A DNA stretch of 64,000 bases, taken from contig CAMCNU010000004.1 in NCBI GenBank assembly GCA_945876385.1, positions 1-64,000 on the forward strand, read 5' to 3'. Below the pieces are notes generated by a model, which was not told the origin of the DNA, did no database searches, and saw only the letters and a list, made by a program, of their open reading frames with translations. This DNA comes from an uncultured Veillonellaceae bacterium (GTDB lineage: Bacteria > Bacillota > Negativicutes > Veillonellales > Negativicoccaceae). The number at the start of each line of letters is the position of its first letter. Positions within the stretch are counted from its first letter, which is position 1. This document shows, in pieces, positions 1 through 64,000 of the stretch. A program made the translations under genes and the position numbers.

Positions 1-16
1 TCTTGCGTACCGCTCC
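1..16 (-). tRNA. serine-type tRNA-like gene, 5' fragment cut by window edge
   Basis: These bases match the first 16 nucleotides of the two complete tRNA-like genes at 102-183 and 269-350, including the acceptor strand GGAGCGG. The rest lies outside the window. A TACAAT hexamer on the minus strand lies upstream at 34-39, as in the other copies. Confidence 0.5.
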
Positions 17-65
17 GTAACAAGTCTGTTCTGATTGTACGGGGCGGAGGGCAACTGTTTCGCCA

Positions 66-90
66 ATAAAAAAAGACAGCTTGCGCTGTC
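66..90 (-). terminator. terminator of tRNA-like gene copy 1
   Basis: Minus-strand hairpin with arms GACAGC/GCTGTC followed by seven T residues, a classic intrinsic terminator placed about 12 bases after the tRNA-like gene at 102-183. Confidence 0.85.
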
Positions 91-101
91 GATACGTCCG
101 G

Positions 102-183
102 CGGAGCGGGTGGGATTCGAGCCCACACGGGGTTCCGTCTAACGATTTAGCTCCGTCCGCATTCGCCTCTTGCGTACCGCTCC
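102..183 (-). tRNA. serine-type tRNA-like gene with abnormal anticodon loop, copy 1
   Basis: The minus strand folds as a class II (long variable arm) tRNA. There is a perfect 7-bp acceptor stem GGAGCGG/CCGCTCC, a 3-bp D stem CGC/GCG with a serine-like D loop, a variable arm ACGG/CCGT, a T arm GTGGG/CCCAC and discriminator G. The anticodon arm is odd. The best 5-bp stem (GACGG/TCGTT, two G-U pairs) leaves the loop AGCTAAA, which puts CTA at the anticodon with G instead of U at position 33; a GCT reading needs a 9-base loop. The 3' end reads CCG, not CCA, although all four ordinary tRNAs in this window encode CCA. It may be an unusual serine tRNA, a tRNA-derived regulator or a decaying gene. 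Confidence 0.6.
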
Positions 184-232
184 GTAACAAGTCTGTTCTG
201 ATTGTACGGGGCGGAGGGCAACCGTTTCGCCA

Positions 233-257
233 ATAAAAAAAGACAGCTTACGCTGTC
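233..257 (-). terminator. terminator of tRNA-like gene copy 2
   Basis: Same hairpin as at 66-90, with one loop difference, and a T tract on the minus strand. Confidence 0.85.
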
Positions 258-268
258 GATACGTCCGG

Positions 269-350
269 CGGAGCGGGTGGAATTCGAGCCCACACGGGGT
301 TCCGTCTAACGATTTAGCTCCGTCCACATTCGCCTCTTGCGTACCGCTCC
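269..350 (-). tRNA. serine-type tRNA-like gene with abnormal anticodon loop, copy 2
   Basis: Same fold as the gene at 102-183. It differs at two sites: the D stem has GTG in place of GCG, and the T stem has TCCAC in place of CCCAC. Both changes turn a G-C pair into G-U and keep the helix, which suggests the fold is under selection. The anticodon loop and the CCG end are identical. This copy lies directly behind the strong promoter at 368-396. Confidence 0.6.
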
Positions 351-367
351 GTAAAAAGTCTGTTCTT

Positions 368-396
368 ATTGTACGGGGCGACGGCTTTTTTGTCAA
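368..396 (-). promoter_or_regulatory. strong promoter of the tRNA-like array
   Basis: On the minus strand, TTGACA (391-396), a 17-base spacer and TACAAT (368-373), about 18 bases before the tRNA-like gene. The internal units keep TACAAT (201-206 and 34-39), but their -35 position reads CGAAAC, so only the first unit has a complete promoter. Confidence 0.85.
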
Positions 397-415
397 GTCA
401 ATTCTTGCAAGATAC

Positions 416-440
416 GAAAAAAGGACCTGCACGGTCCTTT
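416..440 (-). terminator. terminator of the tRNA-Asn-Glu-Val operon
   Basis: Minus-strand hairpin AAGGACC/GGTCCTT followed by TTTTTT, just after the tRNA-Val gene. Confidence 0.85.
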
Positions 441-447
441 TCGGAGA

Positions 448-523
<76 letters not shown>

Positions 524-527
524 ATAT

Positions 528-602
528 TGGTGACCCGTGGGGGAATCGAACCCCCGATACCGCCGTGAAAGGGCGGTGTCTTAACCGCTTGACCAACGGG
601 CC
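528..602 (-). tRNA. tRNA-Glu (TTC)
   Basis: A 75-base cloverleaf on the minus strand with anticodon loop CTTTCAC (anticodon TTC) and encoded ACCA. Four bases separate it from tRNA-Val. Confidence 0.97.
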
Positions 603-603
603 A

Positions 604-679
604 TGGCTCCCTGAGTAGGACTCGAACCTACGACCGATCGGTTAACAGCCGATTGCTCTACCGACTGAGCTATCAGGGA
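604..679 (-). tRNA. tRNA-Asn (GTT)
   Basis: A 76-base cloverleaf on the minus strand with acceptor TCCCTGA/TCAGGGA, anticodon loop CTGTTAA (anticodon GTT) and encoded GCCA. First gene of the operon. Confidence 0.97.
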
Positions 680-694
680 ATATGAACATATATT

Positions 695-723
695 ATTATA
701 GACAAGTCATCCGTAAATTGCAA
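695..723 (-). promoter_or_regulatory. promoter of the tRNA-Asn-Glu-Val operon
   Basis: On the minus strand, TTGCAA (718-723), a 17-base spacer and TATAAT (695-700), 15 bases before tRNA-Asn. The 200 bases between this promoter and the terminator at 900 hold no supportable gene. Confidence 0.8.
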
Positions 724-899
724 GCCTTTTTCTGACAAATGTGATGTTCCGCGACAAGTGACGCGCTGAATCACGTCCACCGCTCCACCTCGCGCGACGC
801 CCCCGTATCGTTACCATGGCACGCGTAACGCACGGGTGCGCAACGCCGCGGTGACTGCCTTGTTCTTCGTTTCGGCAAACAGGTATCCGCCGGACAACA

Positions 900-928
900 G
901 AAAACGGCCGCCCGTGGCGGCCGTTTTC
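900..928 (-). terminator. terminator of the amino-acid ABC operon
   Basis: Long perfect hairpin, GAAAACGGCCGCC and its complement around a 3-base loop, with T residues on the minus strand. It lies directly after the ATPase gene. Confidence 0.8.
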
Positions 929-945
929 TCCGTGTGTATAGGTGT

Positions 946-1710
946 TCAGCGTTCGCCGATCATCGACGACAAAAACGTCTGTGTACGTTCTTGCTGCGGC
1001 CGGTCGAATATCTCGTCCGGCGTGCCTTCTTCGGCGACGGTACCGTCGACCATAAACAGCACACGGTCGGCGACGCGCCGTGCAAAATTCATCTCATGCG
1101 TGACGATAATCATCGTCATTTTTTCTTCCGCCAGGCGTTGAATGGTCTTGAGCACTTCGCCGGTCAGCTCCGGGTCCAGTGCCGAGGTCGGTTCGTCAAA
1201 GAGCATAATCTCCGGCTCCATGACCAGCGCGCGGGCAATCGCCACCCGCTGTTTCTGGCCGCCGGACAGACGGCTCGGATAGACGTCGCGTTTGGCGTAG
1301 AGCCCGACGCGTTCGAGTTGCGCTTCCGCCTGCGGCCGGATGTCTTCCTTACTGCGGCCTTGGACGACCTGCGGCGCAATCATGAGATTGTCCAGCACGG
1401 TCATATGCGGAAACAGGTTAAACTGCTGAAAGACCATGCCCATTTTCCCGCAAATCCGCCGCAACGTGCCGGCATCGGCATAGCGACTGCCCGTCGGCGT
1501 ATCTTGCGCCAATACGTCACCGTCGACGCGTATCGTCCCGCGATCGATGGTTTCCAGGTGGCACAGACAGCGCAAAAATGTACTTTTGCCGCTGCCGGAC
1601 GGCCCGATAATCGACGTGACGCCGCCGCGTTCGCGAGTCAGACTGCACCCGCGCAGGACTTCGCCCGCGCCGAACGATTTGTGAATGTCGTGCATTTCAA
1701 TACAAGCCAT
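946..1710 (-). CDS. polar amino-acid ABC transporter ATP-binding protein
   Basis: ATPase of a polar amino-acid importer (GlnQ/ArtP/HisP type), 254 residues, acting at the inner face of the cytoplasmic membrane. It shows Walker A GPSGSGKST near residue 38, signature LSGGQKQR, Walker B IMLFDEPTSALDP and the H-loop VTHE. The ATG at 1710 is preferred over a GTG at 1716 because AGGAG lies 9 bases upstream of the ATG. It is the last gene of a three-gene operon and starts just after the permease stop. The exact amino acid cannot be read from the sequence. Confidence 0.95.
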   Translation of the reverse strand: MACIEMHDIHKSFGAGEVLRGCSLTRERGGVTSIIGPSGSGKSTFLRCLCHLETIDRGTIRVDGDVLAQDTPTGSRYADAGTLRRICGKMGMVFQQFNLFPHMTVLDNLMIAPQVVQGRSKEDIRPQAEAQLERVGLYAKRDVYPSRLSGGQKQRVAIARALVMEPEIMLFDEPTSALDPELTGEVLKTIQRLAEEKMTMIIVTHEMNFARRVADRVLFMVDGTVAEEGTPDEIFDRPQQERTQTFLSSMIGER

Positions 1711-1716
1711 GACCAC

Positions 1717-2370
1717 CTACTCCTCGTATACCGCATAATGCCGTTCGAGCCGTGTCAAGAGGCGCGTCAGGACAAAGGTACAGAACAAATAAATCACACC
1801 CGCGACAAAGAATGCCGTCGTGTCGAAATCCCGTTGGACGACACTGCGCGTCATCCGCATGAGATCATTCATCGCCAAGACGTAAACCAGCGAGGTGTCT
1901 TTCAACAGCGTGATGGTTTCATTGCCGACCGGCGCCAGCACCCGCTTGACCACTTGCGGCAAGATGATATGCCGCATCGTCTGCCCGTAGGTCATTCCGA
2001 GGACTTTGGCACCTTCGTACTGCCCGCGGGAAATCGACTGAATCCCGCCGCGGAATATCTCCGCAAAATACGCGGCATAGTTGGCGACAAACGCAATCAT
2101 CGCCGCGGTAAAGTCGCCGAATTGGACTTCGATGCCCGGAAGCAGCGGCAAGCCGTAATAGATAAACAATATCTGCAGCATCAGCGGCGTCCCGCGCATT
2201 ACGTAGATGTAGGTCGCGACCGCGTCGCGTACCACCCGCAGGCGGCTGAGGCGAAAAATCGCCAACAGCACCCCCAGCGGCAACGACAGTACAATCGTCA
2301 GAAAAAAGATTTCTCCCGTTACGATGAGCCCCGAAAGCAATGTCGGGAGAATCGACACGATATATTCCAT
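1717..2370 (-). CDS. polar amino-acid ABC transporter permease
   Basis: Inner-membrane permease of the HisM/GlnP family, about 217 residues with around five membrane segments. The EAA-type loop, with GAKVLGMTYGQTMRHIILPQ, contacts the ATPase. The ATG at 2370 follows an AGGAGG by an unusually long 13-14 bases; a TTG codon at 2373 is the alternative. It ends in TAG. It lies between the binding protein and ATPase genes on the same strand, so all three are almost certainly co-transcribed. Confidence 0.95.
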   Translation of the reverse strand: MEYIVSILPTLLSGLIVTGEIFFLTIVLSLPLGVLLAIFRLSRLRVVRDAVATYIYVMRGTPLMLQILFIYYGLPLLPGIEVQFGDFTAAMIAFVANYAAYFAEIFRGGIQSISRGQYEGAKVLGMTYGQTMRHIILPQVVKRVLAPVGNETITLLKDTSLVYVLAMNDLMRMTRSVVQRDFDTTAFFVAGVIYLFCTFVLTRLLTRLERHYAVYEE

Positions 2371-2389
2371 CAACGCTGATTAGACCTCC

Positions 2390-3184
2390 TTAGTTGTGGT
2401 TCATGACATCGCGGCCGAACCACTTGTCACCGAGTGCGGCACCCGTGCCGTCCGCACGAATCTCGGCGATTGCCTTGTCGATGACTTCTTTCAGTTTGGC
2501 ATCGTCCTTACGCATGCCCACGCCGTATTCTTCCGTCGCCAACGTTTCCGGCAATTCCTTGAATACGCCCGGTTTCTTCGTCATGTAGTAGCGCCCGACG
2601 ACACCGTCCACCAGTACCGCATCCACACGGCCGATTTCCAAATCCATCAGCGCATCCGTGTATACGCCGTACAGACGCAATTCCTTGAACGATTTTTGCA
2701 ACTCCGGCTGTTTGGCCAGCGCATCGATTCCCGTACCGCCTTCCTGCGTGGCGACGGTCTTGCCCGCCAGATCGTTAATCGCCGCCATGTCGCTGCGGTC
2801 GGCCAAAGTCACGATAATCTGGTCATTATACATGTACGTTTCCGAGAACAAAATCTTTTCCTTGCGCTGCGGCGTAATCGTCAATCCGTTCCACAGCAAA
2901 TCGACCCGCTTGGCGGCCAGTTCCGCTTCTTTCGTGGACCAGTCGATTCCCTTGAATTCCATCTCGATACCGACACGCTTGCCGACTTCTTTCGCCAGCT
3001 CGATATCAAATCCCGTCAACTCGCCGCTTTCATCGCGAAATCCCATCGGCGGGAAATTGTCGTCCAAACCGACAACGACCTTTTGCGGCAATTCCTTCGG
3101 TGCGGTATCGCCGCCGCAACCGGCGAGCACGCCGACGACTCCCAATCCGAGCAACGCCGTCACCGCTAATTTTTTCCAATTCAT
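2390..3184 (-). CDS. polar amino-acid ABC transporter substrate-binding lipoprotein
   Basis: Periplasmic binding protein of the bacterial SBP family 3, 264 residues. The start MNWKKLAV follows a good AGGAGG and opens a lipoprotein signal with lipobox LAGC; the upstream extension to 3241 lacks signal-peptide character. Family features include GLDDNFPPMGF at the start of the mature domain, FDIELAKEVGKR, and IDWSTKEAEL before the first hinge. It feeds ligand to the permease and ATPase encoded downstream. The promoter at 3267-3295 carries an inverted repeat. Confidence 0.95.
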   Translation of the reverse strand: MNWKKLAVTALLGLGVVGVLAGCGGDTAPKELPQKVVVGLDDNFPPMGFRDESGELTGFDIELAKEVGKRVGIEMEFKGIDWSTKEAELAAKRVDLLWNGLTITPQRKEKILFSETYMYNDQIIVTLADRSDMAAINDLAGKTVATQEGGTGIDALAKQPELQKSFKELRLYGVYTDALMDLEIGRVDAVLVDGVVGRYYMTKKPGVFKELPETLATEEYGVGMRKDDAKLKEVIDKAIAEIRADGTGAALGDKWFGRDVMNHN

Positions 3185-3266
3185 GGCACTGACCTCCTGT
3201 CTTGACACCCTTCGGCAACCGTGCCGCCCCACGGCGCTCACGCTGCCTCTTCCGTTGATAGTTACC

Positions 3267-3296
3267 AGTATACTTTACTTAGGTAAAAAAGTAAAG
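3267..3296 (-). promoter_or_regulatory. promoter with overlapping inverted repeat (putative operator)
   Basis: On the minus strand, TTTACT (3290-3295), 17 bases, TATACT (3267-3272). The inverted repeat CTTTACT-10 bases-AGTAAAG (3273-3296) fills the spacer and overlaps the -35, the expected place for a repressor site controlling the amino-acid importer. The promoter is seen; the operator role is inferred. Confidence 0.65.
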
Positions 3297-3357
3297 GGGT
3301 AAATTGAAATTTATTTTTCGCGGCGTGTCGTACTCCGTTATTTCTGTTTCCCTCTAC

Positions 3358-3386
3358 TTGTATCCCTATTTGCCAAAGCGTATAAT
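3358..3386 (+). promoter_or_regulatory. promoter of the secreted protein gene at 3432
   Basis: TTGTAT (3358-3363), a 17-base spacer and TATAAT (3381-3386), followed by the ribosome site AGGAGGGG close to the ATG at 3432. Confidence 0.75.
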
Positions 3387-3431
3387 ATAGCATGAATGTA
3401 ATTCTCATGAAGCCCAAGAGGAGGGGATTCG

Positions 3432-4040
3432 ATGTCGATTTGGAAACAACTGTTTTGTGCCTGTGCGCTCGTACTCTGCGCCGCACTCGGCACGGTCGCC
3501 GGTGCCCATGACGGCGCGGCGCAACCGCGTGTGATGACACTCGTCTGGATCAGCCCGGGACTGGTCAGCGACGAAACCAAAACCCGCGATTTGATTAACG
3601 ACGCCCTGCGGCAAAAGCTGGCGGCCTATCCGGTCGAAGTGCTCGATGCCGATCGCAGTCAGGAAATGTTTGACGAGTTTTTGATGGAAAACGACCTGAC
3701 GCCGGACGATGACAGCCACAGCCGCGGTTTTCTGCCGAAAAAAGACTACTTGCGGGCACTGGCGGAAGAATCAGGCGCGGACTATGTACTCTATATCAAT
3801 ACGCGAATTACCGATGAAAAGGTCAAAGCGGCCTGGCTCAGCTGGGCGGGATTCAAGTACGAAGTGTCCACCCTCTTCAATGTCCTGCTCTACTCGGTCA
3901 AAGGCCACAAATACATCATCAATCAGAAAGTCTCCGTCAAGGAAAATGCGGCGGGTACCAGCAGTACGGAGCGCGCATTCAACAAATCCTGCGAGACGTT
4001 TGCCAAAAAACATCTGGACTTGTCCGAAGTGCCGTTCTGA
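3432..4040 (+). CDS. secreted protein of unknown function
   Basis: A 202-residue protein I do not recognise. A signal peptide is clear: a short basic N-terminus, a hydrophobic stretch from residue 8 to about 22, and a likely cut after AGAHD-type residues. It is therefore exported, probably to the periplasm. The mature part is mixed alpha/beta-looking, with no cysteine pair and no recognised motif; it contains ESGADYVLYINTRI, a pattern like the core of periplasmic proteins that assemble around strands. It is monocistronic, with its own promoter and terminator. A tryptophan-rich patch near residues 135-142 (AAWLSWAGF) may contact membrane or lipid, which is speculation. Confidence 0.85.
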   Translation: MSIWKQLFCACALVLCAALGTVAGAHDGAAQPRVMTLVWISPGLVSDETKTRDLINDALRQKLAAYPVEVLDADRSQEMFDEFLMENDLTPDDDSHSRGFLPKKDYLRALAEESGADYVLYINTRITDEKVKAAWLSWAGFKYEVSTLFNVLLYSVKGHKYIINQKVSVKENAAGTSSTERAFNKSCETFAKKHLDLSEVPF

Positions 4041-4048
4041 CCGATTCA

Positions 4049-4073
4049 CGCCTGCACCTGCAGGCGTTTTTTT
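4049..4073 (+). terminator. terminator after the secreted protein gene
   Basis: Hairpin CGCCTGCA/TGCAGGCG followed by seven T residues, 8 bases after the stop codon. Confidence 0.9.
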
Positions 4074-4088
4074 CTGCCGCGACAGGCA

Positions 4089-4116
4089 TTGACAACGACG
4101 CCCTCTCTGCTATGAT
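4089..4116 (+). promoter_or_regulatory. promoter of the small membrane protein gene
   Basis: TTGACA (4089-4094), a 16-base spacer and TATGAT (4111-4116), with TGC directly before the -10 as an extended element. Confidence 0.8.
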
Positions 4117-4146
4117 GAAGGTAACACAACGAAGGAGGGACACGCG

Positions 4147-4275
4147 ATGAAGTTGCTCAAGCTCATCCTATGTGCCGTAGCGGGGTCCTTCATTTTTATC
4201 ATCACGGTCATGTTCGCCGTTTGCGGCGCTTTCGATGCCGACGACGGCGAGATGCTCGCCCTGTGGGATGAATAA
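4147..4275 (+). CDS. small single-pass membrane protein, 42 residues
   Basis: A short open frame with its own promoter (4089), a strong GAAGGAGG ribosome site 8 bases before the ATG and a following terminator. The product starts MKLLKLIL, has one hydrophobic segment from about residue 4 to 29 (with two cysteines), and ends in an acidic tail rich in Asp and Glu. The topology could be a membrane anchor or an uncleaved signal. No family is recognised. The full set of expression signals is the argument that it is a real gene rather than chance. Confidence 0.7.
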   Translation: MKLLKLILCAVAGSFIFIITVMFAVCGAFDADDGEMLALWDE

Positions 4276-4296
4276 CCGCATAGACGGCATGTAACA

Positions 4297-4328
4297 CAAA
4301 ACGCACGGACCCGCGTCCGTGCGTTTTG
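4297..4328. terminator. bidirectional terminator between small protein and purine operon
   Basis: Perfect 14-bp stem CAAAACGCACGGAC with a 4-base loop; the A and T ends allow it to work on both strands. It closes the small membrane protein gene (+) and the purine operon (-). Confidence 0.85.
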
Positions 4329-4348
4329 TCATATTCACCGTATCGTTG

Positions 4349-4864
4349 TCATTGCCAAGCCTGCATGAGCAGCACCGCCACCAGGTAGACCCACACGCCG
4401 ACCGCGATGACCAGTTTCGTCACGGTACCGACGAGCTGTGCCACTGTCGCGCTCCACGCGACCTCCCGCGCCTGCAGGGCGTCACGCCGCTCCCGCAGGA
4501 CACTGATAAATGCCGCCGTAAAGACGCCCGCCAAGAGCCCGACGAGCGAACCGACAATCGGAAGTATCGCACTGCCGACAAGGCCGCCGAGAATTCCGCC
4601 GCCGACCGTCCACCATTGCGTCCGTCGGCTCGCACGGGCACGCGACGCACCGATCATGCCCGCCACCGCCTCGATGACCTCGCCCAAGAGCAACGCCCCC
4701 ACGAGCCACGCCGTCTCCCGACTGCCGAGCCAGGCAAAGTCCGTCAGCCAACCGAAGAGCGGCAAGACGAGCATCATGGCGTAGTTGCCCGGCAATCCCG
4801 CCGCCGTCGCCACGATACAGATAAAGACCAGCAATGCGACCAATATCGCCCAGATGACACTCAT
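4349..4864 (-). CDS. DUF456 family membrane protein
   Basis: A 171-residue integral membrane protein that looks like the DUF456 family: hydrophobic segments near 5-25, 30-50 and 55-72, a Gly-rich core (GGGILGGLVGSAILP, about 88-102) and a hydrophobic C-terminus. Function is unknown in the family. Its ATG overlaps the purD stop (ATGA at 4861-4864), so it is translated as the last gene of the purine operon. This coupling is seen; a role in purine metabolism is only suggested by position. Confidence 0.85.
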   Translation of the reverse strand: MSVIWAILVALLVFICIVATAAGLPGNYAMMLVLPLFGWLTDFAWLGSRETAWLVGALLLGEVIEAVAGMIGASRARASRRTQWWTVGGGILGGLVGSAILPIVGSLVGLLAGVFTAAFISVLRERRDALQAREVAWSATVAQLVGTVTKLVIAVGVWVYLVAVLLMQAWQ

Positions 4865-6138
4865 CGCGCAAGCCGTTCCAATTCGTCGTCGGCAATATCC
4901 GCCCGGTATTGCATCCCTTCAAACTCAATCTTGCCGAGCGCATCATACGCCGCATTCTTGGCCGCGGCGATGCTTTCCCGCACGGCGACGACATTGAGGA
5001 CACGCCCGCCGTCCGTGCAATACACGTCGTCAATCAAACGCGTCGCGGCATGGCAAAGATGGACATCCGGATACGCCGACACCTTGTCCAAGCCTTTGAT
5101 TCGGTCTCCCTTGTACACCTGCTGCGGATAGCCGAACGAGGCCAGCACTACGCAGACGGCCGCACCGTCACGCCAGCGCAGCTGCACGTCGGCCAGATGA
5201 CCGTCCATGATTTGCTGCAGGACTTCACCCAAATCGTTCTCCATGAGCGGCAGCAATACCTGCGCCTCCGGATCGCCGAAACGGCAATTGAATTCGACCA
5301 CCTTGGGACCGTCCGCCGTCAGCATCAATCCCGCGTACAACACGCCGCGGAACGGGCAACCTTCCGCCACCAGCGCGCGCGCCGTCGGCTTCAGTATCCG
5401 CTCGACCGCCGCCTGATACTCCTCGTCGCTCATCGACACCGGCGCAATCGAGCCCATACCGCCCGTATTCGGGCCTTCGTTATTATCTCCGAGCCGCTTG
5501 TAATCCTGCGCGGGAATCAACGGCACGACCGTTTCCCCGTCCACGAACGCCAGCAAGCTGACTTCGCGGCCTTCCATAAATTCTTCAATGATAATCCGAC
5601 TGCCCGCATTGCCGAACTTGCGATCGCGCAGCATGACATCAATCGCCGCCTGTGCGTCCGCATTGTCCTTGGCAATGATGACGCCTTTTCCCTGTGCCAG
5701 ACCGTCCGCCTTAATCACAAAGGGCGAGGGCTTTCGCACCAAGTACGTCTTGGCGCGGGCGGGATGCGTAAACGACGCGAATCCCGCCGTCGGAATGTCG
5801 TATTTTTTCATCAATTCCTTGGCAAAGACTTTGGAACTTTCGATGCGGGCAGCCGCTTTCGTCGGCCCGAAGGCCGCAATCCCGCGCGCAGTCAAGACAT
5901 CGACAATCCCTTGCACCAACGGCGCTTCATTACCGACAATCACCAAATCCGGCTGTTGTTTTTCGATAATATCCGCCAGCTCTTCCGCATTGCTCCACGT
6001 CACGGGCAAGCTTTCCGCGGCGCCGCGCATACCGCTCCCGCCCGGAATCGCGACGATTTCGTCGACTTGACTGCTCTGTTGTAATTTCAGCGCCAGCGCG
6101 TGCTCGCGTCCGCCGCCTCCGATCAACACTACCTTCAT
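4861..6138 (-). CDS. purD: phosphoribosylamine-glycine ligase (GAR synthetase)
   Basis: Second step of IMP synthesis: joins glycine to phosphoribosylamine using ATP. The 425-residue length is normal. The N-terminal GGGGREHAL and the ATP-grasp segment with GLAQGKGV, the EGREVSLLAF stretch and NCRFGDPEAQ are diagnostic. It is the eighth gene of the operon and lies 24 bases after purH. Confidence 0.98.
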   Translation of the reverse strand: MKVVLIGGGGREHALALKLQQSSQVDEIVAIPGGSGMRGAAESLPVTWSNAEELADIIEKQQPDLVIVGNEAPLVQGIVDVLTARGIAAFGPTKAAARIESSKVFAKELMKKYDIPTAGFASFTHPARAKTYLVRKPSPFVIKADGLAQGKGVIIAKDNADAQAAIDVMLRDRKFGNAGSRIIIEEFMEGREVSLLAFVDGETVVPLIPAQDYKRLGDNNEGPNTGGMGSIAPVSMSDEEYQAAVERILKPTARALVAEGCPFRGVLYAGLMLTADGPKVVEFNCRFGDPEAQVLLPLMENDLGEVLQQIMDGHLADVQLRWRDGAAVCVVLASFGYPQQVYKGDRIKGLDKVSAYPDVHLCHAATRLIDDVYCTDGGRVLNVVAVRESIAAAKNAAYDALGKIEFEGMQYRADIADDELERLAR

Positions 6139-6162
6139 GCTTCTTGCCCGTCCTTTCTGTTC

Positions 6163-7695
6163 TCAACCGTGCCGGAAATGCCGCCGCCCCGTGCAGACCA
6201 TCGCAATCCCCGCCGCATCCGCCGCCTCGACGGACTCCGCGTCGCGAATCGAACCGCCCGGCTGGATGATGGCCGTAATGCCGGCCGCCGCCGCCGCTTC
6301 GACGGTATCGCCGAAGGGGAAGAACGCATCCGACGCCAGCGCCGCACCCCGTGCCGCATCACCGGCCGCCGCCAGCGCAATCTGCGCCGCACCGACGCGA
6401 TTCATCTGGCCGGCGCCGATGCCCAGTGTCGCCTCGGCATTGCTGACGACAATCGCATTCGACTTCACATGGCGGACCACCGCCCACGCCAGCCGCAGCG
6501 CGGCATATTCCGCCTCCGTCGGCACGCGCTTTGTGACGACTTCCCACGTCGATTCGTCGTCCGGCGCCGCGTCCGCTTCCTGTACCAATACGCCGCCCGA
6601 GACGGTTTTGAGTTGATACTCGTCCGTCGCCGGCGCCGTCGCTTCCAGCAACCGTAAATTTTTCTTTTCACTGAGCAATGCCCGTGCGTCTTCGGTAAAA
6701 TGCGGCGCGATAATCACTTCAAAGAAAATCGGACGCATCAATTTCGCCGCCGCCAAATCGACAGGCGCATTACACGCCACAATCCCGCCGTAGGCCGAGA
6801 CGTCGTCGGCGGCAAACGCCCGCGCAAATGCTTCTTCGGTCGTCGCCCCCAGCGCTGTTCCGCAGGGGTTTGTATGTTTAATAATAGCACAACCGACACC
6901 TAATAGTGAAGACACCAGTTGCCAGGCCGCATCGGTATCCGCCAAATTATTATAGGACAGCGCTTTGCCGTGAAGCTGACGGGCATAGGCCAAGCCGGTC
7001 GTACAAGTCGTATCACGATAAAACGCCGCCTGCTGGTGCGGGTTTTCACCGTAGCGCAAAATGGCCTGCCGCTCGTAGCGGGCGGGCCACACCGCGGGAA
7101 ATGCCGTGTCGCCGTCCGTCTGTGCCCGCAGGTACGCCGCAATCCGCGCGTCATAGTCGGCCGTATGGGCAAATGCCGCCTGCGCCAACGCAAAGCGATA
7201 CGCCGCATCAACCGTTCCCGCCGCCAACCGCTCGCAGAACTCCGCATACTGCGACGGCGCGGTCAACACGCTCACGCCCGCGTAGTTTTTCGCCGCGGCG
7301 CGCACCATCGTCGGGCCGCCGATATCGATTTGCTCAATCGCCTGCTCGCGTGTCACCCCGGGGCGGGCAATCGTTTCCGCAAAGGGGTAGAGATTGACCG
7401 CCACCAAATCAATCGGCACAATCCCCTGCGCCGCCAGTGTCGCCATATCTTCCGGCACCGACCGCCGCGCCAAAATCCCCGCATGAATATGCGGATGCAA
7501 GGTCTTGACCCGACCGCCCAACATTTCCGGCGATGCCGTCACCGTCTCGACACCGACGGCGTCGATACCCGCGTCCCGCAAGGCCGCCAGCGTCCCGCCG
7601 GTGGAGATGATTTCCCAATCCTGCGCCACCAACGCCCGCGCCAAGTCAATCAACCCGGTTTTATCCGCTACACTCAGCAATGCCCGCTGTTTCAT
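6163..7695 (-). CDS. purH: bifunctional AICAR transformylase / IMP cyclohydrolase
   Basis: The last two steps to IMP. The 510-residue product has an N-terminal IMP cyclohydrolase domain (LLSVADKTG, STGGTLAALRDAG, GGRVKTLHP) and a C-terminal transformylase domain with RYGENPHQ, SYNNLADTDAAW, KHTNPCG and QPGGSIRD. The start MKQRALLSV at 7695 is chosen because it aligns with the family and overlaps the purN stop by four bases (ATGA). The upstream extension to 7755 is not family-like. Confidence 0.98.
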   Translation of the reverse strand: MKQRALLSVADKTGLIDLARALVAQDWEIISTGGTLAALRDAGIDAVGVETVTASPEMLGGRVKTLHPHIHAGILARRSVPEDMATLAAQGIVPIDLVAVNLYPFAETIARPGVTREQAIEQIDIGGPTMVRAAAKNYAGVSVLTAPSQYAEFCERLAAGTVDAAYRFALAQAAFAHTADYDARIAAYLRAQTDGDTAFPAVWPARYERQAILRYGENPHQQAAFYRDTTCTTGLAYARQLHGKALSYNNLADTDAAWQLVSSLLGVGCAIIKHTNPCGTALGATTEEAFARAFAADDVSAYGGIVACNAPVDLAAAKLMRPIFFEVIIAPHFTEDARALLSEKKNLRLLEATAPATDEYQLKTVSGGVLVQEADAAPDDESTWEVVTKRVPTEAEYAALRLAWAVVRHVKSNAIVVSNAEATLGIGAGQMNRVGAAQIALAAAGDAARGAALASDAFFPFGDTVEAAAAAGITAIIQPGGSIRDAESVEAADAAGIAMVCTGRRHFRHG

Positions 7696-8309
7696 ATGCC
7701 CTCCTGACCGGCACCGAGCACCCGCCCGTCTTCCCAGCGCAAATCGCCGCGGCAATACGCCGCGACCGCCCGCACATACGTCGGATGCTCCGCCTGTAAA
7801 ATCCGCGCGGACAAAGTGTCCGCGGTATCGTCGTCCGCCACGGGGACGGCGGTCTGCGCGACAATCGGCCCCGTATCCATCCCCGAATCGATAAAATGCA
7901 CCGTACAGCCGGATACTTTCACGCCGGCCGCCAATGCCTGTTCCTGCGCGTGCAACCCCGGAAACGACGGCAACAGCGACGGGTGAATATTCAATATCCG
8001 CCGCCGGTACGCCCCCAAGAGAAGCGGCCCGACCAGCCGCATATAGCCCGCCAGGCAGATCAAATCCGTCCCCGCCTCCGAGAGCAATCGTAGCAAATGG
8101 CTCTCGTAATCGACCTTCGACGCGAATTGACGGGGGTCCGCCTCCTCCGTACGAATGCCGTAAGCACGCGCTTTCGCAAGTCCCGGCGCCGTCGGGTTAT
8201 CCCCCGTCACCAGCACCACTTCACCGTCAATCTCCCCCGTGCGACACGCGGCAATCAACGCCTCGGCGTTGGAGCCGCGCCCGGAGAGAAAAATCGCAAT
8301 CCGTTTCAT
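7692..8309 (-). CDS. purN: phosphoribosylglycinamide formyltransferase
   Basis: Formyl-tetrahydrofolate-dependent third step, 205 residues. The start MKRIAIFLSGRGSNAEA fits the family exactly. HPSLLPSFPGLHAQEQAL carries the catalytic histidine region, and GCTVHFIDSGMDTGPI the second active-site loop. Four-base ATGA overlaps tie it to purM upstream and purH downstream, so translation is coupled. The longer reading to 8489 is an out-of-frame shadow of purM. Confidence 0.98.
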   Translation of the reverse strand: MKRIAIFLSGRGSNAEALIAACRTGEIDGEVVLVTGDNPTAPGLAKARAYGIRTEEADPRQFASKVDYESHLLRLLSEAGTDLICLAGYMRLVGPLLLGAYRRRILNIHPSLLPSFPGLHAQEQALAAGVKVSGCTVHFIDSGMDTGPIVAQTAVPVADDDTADTLSARILQAEHPTYVRAVAAYCRGDLRWEDGRVLGAGQEGI

Positions 8310-9346
8310 TCCACGCCTCCGATGACCACCGTGCCGCTCGTCGTCACGCGGCCGACCGTGTAGACCGTCTCGCCGCGCGCTTCCAAATCGGCGGCAATCC
8401 GCTCCGCTTCCGCCGGCGCGGCGATGAGCAGCATCCCCAGTCCCATATTGAACGTACGGTACATCTCCCGCCGCGGGACATTGCCCCATGACGCCAACTG
8501 CGGAAAAATCGGCGGCACGGGATAGCTGTCGGCATCAATCTCGACCCCCAGCCCGTCGGGCAATACCCGCGGAATATTATCATAAAAACCGCCGCCGGTC
8601 ACATGCACGATGCCTTTGACGGCAAAACGCCCGAACAGCGGCGTCACCGCCTGTACGTAGAGCCTCGTCGGCGTGAGCAGGACATCGCCGAGCGGCGCAC
8701 CCAAATCTCCGTATACCTGCGCCAAATCCAGCTGCTCGCGGGCAATAATCCGCCGTACCAGCGAGTAGCCGTTCGAGTGAACGCCCGACGACGGAAGTCC
8801 CAGCACGACATCACCCGCCGCAATCGTATCCCCCGTAATCACACGGTCACGCGGCACCGCGCCGACGGCAAACCCCGCCAAATCGTAATCGCCCGCCGCA
8901 TAAAACCCCGCCATCTCCGCGGTTTCCCCGCCGAGCAGCGCACAGCCCGATTCGCGGCACGCGCGCGCCACTCCGGCCACAATCGTCGCGATCTGCTCGG
9001 GGAGCAATTCTCCCGTCGCGATATAGTCCAGGAAAAACAGCGGCGTCGCTCCTTGGACGAGGATGTCGTTGACCGACATCGCCACGCAATCCTGCCCGAT
9101 GGTATCGTGCCGATTGAGGTCAATCGCCAGCCGCAACTTCGTCCCGACACCGTCGGTGCCTGCCACCAGCACCGTATCGGGGTGACCGCACGCCGCCAGC
9201 GAAAACAATCCCCCGAAGCCGCCGACGTCACCCAACACGCCGTCCGTATATGTCGCCCGTACACTGTCTTTCATCAATGCCACCGCGCGGTTGCCCGCGT
9301 CGATATTGACGCCCGCCGCGGCATAGGTCAACGCTTCCCGTGTCAT
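8306..9346 (-). CDS. purM: phosphoribosylformylglycinamidine cyclo-ligase (AIR synthetase)
   Basis: Forms aminoimidazole ribotide from FGAM. The 346-residue length is normal. Motifs GVGTKLRLA, CVAMSVNDIL, GGETAEMAGFY and HVTGGGFYDNIPR are present. A strong GAAGGAGG precedes the ATG, and the start overlaps the purF stop (ATGA). It is immediately followed by purN. Confidence 0.98.
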   Translation of the reverse strand: MTREALTYAAAGVNIDAGNRAVALMKDSVRATYTDGVLGDVGGFGGLFSLAACGHPDTVLVAGTDGVGTKLRLAIDLNRHDTIGQDCVAMSVNDILVQGATPLFFLDYIATGELLPEQIATIVAGVARACRESGCALLGGETAEMAGFYAAGDYDLAGFAVGAVPRDRVITGDTIAAGDVVLGLPSSGVHSNGYSLVRRIIAREQLDLAQVYGDLGAPLGDVLLTPTRLYVQAVTPLFGRFAVKGIVHVTGGGFYDNIPRVLPDGLGVEIDADSYPVPPIFPQLASWGNVPRREMYRTFNMGLGMLLIAAPAEAERIAADLEARGETVYTVGRVTTSGTVVIGGVE

Positions 9347-10746
9347 GTATGTTCCTCCTTCGGTAACGGTGTCCGATACTCACCGTCAAAACAGGCAAAA
9401 CTGATTTCCTCCGTCGGTACCTCCCGCAACGCCTGCGCCAACCCGTCTTGCGACAGGAAATGCAAGCGGTCCGCGCCGATGGCGGTGCAAATCTCATCGG
9501 TCGAATGCGTCGCGGCAATCAAGGTCTCATGCTGCGAGAAATCCGTTCCGAAATACGACGGATACTTGACCGGCGGCGAAGTAATCACCATATTGACCTC
9601 CGCGGCGCCCGCCTCCCGCAACAACCGCACGATAATCTTACTGGTCGTACCGCGCACAATCGAGTCGTCCACCACGATGAGCCGCTTGCCGCGGATATTT
9701 TGCGCGACCGGATTGAGTTTCATCCGCACGGAGCGTTCCCGCATGGCCTGCGTCGGCTGAATGAATGTCCGCCCCATGTAGCGGTTTTTGACAAATCCCT
9801 CCGTATAGGGGATCCCCGATGCCCGCGCATAGCCGATCGCCGCGACCGTCCCCGAATCGGGCACGCTCATCACGATATCTCCCGTAAAGCCGCATTCCTG
9901 CCAGAGGATGTCCCCCATCCGCAACCGCGCTTCATACACGGACAAGCCGTCGATGACGGAGTCGGGCCGCGCGAAGTAGACGTATTCAAACACACTCCGC
10001 GCGAGCTTGCGTCCCGTCGCCGGCGTGGTAAACGGCAAGTACACGGGACCGTCCGCATCGATGCGCACCATCTCGCCCGCCCGGACGTCGTGGATATGCG
10101 TCGCCCCGACGGCATCCAGCGCGCAGGTCTCGGACGCAATGACCCAGCCGCCCGTCGCCGTCCGTCCCACGCAGAGCGGCCGATACGCCTGCGGATCGCG
10201 CACACCGTAGAGTGCATCCGCCGTCATCACCACCATGGAATACGCGCCGTCCAGCTCGACCAAGGCCGCCTTGAGCCGCTCCGTCATGTTGCCTCCCGCC
10301 GCGCGCGCCAATAAATGCAGCACAATCTCCGCGTCCGTCGGCGTCCGGAAAATCGCCCCGTCCGCGATTAAGCGTTCACGCAGGACATCCGCATTCACAA
10401 TCGCACCGTTGACCGCGACACTGATTTCGCCGATTCCCGTCCGCCCTTGAATCGGCTGGACACTGTCGGCCGCCACCACATCCGGCGATGCGTAGAGGAC
10501 ATGGCCGATGCCTACGCGCGTCGTCCCCGCGGGCAAGCGCGGAAAGACATCCATGACGAGTCCCGTACCGCTTTCCGTCACCATCCGCGTGCCGTCCGTG
10601 TACGTCATCCCCGCGCCTTCCTGACCGCGGTGTTGCAACGCAAACAACCCGTAATATATCGTCTCCGCAATCGCCGCTTGCGGGTCATACACACCGAATA
10701 CACCGCACTCCTCGCGCGGTCGGTCCCATATCGCATCATATGCCAT
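9343..10746 (-). CDS. purF: amidophosphoribosyltransferase
   Basis: First committed step of purine synthesis: PRPP plus glutamine to phosphoribosylamine. The glutaminase cysteine sits in EECGVFGV behind a short leader, which suggests a processed propeptide as in Bacillus PurF. The PRPP-binding motif VVDDSIVRGTTS is intact. The start is uncertain: 10746 gives a 14-residue leader, while the frame stays open to an ATG at 10827, four bases from the purC stop. The shorter form is preferred because the family leader is short, but no strong ribosome site decides it. No [4Fe-4S] cysteine set was confirmed. Confidence 0.96.
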   Translation of the reverse strand: MAYDAIWDRPREECGVFGVYDPQAAIAETIYYGLFALQHRGQEGAGMTYTDGTRMVTESGTGLVMDVFPRLPAGTTRVGIGHVLYASPDVVAADSVQPIQGRTGIGEISVAVNGAIVNADVLRERLIADGAIFRTPTDAEIVLHLLARAAGGNMTERLKAALVELDGAYSMVVMTADALYGVRDPQAYRPLCVGRTATGGWVIASETCALDAVGATHIHDVRAGEMVRIDADGPVYLPFTTPATGRKLARSVFEYVYFARPDSVIDGLSVYEARLRMGDILWQECGFTGDIVMSVPDSGTVAAIGYARASGIPYTEGFVKNRYMGRTFIQPTQAMRERSVRMKLNPVAQNIRGKRLIVVDDSIVRGTTSKIIVRLLREAGAAEVNMVITSPPVKYPSYFGTDFSQHETLIAATHSTDEICTAIGADRLHFLSQDGLAQALREVPTEEISFACFDGEYRTPLPKEEHT

Positions 10747-10830
10747 CTCAAGGCGCCCCCGTTTCTCATTCATCTCCATATAAAAACGCGAGAACAAAAC
10801 CGATTGCCGGCTCTGTTCCCGTGTCATTTC

Positions 10831-11541
10831 TCACGCACGCGTCGTCAACCGCTGCAACATCTCGTGATACGCTTCTTCGACATGTCCCAAGTCCCGACGG
10901 AATCTGTCCTTATCCAACTTTTCCAACGTATCGGCATCCCAGAAGCGGCACGTATCCGGCGAGATTTCGTCCCCCAACAAAATCGTCCCCGCGGAATCTT
11001 TGCCGAACTCCAGTTTGAAATCGACAAGAATCACTTTTTTCGTGAGCAAAAACGCCGACAACACATCATTGACCTGAAACGCCAACCGTGCAATCGTATC
11101 GAGCTCTTCATCCGTCGCCAGGCCGAGCGCCGTAATCTGCGAACGGTTAATCATAGGATCGTCGAGCGCATCGTCCTTCAAGCAAAACTCAATCGTCGGA
11201 TGGGCGAGCATTTCGCCTTCTTCGCGGCCGTAGCGCTTGGCCATGGAGCCGGCACAACGATTGCGCACGATGACTTCGAGCGGAATAATCTGCAATTTTT
11301 TCACGCGCTGGTCACGATCGCCTTCCCGCGCAATGAAATGCGTCGGTACACCGTGCTCGCCGAGCAGCGTAAAGAAAAACGACGTGATTTGATTGTTCAG
11401 CACGCCCTTGTCCGCAATCGTGCCTTTTTTCGCGCCGTTGAATGCCGTCGCATCGTCTTTATAATGGACGATGACTTCGTCATCCGCATCCGTCAAAAAC
11501 ACCTGCTTGGCCTTGCCTTCATACCACATTTTGCCTGTCAT
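10831..11541 (-). CDS. purC: phosphoribosylaminoimidazole-succinocarboxamide synthase (SAICAR synthetase)
   Basis: Condenses CAIR with aspartate using ATP. The 236 residues match the family length. Recognisable stretches are MWYEGKAKQVF near the start, IPLEVIVRN, GSMAKRYG and LVDFKLEFG. It lies 18 bases after purE in the operon. Confidence 0.98.
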   Translation of the reverse strand: MTGKMWYEGKAKQVFLTDADDEVIVHYKDDATAFNGAKKGTIADKGVLNNQITSFFFTLLGEHGVPTHFIAREGDRDQRVKKLQIIPLEVIVRNRCAGSMAKRYGREEGEMLAHPTIEFCLKDDALDDPMINRSQITALGLATDEELDTIARLAFQVNDVLSAFLLTKKVILVDFKLEFGKDSAGTILLGDEISPDTCRFWDADTLEKLDKDRFRRDLGHVEEAYHEMLQRLTTRA

Positions 11542-11559
11542 AGTCCTCGCCCCTTCTCT

Positions 11560-12051
11560 CTACTTACCGGCCAACTTGTCCTGCAAGTCGGCATCTTTGC
11601 GGGCCACCGCTTCCGCTTGCTCCGCACGATACGCATGAAATTTGCGCTTGAGCTCGGCATCATGCACCGCGCCGATTTGCACCGCCAAGAGCGCCGCGTT
11701 TTTCGCGCCGCCGATGGCCACCGTCGCGACCGGCATCCCGCTCGGCATCTGCACGATGGCCAGCAGCGCGTCCAGGCCGCCCAGGCTGGCCGCCAGCGGC
11801 ACGCCGATGACCGGTTTTTCCGTCAGGCTCGCGACCACGCCCGGCAGATGCGCCGCCGCGCCCGCACCCGCGATGAAGACCTCCGTCCCCGCCGCTTCCT
11901 GCTCCGCGACAAACGCGCGCAATTTTTCCGGCGTCCGATGCGCCGACGCAATCGTCACCGCCGGCAGTATCCCGAACTCGCCCAACAGGGCGACGCCTTT
12001 TTGCATGACCTCCCAATCGGAGTCACTGCCCATAATGACCGCTACCCGCAT
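11560..12051 (-). CDS. purE: N5-carboxyaminoimidazole ribonucleotide mutase
   Basis: Class I PurE, 163 residues. MGSDSDWEVM, SAHRTPEKL and GAGAAAHLPGVVAS are the family motifs. MRVAVIMGSD at 12051 is the natural start; the open frame above it to 12084 adds an arginine-rich stretch overlapping the permease tail. No purK is present in the window, so the partner N5-CAIR synthetase must lie elsewhere or be bypassed. Confidence 0.97.
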   Translation of the reverse strand: MRVAVIMGSDSDWEVMQKGVALLGEFGILPAVTIASAHRTPEKLRAFVAEQEAAGTEVFIAGAGAAAHLPGVVASLTEKPVIGVPLAASLGGLDALLAIVQMPSGMPVATVAIGGAKNAALLAVQIGAVHDAELKRKFHAYRAEQAEAVARKDADLQDKLAGK

Positions 12052-12076
12052 CTCATCCCTCCTCATCCGTACGCGC

Positions 12077-13450
12077 TTATTCACTCAGGAAAATGTAGCG
12101 CGCCACAATCAATACCGCCAAGATATACACAATCGGATGGACGTCTTTCGCCTTGCCCGTCGCCAGCTTGAGCAGCGGATACGCCACCAGTCCGGCGGAA
12201 ATTCCGTTGGCGATACTGTACGTAAACGGCATCATGACAATCGTCATAAACGCCGGGAATACTTCCGTGAAATCATCGAAATCGATTTGCTTGACCCCGC
12301 CGAGCATCAGCGCCCCGACCAAAATTAACGCCTGGCTGGTCGCCGCATCGGGAATCAGCATCATCACCGGTGCCAAAAACAGACTCGCCAAGAAGCACAG
12401 CCCGCAGACCACGGCCGTCAATCCCGTACGGCCGCCCGCCCCGACGCCGGCCGCGCTTTCCACAAACGCGGTGACCGTCGGCGCGCCGAGCAACGCCCCG
12501 AAGGATACGCCCGTCGCATCGACAAAGAGCGCGCGCCCCATGCCGGGGAATTTCCCCGTCTTCGGATCGACCAGACCCGCCTTCGTCGCCGTCCCGATCA
12601 TCGTTCCCATCGAGTCGAACAATTCGACGAAGGTAAACGTCAGGATAATCGTCACCAGCCCCATATGCACCGCGCCCATGATGTCAAGCTGCAAAAACGC
12701 GTTGTTACTGAAATCGGGCAACATCAGCGGCGTAAAATTCTCCGGCACTTGCGCCACCCCGACGATATGCGCCAAAATCGACGTCACGATAATCCCGATG
12801 AGAATCGAGCCGTTGACATTGCGCGCCATCAAAATCGCCGTAAAAAACAAACCGAACAAGGTCAGCAGATGCTTGGGATTGTCGAGCGCACCGAGCCCGA
12901 GCAATGTATCGTTCGCCCCGGCGACATAGTGACCGCCCGCCGCGACCGTCTCCGCCAGCGCCGCCGGCGACAATGACAAAATCACCGCGAGCAAGCCGCT
13001 CATCTTGAGCCCGATAATCGTGATAAACAGCCCGATACCGACGGTAATCGCCGCCTTGAGCGATTGCGGTATCCCCTCCAAAATCATCTGCCGTACATGC
13101 GTCGCCGTCAGCAGGATAAAGACCAGCCCGGAAATAAAGACCGCGCCCAACGCCGTCTGCCAGCTGACCCCCATGCCGAGGACCACGGTAAACGCATAAA
13201 ACGCAATCAGACCGACCCCCGGTGCCAAACAAATCGGGTAGTTGACCAAGACGCCCATCGCAATCGTGACCAAGCCCGACGCCACGCACGTCGCAATCAG
13301 GACGGCGTTTTTATCCATCCCCGCCGCGCCCATGACACTCGGCGCGACAAACAGAATGTACGCCATCGTGATGAAGGTCGTCAGACCGGCCATGACTTCC
13401 GTCCGGATATCCGTCCCCCGCTCACGCAATGCAAACCATCGTTCCCACAT
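12077..13450 (-). CDS. NCS2-family purine/pyrimidine permease
   Basis: A 457-residue membrane protein of the nucleobase-cation symporter 2 group, AzgA/PbuG branch (hypoxanthine/guanine/adenine uptake). The N-terminus RGTDIRTEVMAGLTTFITMAYILFV and the later APTVTAFVESAAGVGAGGRTGL are typical of that branch. About 12 membrane segments are visible. It is the first gene of the purine operon, 25 bases before purE, so salvage uptake and de novo synthesis share one promoter. Confidence 0.94.
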   Translation of the reverse strand: MWERWFALRERGTDIRTEVMAGLTTFITMAYILFVAPSVMGAAGMDKNAVLIATCVASGLVTIAMGVLVNYPICLAPGVGLIAFYAFTVVLGMGVSWQTALGAVFISGLVFILLTATHVRQMILEGIPQSLKAAITVGIGLFITIIGLKMSGLLAVILSLSPAALAETVAAGGHYVAGANDTLLGLGALDNPKHLLTLFGLFFTAILMARNVNGSILIGIIVTSILAHIVGVAQVPENFTPLMLPDFSNNAFLQLDIMGAVHMGLVTIILTFTFVELFDSMGTMIGTATKAGLVDPKTGKFPGMGRALFVDATGVSFGALLGAPTVTAFVESAAGVGAGGRTGLTAVVCGLCFLASLFLAPVMMLIPDAATSQALILVGALMLGGVKQIDFDDFTEVFPAFMTIVMMPFTYSIANGISAGLVAYPLLKLATGKAKDVHPIVYILAVLIVARYIFLSE

Positions 13451-13465
13451 GCTTTCCCTCTTTCT

Positions 13466-13526
13466 GTCGCCCGTACGGCGACCGTTTGATTATCTTTATT
13501 GTATAAGTCGCCCTCGCAAATGTCAA
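13466..13526 (-). promoter_or_regulatory. promoter and leader hairpin of the purine operon
   Basis: On the minus strand, TTGACA (13521-13526), 17 bases, TACAAT (13498-13503). A short leader hairpin GTCGCC/GGCGAC (13466-13482) lies just before the ribosome site. I see no purine riboswitch aptamer and no T run after the hairpin. Confidence 0.8.
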
Positions 13527-13587
13527 TGAAAAATCGAAAGATAGGATATTTTATTTTTCTATTATTCGTTATGCATCGAACAATATC

Positions 13588-14118
13588 TCACCAAGACGTG
13601 GCAATTTCTTCCGCTGTCCGACAAATTTGCAACAACCCGCGTTCGGCCTCCGGGAAGAATCCTGCCGCAATCAAGTCATCCATGAGGCGCACCATCCCGT
13701 CATAGCAGCCGTCGACATTGTACATGAGCACCGGTCCCGTCACCAGACCCAAATGCCGCCACGACAACACCTCAACGATTTCCTCCAGCGTCCCGACGCC
13801 GCCGGGCAAAGCGACAAAGGCATCCGCCTCGGCCATCATCCGCGCCTTGCGCTCATGCATCGTATCCACCAGCACCAACTCATCAAGCCCCGCATGCGCC
13901 TGCTCCCGTGCCACAAGGAAATGGGGCATCACCCCGAACGTTTTGCCGCCGCTCGCCTTGACCGTATCGGCGACAATCCCCATCAACCCGATGCGACCGC
14001 CGCCGAACACGAGCGTGTGGCCGCCTTCGCCGATGGCACGACCGATGGCCCGTGCCGCCGCCGCATACGTCGGGCGATTGCCGACGCGCGACCCGCAATA
14101 TACCGCGATGTGCTTCAT
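13588..14118 (-). CDS. LOG-family nucleotide phosphoribohydrolase
   Basis: TIGR00730/LOG family, 176 residues. The family cleaves ribose-5-phosphate from nucleoside monophosphates (LONELY GUY enzymes in plants, similar activity in bacteria). The signature PGGVGTLEE and the upstream GGGRIGLMG are intact, with ERKARMM between them. There are two adjacent ATG codons (14121 and 14118); spacing from AGGAG favours 14118. The start overlaps the ridA stop, so both are co-translated. Confidence 0.93.
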   Translation of the reverse strand: MKHIAVYCGSRVGNRPTYAAAARAIGRAIGEGGHTLVFGGGRIGLMGIVADTVKASGGKTFGVMPHFLVAREQAHAGLDELVLVDTMHERKARMMAEADAFVALPGGVGTLEEIVEVLSWRHLGLVTGPVLMYNVDGCYDGMVRLMDDLIAAGFFPEAERGLLQICRTAEEIATSW

Positions 14119-14495
14119 CATGCTCTCCTGACGGCAATCACATCGACCTCGACCGCCGCCCCCTTGGGCAAGGCCGCGACCTCGACCGCACTGCGCGCCG
14201 GCCGATGTCCCGCAAAAAACGCCCCATACACGTCATTGAGCGCGGCAAAACGCCCCATATCCGTCACGTACAATGTCACCTTGACAATATCCGTACGCGA
14301 AAGACCGGCCGCCGCCAGCACCGCTTCCGCATTGGCCAGTGCCTGCGCCAATTGTGCCGTATCCGTCGACGCCAACTCGCCCGTTGCGGCATCCGCCCCG
14401 AGTTGCCCCGACACATAGACCGTATCTCCCGCCAAAATCCCCTGTGCGTACGGCCCGATGGCCGCCGGCGCCGCTGTCGTTACCAATTCGTTCAT
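14118..14495 (-). CDS. RidA family reactive intermediate deaminase
   Basis: A 125-residue RidA/YjgF/UK114 protein, the family that hydrolyses reactive enamines and imines made by PLP enzymes. It shows the N-terminal AIGPYAQGI, VYVSGQLG and the conserved Arg in ARSAVEV near the C-terminus. First gene of a two-gene unit with the LOG enzyme. Confidence 0.94.
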   Translation of the reverse strand: MNELVTTAAPAAIGPYAQGILAGDTVYVSGQLGADAATGELASTDTAQLAQALANAEAVLAAAGLSRTDIVKVTLYVTDMGRFAALNDVYGAFFAGHRPARSAVEVAALPKGAAVEVDVIAVRRA

Positions 14496-14573
14496 ATCAT
14501 CCGTCCTTTCTCTCTTACCGTGACTCGTATGTTACCTATGCTCTATTTATATCATACTTATATATATTTTGAC

Positions 14574-14602
14574 TTGCAAACAACATATAAAACAGGTAAG
14601 AT
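14574..14602 (+). promoter_or_regulatory. promoter of the TetR gene
   Basis: TTGCAA (14574-14579), 17 bases, TAAGAT (14597-14602), followed by an AT-rich leader and an AGGAGG site before 14692. Confidence 0.6.
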
Positions 14603-14691
14603 AAAGTCATAATTATTTAATCCGTTCGTGTAATTTAACTGTCAATCGACTCTACATGCGGAGTAAGATTGTCCCATTATCAGGAGGAACC

Positions 14692-15306
14692 ATGAAACGA
14701 AAATTAACCGGAAAAGGCGTGCGCGTACGCGAAACCATGGTACGCGAGACCGCTCATATCATTCGTGAGGAAGGATTCAAACACGCGACGGTCCGCGCCA
14801 TTGCCGACCGCGCCAAAGTCAATATCGCCTCGATTCGCTACTACTTCGGCTCCAAAGATCAACTCATCGGCGAAGCCATCGAATACCTGATGAACGACTT
14901 TGAAAGCATGGTACAGCGGCTGGAAACTCCCGACCAATCCCCCGAAGAGCGCCTGAAATCCTTCATGCGCGGCTACTTCCAACTGGCCAATGTCCATCCG
15001 GCATTGTATCGCTCGATTTCCTTTGCCGGCCCGGATGCCAAAGAAAATACTTACTTTATCTATATCCATTTGCTGCACAGCCGTTGCTGGGCGCCGGTGC
15101 TCGCCAATATCGAAGAATACACGGGTATCAAAGACGACAGCGTCCTGGAAATCAAGACATTGCAACTGTTTGCCTCGCTGGAATATCCGATGATTTTGCA
15201 ATCGAACGACACCGAACTCGAATCGTTGCGTTATATCAAGCCGGAGCAAATCGAGCAATACATCGACACCTTGCTCGAAAGCCTGCATCCGCGCCGACCG
15301 GCATGA
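14692..15306 (+). CDS. TetR-family transcriptional regulator
   Basis: A 204-residue dimeric DNA-binding protein. The helix-turn-helix spans about residues 25-62: EEGFKHATVRAIADRAKVNIASIRYYF in outline, with KDQL after it. The C-terminal ligand domain is hydrophobic and has no assigned ligand. The start MKRKLTGKG follows AGGAGG; 12 codons upstream to 14656 are also open. It overlaps the next gene by ATGA, so the secreted repeat protein is made from the same message. Confidence 0.93.
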   Translation: MKRKLTGKGVRVRETMVRETAHIIREEGFKHATVRAIADRAKVNIASIRYYFGSKDQLIGEAIEYLMNDFESMVQRLETPDQSPEERLKSFMRGYFQLANVHPALYRSISFAGPDAKENTYFIYIHLLHSRCWAPVLANIEEYTGIKDDSVLEIKTLQLFASLEYPMILQSNDTELESLRYIKPEQIEQYIDTLLESLHPRRPA

Positions 15307-15662
15307 GACGCATACGGTCATTCGGCGCGGCCCTGCTCATCGCGACGCTGGCGTTGCCGCATGCGGCGTACGCCGCCGTCAGCACGTATCTTGACGCCGC
15401 CGACGACAGGTACTACGAAAGCGACGACGGGCAAATCTACGGCCCTGACGGCATCTACTACGAAAGTACCGACGGCCAAATCTACGGCCCCGACGGACTT
15501 TACTACGAAAGCACGGACGGTCAAGTCTACGGCCCCGACGGCATCTACTACAAGAGCACGGACGGGTACGTCTACGGCCCTGACGGCACCTTCGGCGACG
15601 ACCGCGAGGAGGACGAGGACACGCCGACCGCTGCCGCGGCAAGCGACACGCGCCGATCATAA
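15303..15662 (+). CDS. small secreted protein with four 15-residue YGPDG repeats
   Basis: A 119-residue product with a signal peptide (MRRIRSFGAALLIATLALP, cut near AYA). The mature part holds four tandem 15-residue units at 36-50, 51-65, 66-80 and 81-95, consensus YYESTDGQIYGPDGI. An acidic linker and an Ala/Thr tail follow. Each unit is Tyr- and Gly-rich with an Asp pair, which suggests a beta-type repeat or short surface ligand. I know no named family. It is translationally coupled to the TetR gene by ATGA at 15303-15306. Confidence 0.8.
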   Translation: MRRIRSFGAALLIATLALPHAAYAAVSTYLDAADDRYYESDDGQIYGPDGIYYESTDGQIYGPDGLYYESTDGQVYGPDGIYYKSTDGYVYGPDGTFGDDREEDEDTPTAAAASDTRRS

Positions 15663-15738
15663 TCTCATTACCCGCAGCATCGACTGCCTGCACCTCGGTG
15701 CGGGCGGTTTGATTGTCCGTCAAGTCCGGCACGACAAA

Positions 15739-15770
15739 AGCCCCCGTTTCTCTACGGAGAAACGGGGGCT
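15739..15770 (-). terminator. terminator after ileS
   Basis: Perfect 14-bp hairpin AGCCCCCGTTTCTC around TACG, followed on the minus strand by TTTTG. It lies 18 bases after the ileS stop and may also slow transcription arriving from the TetR gene. Confidence 0.7.
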
Positions 15771-15787
15771 GTCTGTATGCGTGATGA

Positions 15788-18562
15788 TTATTCTGCCGCG
15801 TCTTGCGCCAAGACCTGCGCACACCGCGCACAAACCGCAGGATGCGCGGCCGCCGTGCCGACCGTCTCGGAATGCATCCAGCAGCGTTCGCACTTCGGCG
15901 CGGCGCTCGCCGCCACTTCGACCTGCAAGTCCGTCTGCGCGTCTTCCGTCAACGTCACCTCCGAAACGATGAAGAATGCCGCCAAATCGGATCCCATCGC
16001 CGCCAAGCCGCGATAGGTTTCGCCGCCCGCGGTGATCCGCACCGTCGCATCCAGCGGATGGCCGATGACCTTGTCCCGTCGTGCCGCTTCGAGCGCCCGC
16101 AAGACTTCGCTCCGCCACGCCAGCCGCTGCCTCCAGCGCGCCAGCAAGTCCGGATCGAGATGCTCCGGCCGTGCCGCCGGGAAATCCGTCAAGTGTACCG
16201 ATTCCGCTTTGCCTGTTTCCGGCAACGCCTGCCAGACCTCTTCCGCGGTAAAGCACAGGACCGGCGCAATCAGCCGTACCAGCACAAGCAGGACTTCGCG
16301 GAGGACCGTCTGCGCCGCCCGCCGTGTAGCGGAGTCGGCCGCCTCCGTGTAGAGCCGGTCTTTGGCGATATCCAAGTAAATCGCCGACAAATCCACCGTG
16401 CAGAAATTGTGCAGGGCGTGGTACAGGACGTGAAATTCATAATTTTCATACGCCGCTTCGACTTCGGCGCGCACTTCTTCCAGTCGCGCCAGTGCCCAGC
16501 GGTCGATTTCTTCCAATTCCGCATAGGGTACGCTGTCGGCGGCCGCATCGAAATCGTGAAGATTACCGAGCAGGAAGCGGAACGTGTTGCGGATTTTGCG
16601 ATAGACATCGCTCATCTGCTTGAGGATTTCCGGTGAAATGCGCACGTCGCCGCGATAGTCCGCACTCGATACCCACAGCCGCATCACATCCGCACCGAAC
16701 TGACTGATGATATCCTGCGGTGCGACGGTGTTGCCGAGCGATTTGCTCATCTTGCGGCCTTCACCGTCCATGGTGAAACCGTGCGTCAAAATCGCCTTGT
16801 ACGGCGCCCGACCGTGAACCGCCACCGACGTCAAGAGCGAGGACTGGAACCAGCCGCGATGCTGGTCACTGCCTTCGAGATACAAATCCGCCGGATACGC
16901 CTGCTCGTCGTCTTCTTCGAGGACACCGCTCCACGTCGACCCCGAATCGAACCAGACATCCATGATATCGGACTCCTTGGTAAAGGACGTCCCGCCGCAG
17001 TGCGGGCAGGCAAACCCGTCCGGCAAGAGCTGCGTCGCGGTATACATCCACCAGGCATCGCTGCCGTCGACGGCGACTTTCTCCTGCACCGACGCAATCG
17101 TGTCGTCGCTGACGATATGACGACCGCAATCGTCACAGTAGAAAATCGGAATCGGCACGCCCCACGAGCGTTGGCGCGAGATACACCAGTCCTGCCGGTC
17201 GGCCACCATGCCGTACATCCGATTGCGGCCCCACTCGGGGATGAACCGTGTCGCATCGACCGCCGCGAGCGCGTCCTCGCGATACGTCTTGACCGAAGCG
17301 AACCATTGCTCCGTCGCCCGATAGATAACGGGGTTTTTACTCCGCCAGCAATGGGCGTATTGGTGATGAATCGTTTTCTTGCCGGCCAGATGTCCGCTCG
17401 CCGCGAGCAACTTGAGCACGGCGACATCGGCATCGTCGAGGACATTTTTCCCGACCAGTTCCGGCCCCGCTTCCGCCGTGAGCAAGCCTTTATCGTCGAC
17501 CGGACAGGTCACCGGCACACCGTACCGCAGGCAGACGTCAAAGTCTTCCATCCCGTGTCCCGGTGCCGTGTGAACACAGCCCGTACCGGCTTCCAGCGTG
17601 ACATGATCGCCCAGCAGGACCGGCACGACCCGTTCGGGATACAGCGGATGACGGAAGGTCATCCCTTCGAGTTCGCTCCCCCGATAGACTGTCGGCAGGA
17701 CCGTATAGGACTCCGCCTTGCATTCCGCGAGCGCCGATTCCACCAGTTCTTTTGCCATCAGGTAGTAGTCTTCGCCGACAGCGACCCAGACATACTCGAG
17801 CTCCGGATTGACGCAGATGGCCTGGTTGGCCGGAATTGTCCAGGGCGTCGTCGTCCAGATGACCGCAAACGCCTTGTCCGCCGCCACGCCGTCAGGCAAA
17901 TGCCCCTTGGTGTCGACCGCGGCGAATTTGACGTAAATCGAGAGCGACTTCTTGTCCGCGTATTCGATTTCCGCTTCCGCCAGCGCCGTCTCACAGACCG
18001 GACACCAGTAGACGGCTTTCTTACCCTTGTAAATGTAGCCCTTCTTGGCCATTTCGCCGAAGACGCCGATTTGCTTCGTTTCGAGTTTCGGATCGTACGT
18101 CACATAGGGATGCGCCCAGTCGCCCGCCACCCCGAACCGAATGAACTCTTGTTTCTGAATTTCGATAAATTCTTTGGCATAGGCCAAGCACTTCGCGCGC
18201 AATTCGAGCGGCGTCATCGCGTCGCGATCGAGGCCGGCGTTTTTGATGACCGCATGCTCGATCGGCAGCCCGTGCGTATCCCAACCCGGCCGATACGGCG
18301 TATAGTAGCCGCTCATCGACTTGTAGCGCATGATGATATCCTTGATGGTCTTGTTCAGCGCGTGCCCGATATGCAAGTAGCCGTTCGCATAGGGCGGGCC
18401 GTCGTGTAAGACAAACTTCGGTGCACCCTCGCGCCGCGTCAAGCGCTTGCGGTAGACATCATGCGTCCGCCAAAAATCCAGCCATTCCGGTTCGCGTTTC
18501 GGCAAGTTGCCGCGCATCGGAAACTCCGTCTGCGGCAAATGCAATGTTGTTCCGTAATCCAT
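15788..18562 (-). CDS. ileS: isoleucine-tRNA ligase
   Basis: Class I aminoacyl-tRNA synthetase, 924 residues, normal for the bacterial type. The HIGH signature is in GYLHIGHAL and KMSKS in RKMSKSLGN. The C-terminal zinc site uses CERC and CARC. The start MDYGTTLHLP at 18562 is chosen; the open frame to 18658 runs back through the T-box and is not coding. Expression should rise when uncharged tRNA-Ile binds the leader at 18593-18841. Confidence 0.98.
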   Translation of the reverse strand: MDYGTTLHLPQTEFPMRGNLPKREPEWLDFWRTHDVYRKRLTRREGAPKFVLHDGPPYANGYLHIGHALNKTIKDIIMRYKSMSGYYTPYRPGWDTHGLPIEHAVIKNAGLDRDAMTPLELRAKCLAYAKEFIEIQKQEFIRFGVAGDWAHPYVTYDPKLETKQIGVFGEMAKKGYIYKGKKAVYWCPVCETALAEAEIEYADKKSLSIYVKFAAVDTKGHLPDGVAADKAFAVIWTTTPWTIPANQAICVNPELEYVWVAVGEDYYLMAKELVESALAECKAESYTVLPTVYRGSELEGMTFRHPLYPERVVPVLLGDHVTLEAGTGCVHTAPGHGMEDFDVCLRYGVPVTCPVDDKGLLTAEAGPELVGKNVLDDADVAVLKLLAASGHLAGKKTIHHQYAHCWRSKNPVIYRATEQWFASVKTYREDALAAVDATRFIPEWGRNRMYGMVADRQDWCISRQRSWGVPIPIFYCDDCGRHIVSDDTIASVQEKVAVDGSDAWWMYTATQLLPDGFACPHCGGTSFTKESDIMDVWFDSGSTWSGVLEEDDEQAYPADLYLEGSDQHRGWFQSSLLTSVAVHGRAPYKAILTHGFTMDGEGRKMSKSLGNTVAPQDIISQFGADVMRLWVSSADYRGDVRISPEILKQMSDVYRKIRNTFRFLLGNLHDFDAAADSVPYAELEEIDRWALARLEEVRAEVEAAYENYEFHVLYHALHNFCTVDLSAIYLDIAKDRLYTEAADSATRRAAQTVLREVLLVLVRLIAPVLCFTAEEVWQALPETGKAESVHLTDFPAARPEHLDPDLLARWRQRLAWRSEVLRALEAARRDKVIGHPLDATVRITAGGETYRGLAAMGSDLAAFFIVSEVTLTEDAQTDLQVEVAASAAPKCERCWMHSETVGTAAAHPAVCARCAQVLAQDAAE

Positions 18563-18592
18563 AATTCCTCCTTCATCCACACAGGGGTAAAA

Positions 18593-18841
18593 AAACTCGC
18601 CCCCTAAGGGGCGAGATATTCCCGCGGTACCACCCTCATGAACGACTGTCGTCGCCACTCAGCGCGATAACGGCGCGTGACCGGTGTCGCCTTGGCCGCG
18701 ACACGACTCCCGAGTGATTCGTATCAGGCGTGTCGTCTTCGGCTTGCACTCTCCCGAATTCGCTGGCCGACCCGGCATTGATACCGTCTCGTTCTTCGTC
18801 TTTGCCACATATATGCGTACTTACTCATATCTGTGATAATT
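18593..18841 (-). ncRNA. T-box leader of ileS
   Basis: The T-box sequence AGGGTGGTACCGCG (about 18624-18637) is followed by a terminator hairpin CTCGCCCC/GGGGGCGAG and a T run ending near 18593. Upstream, CGAG/CTCG and GTATCA/TGATAC helices flank an internal loop GAATCA, giving the specifier ATC (18716-18718), an isoleucine codon. The leader starts near 18841, behind the promoter. Confidence 0.93.
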
Positions 18842-18847
18842 GCAATT

Positions 18848-18876
18848 ATTATACGGAAATTCCCCGCGTTCGTCAA
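18848..18876 (-). promoter_or_regulatory. promoter of ileS
   Basis: On the minus strand, TTGACG (18871-18876), 17 bases, TATAAT (18848-18853), a few bases ahead of the T-box leader. Confidence 0.85.
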
Positions 18877-18889
18877 GCCTTACCCCCAC

Positions 18890-18915
18890 AAAAAAAGCAC
18901 CCGAAGGTGCTTTTG
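18890..18915 (-). terminator. terminator after the amino-acid permease
   Basis: Minus-strand hairpin AAAAGCACC/GGTGCTTTT followed by further T residues, directly after the permease stop. Confidence 0.85.
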
Positions 18916-18922
18916 CCCGTCC

Positions 18923-20374
18923 TTATTCCGACGCTTGCGTCCGTGCGGCCTGCGCATCGGCCCGATACCCCGCCTGATGCGCCTCGTAGGCGGCACTGCC
19001 GACCTGCAGCGCGCTGTGACGCCGGCCGTAGAACCAGTAGATGAGCCCGCCGACAAGCAGCCAGCTGAAGAAAAATTCGAACGTATGCATGGACAGATTC
19101 GAGAAAATGTATACGCAGAATACAAACCCCAGCGTCGCCATCGTATACAGCCACGGGCAGCGGAACGGCCGCGGGAGCTGCGGATGCTTCTTGCGCAGTA
19201 CCATCACGCCGAGCAGCGAGCAGGAAAACGCGAAGAGCGTACCCGCGCTGGTCATTTCCGCGATAATATTAATCGGCGTCAAGCCCGCCATAACCGCCAC
19301 AATCGTGCCGACCACGAGGGTGACTTCCACCGGCGTGTTCGTCTTGGGATTGACCCGCGAGAAAAACCGCGGCAACAGCCCGTCACGGCTCATCGCAAAG
19401 AACGCGCGGCTTTGGGCGTACAAAAACACGAGGATGACCGTCGACAGACCGCACAGCGCACCCGTGCCGACCAGCGCCGAGCCGAAAGAGTACCCCAAGT
19501 GCCGCAACACATAGGCGACCGGTTCGGCGTTGTCGAGCTCCGTATAGGGAACGACGCCGGTCAGCGTCGCGCTGACGCAAATGTAGAGCAACGTACAAAT
19601 CCCCAGCGACGCGATAATCCCGATCGGCATATCCCGATTCGGATTTTTCGTTTCTTCCGCCGCCGTCGCGATGCAGTCAAACCCGATATAGGAAAAGAAG
19701 ATGACCGCCGTCCCCGCCGACACGCCGTGCCAGCCGAAGGGCAAGACCGGTACCCAGTTACTTGGCTCGATATGCGGTGCCGCCAGGAAAAGAAAGATGA
19801 AAATCGCCGCCACCTTGACAAAGACGAGAATCTTGTTGACGCGGGACGATTCCGTAATCCCCCGAATCAGCAGCAGTGTAATCACACCGACAATCAGCAT
19901 CGCCGGTAAATTAATCAAGCCGCCGTCCCACGGTCCCGCCGTCAACCATGTCGGAAGCGGCATCCCCGCGGACTTGAGCAGGCCGGTGAGATACGCGCTC
20001 CAGCCGACCGCCACCGTCGCCGACCCGACGGAATATTCCAAGATGAGCCCCCAGCCGACCAGCCAGGCGATGAGCTCCCCGAGCGTACTGTACGTATACG
20101 TATACCCGCTGCCGGCCACGGGCAACGCCGCCGCCAGCTCCGAATACGCCATCGCGACAAACCCGCAGGTAATCCCCGCCAAAATGAAGCTGAGCATGAT
20201 GCCCGGCCCCGCATATTCCGCCGCCACGACTCCCGTCAGCACGAAAATGCCCGTCCCGATGATAATCCCCAGCCCCAGCAGGGTGATGTCCATCGCATTC
20301 AAGCCTTTTTTCAGTGAGCTGTGCGCCAAATCGTGCTGAAACGCCGCAATCGGCTTCGTTCGTAAAAACTCCAT
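18923..20374 (-). CDS. APC-family amino-acid permease (cationic amino-acid type)
   Basis: A 483-residue permease of the amino acid-polyamine-organocation superfamily, close to the CAT/YfnA branch: GLGIIIGTGIFVLTGVVAAEYAGPG in the first segment and SYIGFDCIATAAEE later. About 12 membrane segments are followed by an Ala-rich C-terminus. The substrate cannot be fixed. It is monocistronic, with AGGGATAGC before the ATG. Paired GTATAC boxes lie upstream (20498-20525) and may be its operator. Confidence 0.93.
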   Translation of the reverse strand: MEFLRTKPIAAFQHDLAHSSLKKGLNAMDITLLGLGIIIGTGIFVLTGVVAAEYAGPGIMLSFILAGITCGFVAMAYSELAAALPVAGSGYTYTYSTLGELIAWLVGWGLILEYSVGSATVAVGWSAYLTGLLKSAGMPLPTWLTAGPWDGGLINLPAMLIVGVITLLLIRGITESSRVNKILVFVKVAAIFIFLFLAAPHIEPSNWVPVLPFGWHGVSAGTAVIFFSYIGFDCIATAAEETKNPNRDMPIGIIASLGICTLLYICVSATLTGVVPYTELDNAEPVAYVLRHLGYSFGSALVGTGALCGLSTVILVFLYAQSRAFFAMSRDGLLPRFFSRVNPKTNTPVEVTLVVGTIVAVMAGLTPINIIAEMTSAGTLFAFSCSLLGVMVLRKKHPQLPRPFRCPWLYTMATLGFVFCVYIFSNLSMHTFEFFFSWLLVGGLIYWFYGRRHSALQVGSAAYEAHQAGYRADAQAARTQASE

Positions 20375-20497
20375 GCTATCCCTCTTTCATCGATGGGACT
20401 CATCGTCCCCCAAAATACTTACAGTTGTAATCATAGCACACGAAAGCACGATAGAACAGGGGTTTTCGCCAATTCAAATATACTGAATTTATATATA

Positions 20498-20525
20498 GTA
20501 TACACCAATTGCGTTCAGTGTATAC
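20498..20525. promoter_or_regulatory. paired GTATAC boxes in the permease/lepB divergent region
   Basis: Two GTATAC palindromes at 20498-20503 and 20520-20525, 22 bases apart centre to centre. They lie between the permease start and lepB, in an AT-rich stretch that must hold the permease promoter. The rest of the 248-base gap holds no gene I can support. A similar pair is at 30268-30293. Confidence 0.4.
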
Positions 20526-20622
20526 ATATATCCCGTTGCAGTCATATCGTCCTCCATCGGATTGGCGCTTGCACCTGTGCCCGCCGCTTGGTACAATGAC
20601 AGAGAACAATAAGGAGGCCGGT

Positions 20623-21189
20623 ATGCAAAAATTTTGGGCGGAAGTATGGGATTGGACCTATTCCATCGTAATCGCACTGGCACTGGCGATGCTGGTGCAT
20701 ATCTTTCTCTTTGTCCCGACACAGGTCGCGGGCGAATCGATGATGCCGACCCTGCACAACGGGCAGTACCTCGTCGTTTCCAAAATGTCGCACGTCCTGC
20801 GCAGTCTGCCGGACTACGGCGAGATTGTCATCATCGACAGTCGCGTCCGCCGCGAACGCACCTGGGGCGACGATTTGGCGGAGCCGGCGCACAATTACCT
20901 CGGGCTCTTCAGTCCCGCGCACCGGACGAACTATGTCTGGGTCAAACGCGTCATCGGACATCCGGGCGACACGCTCGAGTTTTACGACGGGCGAGTCTAC
21001 CGCAACGGCACGGCGTTGGACGAACCGTACCTAAACGAACCGATGCGGTATCGCAGCGATGTCAAAGTCACCGTCCCCGAAGGACACGTCTTTGTCATGG
21101 GCGACAATCGCAATCATTCCAGTGACAGCCGCTTCATCGGACCCGTGCCGATTGACCACGTGCTGGGCACTGTCGTCTGGGAACTCTAG
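20623..21189 (+). CDS. lepB: signal peptidase I
   Basis: Cleaves signal peptides of exported proteins at the outer face of the cytoplasmic membrane. The 188-residue product has one N-terminal membrane segment (about 12-30), catalytic Ser39 in GESMMPTL, catalytic Lys108 in WVKRVIG and the box GDNRNHSSDSR. The ATG at 20623 follows AAGGAGG; earlier starts back to 20509 are not family-like. It ends in TAG. The single anchor is typical of Firmicutes. Confidence 0.96.
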   Translation: MQKFWAEVWDWTYSIVIALALAMLVHIFLFVPTQVAGESMMPTLHNGQYLVVSKMSHVLRSLPDYGEIVIIDSRVRRERTWGDDLAEPAHNYLGLFSPAHRTNYVWVKRVIGHPGDTLEFYDGRVYRNGTALDEPYLNEPMRYRSDVKVTVPEGHVFVMGDNRNHSSDSRFIGPVPIDHVLGTVVWEL

Positions 21190-21197
21190 CCGCACGC

Positions 21198-21230
21198 AAA
21201 AAGACGTTACCGCAAGGTAACGTCTTTTTA
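21198..21230. terminator. bidirectional terminator after lepB
   Basis: Stem AAAAAGACGTTACC with loop GCAA; T runs on both strands serve lepB (+) and the DUF1858 gene (-). Confidence 0.9.
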
Positions 21231-21259
21231 TGTGTCGCTGCCGACACGATCTGCCGAAA

Positions 21260-22228
21260 TTATTCTTTGCGCAGGACGCGATGCATCTGCTCCAAGACAT
21301 CTTGCAGGCTGACCTGCTCGGCCGCCGTCAAGGTCTTCAGATTCGTGTCCATATCCTCGGGCATGGCGATACCGTACTCCTGCAAGACCGCCAGCGTCTG
21401 CGGATACATCGTGAGTAAATCCTGCAACTTCGTCTCGCCGCCGATGAGTTCTTTACCGAGTTTGTCCGCCAAGTACTCATTCATCTCGCCGAGCAGTTCG
21501 AACACGTCCATGCCGTGTACCTGCGTCGCCTCCCAGAGCGTTTCGTCATACGACACAAAGCACCCGACACAATGCATGCCGTACTCCATGAGTAGCGGCC
21601 CCATCTCCGGATAGACCGTGATAATCTCCATGATATTGTCTTCCGGCCGCACAAAGTCGCCGTAGTGCAAGACGGGCGCATTCGGCCGCGGCGGGCGGAT
21701 ATCCGTCGCCATCGACCAATCGTCAAACAGCTCCGCAGGTGCCGCGGCGACGACCGTCGGCGCCGCCTGCTCCACACCGAGGACTTCGCGTCGAAAGGCA
21801 TCGAGCCCGATCCGCTGTACGAAATGCGGCAGCGTTTCGAATTTTTCCTGACGGGTATAATAACTGCCCGCCCGCTCCAAAATCCGTACCGCCTCGTCCG
21901 CCGCCGTCACAAAACCGATGAACACATGCTCGCCGACAAAAATCTCCCAGCCGTCTTCCATCCCCACCGCGAGTAGCGGCAGCGGCGTCTGAATATCGCA
22001 GGTGACGATATCGCGCGGCCACTCCATGTACGGCGACAACCCGGTCGCCACCAGCATCGGAGCGACCTCCTCGGCGACAGCGCCCGCCAATGTAATATCG
22101 CCGTTCGGCTCGCGAATCAGCGCCGCCTGATACATTTTGGCGACGTCCCGCGCTGTCTTGACAAACGAGGCCCGCTCCGTCGAGTTGGGCACAAAATGAT
22201 ATACCAATGAATATGTCATGTTATTCAT
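21260..22228 (-). CDS. DUF1858 protein with unknown N-terminal domain
   Basis: A 322-residue cytoplasmic protein. Residues 198-254 form a DUF1858 (hybrid-cluster-protein-associated) domain with the redox pair Cys220-Cys223 in HCVGC. Residues 266-320 repeat the same helical pattern, but the cysteines are gone (EYGIAMPEDMD). The first 170 residues match nothing I know; they look like an alpha/beta domain, joined by an Ala/Pro linker. It is co-directional with msrA, 31 bases downstream of it, so a role in redox or oxidative stress is a fair guess. Confidence 0.8.
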   Translation of the reverse strand: MNNMTYSLVYHFVPNSTERASFVKTARDVAKMYQAALIREPNGDITLAGAVAEEVAPMLVATGLSPYMEWPRDIVTCDIQTPLPLLAVGMEDGWEIFVGEHVFIGFVTAADEAVRILERAGSYYTRQEKFETLPHFVQRIGLDAFRREVLGVEQAAPTVVAAAPAELFDDWSMATDIRPPRPNAPVLHYGDFVRPEDNIMEIITVYPEMGPLLMEYGMHCVGCFVSYDETLWEATQVHGMDVFELLGEMNEYLADKLGKELIGGETKLQDLLTMYPQTLAVLQEYGIAMPEDMDTNLKTLTAAEQVSLQDVLEQMHRVLRKE

Positions 22229-22259
22229 GACCTTGCCTACACCCCTTTTATGATTCGGT

Positions 22260-22823
22260 TCAGCGGATGATTCCCTCCCGCTGCAACGCAGCTAAATCCA
22301 GATGGCAATAGCCGTCGGGATTTTTTTGTAAATACCGCTGATGCGATTCTTCCGCCGGGAAAAAGTTCTCCAGCGGCATCATTTCCGTACGGATTTGTTT
22401 TTCCATGCCCGGTTCGGGCGTTTCATTCAAAATCAGCTGCGCCTGCGTATCGACCGCGGGACCGCGACCGCGCTGGCGCATGAAATTCATGTAATGCGTG
22501 AGAAACGGCTCATCCTCGCCGTGCGTATAGTAGATGCCCGTGCGATACTGCGAACCGACATCATTGCCCTGTCGATTCAATGTATACGGATTGATAATCG
22601 CGAAAAACACGCCGAGTAATTCCGTCAAGTCCGTCTTCTTCGGATTGTATGTCACCTTGACCGTCTCCGCCGCACCGGTCCGGCCGCTGCAGACGTCTTC
22701 ATAGCGCGGTGACGGTACGCGGCTGTTCGCATAGCCGACTTCGGTCGCAACGACACCCGGCAATCGGGCAAAGACTTCTTCCACGCCCCAAAAACATCCG
22801 CCCGCCAAGTAAATATCTTTCAT
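22260..22823 (-). CDS. msrA: peptide methionine sulfoxide reductase A
   Basis: Reduces methionine-S-sulfoxide in proteins. The 187 residues include catalytic Cys10 in GGCFWGVEE, RYEDVCSG, and the GSQYRTGIYY and EESHQRYLQKNP stretches of the family. An extended -10 (TGGTATAAT) lies about 50 bases upstream on the minus strand. Followed by the DUF1858 gene, probably on one transcript. Confidence 0.97.
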   Translation of the reverse strand: MKDIYLAGGCFWGVEEVFARLPGVVATEVGYANSRVPSPRYEDVCSGRTGAAETVKVTYNPKKTDLTELLGVFFAIINPYTLNRQGNDVGSQYRTGIYYTHGEDEPFLTHYMNFMRQRGRGPAVDTQAQLILNETPEPGMEKQIRTEMMPLENFFPAEESHQRYLQKNPDGYCHLDLAALQREGIIR

Positions 22824-22895
22824 GGTGTTTCCCTCCCTTGGTACTCCTCTGCCTATTCCTCTATCGCTATTATACCAGTTTCCCTGTCGCTTCGC

Positions 22896-24065
22896 TCAAT
22901 ACCACTCCATATTGTACACGCAGACGGCGGGATACATGCGTTGCAAGGACGCCACCGCAGGCGCCGACCCTTCGAGCCGTCCTTCCCGCGCCAGCGCCGC
23001 CGCATCGAGACCGCCCAGCAGCAGCGTCCCCAGCGCGCCGATATCGAGGCGGATATCCGCCGCCCGCGTCGTCGGCGTCACCTGCGGACACGCGCCCTGC
23101 CGCGCCGTGACCTGCCAATGCGTCACCCCCGCCCACGGGTCGTCCGCCGCCACGACAATCTCGCCGTCCGCCGCCGCCGGCAGCTGCGCCCACCAGCATG
23201 CGACATCCGCAATCCGTACCGTCATCCACGGCAGCGTCCGATTGACCGTATAGGTCTGCTCCGCGCCGTCACGCCAACCGAAATACGCGGCATCGTCCGC
23301 CGGCGCATACCACACCGCCCGCTCCGCTTCACTCGTGTGTTGCGTCAGCCAGTATCGCAGCGCCGCCCGCGCCCGCGGCGACGGTGTCGCCTGCTCGCCG
23401 ACAGTGATGACCCCGTCCGTGAGCGTATACGCCCAGTACGCCAGCGGGCCGTCCGCGTCATACAGGGCGATGACGTGCCCCTCGGCGAGCTGCCCCGCGA
23501 GCCACCGCCGCCAATCCTGCGCCGTGCGTCGGGCATAGCCAGACCGATGCGCCGTATAGGCGGCATATACGGCCGCCAACGCAGTCGTATCCGCCGTCGC
23601 ATCGAGCCACGCCGACCGGACCCCCGCCACGGGCGGTGCGACGAGGTCACGCAAGCGCGCTTCCCGCCGCCACAGATGACACCACAGCTCCCAGCCGTAC
23701 GGTCGGTACAGCGACATCGACGACGGCATCAATACATTGGCATACCGCCCCTGCGCAGTACCCGCCTTCAGCGCCGCCGCCAAAAGCGCCCGCGCATACC
23801 CGCGCCCGCGCGCCGCCGGATGCGTCGCCAAGCCGACGATGTACGTCACCTCGACCGGTAGGCCGCGTACGATGAGCGTCGTCGGCCGCAGATGCAGCCC
23901 CGCCGCCACCCCGGCCTGTGTCTCCACGACAAGCGTATCGGCGGGACGATAGCATTGCTCGAAATAAAACCGAAAGAACGGCGTCGTCCGCGCCTCAAAC
24001 GAATAGTCCCACAGCGCCTCGAGCGCCGCCCGGTCCTGCGCCGTGCCCTGCCGTACCTCGCTCAT
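22896..24065 (-). CDS. Eis-like GNAT N-acetyltransferase
   Basis: A 389-residue protein with the layout of the Eis family: an N-terminal GNAT domain with the acetyl-CoA loop THPAARGRGYARAL (about 82-95), a second acetyltransferase-like domain, and a C-terminal sterol-carrier-like domain ending in a hydrophobic carboxyl tail (MEWY). Eis enzymes acetylate amines of aminoglycosides and other substrates; the substrate here is unknown. The start overlaps the DUF2156 gene stop by ATGA, so the two are coupled. Confidence 0.88.
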   Translation of the reverse strand: MSEVRQGTAQDRAALEALWDYSFEARTTPFFRFYFEQCYRPADTLVVETQAGVAAGLHLRPTTLIVRGLPVEVTYIVGLATHPAARGRGYARALLAAALKAGTAQGRYANVLMPSSMSLYRPYGWELWCHLWRREARLRDLVAPPVAGVRSAWLDATADTTALAAVYAAYTAHRSGYARRTAQDWRRWLAGQLAEGHVIALYDADGPLAYWAYTLTDGVITVGEQATPSPRARAALRYWLTQHTSEAERAVWYAPADDAAYFGWRDGAEQTYTVNRTLPWMTVRIADVACWWAQLPAAADGEIVVAADDPWAGVTHWQVTARQGACPQVTPTTRAADIRLDIGALGTLLLGGLDAAALAREGRLEGSAPAVASLQRMYPAVCVYNMEWY

Positions 24066-25033
24066 GCCTCTTCATCCTCGCATCCGCAATCCTCCGTCAC
24101 CAGACGGATATCATACTTCTCCGCAAAATGATGCGGCTGGTAACTCATCTTCGCCTGCCGCAGGCCGTCGATGCCCATGTCCTCTTCCCGATTGATGTAC
24201 GTCGTGTCCGCCCAGGCGTGCCGCACAAACTCGTAGTTAATCGCCTGGTAGCTGCCGCGCATCGTCGGGTCGGCCTTTTCGATATGGACGACCGCCATCT
24301 CGGGGTGAATATACTCCCCGACGGAAAACGCGACAATCTTCCCCTGCCAGCGTATCGCGCCGCCCTTGACCGCAAGCGGCTCCCAATAATCAAAGAGCTT
24401 GGCAATCCCCTGCTGCTCTTCTTCCATATCCGCCGTCGTCTGATGCTCCTCGAGCCAATGGGATGCGACCTGCATGCATTCCGCCTTGTCGGCAGGACCG
24501 AGCGGCACGTATTCATAGCCGATATAGTTGCGCCGGAACGCATTCAGATGGTTTTTCTTTTGGCGAAACGCCTTGCCCGGCAGATTGATTAAATCGCTTG
24601 TCAAATAAATATACTCGAAATTGTCGCGGTCCTCGGTGTACGTGTAGCAATCGGGACACAACTCGTGCATCCGTTCCACCACCCACGGTGACGCGCCTTT
24701 CAGCAAAAACGGCAACCCCTGCTCGCGAAACCACGCTTCCGCGCGCCGCAAGCCGCCGACAAACGAATTGTTCTCGCCGGAAAACGGCGGCAACAAAAAC
24801 TCATGCCCGTACCGCCCCGCCCGGATAAACAGCACGTCATCTTCAATCGCCCACGCCAAGTTGAACGCATGCTGCCAAATGAACAGCGTCCCGAACGCGC
24901 ATTCCGACTGCTCATAGTGATGCTCGTGAAAATACCGGTCCAAAAGCGGTTTGTCTTCGATCCGAAACGGTGTAAATTGAATCGTTCTCCACTCCTCTGT
25001 CGTAACACTTGCTGTAAATTGAATCTTTTCCAT
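24062..25033 (-). CDS. DUF2156 (LPG synthase C-terminal-like) protein
   Basis: A 323-residue protein of the family related to the catalytic part of phosphatidylglycerol lysyltransferase (MprF), with a FemX/GNAT-type fold. KAFRQKKNHLNAF, INREEDMGIDGLRQAK and the C-terminal SYQPHHFAEKY are the family hallmarks. There is no membrane domain, so it is a soluble stand-alone version with unknown acceptor. The C-terminus ends in a Cys-Glu cluster (DCGCEDEEA). It lies first in a two-gene unit with the Eis-like gene. Confidence 0.88.
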   Translation of the reverse strand: MEKIQFTASVTTEEWRTIQFTPFRIEDKPLLDRYFHEHHYEQSECAFGTLFIWQHAFNLAWAIEDDVLFIRAGRYGHEFLLPPFSGENNSFVGGLRRAEAWFREQGLPFLLKGASPWVVERMHELCPDCYTYTEDRDNFEYIYLTSDLINLPGKAFRQKKNHLNAFRRNYIGYEYVPLGPADKAECMQVASHWLEEHQTTADMEEEQQGIAKLFDYWEPLAVKGGAIRWQGKIVAFSVGEYIHPEMAVVHIEKADPTMRGSYQAINYEFVRHAWADTTYINREEDMGIDGLRQAKMSYQPHHFAEKYDIRLVTEDCGCEDEEA

Positions 25034-25113
25034 GTATCATTGTACCACACTCCGCGCCCCGGGTCACATCATCGGCACGGCGGCGACGCCTTCGTATCCC
25101 GCCGTCTGCATGC

Positions 25114-25119
25114 TATAAT
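25114..25119 (+). promoter_or_regulatory. extended -10 promoter of the exonuclease gene
   Basis: TATAAT preceded by TGC (25111-25119), without a clear -35, upstream of the ribosome site GAGGTAGGT. Confidence 0.6.
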
Positions 25120-25156
25120 ACCACTAGCCCCGCCCTGCGGGAGAAAAGAGGTAGGT

Positions 25157-25744
25157 ATGGAAGTTATCGCATTTGATTTTGAAACCGCAACCAAGGACCC
25201 GTCGAGCGCCTGCTCGCTGGCCGTCGTCCGCTTTGTCGACGGCGCCGTCCAAGACACGCACTACCGGCTGTTTCAGCCGCCGGCGATGCGCTTTGACGAC
25301 GAAAACATCCGCATTCATCAGATTCGCCCCGCCGACGTCGCGGACGCGCCCGATTTTCGCGGCGTGTGGGAGGAATTTTTGCCGTATTTTACCGATACGC
25401 TGGCGATTGCGCACAATGCGGAATTCGACTTGGGTGTCTTGCGTGCGACATTGGCATACTACGGACTGGCACTGCCGCATTTTTACAGCGGCTGTACCTT
25501 ACAGCTCGCCCGCAAGGTCTGGCCGGGACAGGCGTCGTACGCCTTGAACGCGCTCGGCGCCTTTCTCGGGTACACGTTTCACCATCATCAGGCGGATGAG
25601 GACGCCCTCATCTGCGGGCGGATTTTGCTCGCGGCCCAACAGGCGGCGCAGGAAGCGGACGCGGCGGCACTGTTTCGTCGCTACGGACTCGGCCCGCAAG
25701 AAATTGTCGGCGAAAGCGGCTGGCAGCAGGGCGGTCTCTTTTGA
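25157..25744 (+). CDS. DnaQ-like 3'-5' exonuclease
   Basis: A 195-residue DEDDh-family exonuclease domain protein. Exo I FDFETA (about 6-11), Exo II with HNAEFDLGVL and Exo III HQADEDA are all visible. It resembles stand-alone epsilon-like exonucleases rather than the polymerase-bound subunit (no PolC part). It ends in an overlap with the alkyltransferase gene (TTGA), which points to a shared DNA repair or nucleic-acid processing role. Confidence 0.93.
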   Translation: MEVIAFDFETATKDPSSACSLAVVRFVDGAVQDTHYRLFQPPAMRFDDENIRIHQIRPADVADAPDFRGVWEEFLPYFTDTLAIAHNAEFDLGVLRATLAYYGLALPHFYSGCTLQLARKVWPGQASYALNALGAFLGYTFHHHQADEDALICGRILLAAQQAAQEADAAALFRRYGLGPQEIVGESGWQQGGLF

Positions 25745-26214
25745 CCGCACCGACATTGACCGTCGGCCCTGACGGCCTCATCGCGGCCGGTCCGGTCGCG
25801 GCGCTGCTCGCCGATGTGCCGCGCCTTGTCATCCTCGCTGCGACGGCCGCCGAACGCCGCCGTGCCGCCGCCATCGGCAAGAGAGCACTCCGCGAATGGG
25901 ACGCCTACCTGCGCGGCGACTTGCGCTGCTGGAGCGTACCCGTCGCCCCGCAGGGGACGGCCTTTCAGCAAGCGGTCTGGGCGGCGATTGCCCGCATCCC
26001 CTACGCGCAGGTCATGACCTACGGCGCGCTGGCCGCCGCCATCGGTCGCCCCCGTGCCTGTCGTGCCGTCGCCGCCGCGTGCGGGCGCAATCCGATACCG
26101 ATCCGCATTCCCTGTCACCGTGTCGTCGCCGCAGACGGCCCGGGCGGCTATACGGGCGGCCTTGCGTGTAAGTTTCGTCTGTGGGACATCGAGGGCATTT
26201 CCCGCCCGCGGTGA
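25741..26214 (+). CDS. methylated-DNA-[protein]-cysteine S-methyltransferase
   Basis: Repairs O6-alkylguanine by transferring the alkyl group to its own cysteine (Ogt/MGMT C-terminal domain). The 157-residue product has the active-site motif IPCHRVV with Cys125 and the helix ACRAVAAACGRNP. It starts with TTG at 25741, overlapping the exonuclease stop; the N-terminal half is short and poorly conserved, which is usual for the family. Co-expression with the exonuclease is seen from the overlap. Confidence 0.92.
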   Translation: MTAPTLTVGPDGLIAAGPVAALLADVPRLVILAATAAERRRAAAIGKRALREWDAYLRGDLRCWSVPVAPQGTAFQQAVWAAIARIPYAQVMTYGALAAAIGRPRACRAVAAACGRNPIPIRIPCHRVVAADGPGGYTGGLACKFRLWDIEGISRPR

Positions 26215-26233
26215 CGGATGTATCGCGAATGTA

Positions 26234-26261
26234 TTGCATTTTTTCGCAAAGAGAGTATGAT
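26234..26261 (+). promoter_or_regulatory. promoter of the cidA-lrgB unit
   Basis: TTGCAT (26234-26239), 16 bases, TATGAT (26256-26261), upstream of GGAGAG and the ATG at 26362. Confidence 0.6.
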
Positions 26262-26361
26262 AGTATCTGCTTGCGTGAACTGTCACGCGATTTCCGGCTC
26301 GTCGCTTGCCCCATCATAACAATATAAGAGCGACGGCCGTATGACACAAAAGGAGAGAAAC

Positions 26362-26739
26362 ATGCTGTTTTGGTTTCGTGTGGCCGGCCAAATCGTATTG
26401 CTGAGTGCGATTGCACTCCTCGGTGATGCGATTGCCACACTGACACAACTGCCCGTTCCCGGTGCGCTCATCGGGATGGCGTTATTGTACATTGCGTTAT
26501 GGCGCGGGTGGGTGCGGCTGGAATGGTTTGCCGCGGGCGCCGATATCCTGATTCGCGATTTGTTGCTCTTTTTCATTCCGGCGGCGGTCGGGATTATGCA
26601 ATACACTGATTTGTTCGGTACCTTGGGCGCGTTTTTGGTGACGTCCGTCGTGTTGAGCATCCTCATCGTCCTGTGGGTCATCTCGGCGTCAACGGTCTTG
26701 ATGATGCACCTGCGACGCAGAAAGTGGCATCGCCTATGA
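26362..26739 (+). CDS. CidA/LrgA family holin-like protein
   Basis: A 125-residue protein with four membrane segments. PVPGALIGMALLYIAL and LLFFIPAAVGIMQY are the family landmarks. CidA/LrgA proteins act with LrgB/CidB in the membrane and are linked to autolysis control and to pyruvate/metabolite transport in other bacteria. The start at 26362 follows AAGGAGAG; the seven codons above it are open but lack a site. It overlaps lrgB. Confidence 0.93.
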   Translation: MLFWFRVAGQIVLLSAIALLGDAIATLTQLPVPGALIGMALLYIALWRGWVRLEWFAAGADILIRDLLLFFIPAAVGIMQYTDLFGTLGAFLVTSVVLSILIVLWVISASTVLMMHLRRRKWHRL

Positions 26740-27428
26740 TGACCGCGATTCTGTCGATTTTCGGCACGCTGGCCGTCTACTACGGGATGAAAGAACTGTA
26801 CCGCCGTACAGGCTCGCTCTGGCTGATGCCGCTGATGATTTGCCCGATTCTCATCGTCGGGATTTTGATGACGCTCGACATCCCCTATGCGGAGTACCGC
26901 GCGGGCGGGCAATGGTTGCAGTGGCTGCTCTCGCCCGTGACGGTCGCCTTTGCCGTACCGCTGTACCGCCAACGCGTGCTGGTGCGCAAGTATCTCCCCG
27001 AGCTCGTCACCGTCGGCATCGTCGCCGCCGTGACCGCGATGACGACTTCGATGCTGCTTTCCGACTGGTTCGGTGTCAGTCACGAGTATGTCCTCAGCCT
27101 CGCGCCGCGCTCGATTACGACGCCGATTGCGATGAATGTCTCCTCGATGCTCGGCGGCAACGCCACGATTACCGCGATCTTCGTCATCTTGACCGGTATC
27201 ATCGGGATGCTGCTTACCGTCTGCACCGTGCGCATTCTGAACGTCCACAATCCCTTACTGCGGGGGCTGTTTTACGGACTGACCGCCCACGGCACGGGTG
27301 CGGCGCGCGCCTACGAAGAAAGCGAAAAGACCGGCGTCATCGCCAGCGTCGCGATGATTTTCATGGGGGTGCTGACTGCCCTCTTGGCGCCCTTGGTCAT
27401 TCCGGCGATGTTGTGGCTGTTGTGTTAA
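26736..27428 (+). CDS. LrgB family membrane protein
   Basis: A 230-residue partner of the CidA/LrgA protein with six or more membrane segments. LAPRSITTPIAM (about 124-135), NATITAIFVILTG and HGTGAARA are the LrgB signatures. It starts at 26736, overlapping the upstream stop (ATGA), so stoichiometry is coupled. The adjacent ATG at 26739 is an alternative. Confidence 0.94.
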   Translation: MMTAILSIFGTLAVYYGMKELYRRTGSLWLMPLMICPILIVGILMTLDIPYAEYRAGGQWLQWLLSPVTVAFAVPLYRQRVLVRKYLPELVTVGIVAAVTAMTTSMLLSDWFGVSHEYVLSLAPRSITTPIAMNVSSMLGGNATITAIFVILTGIIGMLLTVCTVRILNVHNPLLRGLFYGLTAHGTGAARAYEESEKTGVIASVAMIFMGVLTALLAPLVIPAMLWLLC

Positions 27429-27443
27429 TCCGGTTATCTTTGA

Positions 27444-27473
27444 TTGACAGCACGCGGCGGATATTGCTATTAT
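27444..27473 (+). promoter_or_regulatory. promoter of purB-purA
   Basis: TTGACA (27444-27449), 18 bases, TATTAT (27468-27473), with TGC directly before the -10. The leader that follows is about 120 bases long and structured. Confidence 0.75.
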
Positions 27474-27503
27474 AGATAAAGGGATACCGTTTATGCTCAA
27501 AAA

Positions 27504-27584
27504 AGTTCCCCATGCTTTTTTGGGCTGTTTTTATGGGCAATTTTCGATGCCTGCCGGACGACAGTCCGTCGGTCGGGGAAACAA
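27504..27584 (+). promoter_or_regulatory. structured leader of purB of unknown class
   Basis: Between promoter and ribosome site, GTTCCCC (near 27504) can pair over a distance with GGGGAAAC (near 27576). This encloses a T-rich middle and a hairpin around GACAGTCCGTC. I cannot assign it to a known riboswitch class; no T run follows the closing helix. Confidence 0.35.
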
Positions 27585-27597
27585 AGGAGTGACGCGC

Positions 27598-30193
<2,596 letters not shown>

Positions 30194-30207
30194 TCTGTCA
30201 CTTACGA

Positions 30208-30238
30208 ACGAGCCGCTGTCATCACAGCGGCTCGTTTT
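30208..30238 (+). terminator. terminator of purB-purA
   Basis: Hairpin ACGAGCCGCTGT/ACAGCGGCTCGT followed by TTTT. Confidence 0.85.
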
Positions 30239-30267
30239 GTATATAGCGAACAATCGCACCGTATTTT

Positions 30268-30293
30268 GTATACAATATGCTTGCTGTGTATAC
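30268..30293. promoter_or_regulatory. paired GTATAC boxes upstream of the symporter
   Basis: TTGTATACAA and TGTGTATACAGT, with GTATAC cores at 30268-30273 and 30288-30293, 20 bases apart. They sit just upstream of the -35 at 30315, a position suited to an activator or repressor. Confidence 0.4.
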
Positions 30294-30314
30294 AGTATTA
30301 TTGCCCGAAATCTA

Positions 30315-30344
30315 TTGTTCCGCGGGCATTTCTCTGCGTATAAT
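30315..30344 (+). promoter_or_regulatory. promoter of the dicarboxylate/amino-acid symporter
   Basis: TTGTTC (30315-30320), 18 bases, TATAAT (30339-30344). Confidence 0.7.
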
Positions 30345-30377
30345 GAACCTACATGAATACCAAAGGAGAGATACTGT

Positions 30378-31616
30378 ATGAAACAACTCGGGTTATCCGT
30401 CCGAATCGGACTGGGGATGCTGGCGGGGATTGCCGTCGGCTGGGCACTGCAGGGGTCGCCGGAAGTGGCGACGACGTGGATTCAGCCGCTGGGCGCGCTG
30501 TTTTTGCGCCTCATCAAGCTGATTATCGTACCGCTCGTCCTCGCCTCGCTCGTCACGGGCGTCTGCGGGCTCGGTGATATCCGCCGCCTGGGCTCCATCG
30601 GCGGGCGCACCTTTATCTATTACTTCCTGACAACGGGCGTCGCCGTCACCATCGGCATCGCGCTCGCCAACCTGCTCGACGTGGGCGCCGGCTATGTGCT
30701 GGCGGCCGGCTCGGTCGGCGAGATTACCGTCAAGGAAGCGCCGAGTATCGCCGACGTCCTGCTCGGCATGATTCCGACAAACCCGATCCAGTCGCTGGCG
30801 GAGGGCAATATGCTCCAGATTATCGTCTTTGCGATTTTGCTCGGGATGAGCATCCTCGCCGTCGGTGAATCCGCCCACACGGTGGAACTGTTTTTCCGCG
30901 GCGTGGCCGATATGATGTACACCATCACTGCGTGGATCATGCGGCTTGCGCCGATCGGCGTCTTCGGCCTGATTACCCCCGTCATCGCAACGAACGGCCC
31001 CGCCGTCCTCTTGCCGCTGCTCAAACTCATCTCGATTGCGGCGCTCGCCAGCCTGCTGCATCTCTTCGGCGTCTACGGCACGATTGTCCGCCTCGTCGCG
31101 GGGCTGAATCCGATCGCCTTTATCCGCGGCGCTTTCCCCGCGATGGCGGTCGCCTTCACTACCTCGAGCTCTTCAGGGACACTGCCCGTCAGCATCGGGG
31201 TCGCGCAAGACAACTTCCGCGTCGACAAATCCGTCGCCAGCTTCGTCCTGCCGCTCGGTGCGACGATTAACATGGACGGCACGGCGATTTACCAAGGCGT
31301 CTGCACCATCTTCATCGCGCAAGTCTTCGGCATCGACCTCACCGCCGGCCAGCAGCTCATGGTCATCCTGACCGCCACGCTCGCCTCCATCGGCACCGCC
31401 GGCGTACCGGGCGCGGGGATGATTATGCTGATGATGGTCCTGCAGTCCACGGGACTGCCGCTCGAGGGCATTGCCTTGGTCGCCGGTGTCGATCGGATTC
31501 TCGATATGATTCGCACCTGCCTCAATGTCACGGGTGACATCAGTTGCGCCGTCGTCATCAACGCCATTGAAAACCACGACACCGTCACCGTTGAAGACGG
31601 TGCGCTGGCAAAATAA
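30378..31616 (+). CDS. dicarboxylate/amino acid:cation symporter (DAACS family)
   Basis: A 412-residue GltP/GltT/DctA-type symporter with eight membrane segments and two re-entrant loops. TTSSSSGTLPVS is the serine-rich HP1 loop, INMDGTAIY the TM7 NMDGT motif, and AGVPGAGMIM the HP2 loop. It takes up glutamate, aspartate or C4-dicarboxylates with Na+ or H+; SSSS supports the family but not the substrate. It is monocistronic, with AAAGGAGAG before the ATG. Confidence 0.95.
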   Translation: MKQLGLSVRIGLGMLAGIAVGWALQGSPEVATTWIQPLGALFLRLIKLIIVPLVLASLVTGVCGLGDIRRLGSIGGRTFIYYFLTTGVAVTIGIALANLLDVGAGYVLAAGSVGEITVKEAPSIADVLLGMIPTNPIQSLAEGNMLQIIVFAILLGMSILAVGESAHTVELFFRGVADMMYTITAWIMRLAPIGVFGLITPVIATNGPAVLLPLLKLISIAALASLLHLFGVYGTIVRLVAGLNPIAFIRGAFPAMAVAFTTSSSSGTLPVSIGVAQDNFRVDKSVASFVLPLGATINMDGTAIYQGVCTIFIAQVFGIDLTAGQQLMVILTATLASIGTAGVPGAGMIMLMMVLQSTGLPLEGIALVAGVDRILDMIRTCLNVTGDISCAVVINAIENHDTVTVEDGALAK

Positions 31617-31626
31617 CCCGCCGCCG

Positions 31627-31652
31627 AACGCGATCGTCCGATCGCGTTTTTG
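31627..31652 (+). terminator. terminator after the symporter gene
   Basis: Hairpin AACGCGATCG/CGATCGCGTT with a 2-base loop and a T tract. Confidence 0.85.
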
Positions 31653-31716
31653 CGTGCACGGAGTCTCCCGCAAGGCGCCTCTTCCCCTACCTACAAGACT
31701 TCTTCTCTTCTTCATT

Positions 31717-31745
31717 TTGACAAATATCGAAAAATGTTGTAAAGT
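31717..31745 (+). promoter_or_regulatory. promoter of the secreted protein and ArsR unit
   Basis: TTGACA (31717-31722), 17 bases, TAAAGT (31740-31745). Confidence 0.7.
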
Positions 31746-31805
31746 AAAAATGAAGAATCTCGATTCACTGCTACGGCAGTTTAGCACAACAGAGAGGTGT
31801 TTGTT

Positions 31806-32495
31806 ATGAAACGCAACATGATTACCGGATTACTGGCCGCCGCATTATTGACGCAGGGCGCCGCCGCCTTGGCCGCACACGACAGCGATGCCGCCCAACG
31901 GGCCGCGCTCTACGACCGACAGACCGAAGCGCACATGGCGCGCGTCCAAGCGGGCACGGAACATCCGGTCATTCCGGAAGAATTGAAAACGTACCACCAT
32001 GTCATCAAAGACTTGCAAGGCGGACAAGCCAAGGCACATACCTGGATTGCGGCGAGCGATGTCAAATCGTACTACCTCGCACTCAATCAGATTGTCGCCG
32101 CCTATCCGCAGGCTGCCGTCGACCAATACCGTCTGACAGTGCGGGAAGTCCCGACCTCGTACTATGTCCGCGACGTCTTGATTCCGGCGCGCAAGGATGC
32201 CGGTCTCTCCGTGGACGGCTATCAGGACTACGCCTACTCGATGACGACCTACCAAGTGGAAGTCGTACGTCCTGAAGGCGTACGCCATCAAGTATTGCAA
32301 CCGAAACGGGCCCACGCCCGCGCGCAATATCGTGTCGCCAAGCTCTCGCAGAAAGACTACACTGCCAATCACGAACTGCTCGGCGAACAGACCTGGAACC
32401 AAGAATTAACCGTTGCCGAACCGGGAAGCGATGCCTATGTATTGGCCGCGGGTGTCGATCGACACCTGTATCGTTTCCGCCCGGCGGGACGCTGA
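31806..32495 (+). CDS. secreted protein of unknown function
   Basis: A 229-residue exported protein I do not recognise. The signal peptide runs MKRNMITGLLAAALL to about ALAAHD. The mature protein is Tyr- and His-rich, and includes TYHHVIKDLQGGQAKAHTW and a repeated Tyr/Asp pattern (VDGYQDYAYSMTTYQVEVVRP), but has no cysteine or known motif. It starts with ATG at 31806, after AGAGAGGTG. The ArsR-like gene follows 18 bases after the stop, so the two probably share a transcript. Confidence 0.85.
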   Translation: MKRNMITGLLAAALLTQGAAALAAHDSDAAQRAALYDRQTEAHMARVQAGTEHPVIPEELKTYHHVIKDLQGGQAKAHTWIAASDVKSYYLALNQIVAAYPQAAVDQYRLTVREVPTSYYVRDVLIPARKDAGLSVDGYQDYAYSMTTYQVEVVRPEGVRHQVLQPKRAHARAQYRVAKLSQKDYTANHELLGEQTWNQELTVAEPGSDAYVLAAGVDRHLYRFRPAGR

Positions 32496-32513
32496 TAGAA
32501 AGGAAGATACGGA

Positions 32514-32852
32514 GTGAACCCGACGTACAAGACCTATTCCCAGCTTTTCAAAGCATTGAGCGACGAAACGCGCTTGCGCATTATCGATATGCTCTCGTGC
32601 AGTGAACTGTCCGCATGTGACTTACTGCAGAGCTTTTCGCTGTCCCAATCGACCTTGAGCTACCACATGAAAATCTTGGTAGAAACGGGTCTCGTACATG
32701 CCCGGCGAGATGGACTCTGGATGCGCTACTCAATCAACAACGAGCGCTTTGCGGAGATTTTGGAATTTTTACCGCAACTCTACCAAGTCAAAGACGAATG
32801 CGTCTGCCGACAAATCAAATATTGCAAAGAAGACGATTGCTGCGAAATGTAA
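32514..32852 (+). CDS. ArsR/SmtB-family transcriptional regulator with Cys-rich tail
   Basis: A 112-residue winged-helix repressor-type protein that starts with GTG after GGAAGATACGGA. FKALSDETRLRIIDML, ELSACDLLQSFSLSQSTLSYHMKIL (helices 3-5) and the wing LVHARRDGLWMRY are typical. The usual CVC metal site of ArsR (ELCVCDL) reads ELSACDL, so the alpha3 thiolate site is incomplete. The tail carries five cysteines (ECVCRQIKYCKEDDCC), a possible alternative metal site. No ars or metal efflux gene is adjacent. Confidence 0.92.
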   Translation: MNPTYKTYSQLFKALSDETRLRIIDMLSCSELSACDLLQSFSLSQSTLSYHMKILVETGLVHARRDGLWMRYSINNERFAEILEFLPQLYQVKDECVCRQIKYCKEDDCCEM

Positions 32853-32873
32853 TCGTTCGACAGGCGATGCCCG

Positions 32874-32910
32874 CTCCCGCGGAACCTCGACGGTATCCGC
32901 GGGAGTTTTT
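32874..32910 (+). terminator. terminator after the ArsR gene
   Basis: Hairpin CTCCCGCGGA/TCCGCGGGAG followed by TTTTT. Confidence 0.85.
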
Positions 32911-33009
32911 ATGTGCACGGAAGACCGCCCGCAACTTTCTGTTGCGCGACCGTCCAAATGTTTTTAATCATATACACACGCAATAACAATATATTACCCC
33001 CTCCCGTTA

Positions 33010-33068
33010 TGCTATAATTAAATTAGAAAATTTTTGCCGGATACCTGCTATCAGATATCCGGCAAAAA
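33010..33068 (+). promoter_or_regulatory. extended -10 promoter and 5' hairpin of the adhesin gene
   Basis: TGCTATAAT (33010-33018) is followed, from about +6 of the expected transcript, by a perfect 13-bp stem TTTTTGCCGGATA/TATCCGGCAAAAA (33031-33068). No T run follows on the plus strand, so it is more likely a 5' stability or control element than a terminator for this gene. Confidence 0.6.
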
Positions 33069-33094
33069 GTGAGCACCCGGAGGAGGGGACTATC

Positions 33095-35680
33095 ATGAAA
33101 ACCAAGAAATGGCTTGCCGCGTCACTCGCCGTGGCCGCGCTCGGCCTGATGTACGGCGGCACCGTCGCGGCCGCCAATCCGAGCGACACCGACCCGGCAA
33201 CCGTCGCCCAACTGAAAGAGCTGGAAAACAAAGTCAATGAAATGAAGCAATCCATCGAGGAAAATGCCGTGCATTACTTCTCGGTGAATAGTACGAAAAA
33301 TGATGCAGGCTCGAACTATAAGAATGACGGGGCGAAACAAGTCGATGCCATTGCCATCGGGGCACAAGCCAAAAGTGACGGGCAGAGCTCGATTGCCATG
33401 GGATACGATAGTAAGGTAACCGGAGGCTGGAGTATCGCTATCGGTCAATCAGCGAATGTGTCGGCACAGCAGCTCGGTACGGCCATAGGCTATGGGGCTA
33501 CGGTAACAGGAAATAACGGTGTGGCTTTGGGGACGATGGCGAAAGCGACACATAACTATGCACTTGCGTTGGGCGGGCAGGCACAAGCATTACAAGAGAA
33601 TACCATCGCCATCGGGGCAGGAACGAAATCCTCTCAATTCGGCGGCGTATCAATCGGTCAAGAAAGCGAAGTGACCCAAACGGCCTACAAAGGCATTGCC
33701 ATCGGGGCGCATGCCTATGTGGGACCTGCAGGATCGGGAACCACAAATCCGAAAGACTCCAAACCAAAGGCCAATCTGCTTTTCGGTGAAGATGTAGATG
33801 ATAAAACACCGTCAACGGCGGGAATGACAGAGCAAAATGCCATGGCTGTCGGTATGAATGCAAAAGCATTCGGATACCAGACCACCGCATTGGGCGCCGG
33901 AGCGGAAGCCCACGATACAAACACAGTAGCCATCGGTATCGGAACCATCGCGACAGGTCATTACAGTACCGCCGTAGGGAAACAGGCGCACACCTTTGCG
34001 GATAATGCCACGGCAATCGGACGCCTTGCTGCAGCAGTGGGAGAATCGGCATCCGCCTTGGGTATGCGAAGCTATGCCTACGGAAAAACCTCACTGGCAC
34101 TGGGGGCAAAATCTCGTGCCGTGGACAACAACAGCATCGCCATCGGGGCTAATTCGCTGGCAAAAGCCGCCAAGGACGGGAAAGCACTCTACAGCGATGA
34201 AGACGTCAAAGCGGCCGCCGGTGTCGTATCCGTAGGGAATCCGCAACACGAAGTCATCGAAAATTTGCACAATCACGACGGCAGTACGGTTGAAAGAAAA
34301 GAACAGATTGCGGAAAACTACAGAAGAATCGTCAATATGGCAGGCGGTATCGATAATCACGACGCGGTGAATGTCGCCCAATTGAAGGCGGTCGCGGAAA
34401 TGCCGCTCCATTTCTATGCGGGCGGTAAGAAAGAGGGAAATAACTACACCGTCGGTGCGACGCAGTGGACGATGTCGCCGAGCGATTTTCATCTCGACTT
34501 CGGGGAAGGTCTCAAAGCGGAACAAATCAAGAAAGACGGCAAGACCTACACGCTGGTATCGATTGACAAAAAGAGCGCGGTGACCGATATCACGGTACAC
34601 GCCGAAAAGAAAAACGACGCCGACACGAATAACAAATTTACCGTCACGCCGGACAAACCCGAGATGACGGTCAAGGGCGACGGGAAGAATATCACCGCGA
34701 CGATTGAAAAAGATAATACCGTCAAAGTTGCGCTCAAGGACGATATCAATGTCAAGAGCGTGACGGCGGGCAAGGCAAAGCTCTCGGCTGACGGCATCGC
34801 CTATGACGGCAAGACCTACATCGGCAAAGACGGACTCAACGCGAACGGCAAGAAAGTCACGCACGTCGCGGCGGGTGCAGTGAGCAAGGACAGCACCGAC
34901 GCGGTGAACGGGTCGCAGCTCTTTGCGACAAATGAAAATGTCGCCGCGAATATGAAGCGCATCGCGAATCTCGATGAAAGCCTCGGCAAGGTCGGTGCGG
35001 GTGCGGCGGCGCTGGCCGCGCTCCATCCGCTCGATTTCGATCCGGACGACAAGTGGGACTTCACGGCAGGCTACGGCCGCTACCGCGGCAACGACGCCGT
35101 TGCGCTGGGGGCGCACTACCGTCCGAACGAGGACACGATGCTTAGTATCGCCGGCACCGTCGGTAACGGTGATGAGATGTTCAATGCGGGCATTTCCGTC
35201 AAGCTCGGCCAAGGTCATCATGTATCGACCTCCCGTGTCGCCATGGCCAAGGAACTCAAAGAACTGCGCGCGGTCGTCGAAATGCAAAACCGGCAAATCC
35301 GGCAACTGACCGAATTGGTCACCGGGCATGCCGCACCGGCTGCCGCATCGCATGCGGCGACGCAGTTTGCCGATGTACCGGCCGACCACTGGGCGGTTGA
35401 ATATGTCCGTACCCTCGCCGCCCGCGGGTTGTTGGAAGGCTACCCCGACGGTGAATTCAAAGGCGACCGCCGCATCACGCGCTATGAGCTGGCGGCGATA
35501 TTCTACCGTGCACTGCAAAACGGCGCACCTGTCGACGGCCGCATGAGCCAAGCTGTCGCGGAATTTGCCCCTGAATTGGAGCAGGTACGGCTGGCGGAAC
35601 GCTTCCGCGTCGATGCCGTCGCCACCGATAAAGACGGCCATCCCACGATCGAACGTGTCCGCACGGTCGAGGCGCAGTAA
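33095..35680 (+). CDS. YadA-like trimeric autotransporter adhesin with C-terminal SLH domain
   Basis: An 861-residue surface protein. A signal peptide (about 1-27) precedes a short coiled coil and a YadA-type head of repeated AIGxxA/ALG units (about 85-380). A stalk follows, then HAAAGAVSKDSTDAVNGSQL-type neck residues and a YadA anchor (about 612-705) with the four-strand barrel segment. After the anchor come a coiled coil (about 710-745), one SLH domain (757-806; FADVPADHWA and GEFKGDRRITRYELAAI) and a 55-residue tail. In classic YadA the barrel is the extreme C-terminus. Here the SLH part should lie in the periplasm and could bind peptidoglycan, as SLH proteins do in Negativicutes. It is monocistronic. 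Confidence 0.9.
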   Translation: MKTKKWLAASLAVAALGLMYGGTVAAANPSDTDPATVAQLKELENKVNEMKQSIEENAVHYFSVNSTKNDAGSNYKNDGAKQVDAIAIGAQAKSDGQSSIAMGYDSKVTGGWSIAIGQSANVSAQQLGTAIGYGATVTGNNGVALGTMAKATHNYALALGGQAQALQENTIAIGAGTKSSQFGGVSIGQESEVTQTAYKGIAIGAHAYVGPAGSGTTNPKDSKPKANLLFGEDVDDKTPSTAGMTEQNAMAVGMNAKAFGYQTTALGAGAEAHDTNTVAIGIGTIATGHYSTAVGKQAHTFADNATAIGRLAAAVGESASALGMRSYAYGKTSLALGAKSRAVDNNSIAIGANSLAKAAKDGKALYSDEDVKAAAGVVSVGNPQHEVIENLHNHDGSTVERKEQIAENYRRIVNMAGGIDNHDAVNVAQLKAVAEMPLHFYAGGKKEGNNYTVGATQWTMSPSDFHLDFGEGLKAEQIKKDGKTYTLVSIDKKSAVTDITVHAEKKNDADTNNKFTVTPDKPEMTVKGDGKNITATIEKDNTVKVALKDDINVKSVTAGKAKLSADGIAYDGKTYIGKDGLNANGKKVTHVAAGAVSKDSTDAVNGSQLFATNENVAANMKRIANLDESLGKVGAGAAALAALHPLDFDPDDKWDFTAGYGRYRGNDAVALGAHYRPNEDTMLSIAGTVGNGDEMFNAGISVKLGQGHHVSTSRVAMAKELKELRAVVEMQNRQIRQLTELVTGHAAPAAASHAATQFADVPADHWAVEYVRTLAARGLLEGYPDGEFKGDRRITRYELAAIFYRALQNGAPVDGRMSQAVAEFAPELEQVRLAERFRVDAVATDKDGHPTIERVRTVEAQ

Positions 35681-35715
35681 TCCTCATCGACTGACACACA
35701 GTAATCAAACTTATT

Positions 35716-35746
35716 ATCCCCGCGTACCGGGTACGCGGGGATTTTT
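35716..35746 (+). terminator. terminator after the adhesin gene
   Basis: Hairpin ATCCCCGCGTACC/GTACGCGGGGAT followed by TTTTT. Confidence 0.9.
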
Positions 35747-35851
35747 CTGTGCCCGACGGCAACACGGCTCACCAAATGAGAATACCCGTACGCATAGTTG
35801 CAAATTGCGCAACAGTGAAACAAAAGCAAGACAAGCGATTATTAAATACGA

Positions 35852-35881
35852 TATAATATAAATATATTTGATGAGTATCGA
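35852..35881 (+). promoter_or_regulatory. putative -10 and FNR-like box before dcuC
   Basis: TATAAT at 35852-35857 without a convincing -35. TTGATGAGTATCGA at 35868-35881 matches the FNR/CRP half-site pair TTGAT-N4-ATCAA at 9 of 10 positions and lies just after the -10. The box is seen, its use is inferred. Confidence 0.35.
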
Positions 35882-35917
35882 CAGGGGCGATCTCTACCTC
35901 GTGAAGGAGTGATGTGT

Positions 35918-37303
35918 ATGAATTTGTTGTTGGCGTTGTTGGTCACGGTGTGGGTGGGATATTTTATCCTCAAGCGGTACAAGCCGCAGACAATCCTGTT
36001 TATCGGCGGGATGGTGCTGATGCTGGCTTCGGTACTGCTCGGCTACGGGCATATCTATACTCCGGAAAAAAGCACGGGGTTTTTATTATTCGACGTATTT
36101 GAATTCATCCGCGAGACACTCTCGAGCCGCGCGGGCAAGCTGGGGCTCAATATCATGGCGGTGGCGGGTTTTGCGCGCTATATGGATCATATCGGCGCGA
36201 GCCGCGCGCTGGTCAACTTGACCATTCAGCCGCTGCTCAAGCTCAAATCACCGTACCTGGTGATGAGTTGTTGCTGGGCGCTGGGGATGCTCCTGGGGCT
36301 GGCAATCAACAGCGCATCGGGGCTGGCGATGCTGCTCATGGTGACGATGTTCCCAATCCTCGTCGCACTCGGTGTCAGCCGGCTGTCGGCGACAGCGGCG
36401 ATTGCGACGACGCTGTGTCTGGACTGGAGTCCGAGTGATACGGGGACGATTTTTGCGGCCGAGCTGGCCGGTATCGATCCCGTCATCTACTGGCATGATT
36501 ACCAGGTGCCGATTGCCCTGTGCGTGTTCCCGGTAGTCGGTATCTTGCACTATTTCACGCAGAAATACATGGACAAGCGTGACGGGCATGTCGTCCGCCC
36601 GCTCGACAATCACAAAGAGGTCGAGGTCCATACGGAAAATGTCGCGCTGGACAACAGCCATCCGCCGCTGATCTTTGCGGTGTTGCCGCTGATTCCGCTG
36701 GCGCTGATTTTGGTATTCAGCCCGCTGATGATTGAGTCCATCCAAATGGATATCATCAAAGCGATGCTCATCGGTACATCCGTCGGGATGATAGCGCAGT
36801 ATATCCGCACACGCAATGCCAAGGAAGTCTGTGAAGATCTCGGTGTCTTTTTCGACGGGATGGGACGCCAGATGGCGCAAGTCGTCACACTCATCGTCGC
36901 CGGTGAGACCTTTGCCAAAGGGCTCATGGTCAGCGGGACGATAGACCAGCTGATCGCGGGGACGCATTCGGGCGGTTTCGGTGCCATCGGGCTGACGCTG
37001 ACGATGACGCTCATCATCGGTGTCTGTGCGGTCGTCATGGGCTCGGGCAATGCGCCGTTCTTTGCCTTTGCCAATCTCGTCCCCGATATCGCCGCCAAGA
37101 CCGGCATGGCGGCCGTACTCATGGTCCTGCCGATGCACTTCATCGCCAGCTCCGCGCGCGCGATTTCGCCGATTACGGCGGTCATCATCGTCGCCAGCGG
37201 CATGGCGGGCATCTCCTCATTTGACCTGGTGAAACGCACCGCGATTCCGATGATCGGCTCATGTCTGACGGTCGTCATCATGAACTTTGTCCTGTTCTTG
37301 TAA
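35918..37303 (+). CDS. DcuC family C4-dicarboxylate transporter
   Basis: An anaerobic C4-dicarboxylate carrier (DcuC/YfcC superfamily), 461 residues and about 12 membrane segments. The family motifs GKLGLNIMAVAGFARYMDHIGAS and DWSPSDTGTIFAAEL, and the pore-like GSGNAPFFAFANLVPDIA, are present. It likely exports succinate or exchanges fumarate/malate. The start at 35918 is 8 bases after AAGGAG; GTG and ATG codons at 35909 and 35912 are alternatives. It is monocistronic with its own terminator. Confidence 0.93.
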   Translation: MNLLLALLVTVWVGYFILKRYKPQTILFIGGMVLMLASVLLGYGHIYTPEKSTGFLLFDVFEFIRETLSSRAGKLGLNIMAVAGFARYMDHIGASRALVNLTIQPLLKLKSPYLVMSCCWALGMLLGLAINSASGLAMLLMVTMFPILVALGVSRLSATAAIATTLCLDWSPSDTGTIFAAELAGIDPVIYWHDYQVPIALCVFPVVGILHYFTQKYMDKRDGHVVRPLDNHKEVEVHTENVALDNSHPPLIFAVLPLIPLALILVFSPLMIESIQMDIIKAMLIGTSVGMIAQYIRTRNAKEVCEDLGVFFDGMGRQMAQVVTLIVAGETFAKGLMVSGTIDQLIAGTHSGGFGAIGLTLTMTLIIGVCAVVMGSGNAPFFAFANLVPDIAAKTGMAAVLMVLPMHFIASSARAISPITAVIIVASGMAGISSFDLVKRTAIPMIGSCLTVVIMNFVLFL

Positions 37304-37314
37304 GCGAGGGACAG

Positions 37315-37343
37315 AAAAACGCTCCGCATTGGAGCGTTTTTTG
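37315..37343 (+). terminator. terminator after dcuC
   Basis: Hairpin AAAACGCTCC/GGAGCGTTTT followed by T residues, just after the stop. Confidence 0.9.
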
Positions 37344-37800
37344 ATTGCACGCGACGGCGATAGACACTCTCGCATCGATAGCGGCGGTACGCCCTGCGCG
37401 ATATCGCCGCCCGCGCCCCGACACACCCACCGCTATCTGACTGTATCGCCGTACTCTCTCGCGCCGCTGTCGCCGCCGCACTGCCGACTTCTCCCGCCGT
37501 CCTGTTCCCCGTACCGCCGCCGTATGTCCCCACGGACGCCACTCCGCACCCTATGTCCGCCCCCTCCGTGCCGTTTGTCACACATCCCCCTATCGTGCCC
37601 GCGTACTCTCTACTTGCCGCACGACCCCCGCTATCATCCCGCCGCCCGTCGCGTGCCGCTTGTCACGCCACCGCAATGACGCTTCCCCTGCCTACGCTGT
37701 CGTCTTCGGACTGTACAGCACGCATCCGTATCTCTCGTCCGTCGCGCTCGGATTCGGTGCGCAATGCTCTCTCCGCGCACACCCGCATCCTGCGATAATG
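37344..37800 (+). other. C-rich, G-poor noncoding stretch
   Basis: About 450 bases between the dcuC terminator and the next promoter have very high C and low G on the plus strand. I find no credible gene: open frames through it are low-complexity Pro/Ser/Arg reading with no ribosome site. Such C-over-G bubbles are the composition expected of Rho-loading (rut) sites. Confidence 0.6.
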
Positions 37801-37819
37801 TACCTTTTATCACGCATCA

Positions 37820-37880
37820 TTTAACCTGTTTAACTATCCATGGTATAATATAAGCGACAATACCCACCATATAGGGTATT
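37820..37880 (+). promoter_or_regulatory. promoter and leader hairpin of the betaine-type ABC operon
   Basis: TTTAAC (37820-37825), 18 bases, TATAAT (37844-37849). A 7-bp inverted repeat AATACCC/GGGTATT (37859-37880) follows, then TATTTATTTTTATC. The repeat could be an operator or a weak attenuator. Confidence 0.6.
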
Positions 37881-37908
37881 TATTTTTATCCGAGAAAGGG
37901 AGGAATTT

Positions 37909-39045
37909 ATGATTGAATTTTTACACATTACAAAACACTACAAAGACACCCGCGTCCTCCACGACATTTCCCTAACCGTTCAGGACGGTGAGACCGTCTG
38001 CCTGGTCGGTGAATCGGGCAGCGGCAAGACGACCCTGCTCAAGATGATCAACCGCCTGATTGACCCGACGTCGGGACAAATCCTGATTGACGGCGCAGAC
38101 ATCGCCGCGCAGGACATCCTCACCCTGCGCCGCAACATCGGCTACGTCATCCAGCAGACGGGGCTGTTTCCGCATATGACGATTGAGGAAAATATCGGCC
38201 TCATTCCCACGGTGACGGGGCAAGCCCCGGCGGCCGTACTCGACCGCACCTGCGAATTGCTCGATATGGTCGGTCTCGATCCGCATACCTATCTCGGGCG
38301 CTATCCCGCCGAGCTGTCCGGCGGCCAGCAGCAACGCGTCGGCGTGGCACGCGCCTTTGCCTGTGACCCGGATATTATCCTGATGGATGAGCCCTTTTCC
38401 GCGCTCGATCCGCTCACACGTGCGTCGTTGCAGGATGAAATCATTCAGATTCAATCCGAAGTACACAAGACGATTGTCTTTGTCACGCACGACATGGACG
38501 AAGCAGTACGGCTGGGCGACCGTATCTGCATCATCGACAAGGGGCATATTTTACAATACGACACGCCGGAGCAGCTGATGAAGGCGCCGAACAGTGATTT
38601 TGTCGCGCAATTCATCGGGACGAACCGCATTTGGAGCTCGCCGGATCTCATTCGCGCCGAGGACATCATGCTGCGTGAGGTCGAGACCTGCGGGCCGCAG
38701 CTGAGTGCTATGCGTGCGCTGGAAAAAATGCACCACGCGCATGTCAACGGGCTGCTCGTCATCGAGCGCGCAAGTCGCCGCCTGCTCGGCATGGTGACCG
38801 CGCGCGCCCTGCAGGCCGCGCCGGACAGACAGGCACCGGTCAGCCGCTACATGCAGACGGATCTGGAGACCATCCACCCGCAGCAAAGCATGGTGGAGAT
38901 GCTCCCCGTCATCAATCAGGATCGCGTCGCACTGGTCCCCGTCGTCGACGACGGCGGCCGTCTCTGCGGGCTGATTACCGAGTCGAGTCTGGTCACGACG
39001 CTCTCACAGCCCTATCTCAGTGACGACGAGGAGGTATCCGTATGA
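37909..39045 (+). CDS. betaine/ergothioneine-type ABC transporter ATP-binding protein (OpuCA-like)
   Basis: A 378-residue ATPase of the OpuCA/ProV/EgtUA group. Walker A GESGSGKTT, signature LSGGQQQRV, Walker B IILMDEPFSALDP and H-loop VTHDMDEA are intact. Two CBS modules occupy the last 120 residues; in this family they sense ionic strength or c-di-AMP. It is coupled to the fused permease/binding protein by an ATGA overlap. The substrate is not certain (betaine, choline, carnitine or ergothioneine). Confidence 0.94.
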   Translation: MIEFLHITKHYKDTRVLHDISLTVQDGETVCLVGESGSGKTTLLKMINRLIDPTSGQILIDGADIAAQDILTLRRNIGYVIQQTGLFPHMTIEENIGLIPTVTGQAPAAVLDRTCELLDMVGLDPHTYLGRYPAELSGGQQQRVGVARAFACDPDIILMDEPFSALDPLTRASLQDEIIQIQSEVHKTIVFVTHDMDEAVRLGDRICIIDKGHILQYDTPEQLMKAPNSDFVAQFIGTNRIWSSPDLIRAEDIMLREVETCGPQLSAMRALEKMHHAHVNGLLVIERASRRLLGMVTARALQAAPDRQAPVSRYMQTDLETIHPQQSMVEMLPVINQDRVALVPVVDDGGRLCGLITESSLVTTLSQPYLSDDEEVSV

Positions 39046-40616
39046 GCGTATTACTCTATTTACAAGAACACTACACGGACGTCCTCGCGCTCCTGTGGGA
39101 GCATATCGAGCTCACGGGCATCGCCGTCGCGCTCGCCGTCCTCATCGGCGTACCGCTCGGGATTCTCATCACCTATCGGCGCGGCTGGCAAGCGCCCGTA
39201 CTCAACGGCGCCAACCTCATGCAGGCGATACCGAGCCTGGCACTGCTGGGATTTGCGATACCGTTTTTCGGCATCGGCAAAGTCCCCGCCGTCCTCGTCG
39301 TCATCGTCTATTCGCTACTGCCGATCGTGAAAAACACCTACACGGGACTGGCGCAAATCGACCCGAACACGCGCGAAGCCGCCCGCGGTATCGGGCTCTC
39401 GCGTTGGCAAATCCTGCGCAAAGTCGAGCTTCCGCTCGCGCTGCCCGTCATCATGGCGGGGGTGCGTATCAGTGCCGTCACCGCCGTCGGGCTGATGACG
39501 ATTGCCGCCTTTATCGGGGCAGGCGGTCTCGGTGATCTCGTCTTTGCGGGGATTCGTACCGTCGATACCGTGAAAATCCTCGCCGGCGCGATCCCCGCCT
39601 GTCTGCTCGCGCTGGCAGTCGATTACCTGCTGGGTCTCGTCGAGACGCTCACCACCCCGCTCGCCGCCCAGCTCAACGCCAAGCAGGATCGCCGCCGCGT
39701 CACGGACAAACGCCGCCGCGCCAAACGCATCCTCACGGGCACACTCGTGCTTGCCCTGCTGGCGGGCGGCACCTCCGCCTACCGCCACCGGCAGGCGGAA
39801 GACGCCGACATCGTCGTCGGGTCAAAAGACTTTACGGAAAACATCGTCGCCGCGCACCTCATGAGCGACATCATCGAAGCACGCACGGGACTTGTCGTCG
39901 ACCGCCGCATCAACCTCGGCGGCACCCAGGTCGCCTACGAAGCCCTCAAAAGCGGCCAAATCGACCTCTACCTCGACTACACCGGCACCGTCTACATCAA
40001 CCTCTTGAAAAACGAACCGACCCGCGACCTCGACGCCATGTATACCGCCGCCCGTGACCAACTCAAACAACGCTACGACATCGACATGCTCTCCCCCTAT
40101 CGCTTCAACAACACCTACAGCATCGGTGTCATGCCCGCCTACGCCGACGCCCACCACCTCCAAACCGTCAGCGACCTCAAGCGTGTCCAACACGACATCC
40201 GCGGTGCCACGACATTTGAATTTCAAAACCGTCCCGACGGCATCAGCGGCATGCTCGCCTACTACGGCCTTGCCATCGACGACATCGTCGGCATCGACGG
40301 CTCGCCGCGCTACACCGCGCTGGCCGGCGGCGACGTCCAATTCATCGACACCTTTGCCACTGACGGCCTGATTCGCAAATTTGACGTCCGGCTCCTCGAT
40401 GACGACCGCGACTACTTCCCGCCCTACTACGCCGTCCCGATGCTCCGCGGCGAAACCGCCCAAACGCACCCCGAAGTCATCCGCGCACTCGCCGAACTCG
40501 AACCCTACCTTACCGACGAAGTCATGCAAGAACTCAACTACCGCGTCGACGAAGGCAAAGAACCCCCCGCCAAAGTTGCCCGCGACTACCTCCGCTCCTG
40601 CGGCCTCATCGAGTGA
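39042..40616 (+). CDS. fused permease and substrate-binding protein of a betaine/ergothioneine-type ABC importer
   Basis: A 524-residue fusion. Residues 1-235 are an OpuCB-type permease with the EAA loop REAARGIGLSRWQILRKVELPLALP. A basic linker and one more hydrophobic segment (about 230-252) lead to an OpuAC-like binding domain starting near VVGSKDFTENI. The domain is therefore tethered on the outer face of the cytoplasmic membrane. The same layout is known for OpuBC/OpuABC-like osmolyte importers and for EgtU, the ergothioneine importer. Confidence 0.93.
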   Translation: MSVLLYLQEHYTDVLALLWEHIELTGIAVALAVLIGVPLGILITYRRGWQAPVLNGANLMQAIPSLALLGFAIPFFGIGKVPAVLVVIVYSLLPIVKNTYTGLAQIDPNTREAARGIGLSRWQILRKVELPLALPVIMAGVRISAVTAVGLMTIAAFIGAGGLGDLVFAGIRTVDTVKILAGAIPACLLALAVDYLLGLVETLTTPLAAQLNAKQDRRRVTDKRRRAKRILTGTLVLALLAGGTSAYRHRQAEDADIVVGSKDFTENIVAAHLMSDIIEARTGLVVDRRINLGGTQVAYEALKSGQIDLYLDYTGTVYINLLKNEPTRDLDAMYTAARDQLKQRYDIDMLSPYRFNNTYSIGVMPAYADAHHLQTVSDLKRVQHDIRGATTFEFQNRPDGISGMLAYYGLAIDDIVGIDGSPRYTALAGGDVQFIDTFATDGLIRKFDVRLLDDDRDYFPPYYAVPMLRGETAQTHPEVIRALAELEPYLTDEVMQELNYRVDEGKEPPAKVARDYLRSCGLIE

Positions 40617-40643
40617 GGGAAGGAATAGGGAGATAAAGGAGAC

Positions 40644-40686
40644 AAAAAAAAGAGAGTATACAGCCTTTGCTGTATACTCTCTTTTT
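40644..40686. terminator. bidirectional terminator between ABC operon and MATE gene
   Basis: Stem AGAGAGTATACAGC with loop CTTT, flanked by an A run on one side and T5 on the other. Serves the ABC operon (+) and the island genes (-). Confidence 0.9.
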
Positions 40687-40692
40687 AGGGTC

Positions 40693-42039
40693 TTACATAG
40701 ACATCCGTCGGTGCAAACGGCGCAGTCGATAATTGTACAAAAAGGCCGCCACAAACACGCTACCAATGTTACCCATCCAATAGGCATATGGTCCCCATGG
40801 CGTAATTTTTTCCAACAACACCCCGCCGCCGATACCTACTCCCCAATAGGTAATCAACGCAACCATCAACACAAACCGAACATCTTTGTACCCACGTAGC
40901 GCCCCCTGAATCGGAACTCCGAACGCATCTGCCAAATTAAAACACATCGCAAACGGAATAAACGTAGAAATCAGCGCGGCCAATCCCGCATCCGAAGTAT
41001 AAATAGACGAAACACGATTCATTTCCCAATAGCACCAGACAAATAAAAGTGCCGACGTTATCACGGTAAACAACTGTGATAACCGCGCATATCGATATGC
41101 CTGTTGCGGACGCTGTCCCCCAAGTGCAAAGCTGCACAAAATTGTCGTTGCTACCCCAACTGACATCGGCAACGTATAAATCAATTCCGAGAAATTATAC
41201 GCAGCTTGATGTGCGGCAATCACACTTGTCCCAAAACGTGTAATCAATAATCCCACGATTGCAAACGAGCTAATCTCCAAAAAATTGGCCAACCCGATCG
41301 GTATACCGATTCTTAATTGATCTCCGCAAATATTCATATCCATCGCATCCCAGTGATGAAATATTTTGTAGTCCGAAAATGAGCGATAACCGATTAAGAT
41401 GACACCAAACACAGCACAATTAAACAGATTGGACGCCGCAATGGCAATTCCGGTACCGGCACCTCCCAACTCCGGAAATCCGAAATGTCCATATATCAAA
41501 CAATAATTCAATACGACATTGACAACAAACCCCATACTCATGACTCCCAACGATAAATTGGTTTCTCCGTGAGCATCAATCACATTGCGAAACGTTACCG
41601 CCAAAAATGCAGGAATGATTCCCCAAGCGATATACAGCAAAAAACGATTGGCAATCTCCTGCACCGCCGGTTCCAGACCAAGCGATCGTACTACCGCCGG
41701 TAATAAATATATACACACACATACAACCAAAACGCCAATCGTCACTGCTACATATATCGCCTGCCGAATCATCGCTGCGATTCCGTCACGACGGCCAAAT
41801 CCAAGCTGTTGGCCAATCAAAGGCATAATCCCGGCAAATACCCCGGTCGCCGGAATCAAAATCGGCAACCATAAATTCACACCTACCGACACACCTGCCA
41901 AATCATATGCACTATGCTTTCCTGCCATGGCGGTCGAGCAAAAACTTCCCGCAATCATCATCACTTGTGTCAAAAAAATCGGAAACCAAATTTTTCCAAA
42001 TTGACACCACATCTCCCACTTACTGTCTGTATGTCGCAT
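40693..42039 (-). CDS. MATE-family efflux transporter
   Basis: A 448-residue, 12-segment multidrug and toxic compound extrusion protein (NorM/DinF type). The two halves begin with WFPIFLTQVMM-like and EISSFAIVGLL sequences, and conserved GxxxPLIGQQLG and AHQAAYN patterns are visible. It is the last gene of the polyamine island, 12 bases after the potE-like gene, and has a GAGG ribosome site. Its codon use is AT-rich like the rest of the island. A polyamine or cationic drug is a plausible substrate, not shown. Confidence 0.92.
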   Translation of the reverse strand: MRHTDSKWEMWCQFGKIWFPIFLTQVMMIAGSFCSTAMAGKHSAYDLAGVSVGVNLWLPILIPATGVFAGIMPLIGQQLGFGRRDGIAAMIRQAIYVAVTIGVLVVCVCIYLLPAVVRSLGLEPAVQEIANRFLLYIAWGIIPAFLAVTFRNVIDAHGETNLSLGVMSMGFVVNVVLNYCLIYGHFGFPELGGAGTGIAIAASNLFNCAVFGVILIGYRSFSDYKIFHHWDAMDMNICGDQLRIGIPIGLANFLEISSFAIVGLLITRFGTSVIAAHQAAYNFSELIYTLPMSVGVATTILCSFALGGQRPQQAYRYARLSQLFTVITSALLFVWCYWEMNRVSSIYTSDAGLAALISTFIPFAMCFNLADAFGVPIQGALRGYKDVRFVLMVALITYWGVGIGGGVLLEKITPWGPYAYWMGNIGSVFVAAFLYNYRLRRLHRRMSM

Positions 42040-42051
42040 ACCAACCTCAAA

Positions 42052-43374
42052 CTAGTCCATTATATGACTCTGCAATTGCCGTTTATCCACTACTTTTAAA
42101 TATACTACATATCCTAAAGCAAGTAAAAACAATGCATCACACAACGGACGCCATCCCGCAGCATACACCGCATAACAAGAATACACCGCACCTAAACATG
42201 AAAACAGAACCATCTGCCGACGTAATGAATTCCCCGCTTGCGCCCTGACTAAAATCCGATCGAGGGATAAGCAGCAAACAATATACGGAAGTACATTTGT
42301 AATGACCGCTAAATCAACAATCCGCTCAAATTGTGCAAACAAGTTGGCGTCAACGGTCATGAGCGCAAAGCAAGATTGCAACGTCAGTAAAATAAGCATC
42401 CCCCAAACAGGTGCACCTTTACGGTTGACCTTGGCAAAAATCCGAGGATATGCACCTGACTCACCGCATCCTTTAAATACTTGCGACATCGTAAACTGCC
42501 AGCAAAGTAATGCGCCGCAACAAGAAATCACCATCATCGTCATAATCACTCGCCCGATTGAACCGTTAAACATCGAGGAAAATGCAAGACCGAACGGAGC
42601 TGTTGACGTTAATAACTTCGCATTCGGAACGATTCCCGCCATAATATTTGTGGAAAGGATATAAATCATCGCCACAAACAATGTCCCCATAAACGTCGCT
42701 CTAGGAACATCCCGCTGAGGATTCTCAATGGAATCCATATTGGCCGCGGCCGACTCAAACCCCAAAAACGTCCAAAGCGTCAACACAATCGACTCGCTCG
42801 CTGCTTCAAACACAGGCAACCGATTGGGGTTCCATGCCTCTATATACAAATCAAAATCAAACCAATACCAACCGACAATACTCATAAACGCAACCGGCAA
42901 AATTGCTCCCCAAACAGTAATAGAGCTAATTCTCCCCGTCCAGTGACTCCCGCCGAAATTAGCTGTCCCGGCAACCCATAACAAGGCAATCGTAGCCATT
43001 GCCCCCTCCCAAGGAGACAAATGCCATTGAAATAGCGTTGCAATATATCCAACTGCGGAAACGGCGATGGCGACAATACCGACTACCAATGAAATAGAAT
43101 AGGAAAAATTTGTGAGATAGTATCCCGTCAAGCCAAATCGATATGCCGCATATCCGCCCATGCCGCCCCGGTGATTCGAATACATTCCGCACTGTGCAAA
43201 TACATGTGCCAAACACAATGCACCTAATGCCGTCACTAACCAAGACAACACGGAGATGGTTCCTACCTGAGCCAACTTCGTCGGCAGCATAATAATGCCC
43301 GCTCCCAGCATATTGGCCGCGGTGAGCATCGTCAACTGCCAAACATTCATTTTCTTTACAGGCTTCCCAACCAT
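42052..43374 (-). CDS. PotE-like putrescine/ornithine antiporter
   Basis: A 440-residue APC antiporter that matches E. coli PotE along its whole length: LTAANMLGAGIIMLPTKLA in TM1, SSITVWGAILPV, SIVLTLWTFLGFESA, TAPFGLAFSSMF and the CCGALLCWQFTMSQVFK stretch. It would exchange external ornithine for internal putrescine, or lysine/cadaverine, closing the decarboxylation cycle encoded next door. It ends in TAG. It follows the decarboxylase terminator, so it may depend on read-through or a weak internal promoter. Confidence 0.92.
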   Translation of the reverse strand: MVGKPVKKMNVWQLTMLTAANMLGAGIIMLPTKLAQVGTISVLSWLVTALGALCLAHVFAQCGMYSNHRGGMGGYAAYRFGLTGYYLTNFSYSISLVVGIVAIAVSAVGYIATLFQWHLSPWEGAMATIALLWVAGTANFGGSHWTGRISSITVWGAILPVAFMSIVGWYWFDFDLYIEAWNPNRLPVFEAASESIVLTLWTFLGFESAAANMDSIENPQRDVPRATFMGTLFVAMIYILSTNIMAGIVPNAKLLTSTAPFGLAFSSMFNGSIGRVIMTMMVISCCGALLCWQFTMSQVFKGCGESGAYPRIFAKVNRKGAPVWGMLILLTLQSCFALMTVDANLFAQFERIVDLAVITNVLPYIVCCLSLDRILVRAQAGNSLRRQMVLFSCLGAVYSCYAVYAAGWRPLCDALFLLALGYVVYLKVVDKRQLQSHIMD

Positions 43375-43410
43375 TTATTTCCTCCCTTATTGAGGTAACC
43401 CGTCACTCAT

Positions 43411-43452
43411 GAAGAAGAAAAGGGTGGAGCAAGGCCTTTGCCTGTTCCACCC
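43411..43452 (-). terminator. terminator or attenuator between decarboxylase and potE-like genes
   Basis: Hairpin GGGTGGA.../...TCCACCC (43422-43452) with TTTTCTTCTTC after it on the minus strand. Partial read-through would reach the potE-like and MATE genes. Confidence 0.75.
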
Positions 43453-43480
43453 CCAACCCAATTACAGAGAAACGCCAAGC

Positions 43481-44875
43481 TCAGTACACGTCATACTTGA
43501 TCATGTCTTCGTAAGTATCTTCCTTACGGATCAGCTTTACATCTCCCTCTTTCGTAATCAGCACAACGCCTGTCCGCGGACGGTTATTATATACCGTCTG
43601 GCTTTCAATGGAATATGCACCGGCATCCAAGAATACTAAAATATCCTTCAGATTTGTTTTTTCCGGGAGCAAATATTCTTCACCTTTGATGCCGTAGTGA
43701 TAGTAGTCACCACCGTCACAAAGCGGACCCGCTAATTTGAAATAATGATCATGTGCCGCAGAAATTTGCGAAGCATTATATACATAGAAGAACCAACCAT
43801 AATGCTGCGCATCTGCCAACACATTGTAGCCGGCATCGATAAATTTCCAGTCGACATGGCGTTCTACATTTCCGTCCACATCATAATTTGTTTTTCTCTT
43901 ATCCAAGCAAACTTCTGTCAGCATAACCGCTGCCGATCCGACCACTTTACGTCCCGGTTCCAAGCAGATTTCAATATCATCCCGCCATTTTTCCACTTCC
44001 GAAATAATGGCATCCGCAAAATCCTGCGCGGTAATACCCGGATACATATTGTCTTCCAGCGGATTCCCGTTTTCTTCATCATATTTATACGGAGTCGGAA
44101 TACCGCCGCCGACATTAATCAGCTCAAATTTATAATCCAGCACTTTTTCCAAGCGCATCGATTCTTCGACCAACACCCGTGTTGCCTTCCGGAACGGATC
44201 GGATTCCGGCACCTGGTCACCGACATGCATATGCAAACCTTTGAGTTTTACATACGGCATCTCGAGGATCCGTTTGCAAACACCTTCCGCCTGTTCCAAA
44301 TCAATACCCGATTTTGCATGATAGGCCGTAACCAACCCGGCATGTGTTGCCGAAGGTACATTCGGTTCTACGCGCACGCATACATTAGCGGTTTTCTTCA
44401 GCCGCCGAGAAATTTCATCGATTACATCCAATTCATGCACACTGTCCACATTAATCAGATACAAATCATTGGCAATGGCAAATTCCAAATCTTCCGGTTT
44501 CTTTACGACACCGTTGAATACGATTTGACTGCCGGAGAAACCGATGTCCAAGCATTTTCTAACTTCATACAACGAGTTGGCTTCTGCACAAACTCCGTTT
44601 TTCTTGATGCTGCGCAAAATTTCCATGACAGAGCAAGATTTCGACGCATAGAAAATTTTGGTATTGGCATGGGATGCAAACGCGTCTTTAATTTCCTGTA
44701 AATTGCGTTCAATTTCCTTTTCCGAATACACATACACCGGTGTACCGTACTCCCGCGCAATCGCTTCCAAATCCGCACCGTCAAAAAACAGCTTCCCGTC
44801 TTTTTCACTAAAACGACGATCCTTTGTTACCAAATCTTTCCGCAATCCGTTAAAACGTTCCAAAATTTGATCCAT
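43481..44875 (-). CDS. fold-III PLP decarboxylase, D-ornithine/D-lysine decarboxylase-like
   Basis: A 464-residue member of the Orn/DAP/Arg decarboxylase group 2. Lys79 in FYASKS binds PLP; HVGD (217-220), EPGR (306-309) and catalytic Cys386 in CDGGD are visible. Length and the racemase partner match Salmonella-type D-ornithine/D-lysine decarboxylase (about 465 residues) rather than the shorter Selenomonas L-lysine/ornithine enzyme. The true start is MDQILERF at 44875, eight bases behind AAGGAGG; an ATG at 44893 overlaps the racemase stop. The product would be putrescine or cadaverine plus CO2. D-specificity is inferred from context. Confidence 0.88.
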
Positions 44876-44892
44876 AGTCTCTGCCTCCTTCA

Positions 44893-46002
44893 TTATTTTT
44901 TAGAAACAAATACTTTTTCCACACCATTTGTCTGGCATGCTGCGAGCAAACCGGTATAATCCAGCTCAAACTCAATATAATCTCCAAGTGCATATTGATG
45001 CCCGCAATCTTCAATATCCACAATGGTATGGTCACTCGTTTGACCGAGTACACTCACTTGGTCATCACAGGGCGTGCAATTTTCTACCGGCACATCCTGG
45101 CGACCGAATGCGAGCAGCGCCCGCTTGCGTGTACCGCGATCTTCAAACTCTTTCTTCTGCAGGAACGCATCGACACCAAGCTCCCCGACAGGTACCGTCG
45201 GTTTCGCGCTGAGCTCGATGATTTCCGCACGCAATACATACATATCGGACACCGCTTTATCCACCGGCTTTTGTGAATGATGATATTGATCCAAATACTT
45301 CATATCCACATATTCGATGCCGAATTCATGCAAACCGCCGATACGCAAATGATTGAGCCCGGGATTCCATACGCCCTTATCAATCAAATGATAGCTGGTG
45401 CAGTTGCCCGCGGAAAGACGTTCAATCTTAACGCCTGTTTTTTCTTGCACACGCTTTGCCAAGGCTACAAAATCTTCACTGTTTTTCACCGTCGGCATGA
45501 CCGTGCCATAGCAATTATAGTTTGTGCCCAAACCGTAAAGCGTGAGTGACGGGGTCTGATCAATCAATGTGATTAACCGACAAATCTCATCTTCCTTTTC
45601 AAACCAAACGCCTTCACGCAAGTCACCCATATCGACCATCAGCAAAATCGCATGTGTCTTTTGTTGACGCTTTGCTTCTTCAGCCAGTGCCAAAATCACT
45701 TTTTCTTCTGAATTCAAGCTGATATCGGCGTACCTAACCACTTCCGGAATTTCACTCAAACAAGGACTACGCAACAAGCACGTTGTACATCCGATATCAC
45801 GAATTTTTTTCAAATTGTACACACGGGATTCCGCAATAACATTGATACCGCCGTCAAATACCGCTTTGGCTGTTTCTACACACCCGTCAAACACTTTATT
45901 GACAGCCATCACTTCCACACCGTGTTGTGCCAATTCTTCTTTTTCTACTCGTGCATTATCTTCCAATTTGCACAAATCAATCACCAATTGCGGCTTGTAC
46001 AT
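44893..46002 (-). CDS. ornithine/lysine racemase-like PLP protein (alanine racemase N-terminal fold)
   Basis: A 369-residue fold-III PLP protein. The barrel contains VNKVFDG with PLP-binding Lys36, [22 protein letters not shown] and an ending like the ornithine racemase of clostridia ([14 protein letters not shown]). It lacks the typical alanine racemase C-terminal Tyr motif region. It starts one base before the permease stop ends (TAATG at 46002) and stops just before the decarboxylase. The expected reaction is L-ornithine or L-lysine to the D-isomer, feeding the decarboxylase. Substrate is inferred from the gene pair. Confidence 0.85.
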
Positions 46003-47417
46003 TATGCTTCTCCTTTCTTGGCCAAAGCATTTCGCTTTTGGGCCCGTTTGTATGTATATTCAGAAATGAACAACGCCAGGATAATACCGCCAATCATTTG
46101 GGCCAAGTACACACCGTAGTTCCCCAAGTCAACTTGTGCCGGCGGGATGAATACCAGGAACACCGCAAACGCAATCGACAAGAACCCGAGCAACGGCATC
46201 AATATCGGCAAAATCGTCCCCGGAATTCTGAACGAACGAGGAACGTCCGGTTTGGTTTTGCGCAACACAACGTATGCCGCAAACATAAACAGATACGGAA
46301 CAAAATAATCCAGCGTCGTCAATGCGGTCAGCGTCCAATAGGCCGCCGCTACCGACGGAGAAATAAAGGTCGACAAGCACAGCACCGTCACCACAATCGC
46401 TTCGATTTTAATCGCATATACCGGCGTATCATATTTCGGGTCCAAAGAACTGATTTTTTCCCCCAAGAGATTATCTTCTCTCGAGGCTTCCTGCAACATA
46501 TAAATCGGTCCTACCAGCCATGAATTGACCTGTCCCAACACGCCGATAAACATACATGCCGCAATCACCGACAACAACCACGGCGCGCCCAAGTATTCAC
46601 TGGCAGCTCCGATTGCCTGCATAATCCCGGTCACAATATTCGTATCTTCCGCCGGGAACAACGCATTAATCGAAAACGTGCCGATCATGTAAATCGAAAC
46701 AATGACGATAGCCGATACCAACATCGCCCGCGGGAAATCCCGTTGCGGGTTTTTCGTCTGCCCGGCAATCATTGCTGATACTTCCAATCCGGCAAACGCA
46801 AACATCATACTGGATAAAAATACGATATTATCCCATTGCGTCAAATCAGGAATCCAATTTTCAAAATTAGAATAATTGGTGCTCATCGGCATTCCTGTCG
46901 CCAGCCAAATGGCCGCCAATACCACAATAATCCCTGCCGGCAAAAATACGCCGAACCATGCACTGACGTTATTAATTATTTTTGTCCACTTCATCCCGCG
47001 CATATTCATCAGCGCAAGAATCCAGAAAATAACAATGGAAGTGATACCGATGAAACTCTTATTCTCCGATAGTTCAGGAGAAATGACAAATGCGATTGCC
47101 GAAACCCCGAATTGTAACATCAGCGGGAAAAACAACACACAAGAAAACAAAAAGCAAATAACGATAAACCAACCCACACGCGGCCCGAAGGCTTCTTTGA
47201 CCCAAACGAAGATACCGCCGTTCTTCGGCCAACCGGTCGCCAACTCGCCACATACCATCGCCAGCGGCACAAACAAGCAGCACGCAGCCAGTATCCAAAG
47301 AATCATGGACGATGCGCCATATACGGCAACATTAGGTATTTGACGCAAACTCAGAATGGCTACCACGTTCATCAAAACAATGTCGCGCATGCCAAGAAAA
47401 TTCTTTTCTGAATTCAT
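46002..47417 (-). CDS. APC-family amino-acid permease of the polyamine island
   Basis: A 471-residue APC permease of the glutamate:GABA antiporter-like branch (GadC/YjeM type): LRQIPNVAVYGASSMILWILAA near the N-terminus and MMFAFAGLEVSAMIAGQTKNPQRDFPRA in the middle. About 12 membrane segments. First gene of the racemase-decarboxylase operon, with a 1-base overlap to the racemase. It probably imports the amino-acid substrate. An AT-rich 355-base gap lies upstream. Confidence 0.9.
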   Translation of the reverse strand: MNSEKNFLGMRDIVLMNVVAILSLRQIPNVAVYGASSMILWILAACCLFVPLAMVCGELATGWPKNGGIFVWVKEAFGPRVGWFIVICFLFSCVLFFPLMLQFGVSAIAFVISPELSENKSFIGITSIVIFWILALMNMRGMKWTKIINNVSAWFGVFLPAGIIVVLAAIWLATGMPMSTNYSNFENWIPDLTQWDNIVFLSSMMFAFAGLEVSAMIAGQTKNPQRDFPRAMLVSAIVIVSIYMIGTFSINALFPAEDTNIVTGIMQAIGAASEYLGAPWLLSVIAACMFIGVLGQVNSWLVGPIYMLQEASREDNLLGEKISSLDPKYDTPVYAIKIEAIVVTVLCLSTFISPSVAAAYWTLTALTTLDYFVPYLFMFAAYVVLRKTKPDVPRSFRIPGTILPILMPLLGFLSIAFAVFLVFIPPAQVDLGNYGVYLAQMIGGIILALFISEYTYKRAQKRNALAKKGEA

Positions 47418-47572
47418 TTTATCAACCCCTTATAATATCAATTTTTTCAATCTTTCTTCGATGCTTTTCGTTAACCTCCTTTTATTTTTTACCGCCTAGG
47501 CCACTTCATTATATTTCTGCGGTATACAAAAAGAAATAGATAATCAGTTATTTTTATGTATTTTTTATATTT

Positions 47573-47592
47573 CGGAAACAATCGGAAACAAT
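47573..47592. repeat. perfect 10-bp tandem repeat
   Basis: CGGAAACAAT occurs twice in direct succession, about 60-80 bases upstream of the island promoter at 47508. Tandem half-sites one helical turn apart are a common activator layout. Function is inferred. Confidence 0.55.
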
Positions 47593-47649
47593 AAGATATA
47601 TATCAATCAAATAGTTCGTATGCAATTTGTTATTTTAAATCATCAAAAT

Positions 47650-47684
47650 AATAAAAACCGATTTCGAATACATTCCGAAATCGG
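47650..47684 (-). terminator. terminator after the ADP-ribosylglycohydrolase gene
   Basis: Minus-strand hairpin CCGATTTCG/CGAAATCGG followed by TTTTTATTATTTT. Confidence 0.75.
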
Positions 47685-47772
47685 CTAAAACACAAATTAT
47701 ATAAATGTATATAATAATGGCCTCTTTATACCTTTAAAATCCAATAAAAAATAAATTTTACCTCTTTTTTTC

Positions 47773-48570
47773 TCACTCCGCCGTCTTGCCCGGGTATGCT
47801 CTCTCGAATCGCTCCAGTATCGCCTGCAGGCGGGTGTCGAGGTAGGTCATCGCACGGGCGCGGAGGGTAGCGGGTACGCCGAAGGCGGCTTCCGCGACGG
47901 CGCCGGTGATGGCGGCGAGGGTATCGCTGTCACCGCCGATCGAAATCGCCCCGCGAATCGCGTCCTCAAAGTCCGTCGCCGCAAAGGCCGCTTTGAGTGC
48001 TTGGGGTACGGTGTCTTGGCAAGTCTCGTTAAACCGATACCCCGCGCGGATTTCGTCCAGCGTGAAGTCCATATCATAATAATGCTCGTGAATGGTCCGC
48101 TCAATTTCCGCGAGCGGTGTCCCCGTACGCGCGAGATAGGTCGCCATCGCTGTCGCTTCCGCGCCCTTGAGCCCCTCGGGGTGATTGTGGGTGGCCGCCG
48201 TGACGGCATGCGAGAGCGTACGTACCTCGTCCGCCGATGTCGCGACATAGGCGACGCCGCCGACCCGCATGGCGGCGCCGTTGCCGTAGCTGTCATAGGG
48301 CGCGGGCGCATCCGACCACATCCACTGGCCAAACATGCCCCCGTAGCCGCAATCGGGGTAGTGCCGCCCGATACGCTGCATCGAGGCGACCGCCTGTGCG
48401 GATACCTCCCCGTCGCCGCGCGCCGTAAGCAGCGCATCGCAAATCGCCAATGTCATGACACTGTCATCCGTGAAAAAGCATTCGTCCGTCAAAAAAGTAA
48501 ACTCCTTCGTCTTGATATTGTCCCATTCAAACCGCGACCCGACAATATCCCCGATGATTGCGCCAATCAT
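47773..48570 (-). CDS. ADP-ribosylglycohydrolase family protein
   Basis: A 265-residue ADP-ribosyl hydrolase (DraG/ARH type). The family metal ligands are in FTDDSVMT near residue 34 and GGDSDTLA near 214; NHPEGLKGA lies between. The family removes ADP-ribose from proteins, or hydrolyses related ADP-ribose adducts, in the cytoplasm. No ADP-ribosyltransferase partner is seen nearby. GC-rich codons set it apart from the island on its left. Confidence 0.93.
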   Translation of the reverse strand: MIGAIIGDIVGSRFEWDNIKTKEFTFLTDECFFTDDSVMTLAICDALLTARGDGEVSAQAVASMQRIGRHYPDCGYGGMFGQWMWSDAPAPYDSYGNGAAMRVGGVAYVATSADEVRTLSHAVTAATHNHPEGLKGAEATAMATYLARTGTPLAEIERTIHEHYYDMDFTLDEIRAGYRFNETCQDTVPQALKAAFAATDFEDAIRGAISIGGDSDTLAAITGAVAEAAFGVPATLRARAMTYLDTRLQAILERFERAYPGKTAE

Positions 48571-48747
48571 ATGCCATACCTCCCATCATCACAACCCACA
48601 TGCTCGTATCCTGCCCATGCACGAAATACGTAAACCGGCTAACCGTATCGGTGCCGTCGCTATCCTTATTCGGTAGACAGCGTCCGCCCGCATTTGACTT
48701 GATTGTCTGTATTATACCGTATTGCGGGGCATCTTGGGCAGACAAAA

Positions 48748-48773
48748 ACACGCACCGCTGTGGCGATGCGTGT
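48748..48773 (-). terminator. terminator after the MFS gene
   Basis: Hairpin ACACGCA/TGCGTGT with T5 on the minus strand. The 291-base gap around it also holds a TATAAT for the glycohydrolase gene, and no gene. Confidence 0.7.
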
Positions 48774-48861
48774 CAGTTATCTCATCATCCGATTTTTTCT
48801 TACGCCCAATACGTTCCGTTCATACAGAAATGGCGGGAAACGGACGCGCTTATGTGCCCGC

Positions 48862-50055
48862 TCACGCCGCACTGTCCGTGAGGCTGCGGCGGACAAGGAG
48901 CGCGACGGCGAAGAACATGCACGCCGTCGACCAAAAGACCGCACTCATGCCCATGGTGACGGCGAGCGCCCCCGAGACGAAGGGACCCGCGACGTTGCCC
49001 ATGAGTGCCGTGCCCGAGGTCACGCCGAAGGCGATGCCGCGTTTTTCCGCGGGAACGTTCTCAGCGATGAGGGTATTGACACTGGGCATCAGCATCCCGA
49101 TAAAGAAGCCCGTCAGACCGCGAAACAGGGCAAATATCCACACATTCGGCGCCGCGTACTGGAGGATAAAGCACGTCCCCGCCAGTATCGCGCCGTAGAT
49201 GAGGATGCGTCGATGCGAGAGCCATTGCACGACGCGGCCGGCGTTAAACGAGCTGATAGCGCTGGCAATGCCCCCGATGGCGATAATCGTGCCGGAGATC
49301 GTCGCGAGTGCCGCTTCGTCGGCAGTCATGCCCTTGAGGTACAGGGGGATAATCGGACCGATGCCGGTCAGACCGAATTGGACGAGAAATTGGACAATCA
49401 TCATCGCGCGTACCAGCGGGATGGATACAAAGAGTTTGAAGTTGCGCCACATCGATTCTTTGGGTGTTTGCGGGCGCGGCGCCGCTTGCGGTTTGACAAA
49501 GAGCGCGGTACACAGAAGTGCCGCCAACGCAAATGCCGCAAAGACGAGAAAGGTATTGCGATAGCCGAGGATATCCGCCGCCGCACCGCCGATCAGCGGG
49601 CCGAGTGTCCCGCCGAGGACGATACCCGTCTGGTAAATCCCCAGCGCATAGGTCGCGTGCTCACGCGGCGTTTCCACGACGACCATCGCCATGCCCGCCG
49701 CGATAAACCCGCCCGCACAGCCTTGTAACGCCCGCAATACAAACAGCGAAAACGGGGACTGCACCCACGCCATCGCCGCCATAATCATCGTGAGCGATCC
49801 CAGAATGATGAGCAGGACGCTCTTGTGTCCGTGCCGATCGCCGTAGGCGCCCCAGTAGGGATTTGCGACTGCGGCCGTCAGACTGGTGACCGCCGTCACC
49901 ATCCCCGCCCACATGCTCGCCTGCCCGACGTCATGGACGCCGAGTTCGTGAATAAACAGCGGCACAAACGATACCAATCCGAGTATCGCCGAGCCCGCCA
50001 AGATTTGAATACATACCAACCAATACAGGTTGGTCCGCCATAATGCCCTTGCCAT
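48862..50055 (-). CDS. MFS-family efflux transporter
   Basis: A 397-residue major facilitator with 12 segments and the drug:H+ antiporter-1 pattern: NPYWGAYGDRHGHKS (loop 2-3) and GPLIGGAAADILGYRNTFLV (motif C-like region). MdtG/NorA-type exporters are the closest picture. The ATG at 50055 has AGGAGC six bases upstream; the seven codons above it are less likely. It lies after a terminator, so it probably has its own weak promoter in 50104-50240. Confidence 0.9.
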   Translation of the reverse strand: MARALWRTNLYWLVCIQILAGSAILGLVSFVPLFIHELGVHDVGQASMWAGMVTAVTSLTAAVANPYWGAYGDRHGHKSVLLIILGSLTMIMAAMAWVQSPFSLFVLRALQGCAGGFIAAGMAMVVVETPREHATYALGIYQTGIVLGGTLGPLIGGAAADILGYRNTFLVFAAFALAALLCTALFVKPQAAPRPQTPKESMWRNFKLFVSIPLVRAMMIVQFLVQFGLTGIGPIIPLYLKGMTADEAALATISGTIIAIGGIASAISSFNAGRVVQWLSHRRILIYGAILAGTCFILQYAAPNVWIFALFRGLTGFFIGMLMPSVNTLIAENVPAEKRGIAFGVTSGTALMGNVAGPFVSGALAVTMGMSAVFWSTACMFFAVALLVRRSLTDSAA

Positions 50056-50075
50056 ATCTTGCTCCTTTATCCTCA

Positions 50076-50103
50076 ATAAAAGCAGCGGCTGTCATAGCCG
50101 CTG
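50076..50103 (-). terminator. terminator after the GltD-like gene
   Basis: Minus-strand hairpin CAGCGGCT/AGCCGCTG followed by CTTTTATT, between the oxidoreductase and the MFS gene. Confidence 0.65.
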
Positions 50104-50241
50104 TATCGTTGCCGATCCTTTGTGTATCTACCGTATATCCTATCGTGACGCCCCCGCGGACATCATACCGTCCGCGGCCTACCTGCCCCGCGAATGCTCC
50201 CGCGGCCGCCGCTCACAGGGATACGCCATGCGGCGCGCCGA

Positions 50242-51597
50242 TTATTTTTCGGCAGGCGCCGACTTGTCCGCCATATAGGCGAGCATGCCCTGCGCCGTTT
50301 TCTTCGCCTCGCGCATGGCGAGGACTACCGTCGCGGGACGATGCACGATATCGCCCGCGGAAAAGACCCCCGCCTGCGTCGTCATGCCGTAGTACGGCTC
50401 GGTCGCGACGCGGATATAGCCCGATTCGTCACGGGCGACCTCCGGCAGCGCCGAACGCATCCACGTCCCCGGTACGTGTCCGACCGCAATGATGACCCGA
50501 TTCACCGCCAGTGTCCCTTCCGCGCCGGTCGGCGTCATCTCACCGACGTCGTTGATGGCCTGCTCCGCATAGCGAAATCCTTCTACCGCGCGCGTACCGA
50601 CCGCCGCCAGCGGGGCGGACAGGAATTGAAAGGCGACGCCTTCCGCGCATGCTTCTTCATATTCCGACGGCAGGCACGACATAAATTCCGCCGTCCGCCG
50701 ATAGACGACCGTGACCTGTGCCGCACCGAGCCGTAGCGCCGTCCGCGCCGCATCGATGGCGACATTGCCCGCGCCGATGACCGCGACCCGATCGCCGCGA
50801 CCGACGGGGAGTTCGTCTTCCGTCAACGCCCCGTCCGCATAGCGCCGCACCGCATGGAGAAAATCCATCGCCTGCAGTACGCCGTCGAGTTCATCGCCGA
50901 TGAGCGGCAAATCCCGCGGCTGATCCGTCCCGATACCGAGAAAAATCGCCGCGTACCCGTCCGTGACAAGATCTTGCGTCGAAAAATCGCGCCCCAGCGC
51001 CATACCCGTCCGAAAGCGCACCCCCATCGACCGCAGGCGCTCCACTTCAAAGCGCACGACCGATTTATGCAGACGAAAATCCGGGATACCGTAGAGCAGT
51101 ACCCCGCCCGGTTCGGCTTCGGCTTCGTAGACATCGACCGCATAGCCCGCGAGCCGCAGTTCGCCGGCCGCCGTCAATCCCGCCGGACCCGAGCCGATGA
51201 CCGCGACTTTTTCTTTTTTGCGCGGCAGACGACGCGGCGTTGTGAGCCCCATGGCATGGGCGGCATCGCCGATCAGACTCTCAATCATGCCGATCCGTAC
51301 CGGCTGCCCGCGCCGATTGAGGATACAATGCCCCTCGCACTGGTTTTCATGCGGGCAGACCCGACCGCAGATGGCCGGCAGATTGCTCCGCTGACCGATA
51401 ATCTCGATGGCCGCGCCGATATTGCCCGCCGCAAGCTCCCGAATAAACGCGGGAATCTCGTTGCCGATGGGACACCCCGTCCGACACGTCGGCCGCGGAC
51501 ACTGCATGCAACGCTTGGCCTCCGTCACCGCCCGTTGCAAATCCTCCATCGTCACCTGCACCCGATCCGTCACCGGTACATGTCTCATCCGTTCCAT
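50242..51597 (-). CDS. GltD-like NAD(P)-dependent oxidoreductase (glutamate synthase small subunit type)
   Basis: A 451-residue flavoprotein of the GltD/dihydropyrimidine dehydrogenase N-terminal family. Cys clusters for two [4Fe-4S] centres are at CMQCPRPTCRTGCPIGN and CGRVCPHENQCEGHC. The FAD motif GSGPAGLTAA, the NAD(P) motif GAGNVAIDAART and GIGTDQPRDLPL are present. No large GltB subunit is adjacent, so it may act with another partner (NfnB- or PreT-like) or alone. The start at 51597 follows GGGGTGG; upstream codons to 51636 are also open. An extended -10 (TGCTAAAAT) precedes it. Confidence 0.92.
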   Translation of the reverse strand: MERMRHVPVTDRVQVTMEDLQRAVTEAKRCMQCPRPTCRTGCPIGNEIPAFIRELAAGNIGAAIEIIGQRSNLPAICGRVCPHENQCEGHCILNRRGQPVRIGMIESLIGDAAHAMGLTTPRRLPRKKEKVAVIGSGPAGLTAAGELRLAGYAVDVYEAEAEPGGVLLYGIPDFRLHKSVVRFEVERLRSMGVRFRTGMALGRDFSTQDLVTDGYAAIFLGIGTDQPRDLPLIGDELDGVLQAMDFLHAVRRYADGALTEDELPVGRGDRVAVIGAGNVAIDAARTALRLGAAQVTVVYRRTAEFMSCLPSEYEEACAEGVAFQFLSAPLAAVGTRAVEGFRYAEQAINDVGEMTPTGAEGTLAVNRVIIAVGHVPGTWMRSALPEVARDESGYIRVATEPYYGMTTQAGVFSAGDIVHRPATVVLAMREAKKTAQGMLAYMADKSAPAEK

Positions 51598-51653
51598 ACG
51601 CCACCCCGCTCCGCGTTGCGCCATCGCCCGCAACACGTATACTCATTACTCTT

Positions 51654-51662
51654 ATTTTAGCA
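51654..51662 (-). promoter_or_regulatory. extended -10 promoter of the GltD-like gene
   Basis: TGCTAAAAT on the minus strand, about 57 bases before the start codon at 51597. No clear -35. Confidence 0.5.
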
Positions 51663-51722
51663 TAATCCCCTACCGATTTGCATCTTTTTCATCATTCGCA
51701 AACCTACCTCGCGCCGGCATAC

Positions 51723-51749
51723 AAAAAACGCCCCGTCGCAACGGAGCGT
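51723..51749 (-). terminator. terminator of tRNA-Arg
   Basis: Minus-strand hairpin ACGCTCCGT/ACGGGGCGT (one mismatch) followed by TTTTTT. Confidence 0.8.
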
Positions 51750-51759
51750 CTGTATCCGA

Positions 51760-51835
51760 TGGTGCGCCCAAGATGATTCGAACATCCGACACGCGGTTTA
51801 GGAAACCGCTGCTCTATCCCCTGAGCTATGGGCGC
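51760..51835 (-). tRNA. tRNA-Arg (CCT)
   Basis: A 76-base cloverleaf on the minus strand: acceptor GCGCCCA/TGGGCGC, anticodon loop TTCCTAA (anticodon CCT), encoded ACCA. It stands alone, between the GltD-like gene and ychF. Confidence 0.97.
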
Positions 51836-51930
51836 ATATGACCGCCTCGCGGCGGTGCCGTATTCTATTATCTCCCGCGCGGCGGTGCATGTCAACCGCC
51901 CGCACACGGCAGCGCGGCGGCGAAATCCGC

Positions 51931-53037
51931 TCAGACGTTGAAACGGAAGTAGGTGACATCACCGTCTTGCATGACGTAGTCCTTGCCTTCGAGCCTAAGC
52001 AGTCCCATTTCACGCGCTTTGGCCATGGACCCTGCGCGGACGAGATCGTCATAGGAGACGATTTCCGCCCGAATGAATCCGCGCTCGATATCGCTGTGAA
52101 TCTTGCCGGCGGCCTGCGGCGCTTTTGTCCCGCGGACAATCGTCCAGGCACGGGTTTCCATTTCGCCTGCAGTGAAGAAATTAATCAATCCCAAGAGCGA
52201 ATACGCCGCCTTAATCAACCGCTCCAATCCCGGCTCGTCCTCACCCAAATCCGCCAAAAAGGCGGCCGCTTCATCCGGCTCCAGCTCGGCGATTTCCGCT
52301 TCGATGGCGGCGGATACCGGTACCCAGCCCGCACCTTCGCGTTCGGCCAGCGCCGCCACCGCCTGTACGTGCGGATTGGCCAAGGGATCGGCAATCTCGT
52401 CTTCGCCGACGTTGGCGACATAGAGGACGGGCTTGCGGGTCAGCAAATTCAATTCCGCCAAGAGCGGCGCTTCATCGTCTGTCAACTCCGCCAGACGGGC
52501 AGGTTTTGCCTCTTCGAGCAGCGGCTGCACCTTGTCCAGAACGGCGAGCTCCGCTTTGGCCTCGGCGTTGCCGCTTTTCGCGATTTTTTCGATGCGTTTG
52601 CGTCGCTTGTCGACCGCATCCAAATCCGCCAAACACAACTCCGTCATGATAATCTCGATATCACGCAACGGATCGACCGACCCCGCCACGTGGGTGACAT
52701 TTTCATCTTCAAAACAGCGCACGACCTGCGCGATGGCATCCGTTTCACGGATATGCGCCAAAAACTGGTTGCCGAGGCCTTCGCCCTTGGACGCGCCCGC
52801 CACCAAGCCCGCAATATCGACAAAGCGAATGACCGCGGAAATCTGCTGCTTCGGTTGAAACATCTCCGTCAGATGCGCAAGCCGCGCGTCCGGTACGAGC
52901 GCGACGCCGACATTCGGCTCAATCGTACAAAACGGATAGTTGGCCGCTTCCGCGCCGGCTTTGGTAATCGCATTAAACAATGTGCTTTTGCCGACATTCG
53001 GAAGCCCGACGATGCCGACTTGTAAATTGGTACTCAT
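51931..53037 (-). CDS. ychF: redox-regulated ATPase YchF
   Basis: Obg-family P-loop ATPase associated with ribosomes, 368 residues. G1 GLPNVGKST, G3 DIAGLVAGASKGEGLGNQFL and NVGED are conserved, and the TGS-like C-terminus reads GKDYVMQDGDVTYFRFNV. The ATG at 53037 is seven bases behind AAGGAG; a GTG lies at 53040. The start overlaps the stop of the upstream aminotransferase-like gene (TGATG), so the two are coupled. Confidence 0.97.
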   Translation of the reverse strand: MSTNLQVGIVGLPNVGKSTLFNAITKAGAEAANYPFCTIEPNVGVALVPDARLAHLTEMFQPKQQISAVIRFVDIAGLVAGASKGEGLGNQFLAHIRETDAIAQVVRCFEDENVTHVAGSVDPLRDIEIIMTELCLADLDAVDKRRKRIEKIAKSGNAEAKAELAVLDKVQPLLEEAKPARLAELTDDEAPLLAELNLLTRKPVLYVANVGEDEIADPLANPHVQAVAALAEREGAGWVPVSAAIEAEIAELEPDEAAAFLADLGEDEPGLERLIKAAYSLLGLINFFTAGEMETRAWTIVRGTKAPQAAGKIHSDIERGFIRAEIVSYDDLVRAGSMAKAREMGLLRLEGKDYVMQDGDVTYFRFNV

Positions 53038-54089
53038 CACTCTTCTCCTTTAGCCGAGCGGACCGCTCCGCTCAAATCGACCCGCACACAGCCGGCACCC
53101 GCCGGTCCGAAATCCGCGCCGTCATGCAAGACCGCCGCCGGATATGCCGCCGCCACTGCCGCCGCGCTGCGCTTGTCCGTCCAGATAACGGGAATCTCCG
53201 CACCGCCCCAATACTCACTCCCGAATGTGTCGAGCAATTCGCGCACGCGCGCCATGACCGCGCCCAACGCCTGCCGCCGCTCCGTCCATTCCGCTTCGCC
53301 GCGCGCACTGTAACGGGCGACGACGCCCGCCGCCAAGACCGGCGATAACTCCGGCTCAACCAAGTAGCGCCCCAGCGCCTCGGCCAGCGGCACATCGCGC
53401 ACCTTGTCGACATCCGCCTGCCACGCCGCGGGAATGACACTGTACACCGCGCCCGGCAAGCCGCAAGGCGCCAGCGATACCGTCTCCAACACGCAAGACG
53501 CTGCCCCCTCGACGGCCAAGAGCGTCGCCGGCGCCGTCGTCACAAAATCCCCCGCCGTCGCGTCGTGAATGATGGTCATCCCCGTTTGCTGCGCATAACG
53601 TATCCACTGCAACATCTCGCGTGCCGTCATCGCAACCCCCGTCACGCCTTGTGCCGCCGCAATCTGTGCCAGTTTCGGTTCATGCATCGGCAGCGGAATC
53701 CGATACCCCAACTCGTCAAAACTGCTCAAGTACTCGATGCCGCGATAAAAGCCCTGATCCCATTCCGCGCCGCGTCCGTCGCCGATATGTACGGCCAGCG
53801 TTTCCAATCCGCCCGGATCCATCAGTGCGACAATCGTATCCGCACTCGCCGCCGCGATGAGCCGCGTCGCATCGATGCCCCAGCGGACATCATCCGGTGC
53901 CGCCGTGACACCGCGGCGGGTATACGCGGCCGCCACCGCCGCGCGCACCTCTTCGATACCCGGCGCCGGCGCACCGTCCAGCACGGCCTGCATCGCCTCA
54001 CGCATGACCGCGAGCGGCGCTGCCGCCCAACTCGCCCGCACCGTGCATCCGGCGCCGACAATGCGCCGCAAGGTTCGTTTCGTATTCAC
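53037..54089 (-). CDS. degenerate LL-diaminopimelate aminotransferase-like protein lacking the PLP lysine
   Basis: An intact 350-residue frame that aligns by eye with DapL/fold-I aminotransferases. Landmarks include VALMDPGGLETLAVHIG (like DPSYPVYVD), MTAREMLQWIRYAQQTGMTIIHDA (like the Asp of the PLP pyridine site) and a helix before the active lysine. The NPTG position reads QGVTG (147-151), and the SFSKTAG lysine position reads SLAPCG (205-210), so PLP should not be bound as a Schiff base. About 60 residues are missing at the N-terminus compared with DapL. Codon use looks normal, with no stops, so it is retained. It is coupled to ychF. Confidence 0.7.
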   Translation of the reverse strand: MNTKRTLRRIVGAGCTVRASWAAAPLAVMREAMQAVLDGAPAPGIEEVRAAVAAAYTRRGVTAAPDDVRWGIDATRLIAAASADTIVALMDPGGLETLAVHIGDGRGAEWDQGFYRGIEYLSSFDELGYRIPLPMHEPKLAQIAAAQGVTGVAMTAREMLQWIRYAQQTGMTIIHDATAGDFVTTAPATLLAVEGAASCVLETVSLAPCGLPGAVYSVIPAAWQADVDKVRDVPLAEALGRYLVEPELSPVLAAGVVARYSARGEAEWTERRQALGAVMARVRELLDTFGSEYWGGAEIPVIWTDKRSAAAVAAAYPAAVLHDGADFGPAGAGCVRVDLSGAVRSAKGEE

Positions 54090-54122
54090 CGTGTCACTCC
54101 TTACCTGCTGCTATATCTATTT

Positions 54123-54131
54123 ATTATAGCA
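54123..54131 (-). promoter_or_regulatory. extended -10 promoter of the aminotransferase-like/ychF unit
   Basis: TGCTATAAT on the minus strand, about 34 bases before the start at 54089. Confidence 0.6.
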
Positions 54132-54215
54132 TGCTTTAGCGACGCGCCGCAGTCCGACTTTGGTATATAATTTCACCGCTTTTTATCATTTTTATAAATA
54201 TTTGTCCCCTGATTA

Positions 54216-54224
54216 TGCTATCAT
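54216..54224 (+). promoter_or_regulatory. extended -10 promoter of the AEC transporter gene
   Basis: TGCTATCAT, 30 bases before the ATG at 54255, divergent from the promoter at 54123. Confidence 0.55.
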
Positions 54225-54254
54225 AAAGGGGACAACTGTACGGAGTGACACACC

Positions 54255-55229
54255 ATGAACGAACTATTACACATCTTACTATTCAATATGTTCCCGCTGA
54301 TCGGTCTGGCCGCGGCGGGATATTGGCTGGATTCGCAATTCAAAATCGACATCAAGACCCTGACGACCATCGTCTTTTACATCGTCCTGCCGGGACTGAT
54401 TTTTCTCAACGTCTACCAAATGCCGTTCGAAATCAGCAGTCTGCGTATCCTGGCAGCGGGCCTCGTCCTGCTCTGCCTGCATGCCCTGCTGGCAGAAATC
54501 ATCGCCCGTTGGCGCGGCTACGACCCCGGCAAACGGGAAAGCTTCCGCGTGATGACCATGTTTACCAACTGCGGCAACATCGGCCTGTCGATGATTACCC
54601 TCATCTACAGCCAGCCGCCCTTTGTCAACGGCTACGAACAGCCCTACCACACCACGGCGATGGCGGCCATTACCATTTTGCTGATTATGACCAATGTCCT
54701 GCTCAATACCCTCGGCCTCTACCTGTCCGGCCGCGGCCGGCTGACGCCGCGCGACGCCCTGCGCATGATTCAGCACATGCCGACCGTCTATGTCGTCCTG
54801 CTCGCCATTGCGGTCAAGTACTTTGCCGTACCCGTGCATACCTGGTTCGTCTGGCAAATCGTGGAACGCATCGCGGTGACCTTGCCGCTCTTTGCGATGC
54901 TGATTCTCGGTATCCAGCTGCACCGCACGACGATTTACTGGTTCAACCCCGACGTCTGGCTCGCCGTCGTCACCCGCCTCGTCATCGGCCCCTTGCTCGC
55001 GCTCGGCGTCATCTACGCCTATGGCGACTTTTCGCCGATTGCCTCGCAGGTCCTGCTCATCTTCTCCGCCGTCCCCTGTGCGGTCAACTCCGTCCTCTTT
55101 GCCGTCGAATTCAAAAACTATCCCGGCTACACGACCCAGACCGTCATGTCAAGCTTCATCGTCGGCTCGGTGACACTCACCGCCGTCATCTACCTCGCGC
55201 GCATCCTCTTCCCCGTGCCGATGTGGTGA
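54255..55229 (+). CDS. AEC-family (auxin efflux carrier-like) transporter
   Basis: A 324-residue membrane protein of the AEC superfamily, with ten predicted segments and the family's Asn/Gly-rich segments: FTNCGNIGLSMI in the first half and SAVPCAVNSVLFAVEF in the second. Bacterial members carry malate, lactate or other organic anions. It starts with ATG at 55255-1000-type spacing from CGGAGTG, and no intrinsic terminator follows the stop for 170 bases. Confidence 0.88.
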   Translation: MNELLHILLFNMFPLIGLAAAGYWLDSQFKIDIKTLTTIVFYIVLPGLIFLNVYQMPFEISSLRILAAGLVLLCLHALLAEIIARWRGYDPGKRESFRVMTMFTNCGNIGLSMITLIYSQPPFVNGYEQPYHTTAMAAITILLIMTNVLLNTLGLYLSGRGRLTPRDALRMIQHMPTVYVVLLAIAVKYFAVPVHTWFVWQIVERIAVTLPLFAMLILGIQLHRTTIYWFNPDVWLAVVTRLVIGPLLALGVIYAYGDFSPIASQVLLIFSAVPCAVNSVLFAVEFKNYPGYTTQTVMSSFIVGSVTLTAVIYLARILFPVPMW

Positions 55230-55400
55230 GCGCACGCTGACCGTATCGACCGCACCGACCGCAGCACGTACCCCCCCACACGCCCCGCCACACACTGCCC
55301 GCCCCTCCATACCTCGTCGCCGCGACTCAACCGCCCGCACGAAACGCACCACACACACCGCTCTCCCCTACGCCACTTACGTGCCACCCTATCACCCTAC
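55230..55400 (+). other. C-rich, G-poor stretch after the AEC gene
   Basis: The 170 bases after the AEC stop are strongly C-rich and G-poor on the plus strand, with runs such as ACCCCCCCACACG, and contain no supportable gene. A Rho-dependent terminator is a reasonable reading; the intrinsic hairpin comes only at 55403. Confidence 0.5.
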
Positions 55401-55402
55401 GC

Positions 55403-55429
55403 AAAAACGCCGCCCCCGGGCGGCGTTTT
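55403..55429. terminator. bidirectional terminator
   Basis: Stem AAAACGCCGCC with loop CCC, closing the AEC gene (+) and the Lys-rich protein gene (-). Confidence 0.85.
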
Positions 55430-55437
55430 GTGCGGCG

Positions 55438-55923
55438 TCATTTCTTCTTTTTCTTGTCTTTTTTCGACTTCTTGGATTTCTTTTTCTCTTTTTTCTTGTC
55501 TTTCTTTTTCTCGTCTTTCTGCGCGGCTACGGCATGATGGTCGTCACAGCAATCGCAGTCGCAGTCGCATGCTTCCTCCGTGTCGTCGCCATATTCGTGC
55601 AAAAAGGTGTCGCTCGGAAGTTCTTCGACGTCATCGGGTTCTTCGTACAAATCCCCGTACAATTCTTCCTGCAACTCATCGTAAAGCCGAATGATTTCAT
55701 CGACCCGATCGCCCAATTCGCGGTAGCGTTCCATCCGCAGCCGGATTTGCTCCCGGGCAAACGAATACGCCTGCAGCGTTTCTTCATCGGCTTTCGCCGC
55801 CGCTTCCTCTTCCGCCTGCAAATCATCCAGCATGTCCTGTCCGTCGAGCAGTTCGACGCAGATTTCATGCAACAGCTCGCTGATGGTCAAGCTGTACGTA
55901 TCAATCGGTAACGGTTGGCTCAT
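55438..55923 (-). CDS. helical protein with Cys/Asp/His cluster and Lys-rich tail
   Basis: A 161-residue protein I do not recognise. Residues 15-90 are strongly acidic and alpha-helical, likely a coiled coil. Residues 119-130 hold a dense CDCDCDCCDDHH cluster, well suited to bind a soft metal such as Zn, Ni or Cu. Residues 136-161 are almost all lysine. No signal peptide is present, so it is cytoplasmic. The opposite charges of the body and the tail suggest binding to nucleic acid or an acidic partner. It stands alone between two terminators/promoters; AGGAGG precedes the ATG. Confidence 0.8.
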   Translation of the reverse strand: MSQPLPIDTYSLTISELLHEICVELLDGQDMLDDLQAEEEAAAKADEETLQAYSFAREQIRLRMERYRELGDRVDEIIRLYDELQEELYGDLYEEPDDVEELPSDTFLHEYGDDTEEACDCDCDCCDDHHAVAAQKDEKKKDKKKEKKKSKKSKKDKKKKK

Positions 55924-56014
55924 GGTATCCTCCTTATACTGACCGCATATAACCCCTTATGGTAGTATTCGCTCTCGGCGGGCGATTTCCTTTTTATCGA
56001 ATAGAGGGGAATTA

Positions 56015-56023
56015 TGCTATACT
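56015..56023 (+). promoter_or_regulatory. extended -10 promoter of the CorC-type gene
   Basis: TGCTATACT, 36 bases before the ATG at 56060. Confidence 0.55.
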
Positions 56024-56059
56024 GGAGGTACTATACAATAATGAAAGAGGAGAGTGGAT

Positions 56060-57412
56060 ATGGATAGCGATCACCCCGGGTGGCAACTATTATTTTTATT
56101 CTTGTTAATTGTCGCGAACGGTATCTTTTCCGCAACGGAAATTGCCGTCGTCAGTGCCAAAAAATTACGCTTACAGCGCGAAGCGGACAAGGGCTCGGCG
56201 GCCGCCAAAGCGGCATTGGATATCGCCCGCAACCCCAACCGGCTGTTTTCGACGATCCAAATCGGCATTACCGCCATCGGCGTCGTCACGGGGATGGTCG
56301 GGGCCTCGACACTGGCCGATCCGCTGGCCGCGCAGATTGCCCGCGTGCCGTTTTTGGCGTCGTATGCACAGGCCTTGAGTCTGGTCATTATCATGTCGGG
56401 CGTCACGTATTTCACGCTGATACTCGGCGAGCTCGTCCCGAAGCGAATCGCCATCAATGCGCCGGAAGCGGTCACCATGACGGTGGCGCGACCGATGGCG
56501 CTCTTTGCCAAAATCAATACGCCGATTATTTGGTTTATGTCGGCATCGACGGGATTGGTCTTGCGGATTTTAGGGATTCGCATTGTCGATGAACAACCCG
56601 TCAGCGAAGAAGAAATCCGATTTCTCTTGCGGCAGGGCGCGCAGCTCGGAACGTTTGACGCGAATGAGCCGGAGCTCATCGACCGGATTTTCCGCTTAAA
56701 CGATATTCCCGCGGAAAATATCATGACCGCCCGACCGCAGTTGCTGTGGCTCGATTTGGCGGAAGACGAGGCGACGCTCGAGCAGCTGATTTTGACGACA
56801 CGCCATACCCGCTTGCCCGTCGGGCACGAGTCGCTGGACGATTTTCGCGGCTTGGTGCGGATGCAGGACCTGCTCACCGACCGGTTGCGTACTCCGCAAC
56901 GCTCCTGGCATGAGCTGATTCGCCGGCGCACGGAAACGCCGCTCTATATCCCCGAGACGCTCACTCTCAATAAGACGCTGGAGCTGTTTCGTGCGCACAG
57001 TGCGCATGAAGCGATTATCCTCGACGAGTACGGCGCACCGGAAGGATTAATCACGCTCAACGACATCATGGAGGAGATTATCGGCACGATTCCCGCCAGT
57101 GTCCACGAACGGCTCGCGGAACGCAACCGCATCATTCGCCGCTCGGCGGATTCGTGGCTGATTGACGGGTTGCTCCCGATTGAGGACTTCAAGCAATTTT
57201 TCCATATCCGCACATTGCTCCCCAAAGAGGGCGAAGACTATTACAAGACGCTGGGCGGATTTATGATTTTCCTGTGCGGCTACTTGCCCAAGGAAGCGGA
57301 TACGATTACCTATGAGGAGTTTACCTTTGAGGTCGTCGACACGGACAATTTCCGTATCGACAAGGTCCTCGTCAAACGCCATCCGCTGCCCGCGCCGCCC
57401 CAAGAGGAATGA
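56060..57412 (+). CDS. hemolysin/CorC-type (CNNM, CBS, CorC_HlyC) membrane protein
   Basis: A 450-residue protein. It has a DUF21/CNNM membrane domain (about 8-190) with NGIFSATEIAVVSAKK and ILGELVPKRIAI, two CBS modules (about 205-325) including HEAIILDEYGAPEGLITLNDIMEEI, and a CorC_HlyC domain near the C-terminus. Such proteins move Mg2+ or related ions, or aid their efflux; direct haemolytic activity is not implied. The ATG at 56060 follows AGAGGAG; a GTG at 56054 is possible. The sRNA promoter begins right after its stop. Confidence 0.92.
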   Translation: MDSDHPGWQLLFLFLLIVANGIFSATEIAVVSAKKLRLQREADKGSAAAKAALDIARNPNRLFSTIQIGITAIGVVTGMVGASTLADPLAAQIARVPFLASYAQALSLVIIMSGVTYFTLILGELVPKRIAINAPEAVTMTVARPMALFAKINTPIIWFMSASTGLVLRILGIRIVDEQPVSEEEIRFLLRQGAQLGTFDANEPELIDRIFRLNDIPAENIMTARPQLLWLDLAEDEATLEQLILTTRHTRLPVGHESLDDFRGLVRMQDLLTDRLRTPQRSWHELIRRRTETPLYIPETLTLNKTLELFRAHSAHEAIILDEYGAPEGLITLNDIMEEIIGTIPASVHERLAERNRIIRRSADSWLIDGLLPIEDFKQFFHIRTLLPKEGEDYYKTLGGFMIFLCGYLPKEADTITYEEFTFEVVDTDNFRIDKVLVKRHPLPAPPQEE

Positions 57413-57441
57413 TTGCACAAACAGGCGTGTTCTTTTATAAT
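57413..57441 (+). promoter_or_regulatory. promoter of the candidate small RNA
   Basis: TTGCAC (57413-57418), 17 bases, TATAAT (57436-57441), starting at the base after the CorC-type stop codon. Confidence 0.8.
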
Positions 57442-57448
57442 GAAGACA

Positions 57449-57592
57449 AGGATACGGCGGCAACCGTTCATATATATGTCATTTCAATTTTCGACGGTGT
57501 TGTTAATTGCGGTGATTCATGTAGTGAAACCCATTTCCGGGAGCGGCCGTATCCGTAAAAAAGACTTCAGCTGCAGCTGAAGTCTTTTTGTG
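57449..57592 (+). ncRNA. candidate structured small RNA of unknown family
   Basis: Transcription from the promoter at 57413 should start at about 57448-57450. The RNA begins with GGATACGGC (57450-57458), which pairs perfectly with GCCGTATCC (57546-57554) to close a roughly 105-base domain. Inside, GGT/ACC with TTCA/TGAA forms a hairpin. A strong terminator (57557-57589) follows immediately. There is no plus-strand gene downstream for it to lead. A 34-codon frame from 57476 lacks a ribosome site. It does not show the motifs of SRP RNA or tmRNA; 6S-type was considered but not shown. Confidence 0.6.
57557..57589. terminator. bidirectional terminator between small RNA and RND operon
   Basis: Stem AAAAAGACTTCAGC with loop TGCA and T runs on both strands. 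Ends the small RNA (+) and the RND operon (-). Confidence 0.9.
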
Positions 57593-57594
57593 TG

Positions 57595-60500
57595 TCACGA
57601 TAGGGAGCGGTCTCCGTTTTCTTCCGCGTGATAGACCCATGCATAGAGCGCGGGCAAAAACACCAGCGTCAGTACGGTCGCCACCAGCAGACCGCCGCTG
57701 AGCGCAAAGGCCATCGGCGCCCAAAAATACGAGCGCATCAGCGGTATCATCGCCAGCACCGCCGCCATCGCCGTCAGCATAATCGGGCGGAACCGCAGCA
57801 AGGTCGAATCGATCACCGCATTCCACACGGTTTCGCCCGCGGCGCGGTGTTTTTCAATCTGGTCAAGCAGGATAATCGAGTTGCGTATCAGCATCCCGCC
57901 GAGCGAGATGATGCCGAGTACGGCGACAAATCCGATCGGATAGCGCGTCACCTGCAGTGCGATAATCGCGCCGATGAGGCCGAGCGGCGCCGTCAGTACC
58001 GCCAGTACCATCAGCCGCAAGCGCTTGAGCTGGAACATCAAGAGCGCCATAATCACAAATACCATAATCGGCAAAACTTTCACGATGGACGCCATCGAAA
58101 GGTGGCTGCGCTCCGTGCTGCCGTCATATTCCAATCGATAGCCGGCCGGCAACGATTCGCGGAAGTCTTTGAGGCGCTCGCGATACAACTCTTCCGTGAC
58201 GGAGTCGCCCGGTACATCACCGATGGTATCGGCCTGCAAGGTAATGCACGGAACCAGGTCACGCCGCCAAACGGTCGCGTTTTCGTTGACAAGCGACAAG
58301 GTCGCCATCTGCCCCAGCGGGACGTAGCGGCCGCTACCGATATGAATCGGCAGTTGCGCCAGACCGCTGAGCCGCTCCGCACCGATATCGGGCAAGCGGA
58401 ATACCACCGGCACGAGCCTGTCGCCCGCAGTCGCCTGCGCGGCTTCGATCCCGGACAGCTTGGCGTAGAGGTCGGCCGCCACCGCATAGTTGTCAATCCC
58501 CAACCGGCGCACACTGTCCTGCTGAATATCGACCTGTACACTCGGCATCTCCTGCGGCCAATTCATTTCCGCGCGACTGATTTGCGGCGATGAGCGAATG
58601 ATTTCCGTCGCCTCCTGCGCCAGTGCGGTCAATGTCGGGATATCCGGCCCCGTCAGGCGCATCATCACGGGATACGCGGCGGGCGGTCCGACTTGAATCA
58701 AGCGGATATTGGCCCGCAAGTCCGGGAATTCGTCATGCAAGATTCGTTCCAAGTCGCGATGCACTTCGACACGCGTCGCGGCATCCGTCGCCGTGATGAT
58801 GAGCTGGGCATAATTGTCTTTCGGCGGCGACGGCAAAAACGGCAAGATAAAACGCGGCGAGCTTTCACCGACGTAGGACACGACGGAGGATACCCGCTTG
58901 TCGCCGATAAAATGCGACTCCAACCGCTTGAGCTCACGCTCCGTCGCTTGTATCGACGCCCCCAGCGGCAATTCCGTCTCGACGATAAGCTCCGGACGAA
59001 CAGACGCCGGGAAAAATTCCTTCTTGAGCAGCGGGAAACTCGCCACCGCCAGCAAAAAGGCCGCGAGCGTCGCCAGCACCACGACGCGGCGATGTCGCAA
59101 TGTCCACTCCAAGGCGCGCCGAAATGTCCGGTACAACCTGTCCTGCCACTGCTGCCAGCGCGACGGCGCGGACTTCTCAGCCGGCAGCCGAATCAGGCTG
59201 TAACCCAAGACGGGACTGACCAGCACGGACACGATCCACGAGAGCACGAGCGCGATACAAGTCACGGAAAACAGACTGCCCGTATACTCCGAGACCATCC
59301 CGTGCGAGAGCCCGATGGGGATAAATCCCGAGGCTGTAATCAGCGTCCCCGTCAGCATCGGAAAGGCCGTTTCGTCATATGCCGCCGTTGCCGCCGCGAC
59401 CCGGTCGTAGCCGTCTTCGAGCTTGCGTTGCATCATTTCGATGACGATAATCGCATCATCGACGAGCAGTCCCAACGCGATAATCAGCGCCCCGAGCGAG
59501 ACAATCTGTAAATCGATACGGTTCAGCTCCATCAGGATAAACGTCCCCGCCACCACGACCGGTATCGACAGCGCAACAACCGCCCCCGAACGCCATCCGA
59601 GCGTCATAAAACTGACCGCCAGGACGATGACAATCGCTTCAAATAGCGAACGGGTAAATTCATTAATCGACTGCTTGACGACATGCGGCTGATGCGCCAC
59701 CTGTCCGATTTCCAATCCCAGCGGCAACCGGTCCCGCCACTGCGCGACATGCTCGTCCAGCGCCTCGCCGACATGCAAGATATTGCCGCCCGGACTCATC
59801 GAGACGGCAATCCCGATAGCCTCCTTGCCGTTGAAATACATCTGCGGTTCTTTCGGCTCACGATATCCGTCCCGTACCGTGGCGATTTCCCCCAGACGAA
59901 ACGACCGCTCACCCAAATGGACGGTCAGATTTTCCACGGCGGCGGCCCCGTCCAGGAGTCCCGTCACCCGCAACGAAATGCGGTTGTGCTCCGTCTGAAT
60001 CGTCCCCGCGGGAAGCAATGTCCCCTGCTGCTGCAAAAGCTGAAACAACAGCCGCGGGTCAATCCCCAGCGCCGCCAATTTCGCTTCATCCATCTCGACA
60101 TAGACCGTCTGCTTGCGCACACCGACGAGATTGACTTTTTGGACATCGTCGATTTGCAATAAATCCCGACGGATTTGCTCGGCGGCCGCGCGCTTTTCTT
60201 CGTACGAATACTCATCGCCCGTCAATGCATAAATCGATCCGAACACATCATCAAAACGGTCATTGATAAACGGCCCGCGCACACCCTTGGGAAGCTCGCT
60301 CCATACACTGTTGACGAGGTTTCGCACTTCCGTCCACGTCGGCCGAATCTGCGCGGCCGGCAAATCTTCCTTGAGCCAGACATAGATGACCGTCCGATCG
60401 CCGTGCGTGTAGCTTTGGATAAAATCCAACCCCGGCGTATCCTGTAACTTTTCTTCGAGTTTGTCGGTCACCTGCGCCGTCATCTGATCGGCCGTTGCGC

Positions 60501-60666
60501 CCGGCCAGACCGCCGTCACCACCATCTGCCGAATGGTAAAATCCGGGTCTTCGCGCCGTCCGAGCTCCATAAAGCTGTAGATTCCGCCGATGAGTATCGC
60601 CGCCACGAAGAAATATACAATGGACCGGTAGCCGAGTGCCCAACGCGCTAAATTAAATCGTTTCAT
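57595..60666 (-). CDS. RND-family efflux pump permease
   Basis: A 1023-residue inner-membrane RND pump subunit (AcrB/MexF-like, HAE1/multidrug branch by length and motifs). Twelve membrane segments, two large periplasmic loops. The TM4 proton-relay Asp pair is in LLVDDAIIVIEM, and the family N-terminus with REDPDFTIRQMVV is present. Coupled to the adaptor gene by ATGA at 60663-60666; no outer-membrane TolC-type factor is in the window, so one encoded elsewhere must be used. Confidence 0.95.
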   Translation of the reverse strand: MKRFNLARWALGYRSIVYFFVAAILIGGIYSFMELGRREDPDFTIRQMVVTAVWPGATADQMTAQVTDKLEEKLQDTPGLDFIQSYTHGDRTVIYVWLKEDLPAAQIRPTWTEVRNLVNSVWSELPKGVRGPFINDRFDDVFGSIYALTGDEYSYEEKRAAAEQIRRDLLQIDDVQKVNLVGVRKQTVYVEMDEAKLAALGIDPRLLFQLLQQQGTLLPAGTIQTEHNRISLRVTGLLDGAAAVENLTVHLGERSFRLGEIATVRDGYREPKEPQMYFNGKEAIGIAVSMSPGGNILHVGEALDEHVAQWRDRLPLGLEIGQVAHQPHVVKQSINEFTRSLFEAIVIVLAVSFMTLGWRSGAVVALSIPVVVAGTFILMELNRIDLQIVSLGALIIALGLLVDDAIIVIEMMQRKLEDGYDRVAAATAAYDETAFPMLTGTLITASGFIPIGLSHGMVSEYTGSLFSVTCIALVLSWIVSVLVSPVLGYSLIRLPAEKSAPSRWQQWQDRLYRTFRRALEWTLRHRRVVVLATLAAFLLAVASFPLLKKEFFPASVRPELIVETELPLGASIQATERELKRLESHFIGDKRVSSVVSYVGESSPRFILPFLPSPPKDNYAQLIITATDAATRVEVHRDLERILHDEFPDLRANIRLIQVGPPAAYPVMMRLTGPDIPTLTALAQEATEIIRSSPQISRAEMNWPQEMPSVQVDIQQDSVRRLGIDNYAVAADLYAKLSGIEAAQATAGDRLVPVVFRLPDIGAERLSGLAQLPIHIGSGRYVPLGQMATLSLVNENATVWRRDLVPCITLQADTIGDVPGDSVTEELYRERLKDFRESLPAGYRLEYDGSTERSHLSMASIVKVLPIMVFVIMALLMFQLKRLRLMVLAVLTAPLGLIGAIIALQVTRYPIGFVAVLGIISLGGMLIRNSIILLDQIEKHRAAGETVWNAVIDSTLLRFRPIMLTAMAAVLAMIPLMRSYFWAPMAFALSGGLLVATVLTLVFLPALYAWVYHAEENGDRSLS

Positions 60667-61730
60667 ACGCGTACCTTGGCACCTTCATACAAATGCTGCG
60701 TCCCCGCCACCACGACGACATCGCCGTCTGCAAGACCCGCGCGGACTTCCACCCGTTCTCCCCGGACCGCTCCGAGCGTAATCGGTACCAACCGCACCGC
60801 CTCACCGCGGACGACCCAGACCGCCGCCGTTTCACTTTGCTGTGCCAGCGCCGTCAGCGGGATTGTCATCACGTCGGCGGCATCCGTCCGGAACGTGACC
60901 TTCGCCGTCATGCCGACCTCCCCGTCAAACGGCGTATCGATACGCAATTTTGCGTCATAAGTCCCCGTCGAACGGTTCGGTGCGGGAGCGACCTCCCGCA
61001 CGGTCGCCGTCCATGTTTTGTCCGGACGCGACCACAACGCCACCTGTGCCGTGTCACCGACGCGGTACTGATGCAAATTCTGTTCCGTCAGTGAAATCCA
61101 GACTTCCGGCTCGCTCATATCGACCACGACCGCCACCGGTGTCCCCGCGCCGACCACCTGACCGACATCGACCAATGTCGCGCCGACCACACCGGCATGT
61201 TCGCTTTTCAGTGTCGTCATACTTTCCTGATTCAACGCCCGCTCATAGGACGCATTAGCCTGTCGGTACTGCGCCTCGGCCAGCTCCTTGGCATTGCGCG
61301 ACTGATCGAGCTGCAACGCACTGATGGCATCGGCGGCATACAACTGCGCCATCCGCCCGTACGTGCTCTGTGCCAAATCACGCTGCGCCGCCGCCGCTTC
61401 CAGCTGTCCGCGCGCGGCAATCACCTGCTCGGACGCATCTTTATCGTCAATCCGAAACAGCGCGGTCCCCGCCTCGACAATATCCCCCGCCTGCACGTAG
61501 CGCGCGACGATTTTACCCCCGAGCGAAAACGCCAGCGGCGCTTCGCTGCGTCCGTGGACGGTGCCTGAAAACGTATGCGCGGCATCACTGTCCGCCCGCC
61601 CGACGGTTTCCGTTTTGACCAACGGCACCACTTTATCTTTTGTCTTCGTCTCGCCGCCGCAACCGGTAAGCATGCCCGCACACAAGACGGCCACCAGACA
61701 TACGCCGACGATTGTTTTGAATTGTTTCAC
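60663..61730 (-). CDS. RND efflux pump periplasmic adaptor lipoprotein
   Basis: A 355-residue membrane-fusion protein. A lipoprotein signal ends in lipobox LTGC near residue 24, followed by the adaptor layout: barrel-sandwich halves (GKIVARYVQAGDIVEAGTAL and SEHAGVVGATLVDVGQVVGAG), a helical hairpin between them (about 100-165) and a beta-barrel. It links the RND pump to an outer-membrane channel. The GTG start at 61730 is preceded by GGAGGG. It is the first gene of the operon. Confidence 0.95.
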   Translation of the reverse strand: MKQFKTIVGVCLVAVLCAGMLTGCGGETKTKDKVVPLVKTETVGRADSDAAHTFSGTVHGRSEAPLAFSLGGKIVARYVQAGDIVEAGTALFRIDDKDASEQVIAARGQLEAAAAQRDLAQSTYGRMAQLYAADAISALQLDQSRNAKELAEAQYRQANASYERALNQESMTTLKSEHAGVVGATLVDVGQVVGAGTPVAVVVDMSEPEVWISLTEQNLHQYRVGDTAQVALWSRPDKTWTATVREVAPAPNRSTGTYDAKLRIDTPFDGEVGMTAKVTFRTDAADVMTIPLTALAQQSETAAVWVVRGEAVRLVPITLGAVRGERVEVRAGLADGDVVVVAGTQHLYEGAKVRV

Positions 61731-61756
61731 GGTATCCCTCCCGTCCGATTAGGCTC

Positions 61757-61793
61757 ATTATACCCCAAAAATAATGATTGTACTATTAATCAT
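61757..61793 (-). promoter_or_regulatory. promoter and inverted repeat of the RND operon
   Basis: TATAAT on the minus strand at 61757-61762, with only a weak -35. The inverted repeat ATGATT-8 bases-AATCAT (61774-61793) covers the -35 region, as expected for a TetR- or MarR-type repressor. Confidence 0.5.
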
Positions 61794-61843
61794 AAACGTT
61801 GTTTTGCTTGTTTTACGTGTTCTCAATTTCTTTTTTCAGACAA

Positions 61844-61874
61844 TAAAAAAACACCTCTACCCGAGGTGTTTTTT
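61844..61874. terminator. bidirectional terminator
   Basis: Stem AAAACACCTC with loop TACCC and T/A runs on both sides, ending the LysP-like gene on the minus strand. Confidence 0.85.
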
Positions 61875-61885
61875 ACTTCATCTAC

Positions 61886-63349
61886 TTAATCCAAATGCCG
61901 TTCCAAATCGACTTCCGCCAACGGAATCAACTTCGTCCGATGTTTCAATTTGTACCAGAGATAGACCGCCAAGAATACCGGAATCCCGATATAGGCGACA
62001 CTGGCGCCGTACCAATCGATGGTCTCACCGGTAAACGCCGAATAATTTTGTCCCGCCATGACAATCAAGCATACGACCAAGGCAAACACCGGCCCGAACG
62101 GATACATCGACGCCCGATACGGCAATTCACTCAGATCATGTCCCTGATAGGCAAATGCCTTGCGGAAACGATACTGGCTCGCCGCAATGCCGACCCAGGT
62201 AATAAATCCCGCCATACCGCTGATATTGACCAGCCAGTTGTATGCGACGCCGTCGCCGATAAGACTGGTCAGAAACGCCGCCAACCCGAAAATCACCGTC
62301 GCAAAGAGCGCATTGGTCGGTACGCCGCGGCGATTGACCTTGAGAAACATCTTCGGCGCTTTGCCTTCCGCCGCCAGCGCATACAGCATCCGCGTCGATA
62401 CATACAGTCCCGAATTCCCCGCGGAAAGTACCGCAGTCAGAATGACCATATTCATCACGGTCGCCGCCGCCGGCAGGCCGAAGCGTTCAAACACCAACGT
62501 AAACGGACTGATGGAGATATTTTCCACCGAGCTGTTGAGCAAGTTCGGATCCGTATAGGGAATCAAAAATCCGATGACGGTAAAAGCGCCTAAATAAAAG
62601 AGCAAAATCCGCCAGAAAATCGAATGTACCGCCTTCGGTACGCTTTTTTCCGGATTTTCCGATTCGCCGGCCGCGACCCCGAGCATTTCTGTCCCCTGGA
62701 AGGAAAATCCCGCAATCATGAAAATCCCGAGTATCGCACCCCAACCGCCAACAAACGGCGCATCGCCGACCGTCCAGTTCACCGTTCCCGGCGACTGCCC
62801 GCCGACACCTAAAATCAGCAGCGCCCCGACGAACAAAAAGACCAGCACGGTAATGACTTTGATTCCCGCAAAAATAAATTCACTCTCCCCGTAGGAGCGG
62901 GTCGAGAGAAAATTAAGCGCAAAGATAATCACCAAAAACAACGCGCTCCAGATAATCGCCGGCGTATCGGGGAACCAATACTTCATGATAAGTGCCCCCG
63001 CGACCAGTTCCGCCGCCAATGTAATCGCCCAATTGAACCAATAATTCCAACCGAGCGCAAACCCGAATGCGGGATCGACGAATTTGGAGGCATAAGTCCC
63101 GAACGAACCCGATACCGGCATGTATGTCGCCATCTCTCCGAGTCCCGTCATCAGGAAGTACACCATAATCCCGATAAATGCATAGGCGACCAGCGCCCCG
63201 CCCGGGCCGGCCTGCGATACGGTTTCACCGCCGGCAACGAAAAGCCCCGTCCCGATCGTACCGCCCAAGGCAATCATATTCATGTGGCGGGCCTTCAGGC
63301 TCCGTTTCAACTTCGGCTGATTCTCCGTCCCCTTTTTTGTTTCTTCCAT
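61886..63349 (-). CDS. LysP-like APC amino-acid permease
   Basis: A 487-residue permease of the AAT branch of the APC superfamily: LKARHMNMIALGGTIGTGLFVAGG in TM1 and FQGTEMLGVAAGESENPEKSVPKAV are typical, and the closest common match is LysP-type lysine permease. About 12 segments. It starts at ATG 63349 with AGAAGGTG eight bases before it. Monocistronic, under a palindromic operator-like site. The substrate is likely a basic amino acid, which would also feed the polyamine island; this is inference. Confidence 0.9.
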   Translation of the reverse strand: MEETKKGTENQPKLKRSLKARHMNMIALGGTIGTGLFVAGGETVSQAGPGGALVAYAFIGIMVYFLMTGLGEMATYMPVSGSFGTYASKFVDPAFGFALGWNYWFNWAITLAAELVAGALIMKYWFPDTPAIIWSALFLVIIFALNFLSTRSYGESEFIFAGIKVITVLVFLFVGALLILGVGGQSPGTVNWTVGDAPFVGGWGAILGIFMIAGFSFQGTEMLGVAAGESENPEKSVPKAVHSIFWRILLFYLGAFTVIGFLIPYTDPNLLNSSVENISISPFTLVFERFGLPAAATVMNMVILTAVLSAGNSGLYVSTRMLYALAAEGKAPKMFLKVNRRGVPTNALFATVIFGLAAFLTSLIGDGVAYNWLVNISGMAGFITWVGIAASQYRFRKAFAYQGHDLSELPYRASMYPFGPVFALVVCLIVMAGQNYSAFTGETIDWYGASVAYIGIPVFLAVYLWYKLKHRTKLIPLAEVDLERHLD

Positions 63350-63369
63350 CGTGCGTTCACCTTCTTTTT

Positions 63370-63416
63370 TATACTTGGTAATAGGTCAAGTATAGCACTT
63401 CTGATTTATTTTTCAA
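63370..63416 (-). promoter_or_regulatory. promoter with 25-bp inverted repeat of the LysP-like gene
   Basis: TTGAAA (63411-63416), 16 bases, TATACT (63389-63394) on the minus strand; the -10 lies inside the inverted repeat TATACTTG-9 bases-CAAGTATA (63370-63394). A TGC precedes the -10. Repressor control is likely. Confidence 0.75.
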
Positions 63417-63524
63417 CACATTACGGAAAAAAATTGCCGATTCTTGTATTTTTCAGAAAAGTTGAGGATTTTATACGGATTTATCATTGATTTTCTTCAT
63501 TGTCCGATGATTTTCTCATTCTTA

Positions 63525-63550
63525 CAAAAAAACACCCCCATCGGGGGTGT
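63525..63550 (-). terminator. terminator after gyrB
   Basis: Minus-strand hairpin ACACCCCC/GGGGGTGT followed by a T run. Confidence 0.85.
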
Positions 63551-63553
63551 CGC

Positions 63554-64000
63554 TTACAAGTCGAGGTTCGTCACATTCTTGGCGTTTTCCTGAATAAATT
63601 CCCGTCGCGGTTCGACCTTGTCGCCCATCAGTACCGTAAAAATGTGGTCTGCCGCAATCGCATCCTCCAGATGAACTTTCAACAACGTCCGGTGTTCCGG
63701 ATTCATCGTCGTATCCCACAACTGTTCGGGATCCATTTCCCCGAGACCTTTGTAGCGTTGAACGGTGATTCCGTCACGGCCCGTTTCATCCAGCTTTTCA
63801 CTGAGTTCGTCATCACTGTACAGGTACCACTTGCTGCGGCCTTTGCGCAACTGGTACAGCGGCGGTTGCGCGATATAGACATATCCTTCCGTAATCAACG
63901 GTGTCAAATACCGGTAGAAAAACGTCAACAGCAACGTCCGAATATGCGCGCCGTCGACGTCGGCGTCCGTCATAATGACGATTTTGTGATAGCGCAATTT
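63554..64000 (-). CDS. gyrB: DNA gyrase subunit B, C-terminal part, cut by window edge
   Basis: The last 149 codons of a type II topoisomerase B subunit; the gene continues past the window end. The TOPRIM Asp motif is in [12 protein letters not shown], and [21 protein letters not shown] is the conserved QLWDTTMNP region. The C-terminus [11 protein letters not shown] fits GyrB rather than ParE. The frame begins before the TTG seen at 63997. Confidence 0.95.

Follow-up and report, generated by a model that had tools for sequence, protein, structure and literature searches.

The window (the whole 64,000-nucleotide stretch analysed, taken from contig C4 of the 1.52-Mb, 24-contig assembly G000) carries on its minus strand a tandem array derived from the family's tRNA-Ser(GCU) gene, and the anticodon arm is damaged in all complete units sequenced. 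A normal tRNA-Ser(GCU) was not found in the 1.52-Mb assembly with a relative's gene as query and a pattern search; the close matches were the array units only, followed by other serine tRNAs. This absence, despite normal use of AGY codons, and the damaged anticodon arm are the main point, which was overlooked by the original prediction of a serine-type tRNA-like array. We lean modestly towards the reading that the array consists of diverged copies and that a competent tRNA-Ser(GCU) is hidden in an assembly gap.

Organization and ancestry of the array

The predicted 167-bp tandem repeat was recovered by TRF (2.3 copies, 97% match over positions 1-380 of the window). In each complete copy, a TACAAT-containing leader precedes a class II tRNA-like body, and a hairpin-T7 terminator follows. 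In unit 1, a full sigma-70-like promoter (TTGACA-17-TACAAT, 396-368, minus strand as for all features of the array) precedes the tRNA-Ser-like body (350-269) and an intrinsic terminator (GACAGCGTAAGCTGTC-T7, 257-235, hairpin part 257-242). Unit 2 has a -10-like TACAAT (206-201) with no TTGACA-like -35 at 16-18 nt, a second body (183-102) and its terminator (GACAGCGCAAGCTGTC-T7, 90-68, hairpin part 90-75). The terminators of both complete units on C4 follow the form GACAGCG(T/C)AAGCTGTC-T7. Unit 3 is represented by its start (39-1), comprising TACAAT at 39-34 and the first 16 nucleotides of a third body (16-1). A consensus scan of positions 1-720 returned the unit 1 promoter as the only sigma-70-like site, bearing out the prediction that only the first unit has a full promoter; later units keep just TACAAT.

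The array was expected to run off the window; indeed, it also leaves contig C4 inside unit 3, where the contig itself ends. Its other end was located at the left end of contig C17 (G000:C17:1-175, locus L005), where the last unit precedes a terminator and a gene that we take, from our own reading of the protein, to encode an acyl-CoA synthetase. The end of C4 and the start of C17 differ at 2 sites across 76 aligned bases, and the C17 unit is distinct from units 1 and 2 as well. Because the C17 unit differs from the partial unit 3 at two positions, the array comprises at least four units in total, a minimum that could fall were the assembly a mixture of strains. An assembly artefact with one real copy, the outcome that would have undone the original prediction, is unlikely: the copies differ, and the array ends adjoin different unique flanks, both matching the flanks of the relatives' single gene.

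Upstream of the array is an ordinary cluster of tRNA-Val(UAC), tRNA-Glu(UUC) and tRNA-Asn(GUU) (448-679, minus strand), in an order that matches G002 and G003. Three genomes of the same family (G001-G003) each have one ordinary monocistronic tRNA-Ser(GCU) ahead of the common downstream gene. In G002 and G003 the order is Asn-Glu-Val-terminator, then promoter-Ser(GCU)-terminator, then acyl-CoA synthetase, and the array occupies the position between these shared flanks; upstream synteny was confirmed in these two genomes, the G001 contig beginning 67 bases before the tRNA. The array bodies matched the tRNA-Ser(GCU) model R1 with 68-74 bits (67.7 bits for unit 1; E about 1e-15 to 1e-18), scores too high for a chance match, while the relatives score 116. 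Identity to the relatives' tRNA-Ser(GCU) was 84-85%. Together with the synteny, this upholds the serine assignment and identifies the array as derived, in syntenic position, from the tRNA-Ser(GCU) gene of the family. A phage or mobile origin was rejected, as neither phage records nor viral contigs contained a match.

The original prediction considered it unusual that every unit is terminated. The terminators are present, but the relatives' single gene already bears its own terminator and an equally placed TTGACA promoter; since tandem duplication copies the terminator too, the per-unit terminator is inherited rather than new. The lack of a -35 in later units is explained by the position of the duplication junction: the 167-bp repeat includes leader, body and terminator but not the -35, leaving the full promoter on unit 1 alone.

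Sequence changes in the array units

The array shares with the relatives' tRNA-Ser(GCU) its locus and flanks (among family members), a 7-bp acceptor, a long variable arm, G73, the GCUAAAUCGUUAG segment and its own promoter and terminator. It differs in having at least four copies, and in the loss of two anticodon-loop bases including U33, U54C, deletion of the residue-48 region, CCG in place of the encoded CCA and a D-stem changed with compensation. These changes were found in all complete units sequenced. The anticodon loop, UUUGCUAAA in the relatives, is AGCUAAA in all three complete units (GACGG-AGCUAAA-UCGUU for the unit 1 arm), so that none has a seven-base loop with U33 and GCU at 34-36. 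The T-loop has C54, and the GC preceding the T-stem is deleted; the D-loop is rearranged and the variable loop shortened relative to the relatives. Unit 1 nevertheless has the 7-bp acceptor, a 3-bp D-stem, a long variable arm with a stem (ACGG/CCGU), the T-stem and the discriminator G73, and GCUAAAUCGUUAGACGG is fully conserved in the array units.

G001, G002 and G003 have the same tRNA-Ser(GCU) body, the core of which does not vary among 14 genomes of the order (G001-G003 and 11 more Veillonellales-type relatives). Of 62 columns invariant in the order, 10 are changed in the array, a pace of change that suggests copies released from constraint. Among the columns occupied in the relative, the changes are unevenly distributed: 3 of the 48 that are paired are altered, compared with 11 of the 41 that are unpaired (Fisher p about 0.01, with adjacent deletions not independent). 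The D-stem CUC:GAG of the relatives became CGC:GCG in unit 2 and CGC:GUG in unit 1 and the last unit, a compensated change from U-A to G-C, and all stems are kept. With the changes avoiding stems and the D-stem change compensated, the pattern resembles selection acting to preserve the fold, not unconstrained decay. Unit 1 and the last unit have two C-to-T differences from unit 2, which leave the D- and T-stems pairable through cloverleaf G-U pairs, just as predicted. The same differences (window 268-350 versus 101-183, minus strand; L005:61-143) also give full pairing to an alternative 5-bp helix, GUGGA:UCCAC, which is the predicted minimum-energy fold in unit 1 and not in unit 2; folding by free energy is uninformative here, since the normal tRNA also lacks the cloverleaf by this measure.

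The original prediction described each fold as complete. Two full-length tRNA-like bodies do lie on C4, but they are not functionally complete: the Rfam tRNA model RF00005 (gathering threshold 29 bits) matched none of the units at E<=1, its genome-wide list did not contain them either, and ARAGORN called unit 2 only, as tRNA-Pyl(CUA) (window 100-183, minus strand). A tRNA-Sec identity was rejected, RF01852 being without match on the array units. Allo-tRNAs are serine-type class II tRNAs with non-serine anticodons and 8/4 or 9/3 acceptor branches (Mukai et al. 2017, reviewed in PMC7609411). The array resembles them in class, and some allo-tRNAs likewise come as runs of tRNA-like sequences, but its acceptor branch is 7/5 (8/5 in one reading, in which C-1 pairs with G73) rather than 8/4 or 9/3. 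Anticodon stems of 4 bp occur commonly among bacterial tRNAs (5.6%; PMC13092985), and such tRNAs share with the array a weakened closing pair of the anticodon stem; they, however, keep a recognizable anticodon position and are called by tRNAscan-SE, whereas the array misses two loop bases.

Conservation of the stems with compensation, and the full promoter and terminator on unit 1, would also fit a tRNA-like RNA kept for a non-translational role, for example as a seryl acceptor or regulatory RNA. The precedent is the Bacillus cereus pseudo-tRNA tRNA-Other, which is tRNA-shaped and believed not to serve translation (PMC3399842); it is a single copy with a Trp anticodon and part of a longer RNA, whereas the array has tandem units with their own terminators and a damaged loop. 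By this analogy such a role would be possible, but we consider it improbable. No partner gene or target was found, and the specifier of the serC T-box, read by eye, is apparently of the UCC type and unmatched by these loops, on which ground a T-box decoy was also set aside. Furthermore, when about 85,000 species genomes were scanned for the shortened loop, a single match came up outside this genome, on an Anaerolineae contig that looks protein-coding and in which ARAGORN called no tRNA, limiting the variant to this one genome among the species scanned.

Ten T-box-like leaders were found in the genome, including the one upstream of serC. Another of the ten lies in the window at 18604-18805 (minus strand), below the Rfam cut-off and upstream of a gene that reads like isoleucyl-tRNA synthetase. 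At L104:1256-1449 and 1501-1707 (G000:C1), a raiA RNA directly precedes the T-box leader of a serine acetyltransferase-like gene.

Decoding of AGY and UAG codons

AGY codons make up a share of 0.360 of serine codons, compared with 0.374 in G002 (472 reciprocal-best orthologues), and AGY/UCN exchange with G002 across these orthologues is symmetric (201:183). Where the three neighbors on each side are identical in the orthologues with G002, AGY stands opposite serine in 468 of 562 cases. Reassignment or avoidance of AGY was accordingly rejected, as AGY is common and still serine. In the most conserved genes the AGY share is likewise unchanged (0.307 versus 0.296), with nothing to suggest a crippled AGY tRNA. 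The other serine tRNAs found in the assembly are GGA, UGA and CGA, none of which reads AGY under known wobble rules. The cell needs a tRNA-Ser(GCU), and since AGC and AGU are used normally, a translation-competent one should exist.

Homology predicts that the array units retain the anticodon GCU and lack positions 32-33; judged by loop geometry, the predicted center is CUA, with G at 33. The CUA-centered loop with G at 33 accounts for the ARAGORN label, which on a degenerate serine tRNA is a likely annotation trap. An amber suppressor or pyrrolysine-type tRNA with anticodon CUA would agree with that label and with the centering of the 7-nt loop AGCUAAA, but we judge it very improbable. Position 33 is G, an intact RF1 gene is present, and UAG is not avoided, ending 55 of 472 genes (11.7%) as against 60 (12.7%) in G002. 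In-frame UAGs opposite G002 proteins showed no serine pattern, their clusters being spurious antisense ORFs or gene ends. As UAG is an ordinary stop, the units are not amber or Pyl tRNAs, and amber recoding was rejected on this stop use and the alignments with G002 proteins.

The main rival to a hidden gene is that the array itself would be the cell's only AGY-reading tRNA, with amplification offsetting low efficiency. Only positions 32-33 are lost, and the original A37-A38 and the 3′ stem still follow GCU; the loop A-GCU-AAA, closed by four to five pairs, could be shifted or widened such that GCU reads AGC and AGU. This reading is stronger than expected, as the location of the array exactly at the ancestral locus, the conserved GCUAAAUCGUUAGACGG segment containing GCU, the kept stems and the compensatory D-stem change all fit it. 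AGY is certainly decoded as serine, the assembly has no other Ser(GCU), and 4-bp anticodon stems are common in bacterial tRNAs (5.6%; PMC13092985). Against it stand the loss of U33, U54 and the residue-48 region, U33 being described as critical for cognate decoding (PMC12202706). Moreover, amplification would bring little dosage, since later units are without a promoter; conserved genes show no reduced AGY use; and repeats of this very kind are where the assembly has gaps. We regard the array as sole AGY reader as tentative and rather unlikely. That all AGC and AGU codons would be read by a tRNA lacking two loop bases including U33, its gene amplified to offset poor decoding, seems slightly more doubtful again.

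A competent gene in the assembly gaps

Repeats are clearly missing from the assembly. The 16S rRNA was not found in it, and Ile(GAU) and Ala(UGC) are absent from its tRNA inventory. The smallest contig is 6.3 kb; contig ends elsewhere overlap by exactly 55 bases, while C4 and C17 are unjoined. The 55-base overlaps suggest a k=55 short-read graph with small contigs dropped. At the base immediately before the final 55 of C4, the units differ (AAACA versus AAACG), a pattern expected of an array interior that forms an unresolved repeat. A normal unit may sit inside the array or on a dropped contig. A second tRNA cluster was also affected: the right end of G000:C18 (L078) stops inside a second tRNA-Val copy by an Asp-Phe-Leu-Leu cluster, indicating that this cluster collapsed in the assembly.

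In the favored reading of diverged copies and a hidden gene, the family's single-copy monocistronic tRNA-Ser(GCU) gene would have been amplified in tandem, after which the copies diverged. The sequenced copies would have retained an on-paper class II tRNA fold and serine features (long variable arm, G73) while losing features of normal decoding, namely two loop nucleotides including U33, U54, the residue-48 region and the encoded CCA, and would be poorly or non-decoding pseudo-tRNAs. The competent gene would most likely lie in the unassembled array interior or on another missing repeat contig; because both outer units are variants, it would need to be flanked by variants or lie elsewhere. The array with its homology and synteny, the altered positions, the codon usage, the role of UAG as a stop and the lack of a normal gene in the assembly were observed directly, whereas a hidden competent copy and a loss of decoding by the variants are inferred. 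The absence of the normal gene from the assembly and the stem-sparing, compensated changes count against this reading.

If a normal copy is hidden, the array would show tandem tRNA genes in the process of decaying and would caution against tRNA callers that label such copies tRNA-Pyl. Should a normal tRNA-Ser(GCU) be absent from the genome, the tRNA reading a sense codon box would violate rules regarded as nearly universal (U33, loop geometry and U54), and the array would be an example of an essential tRNA that drifted and was then rescued via gene amplification.
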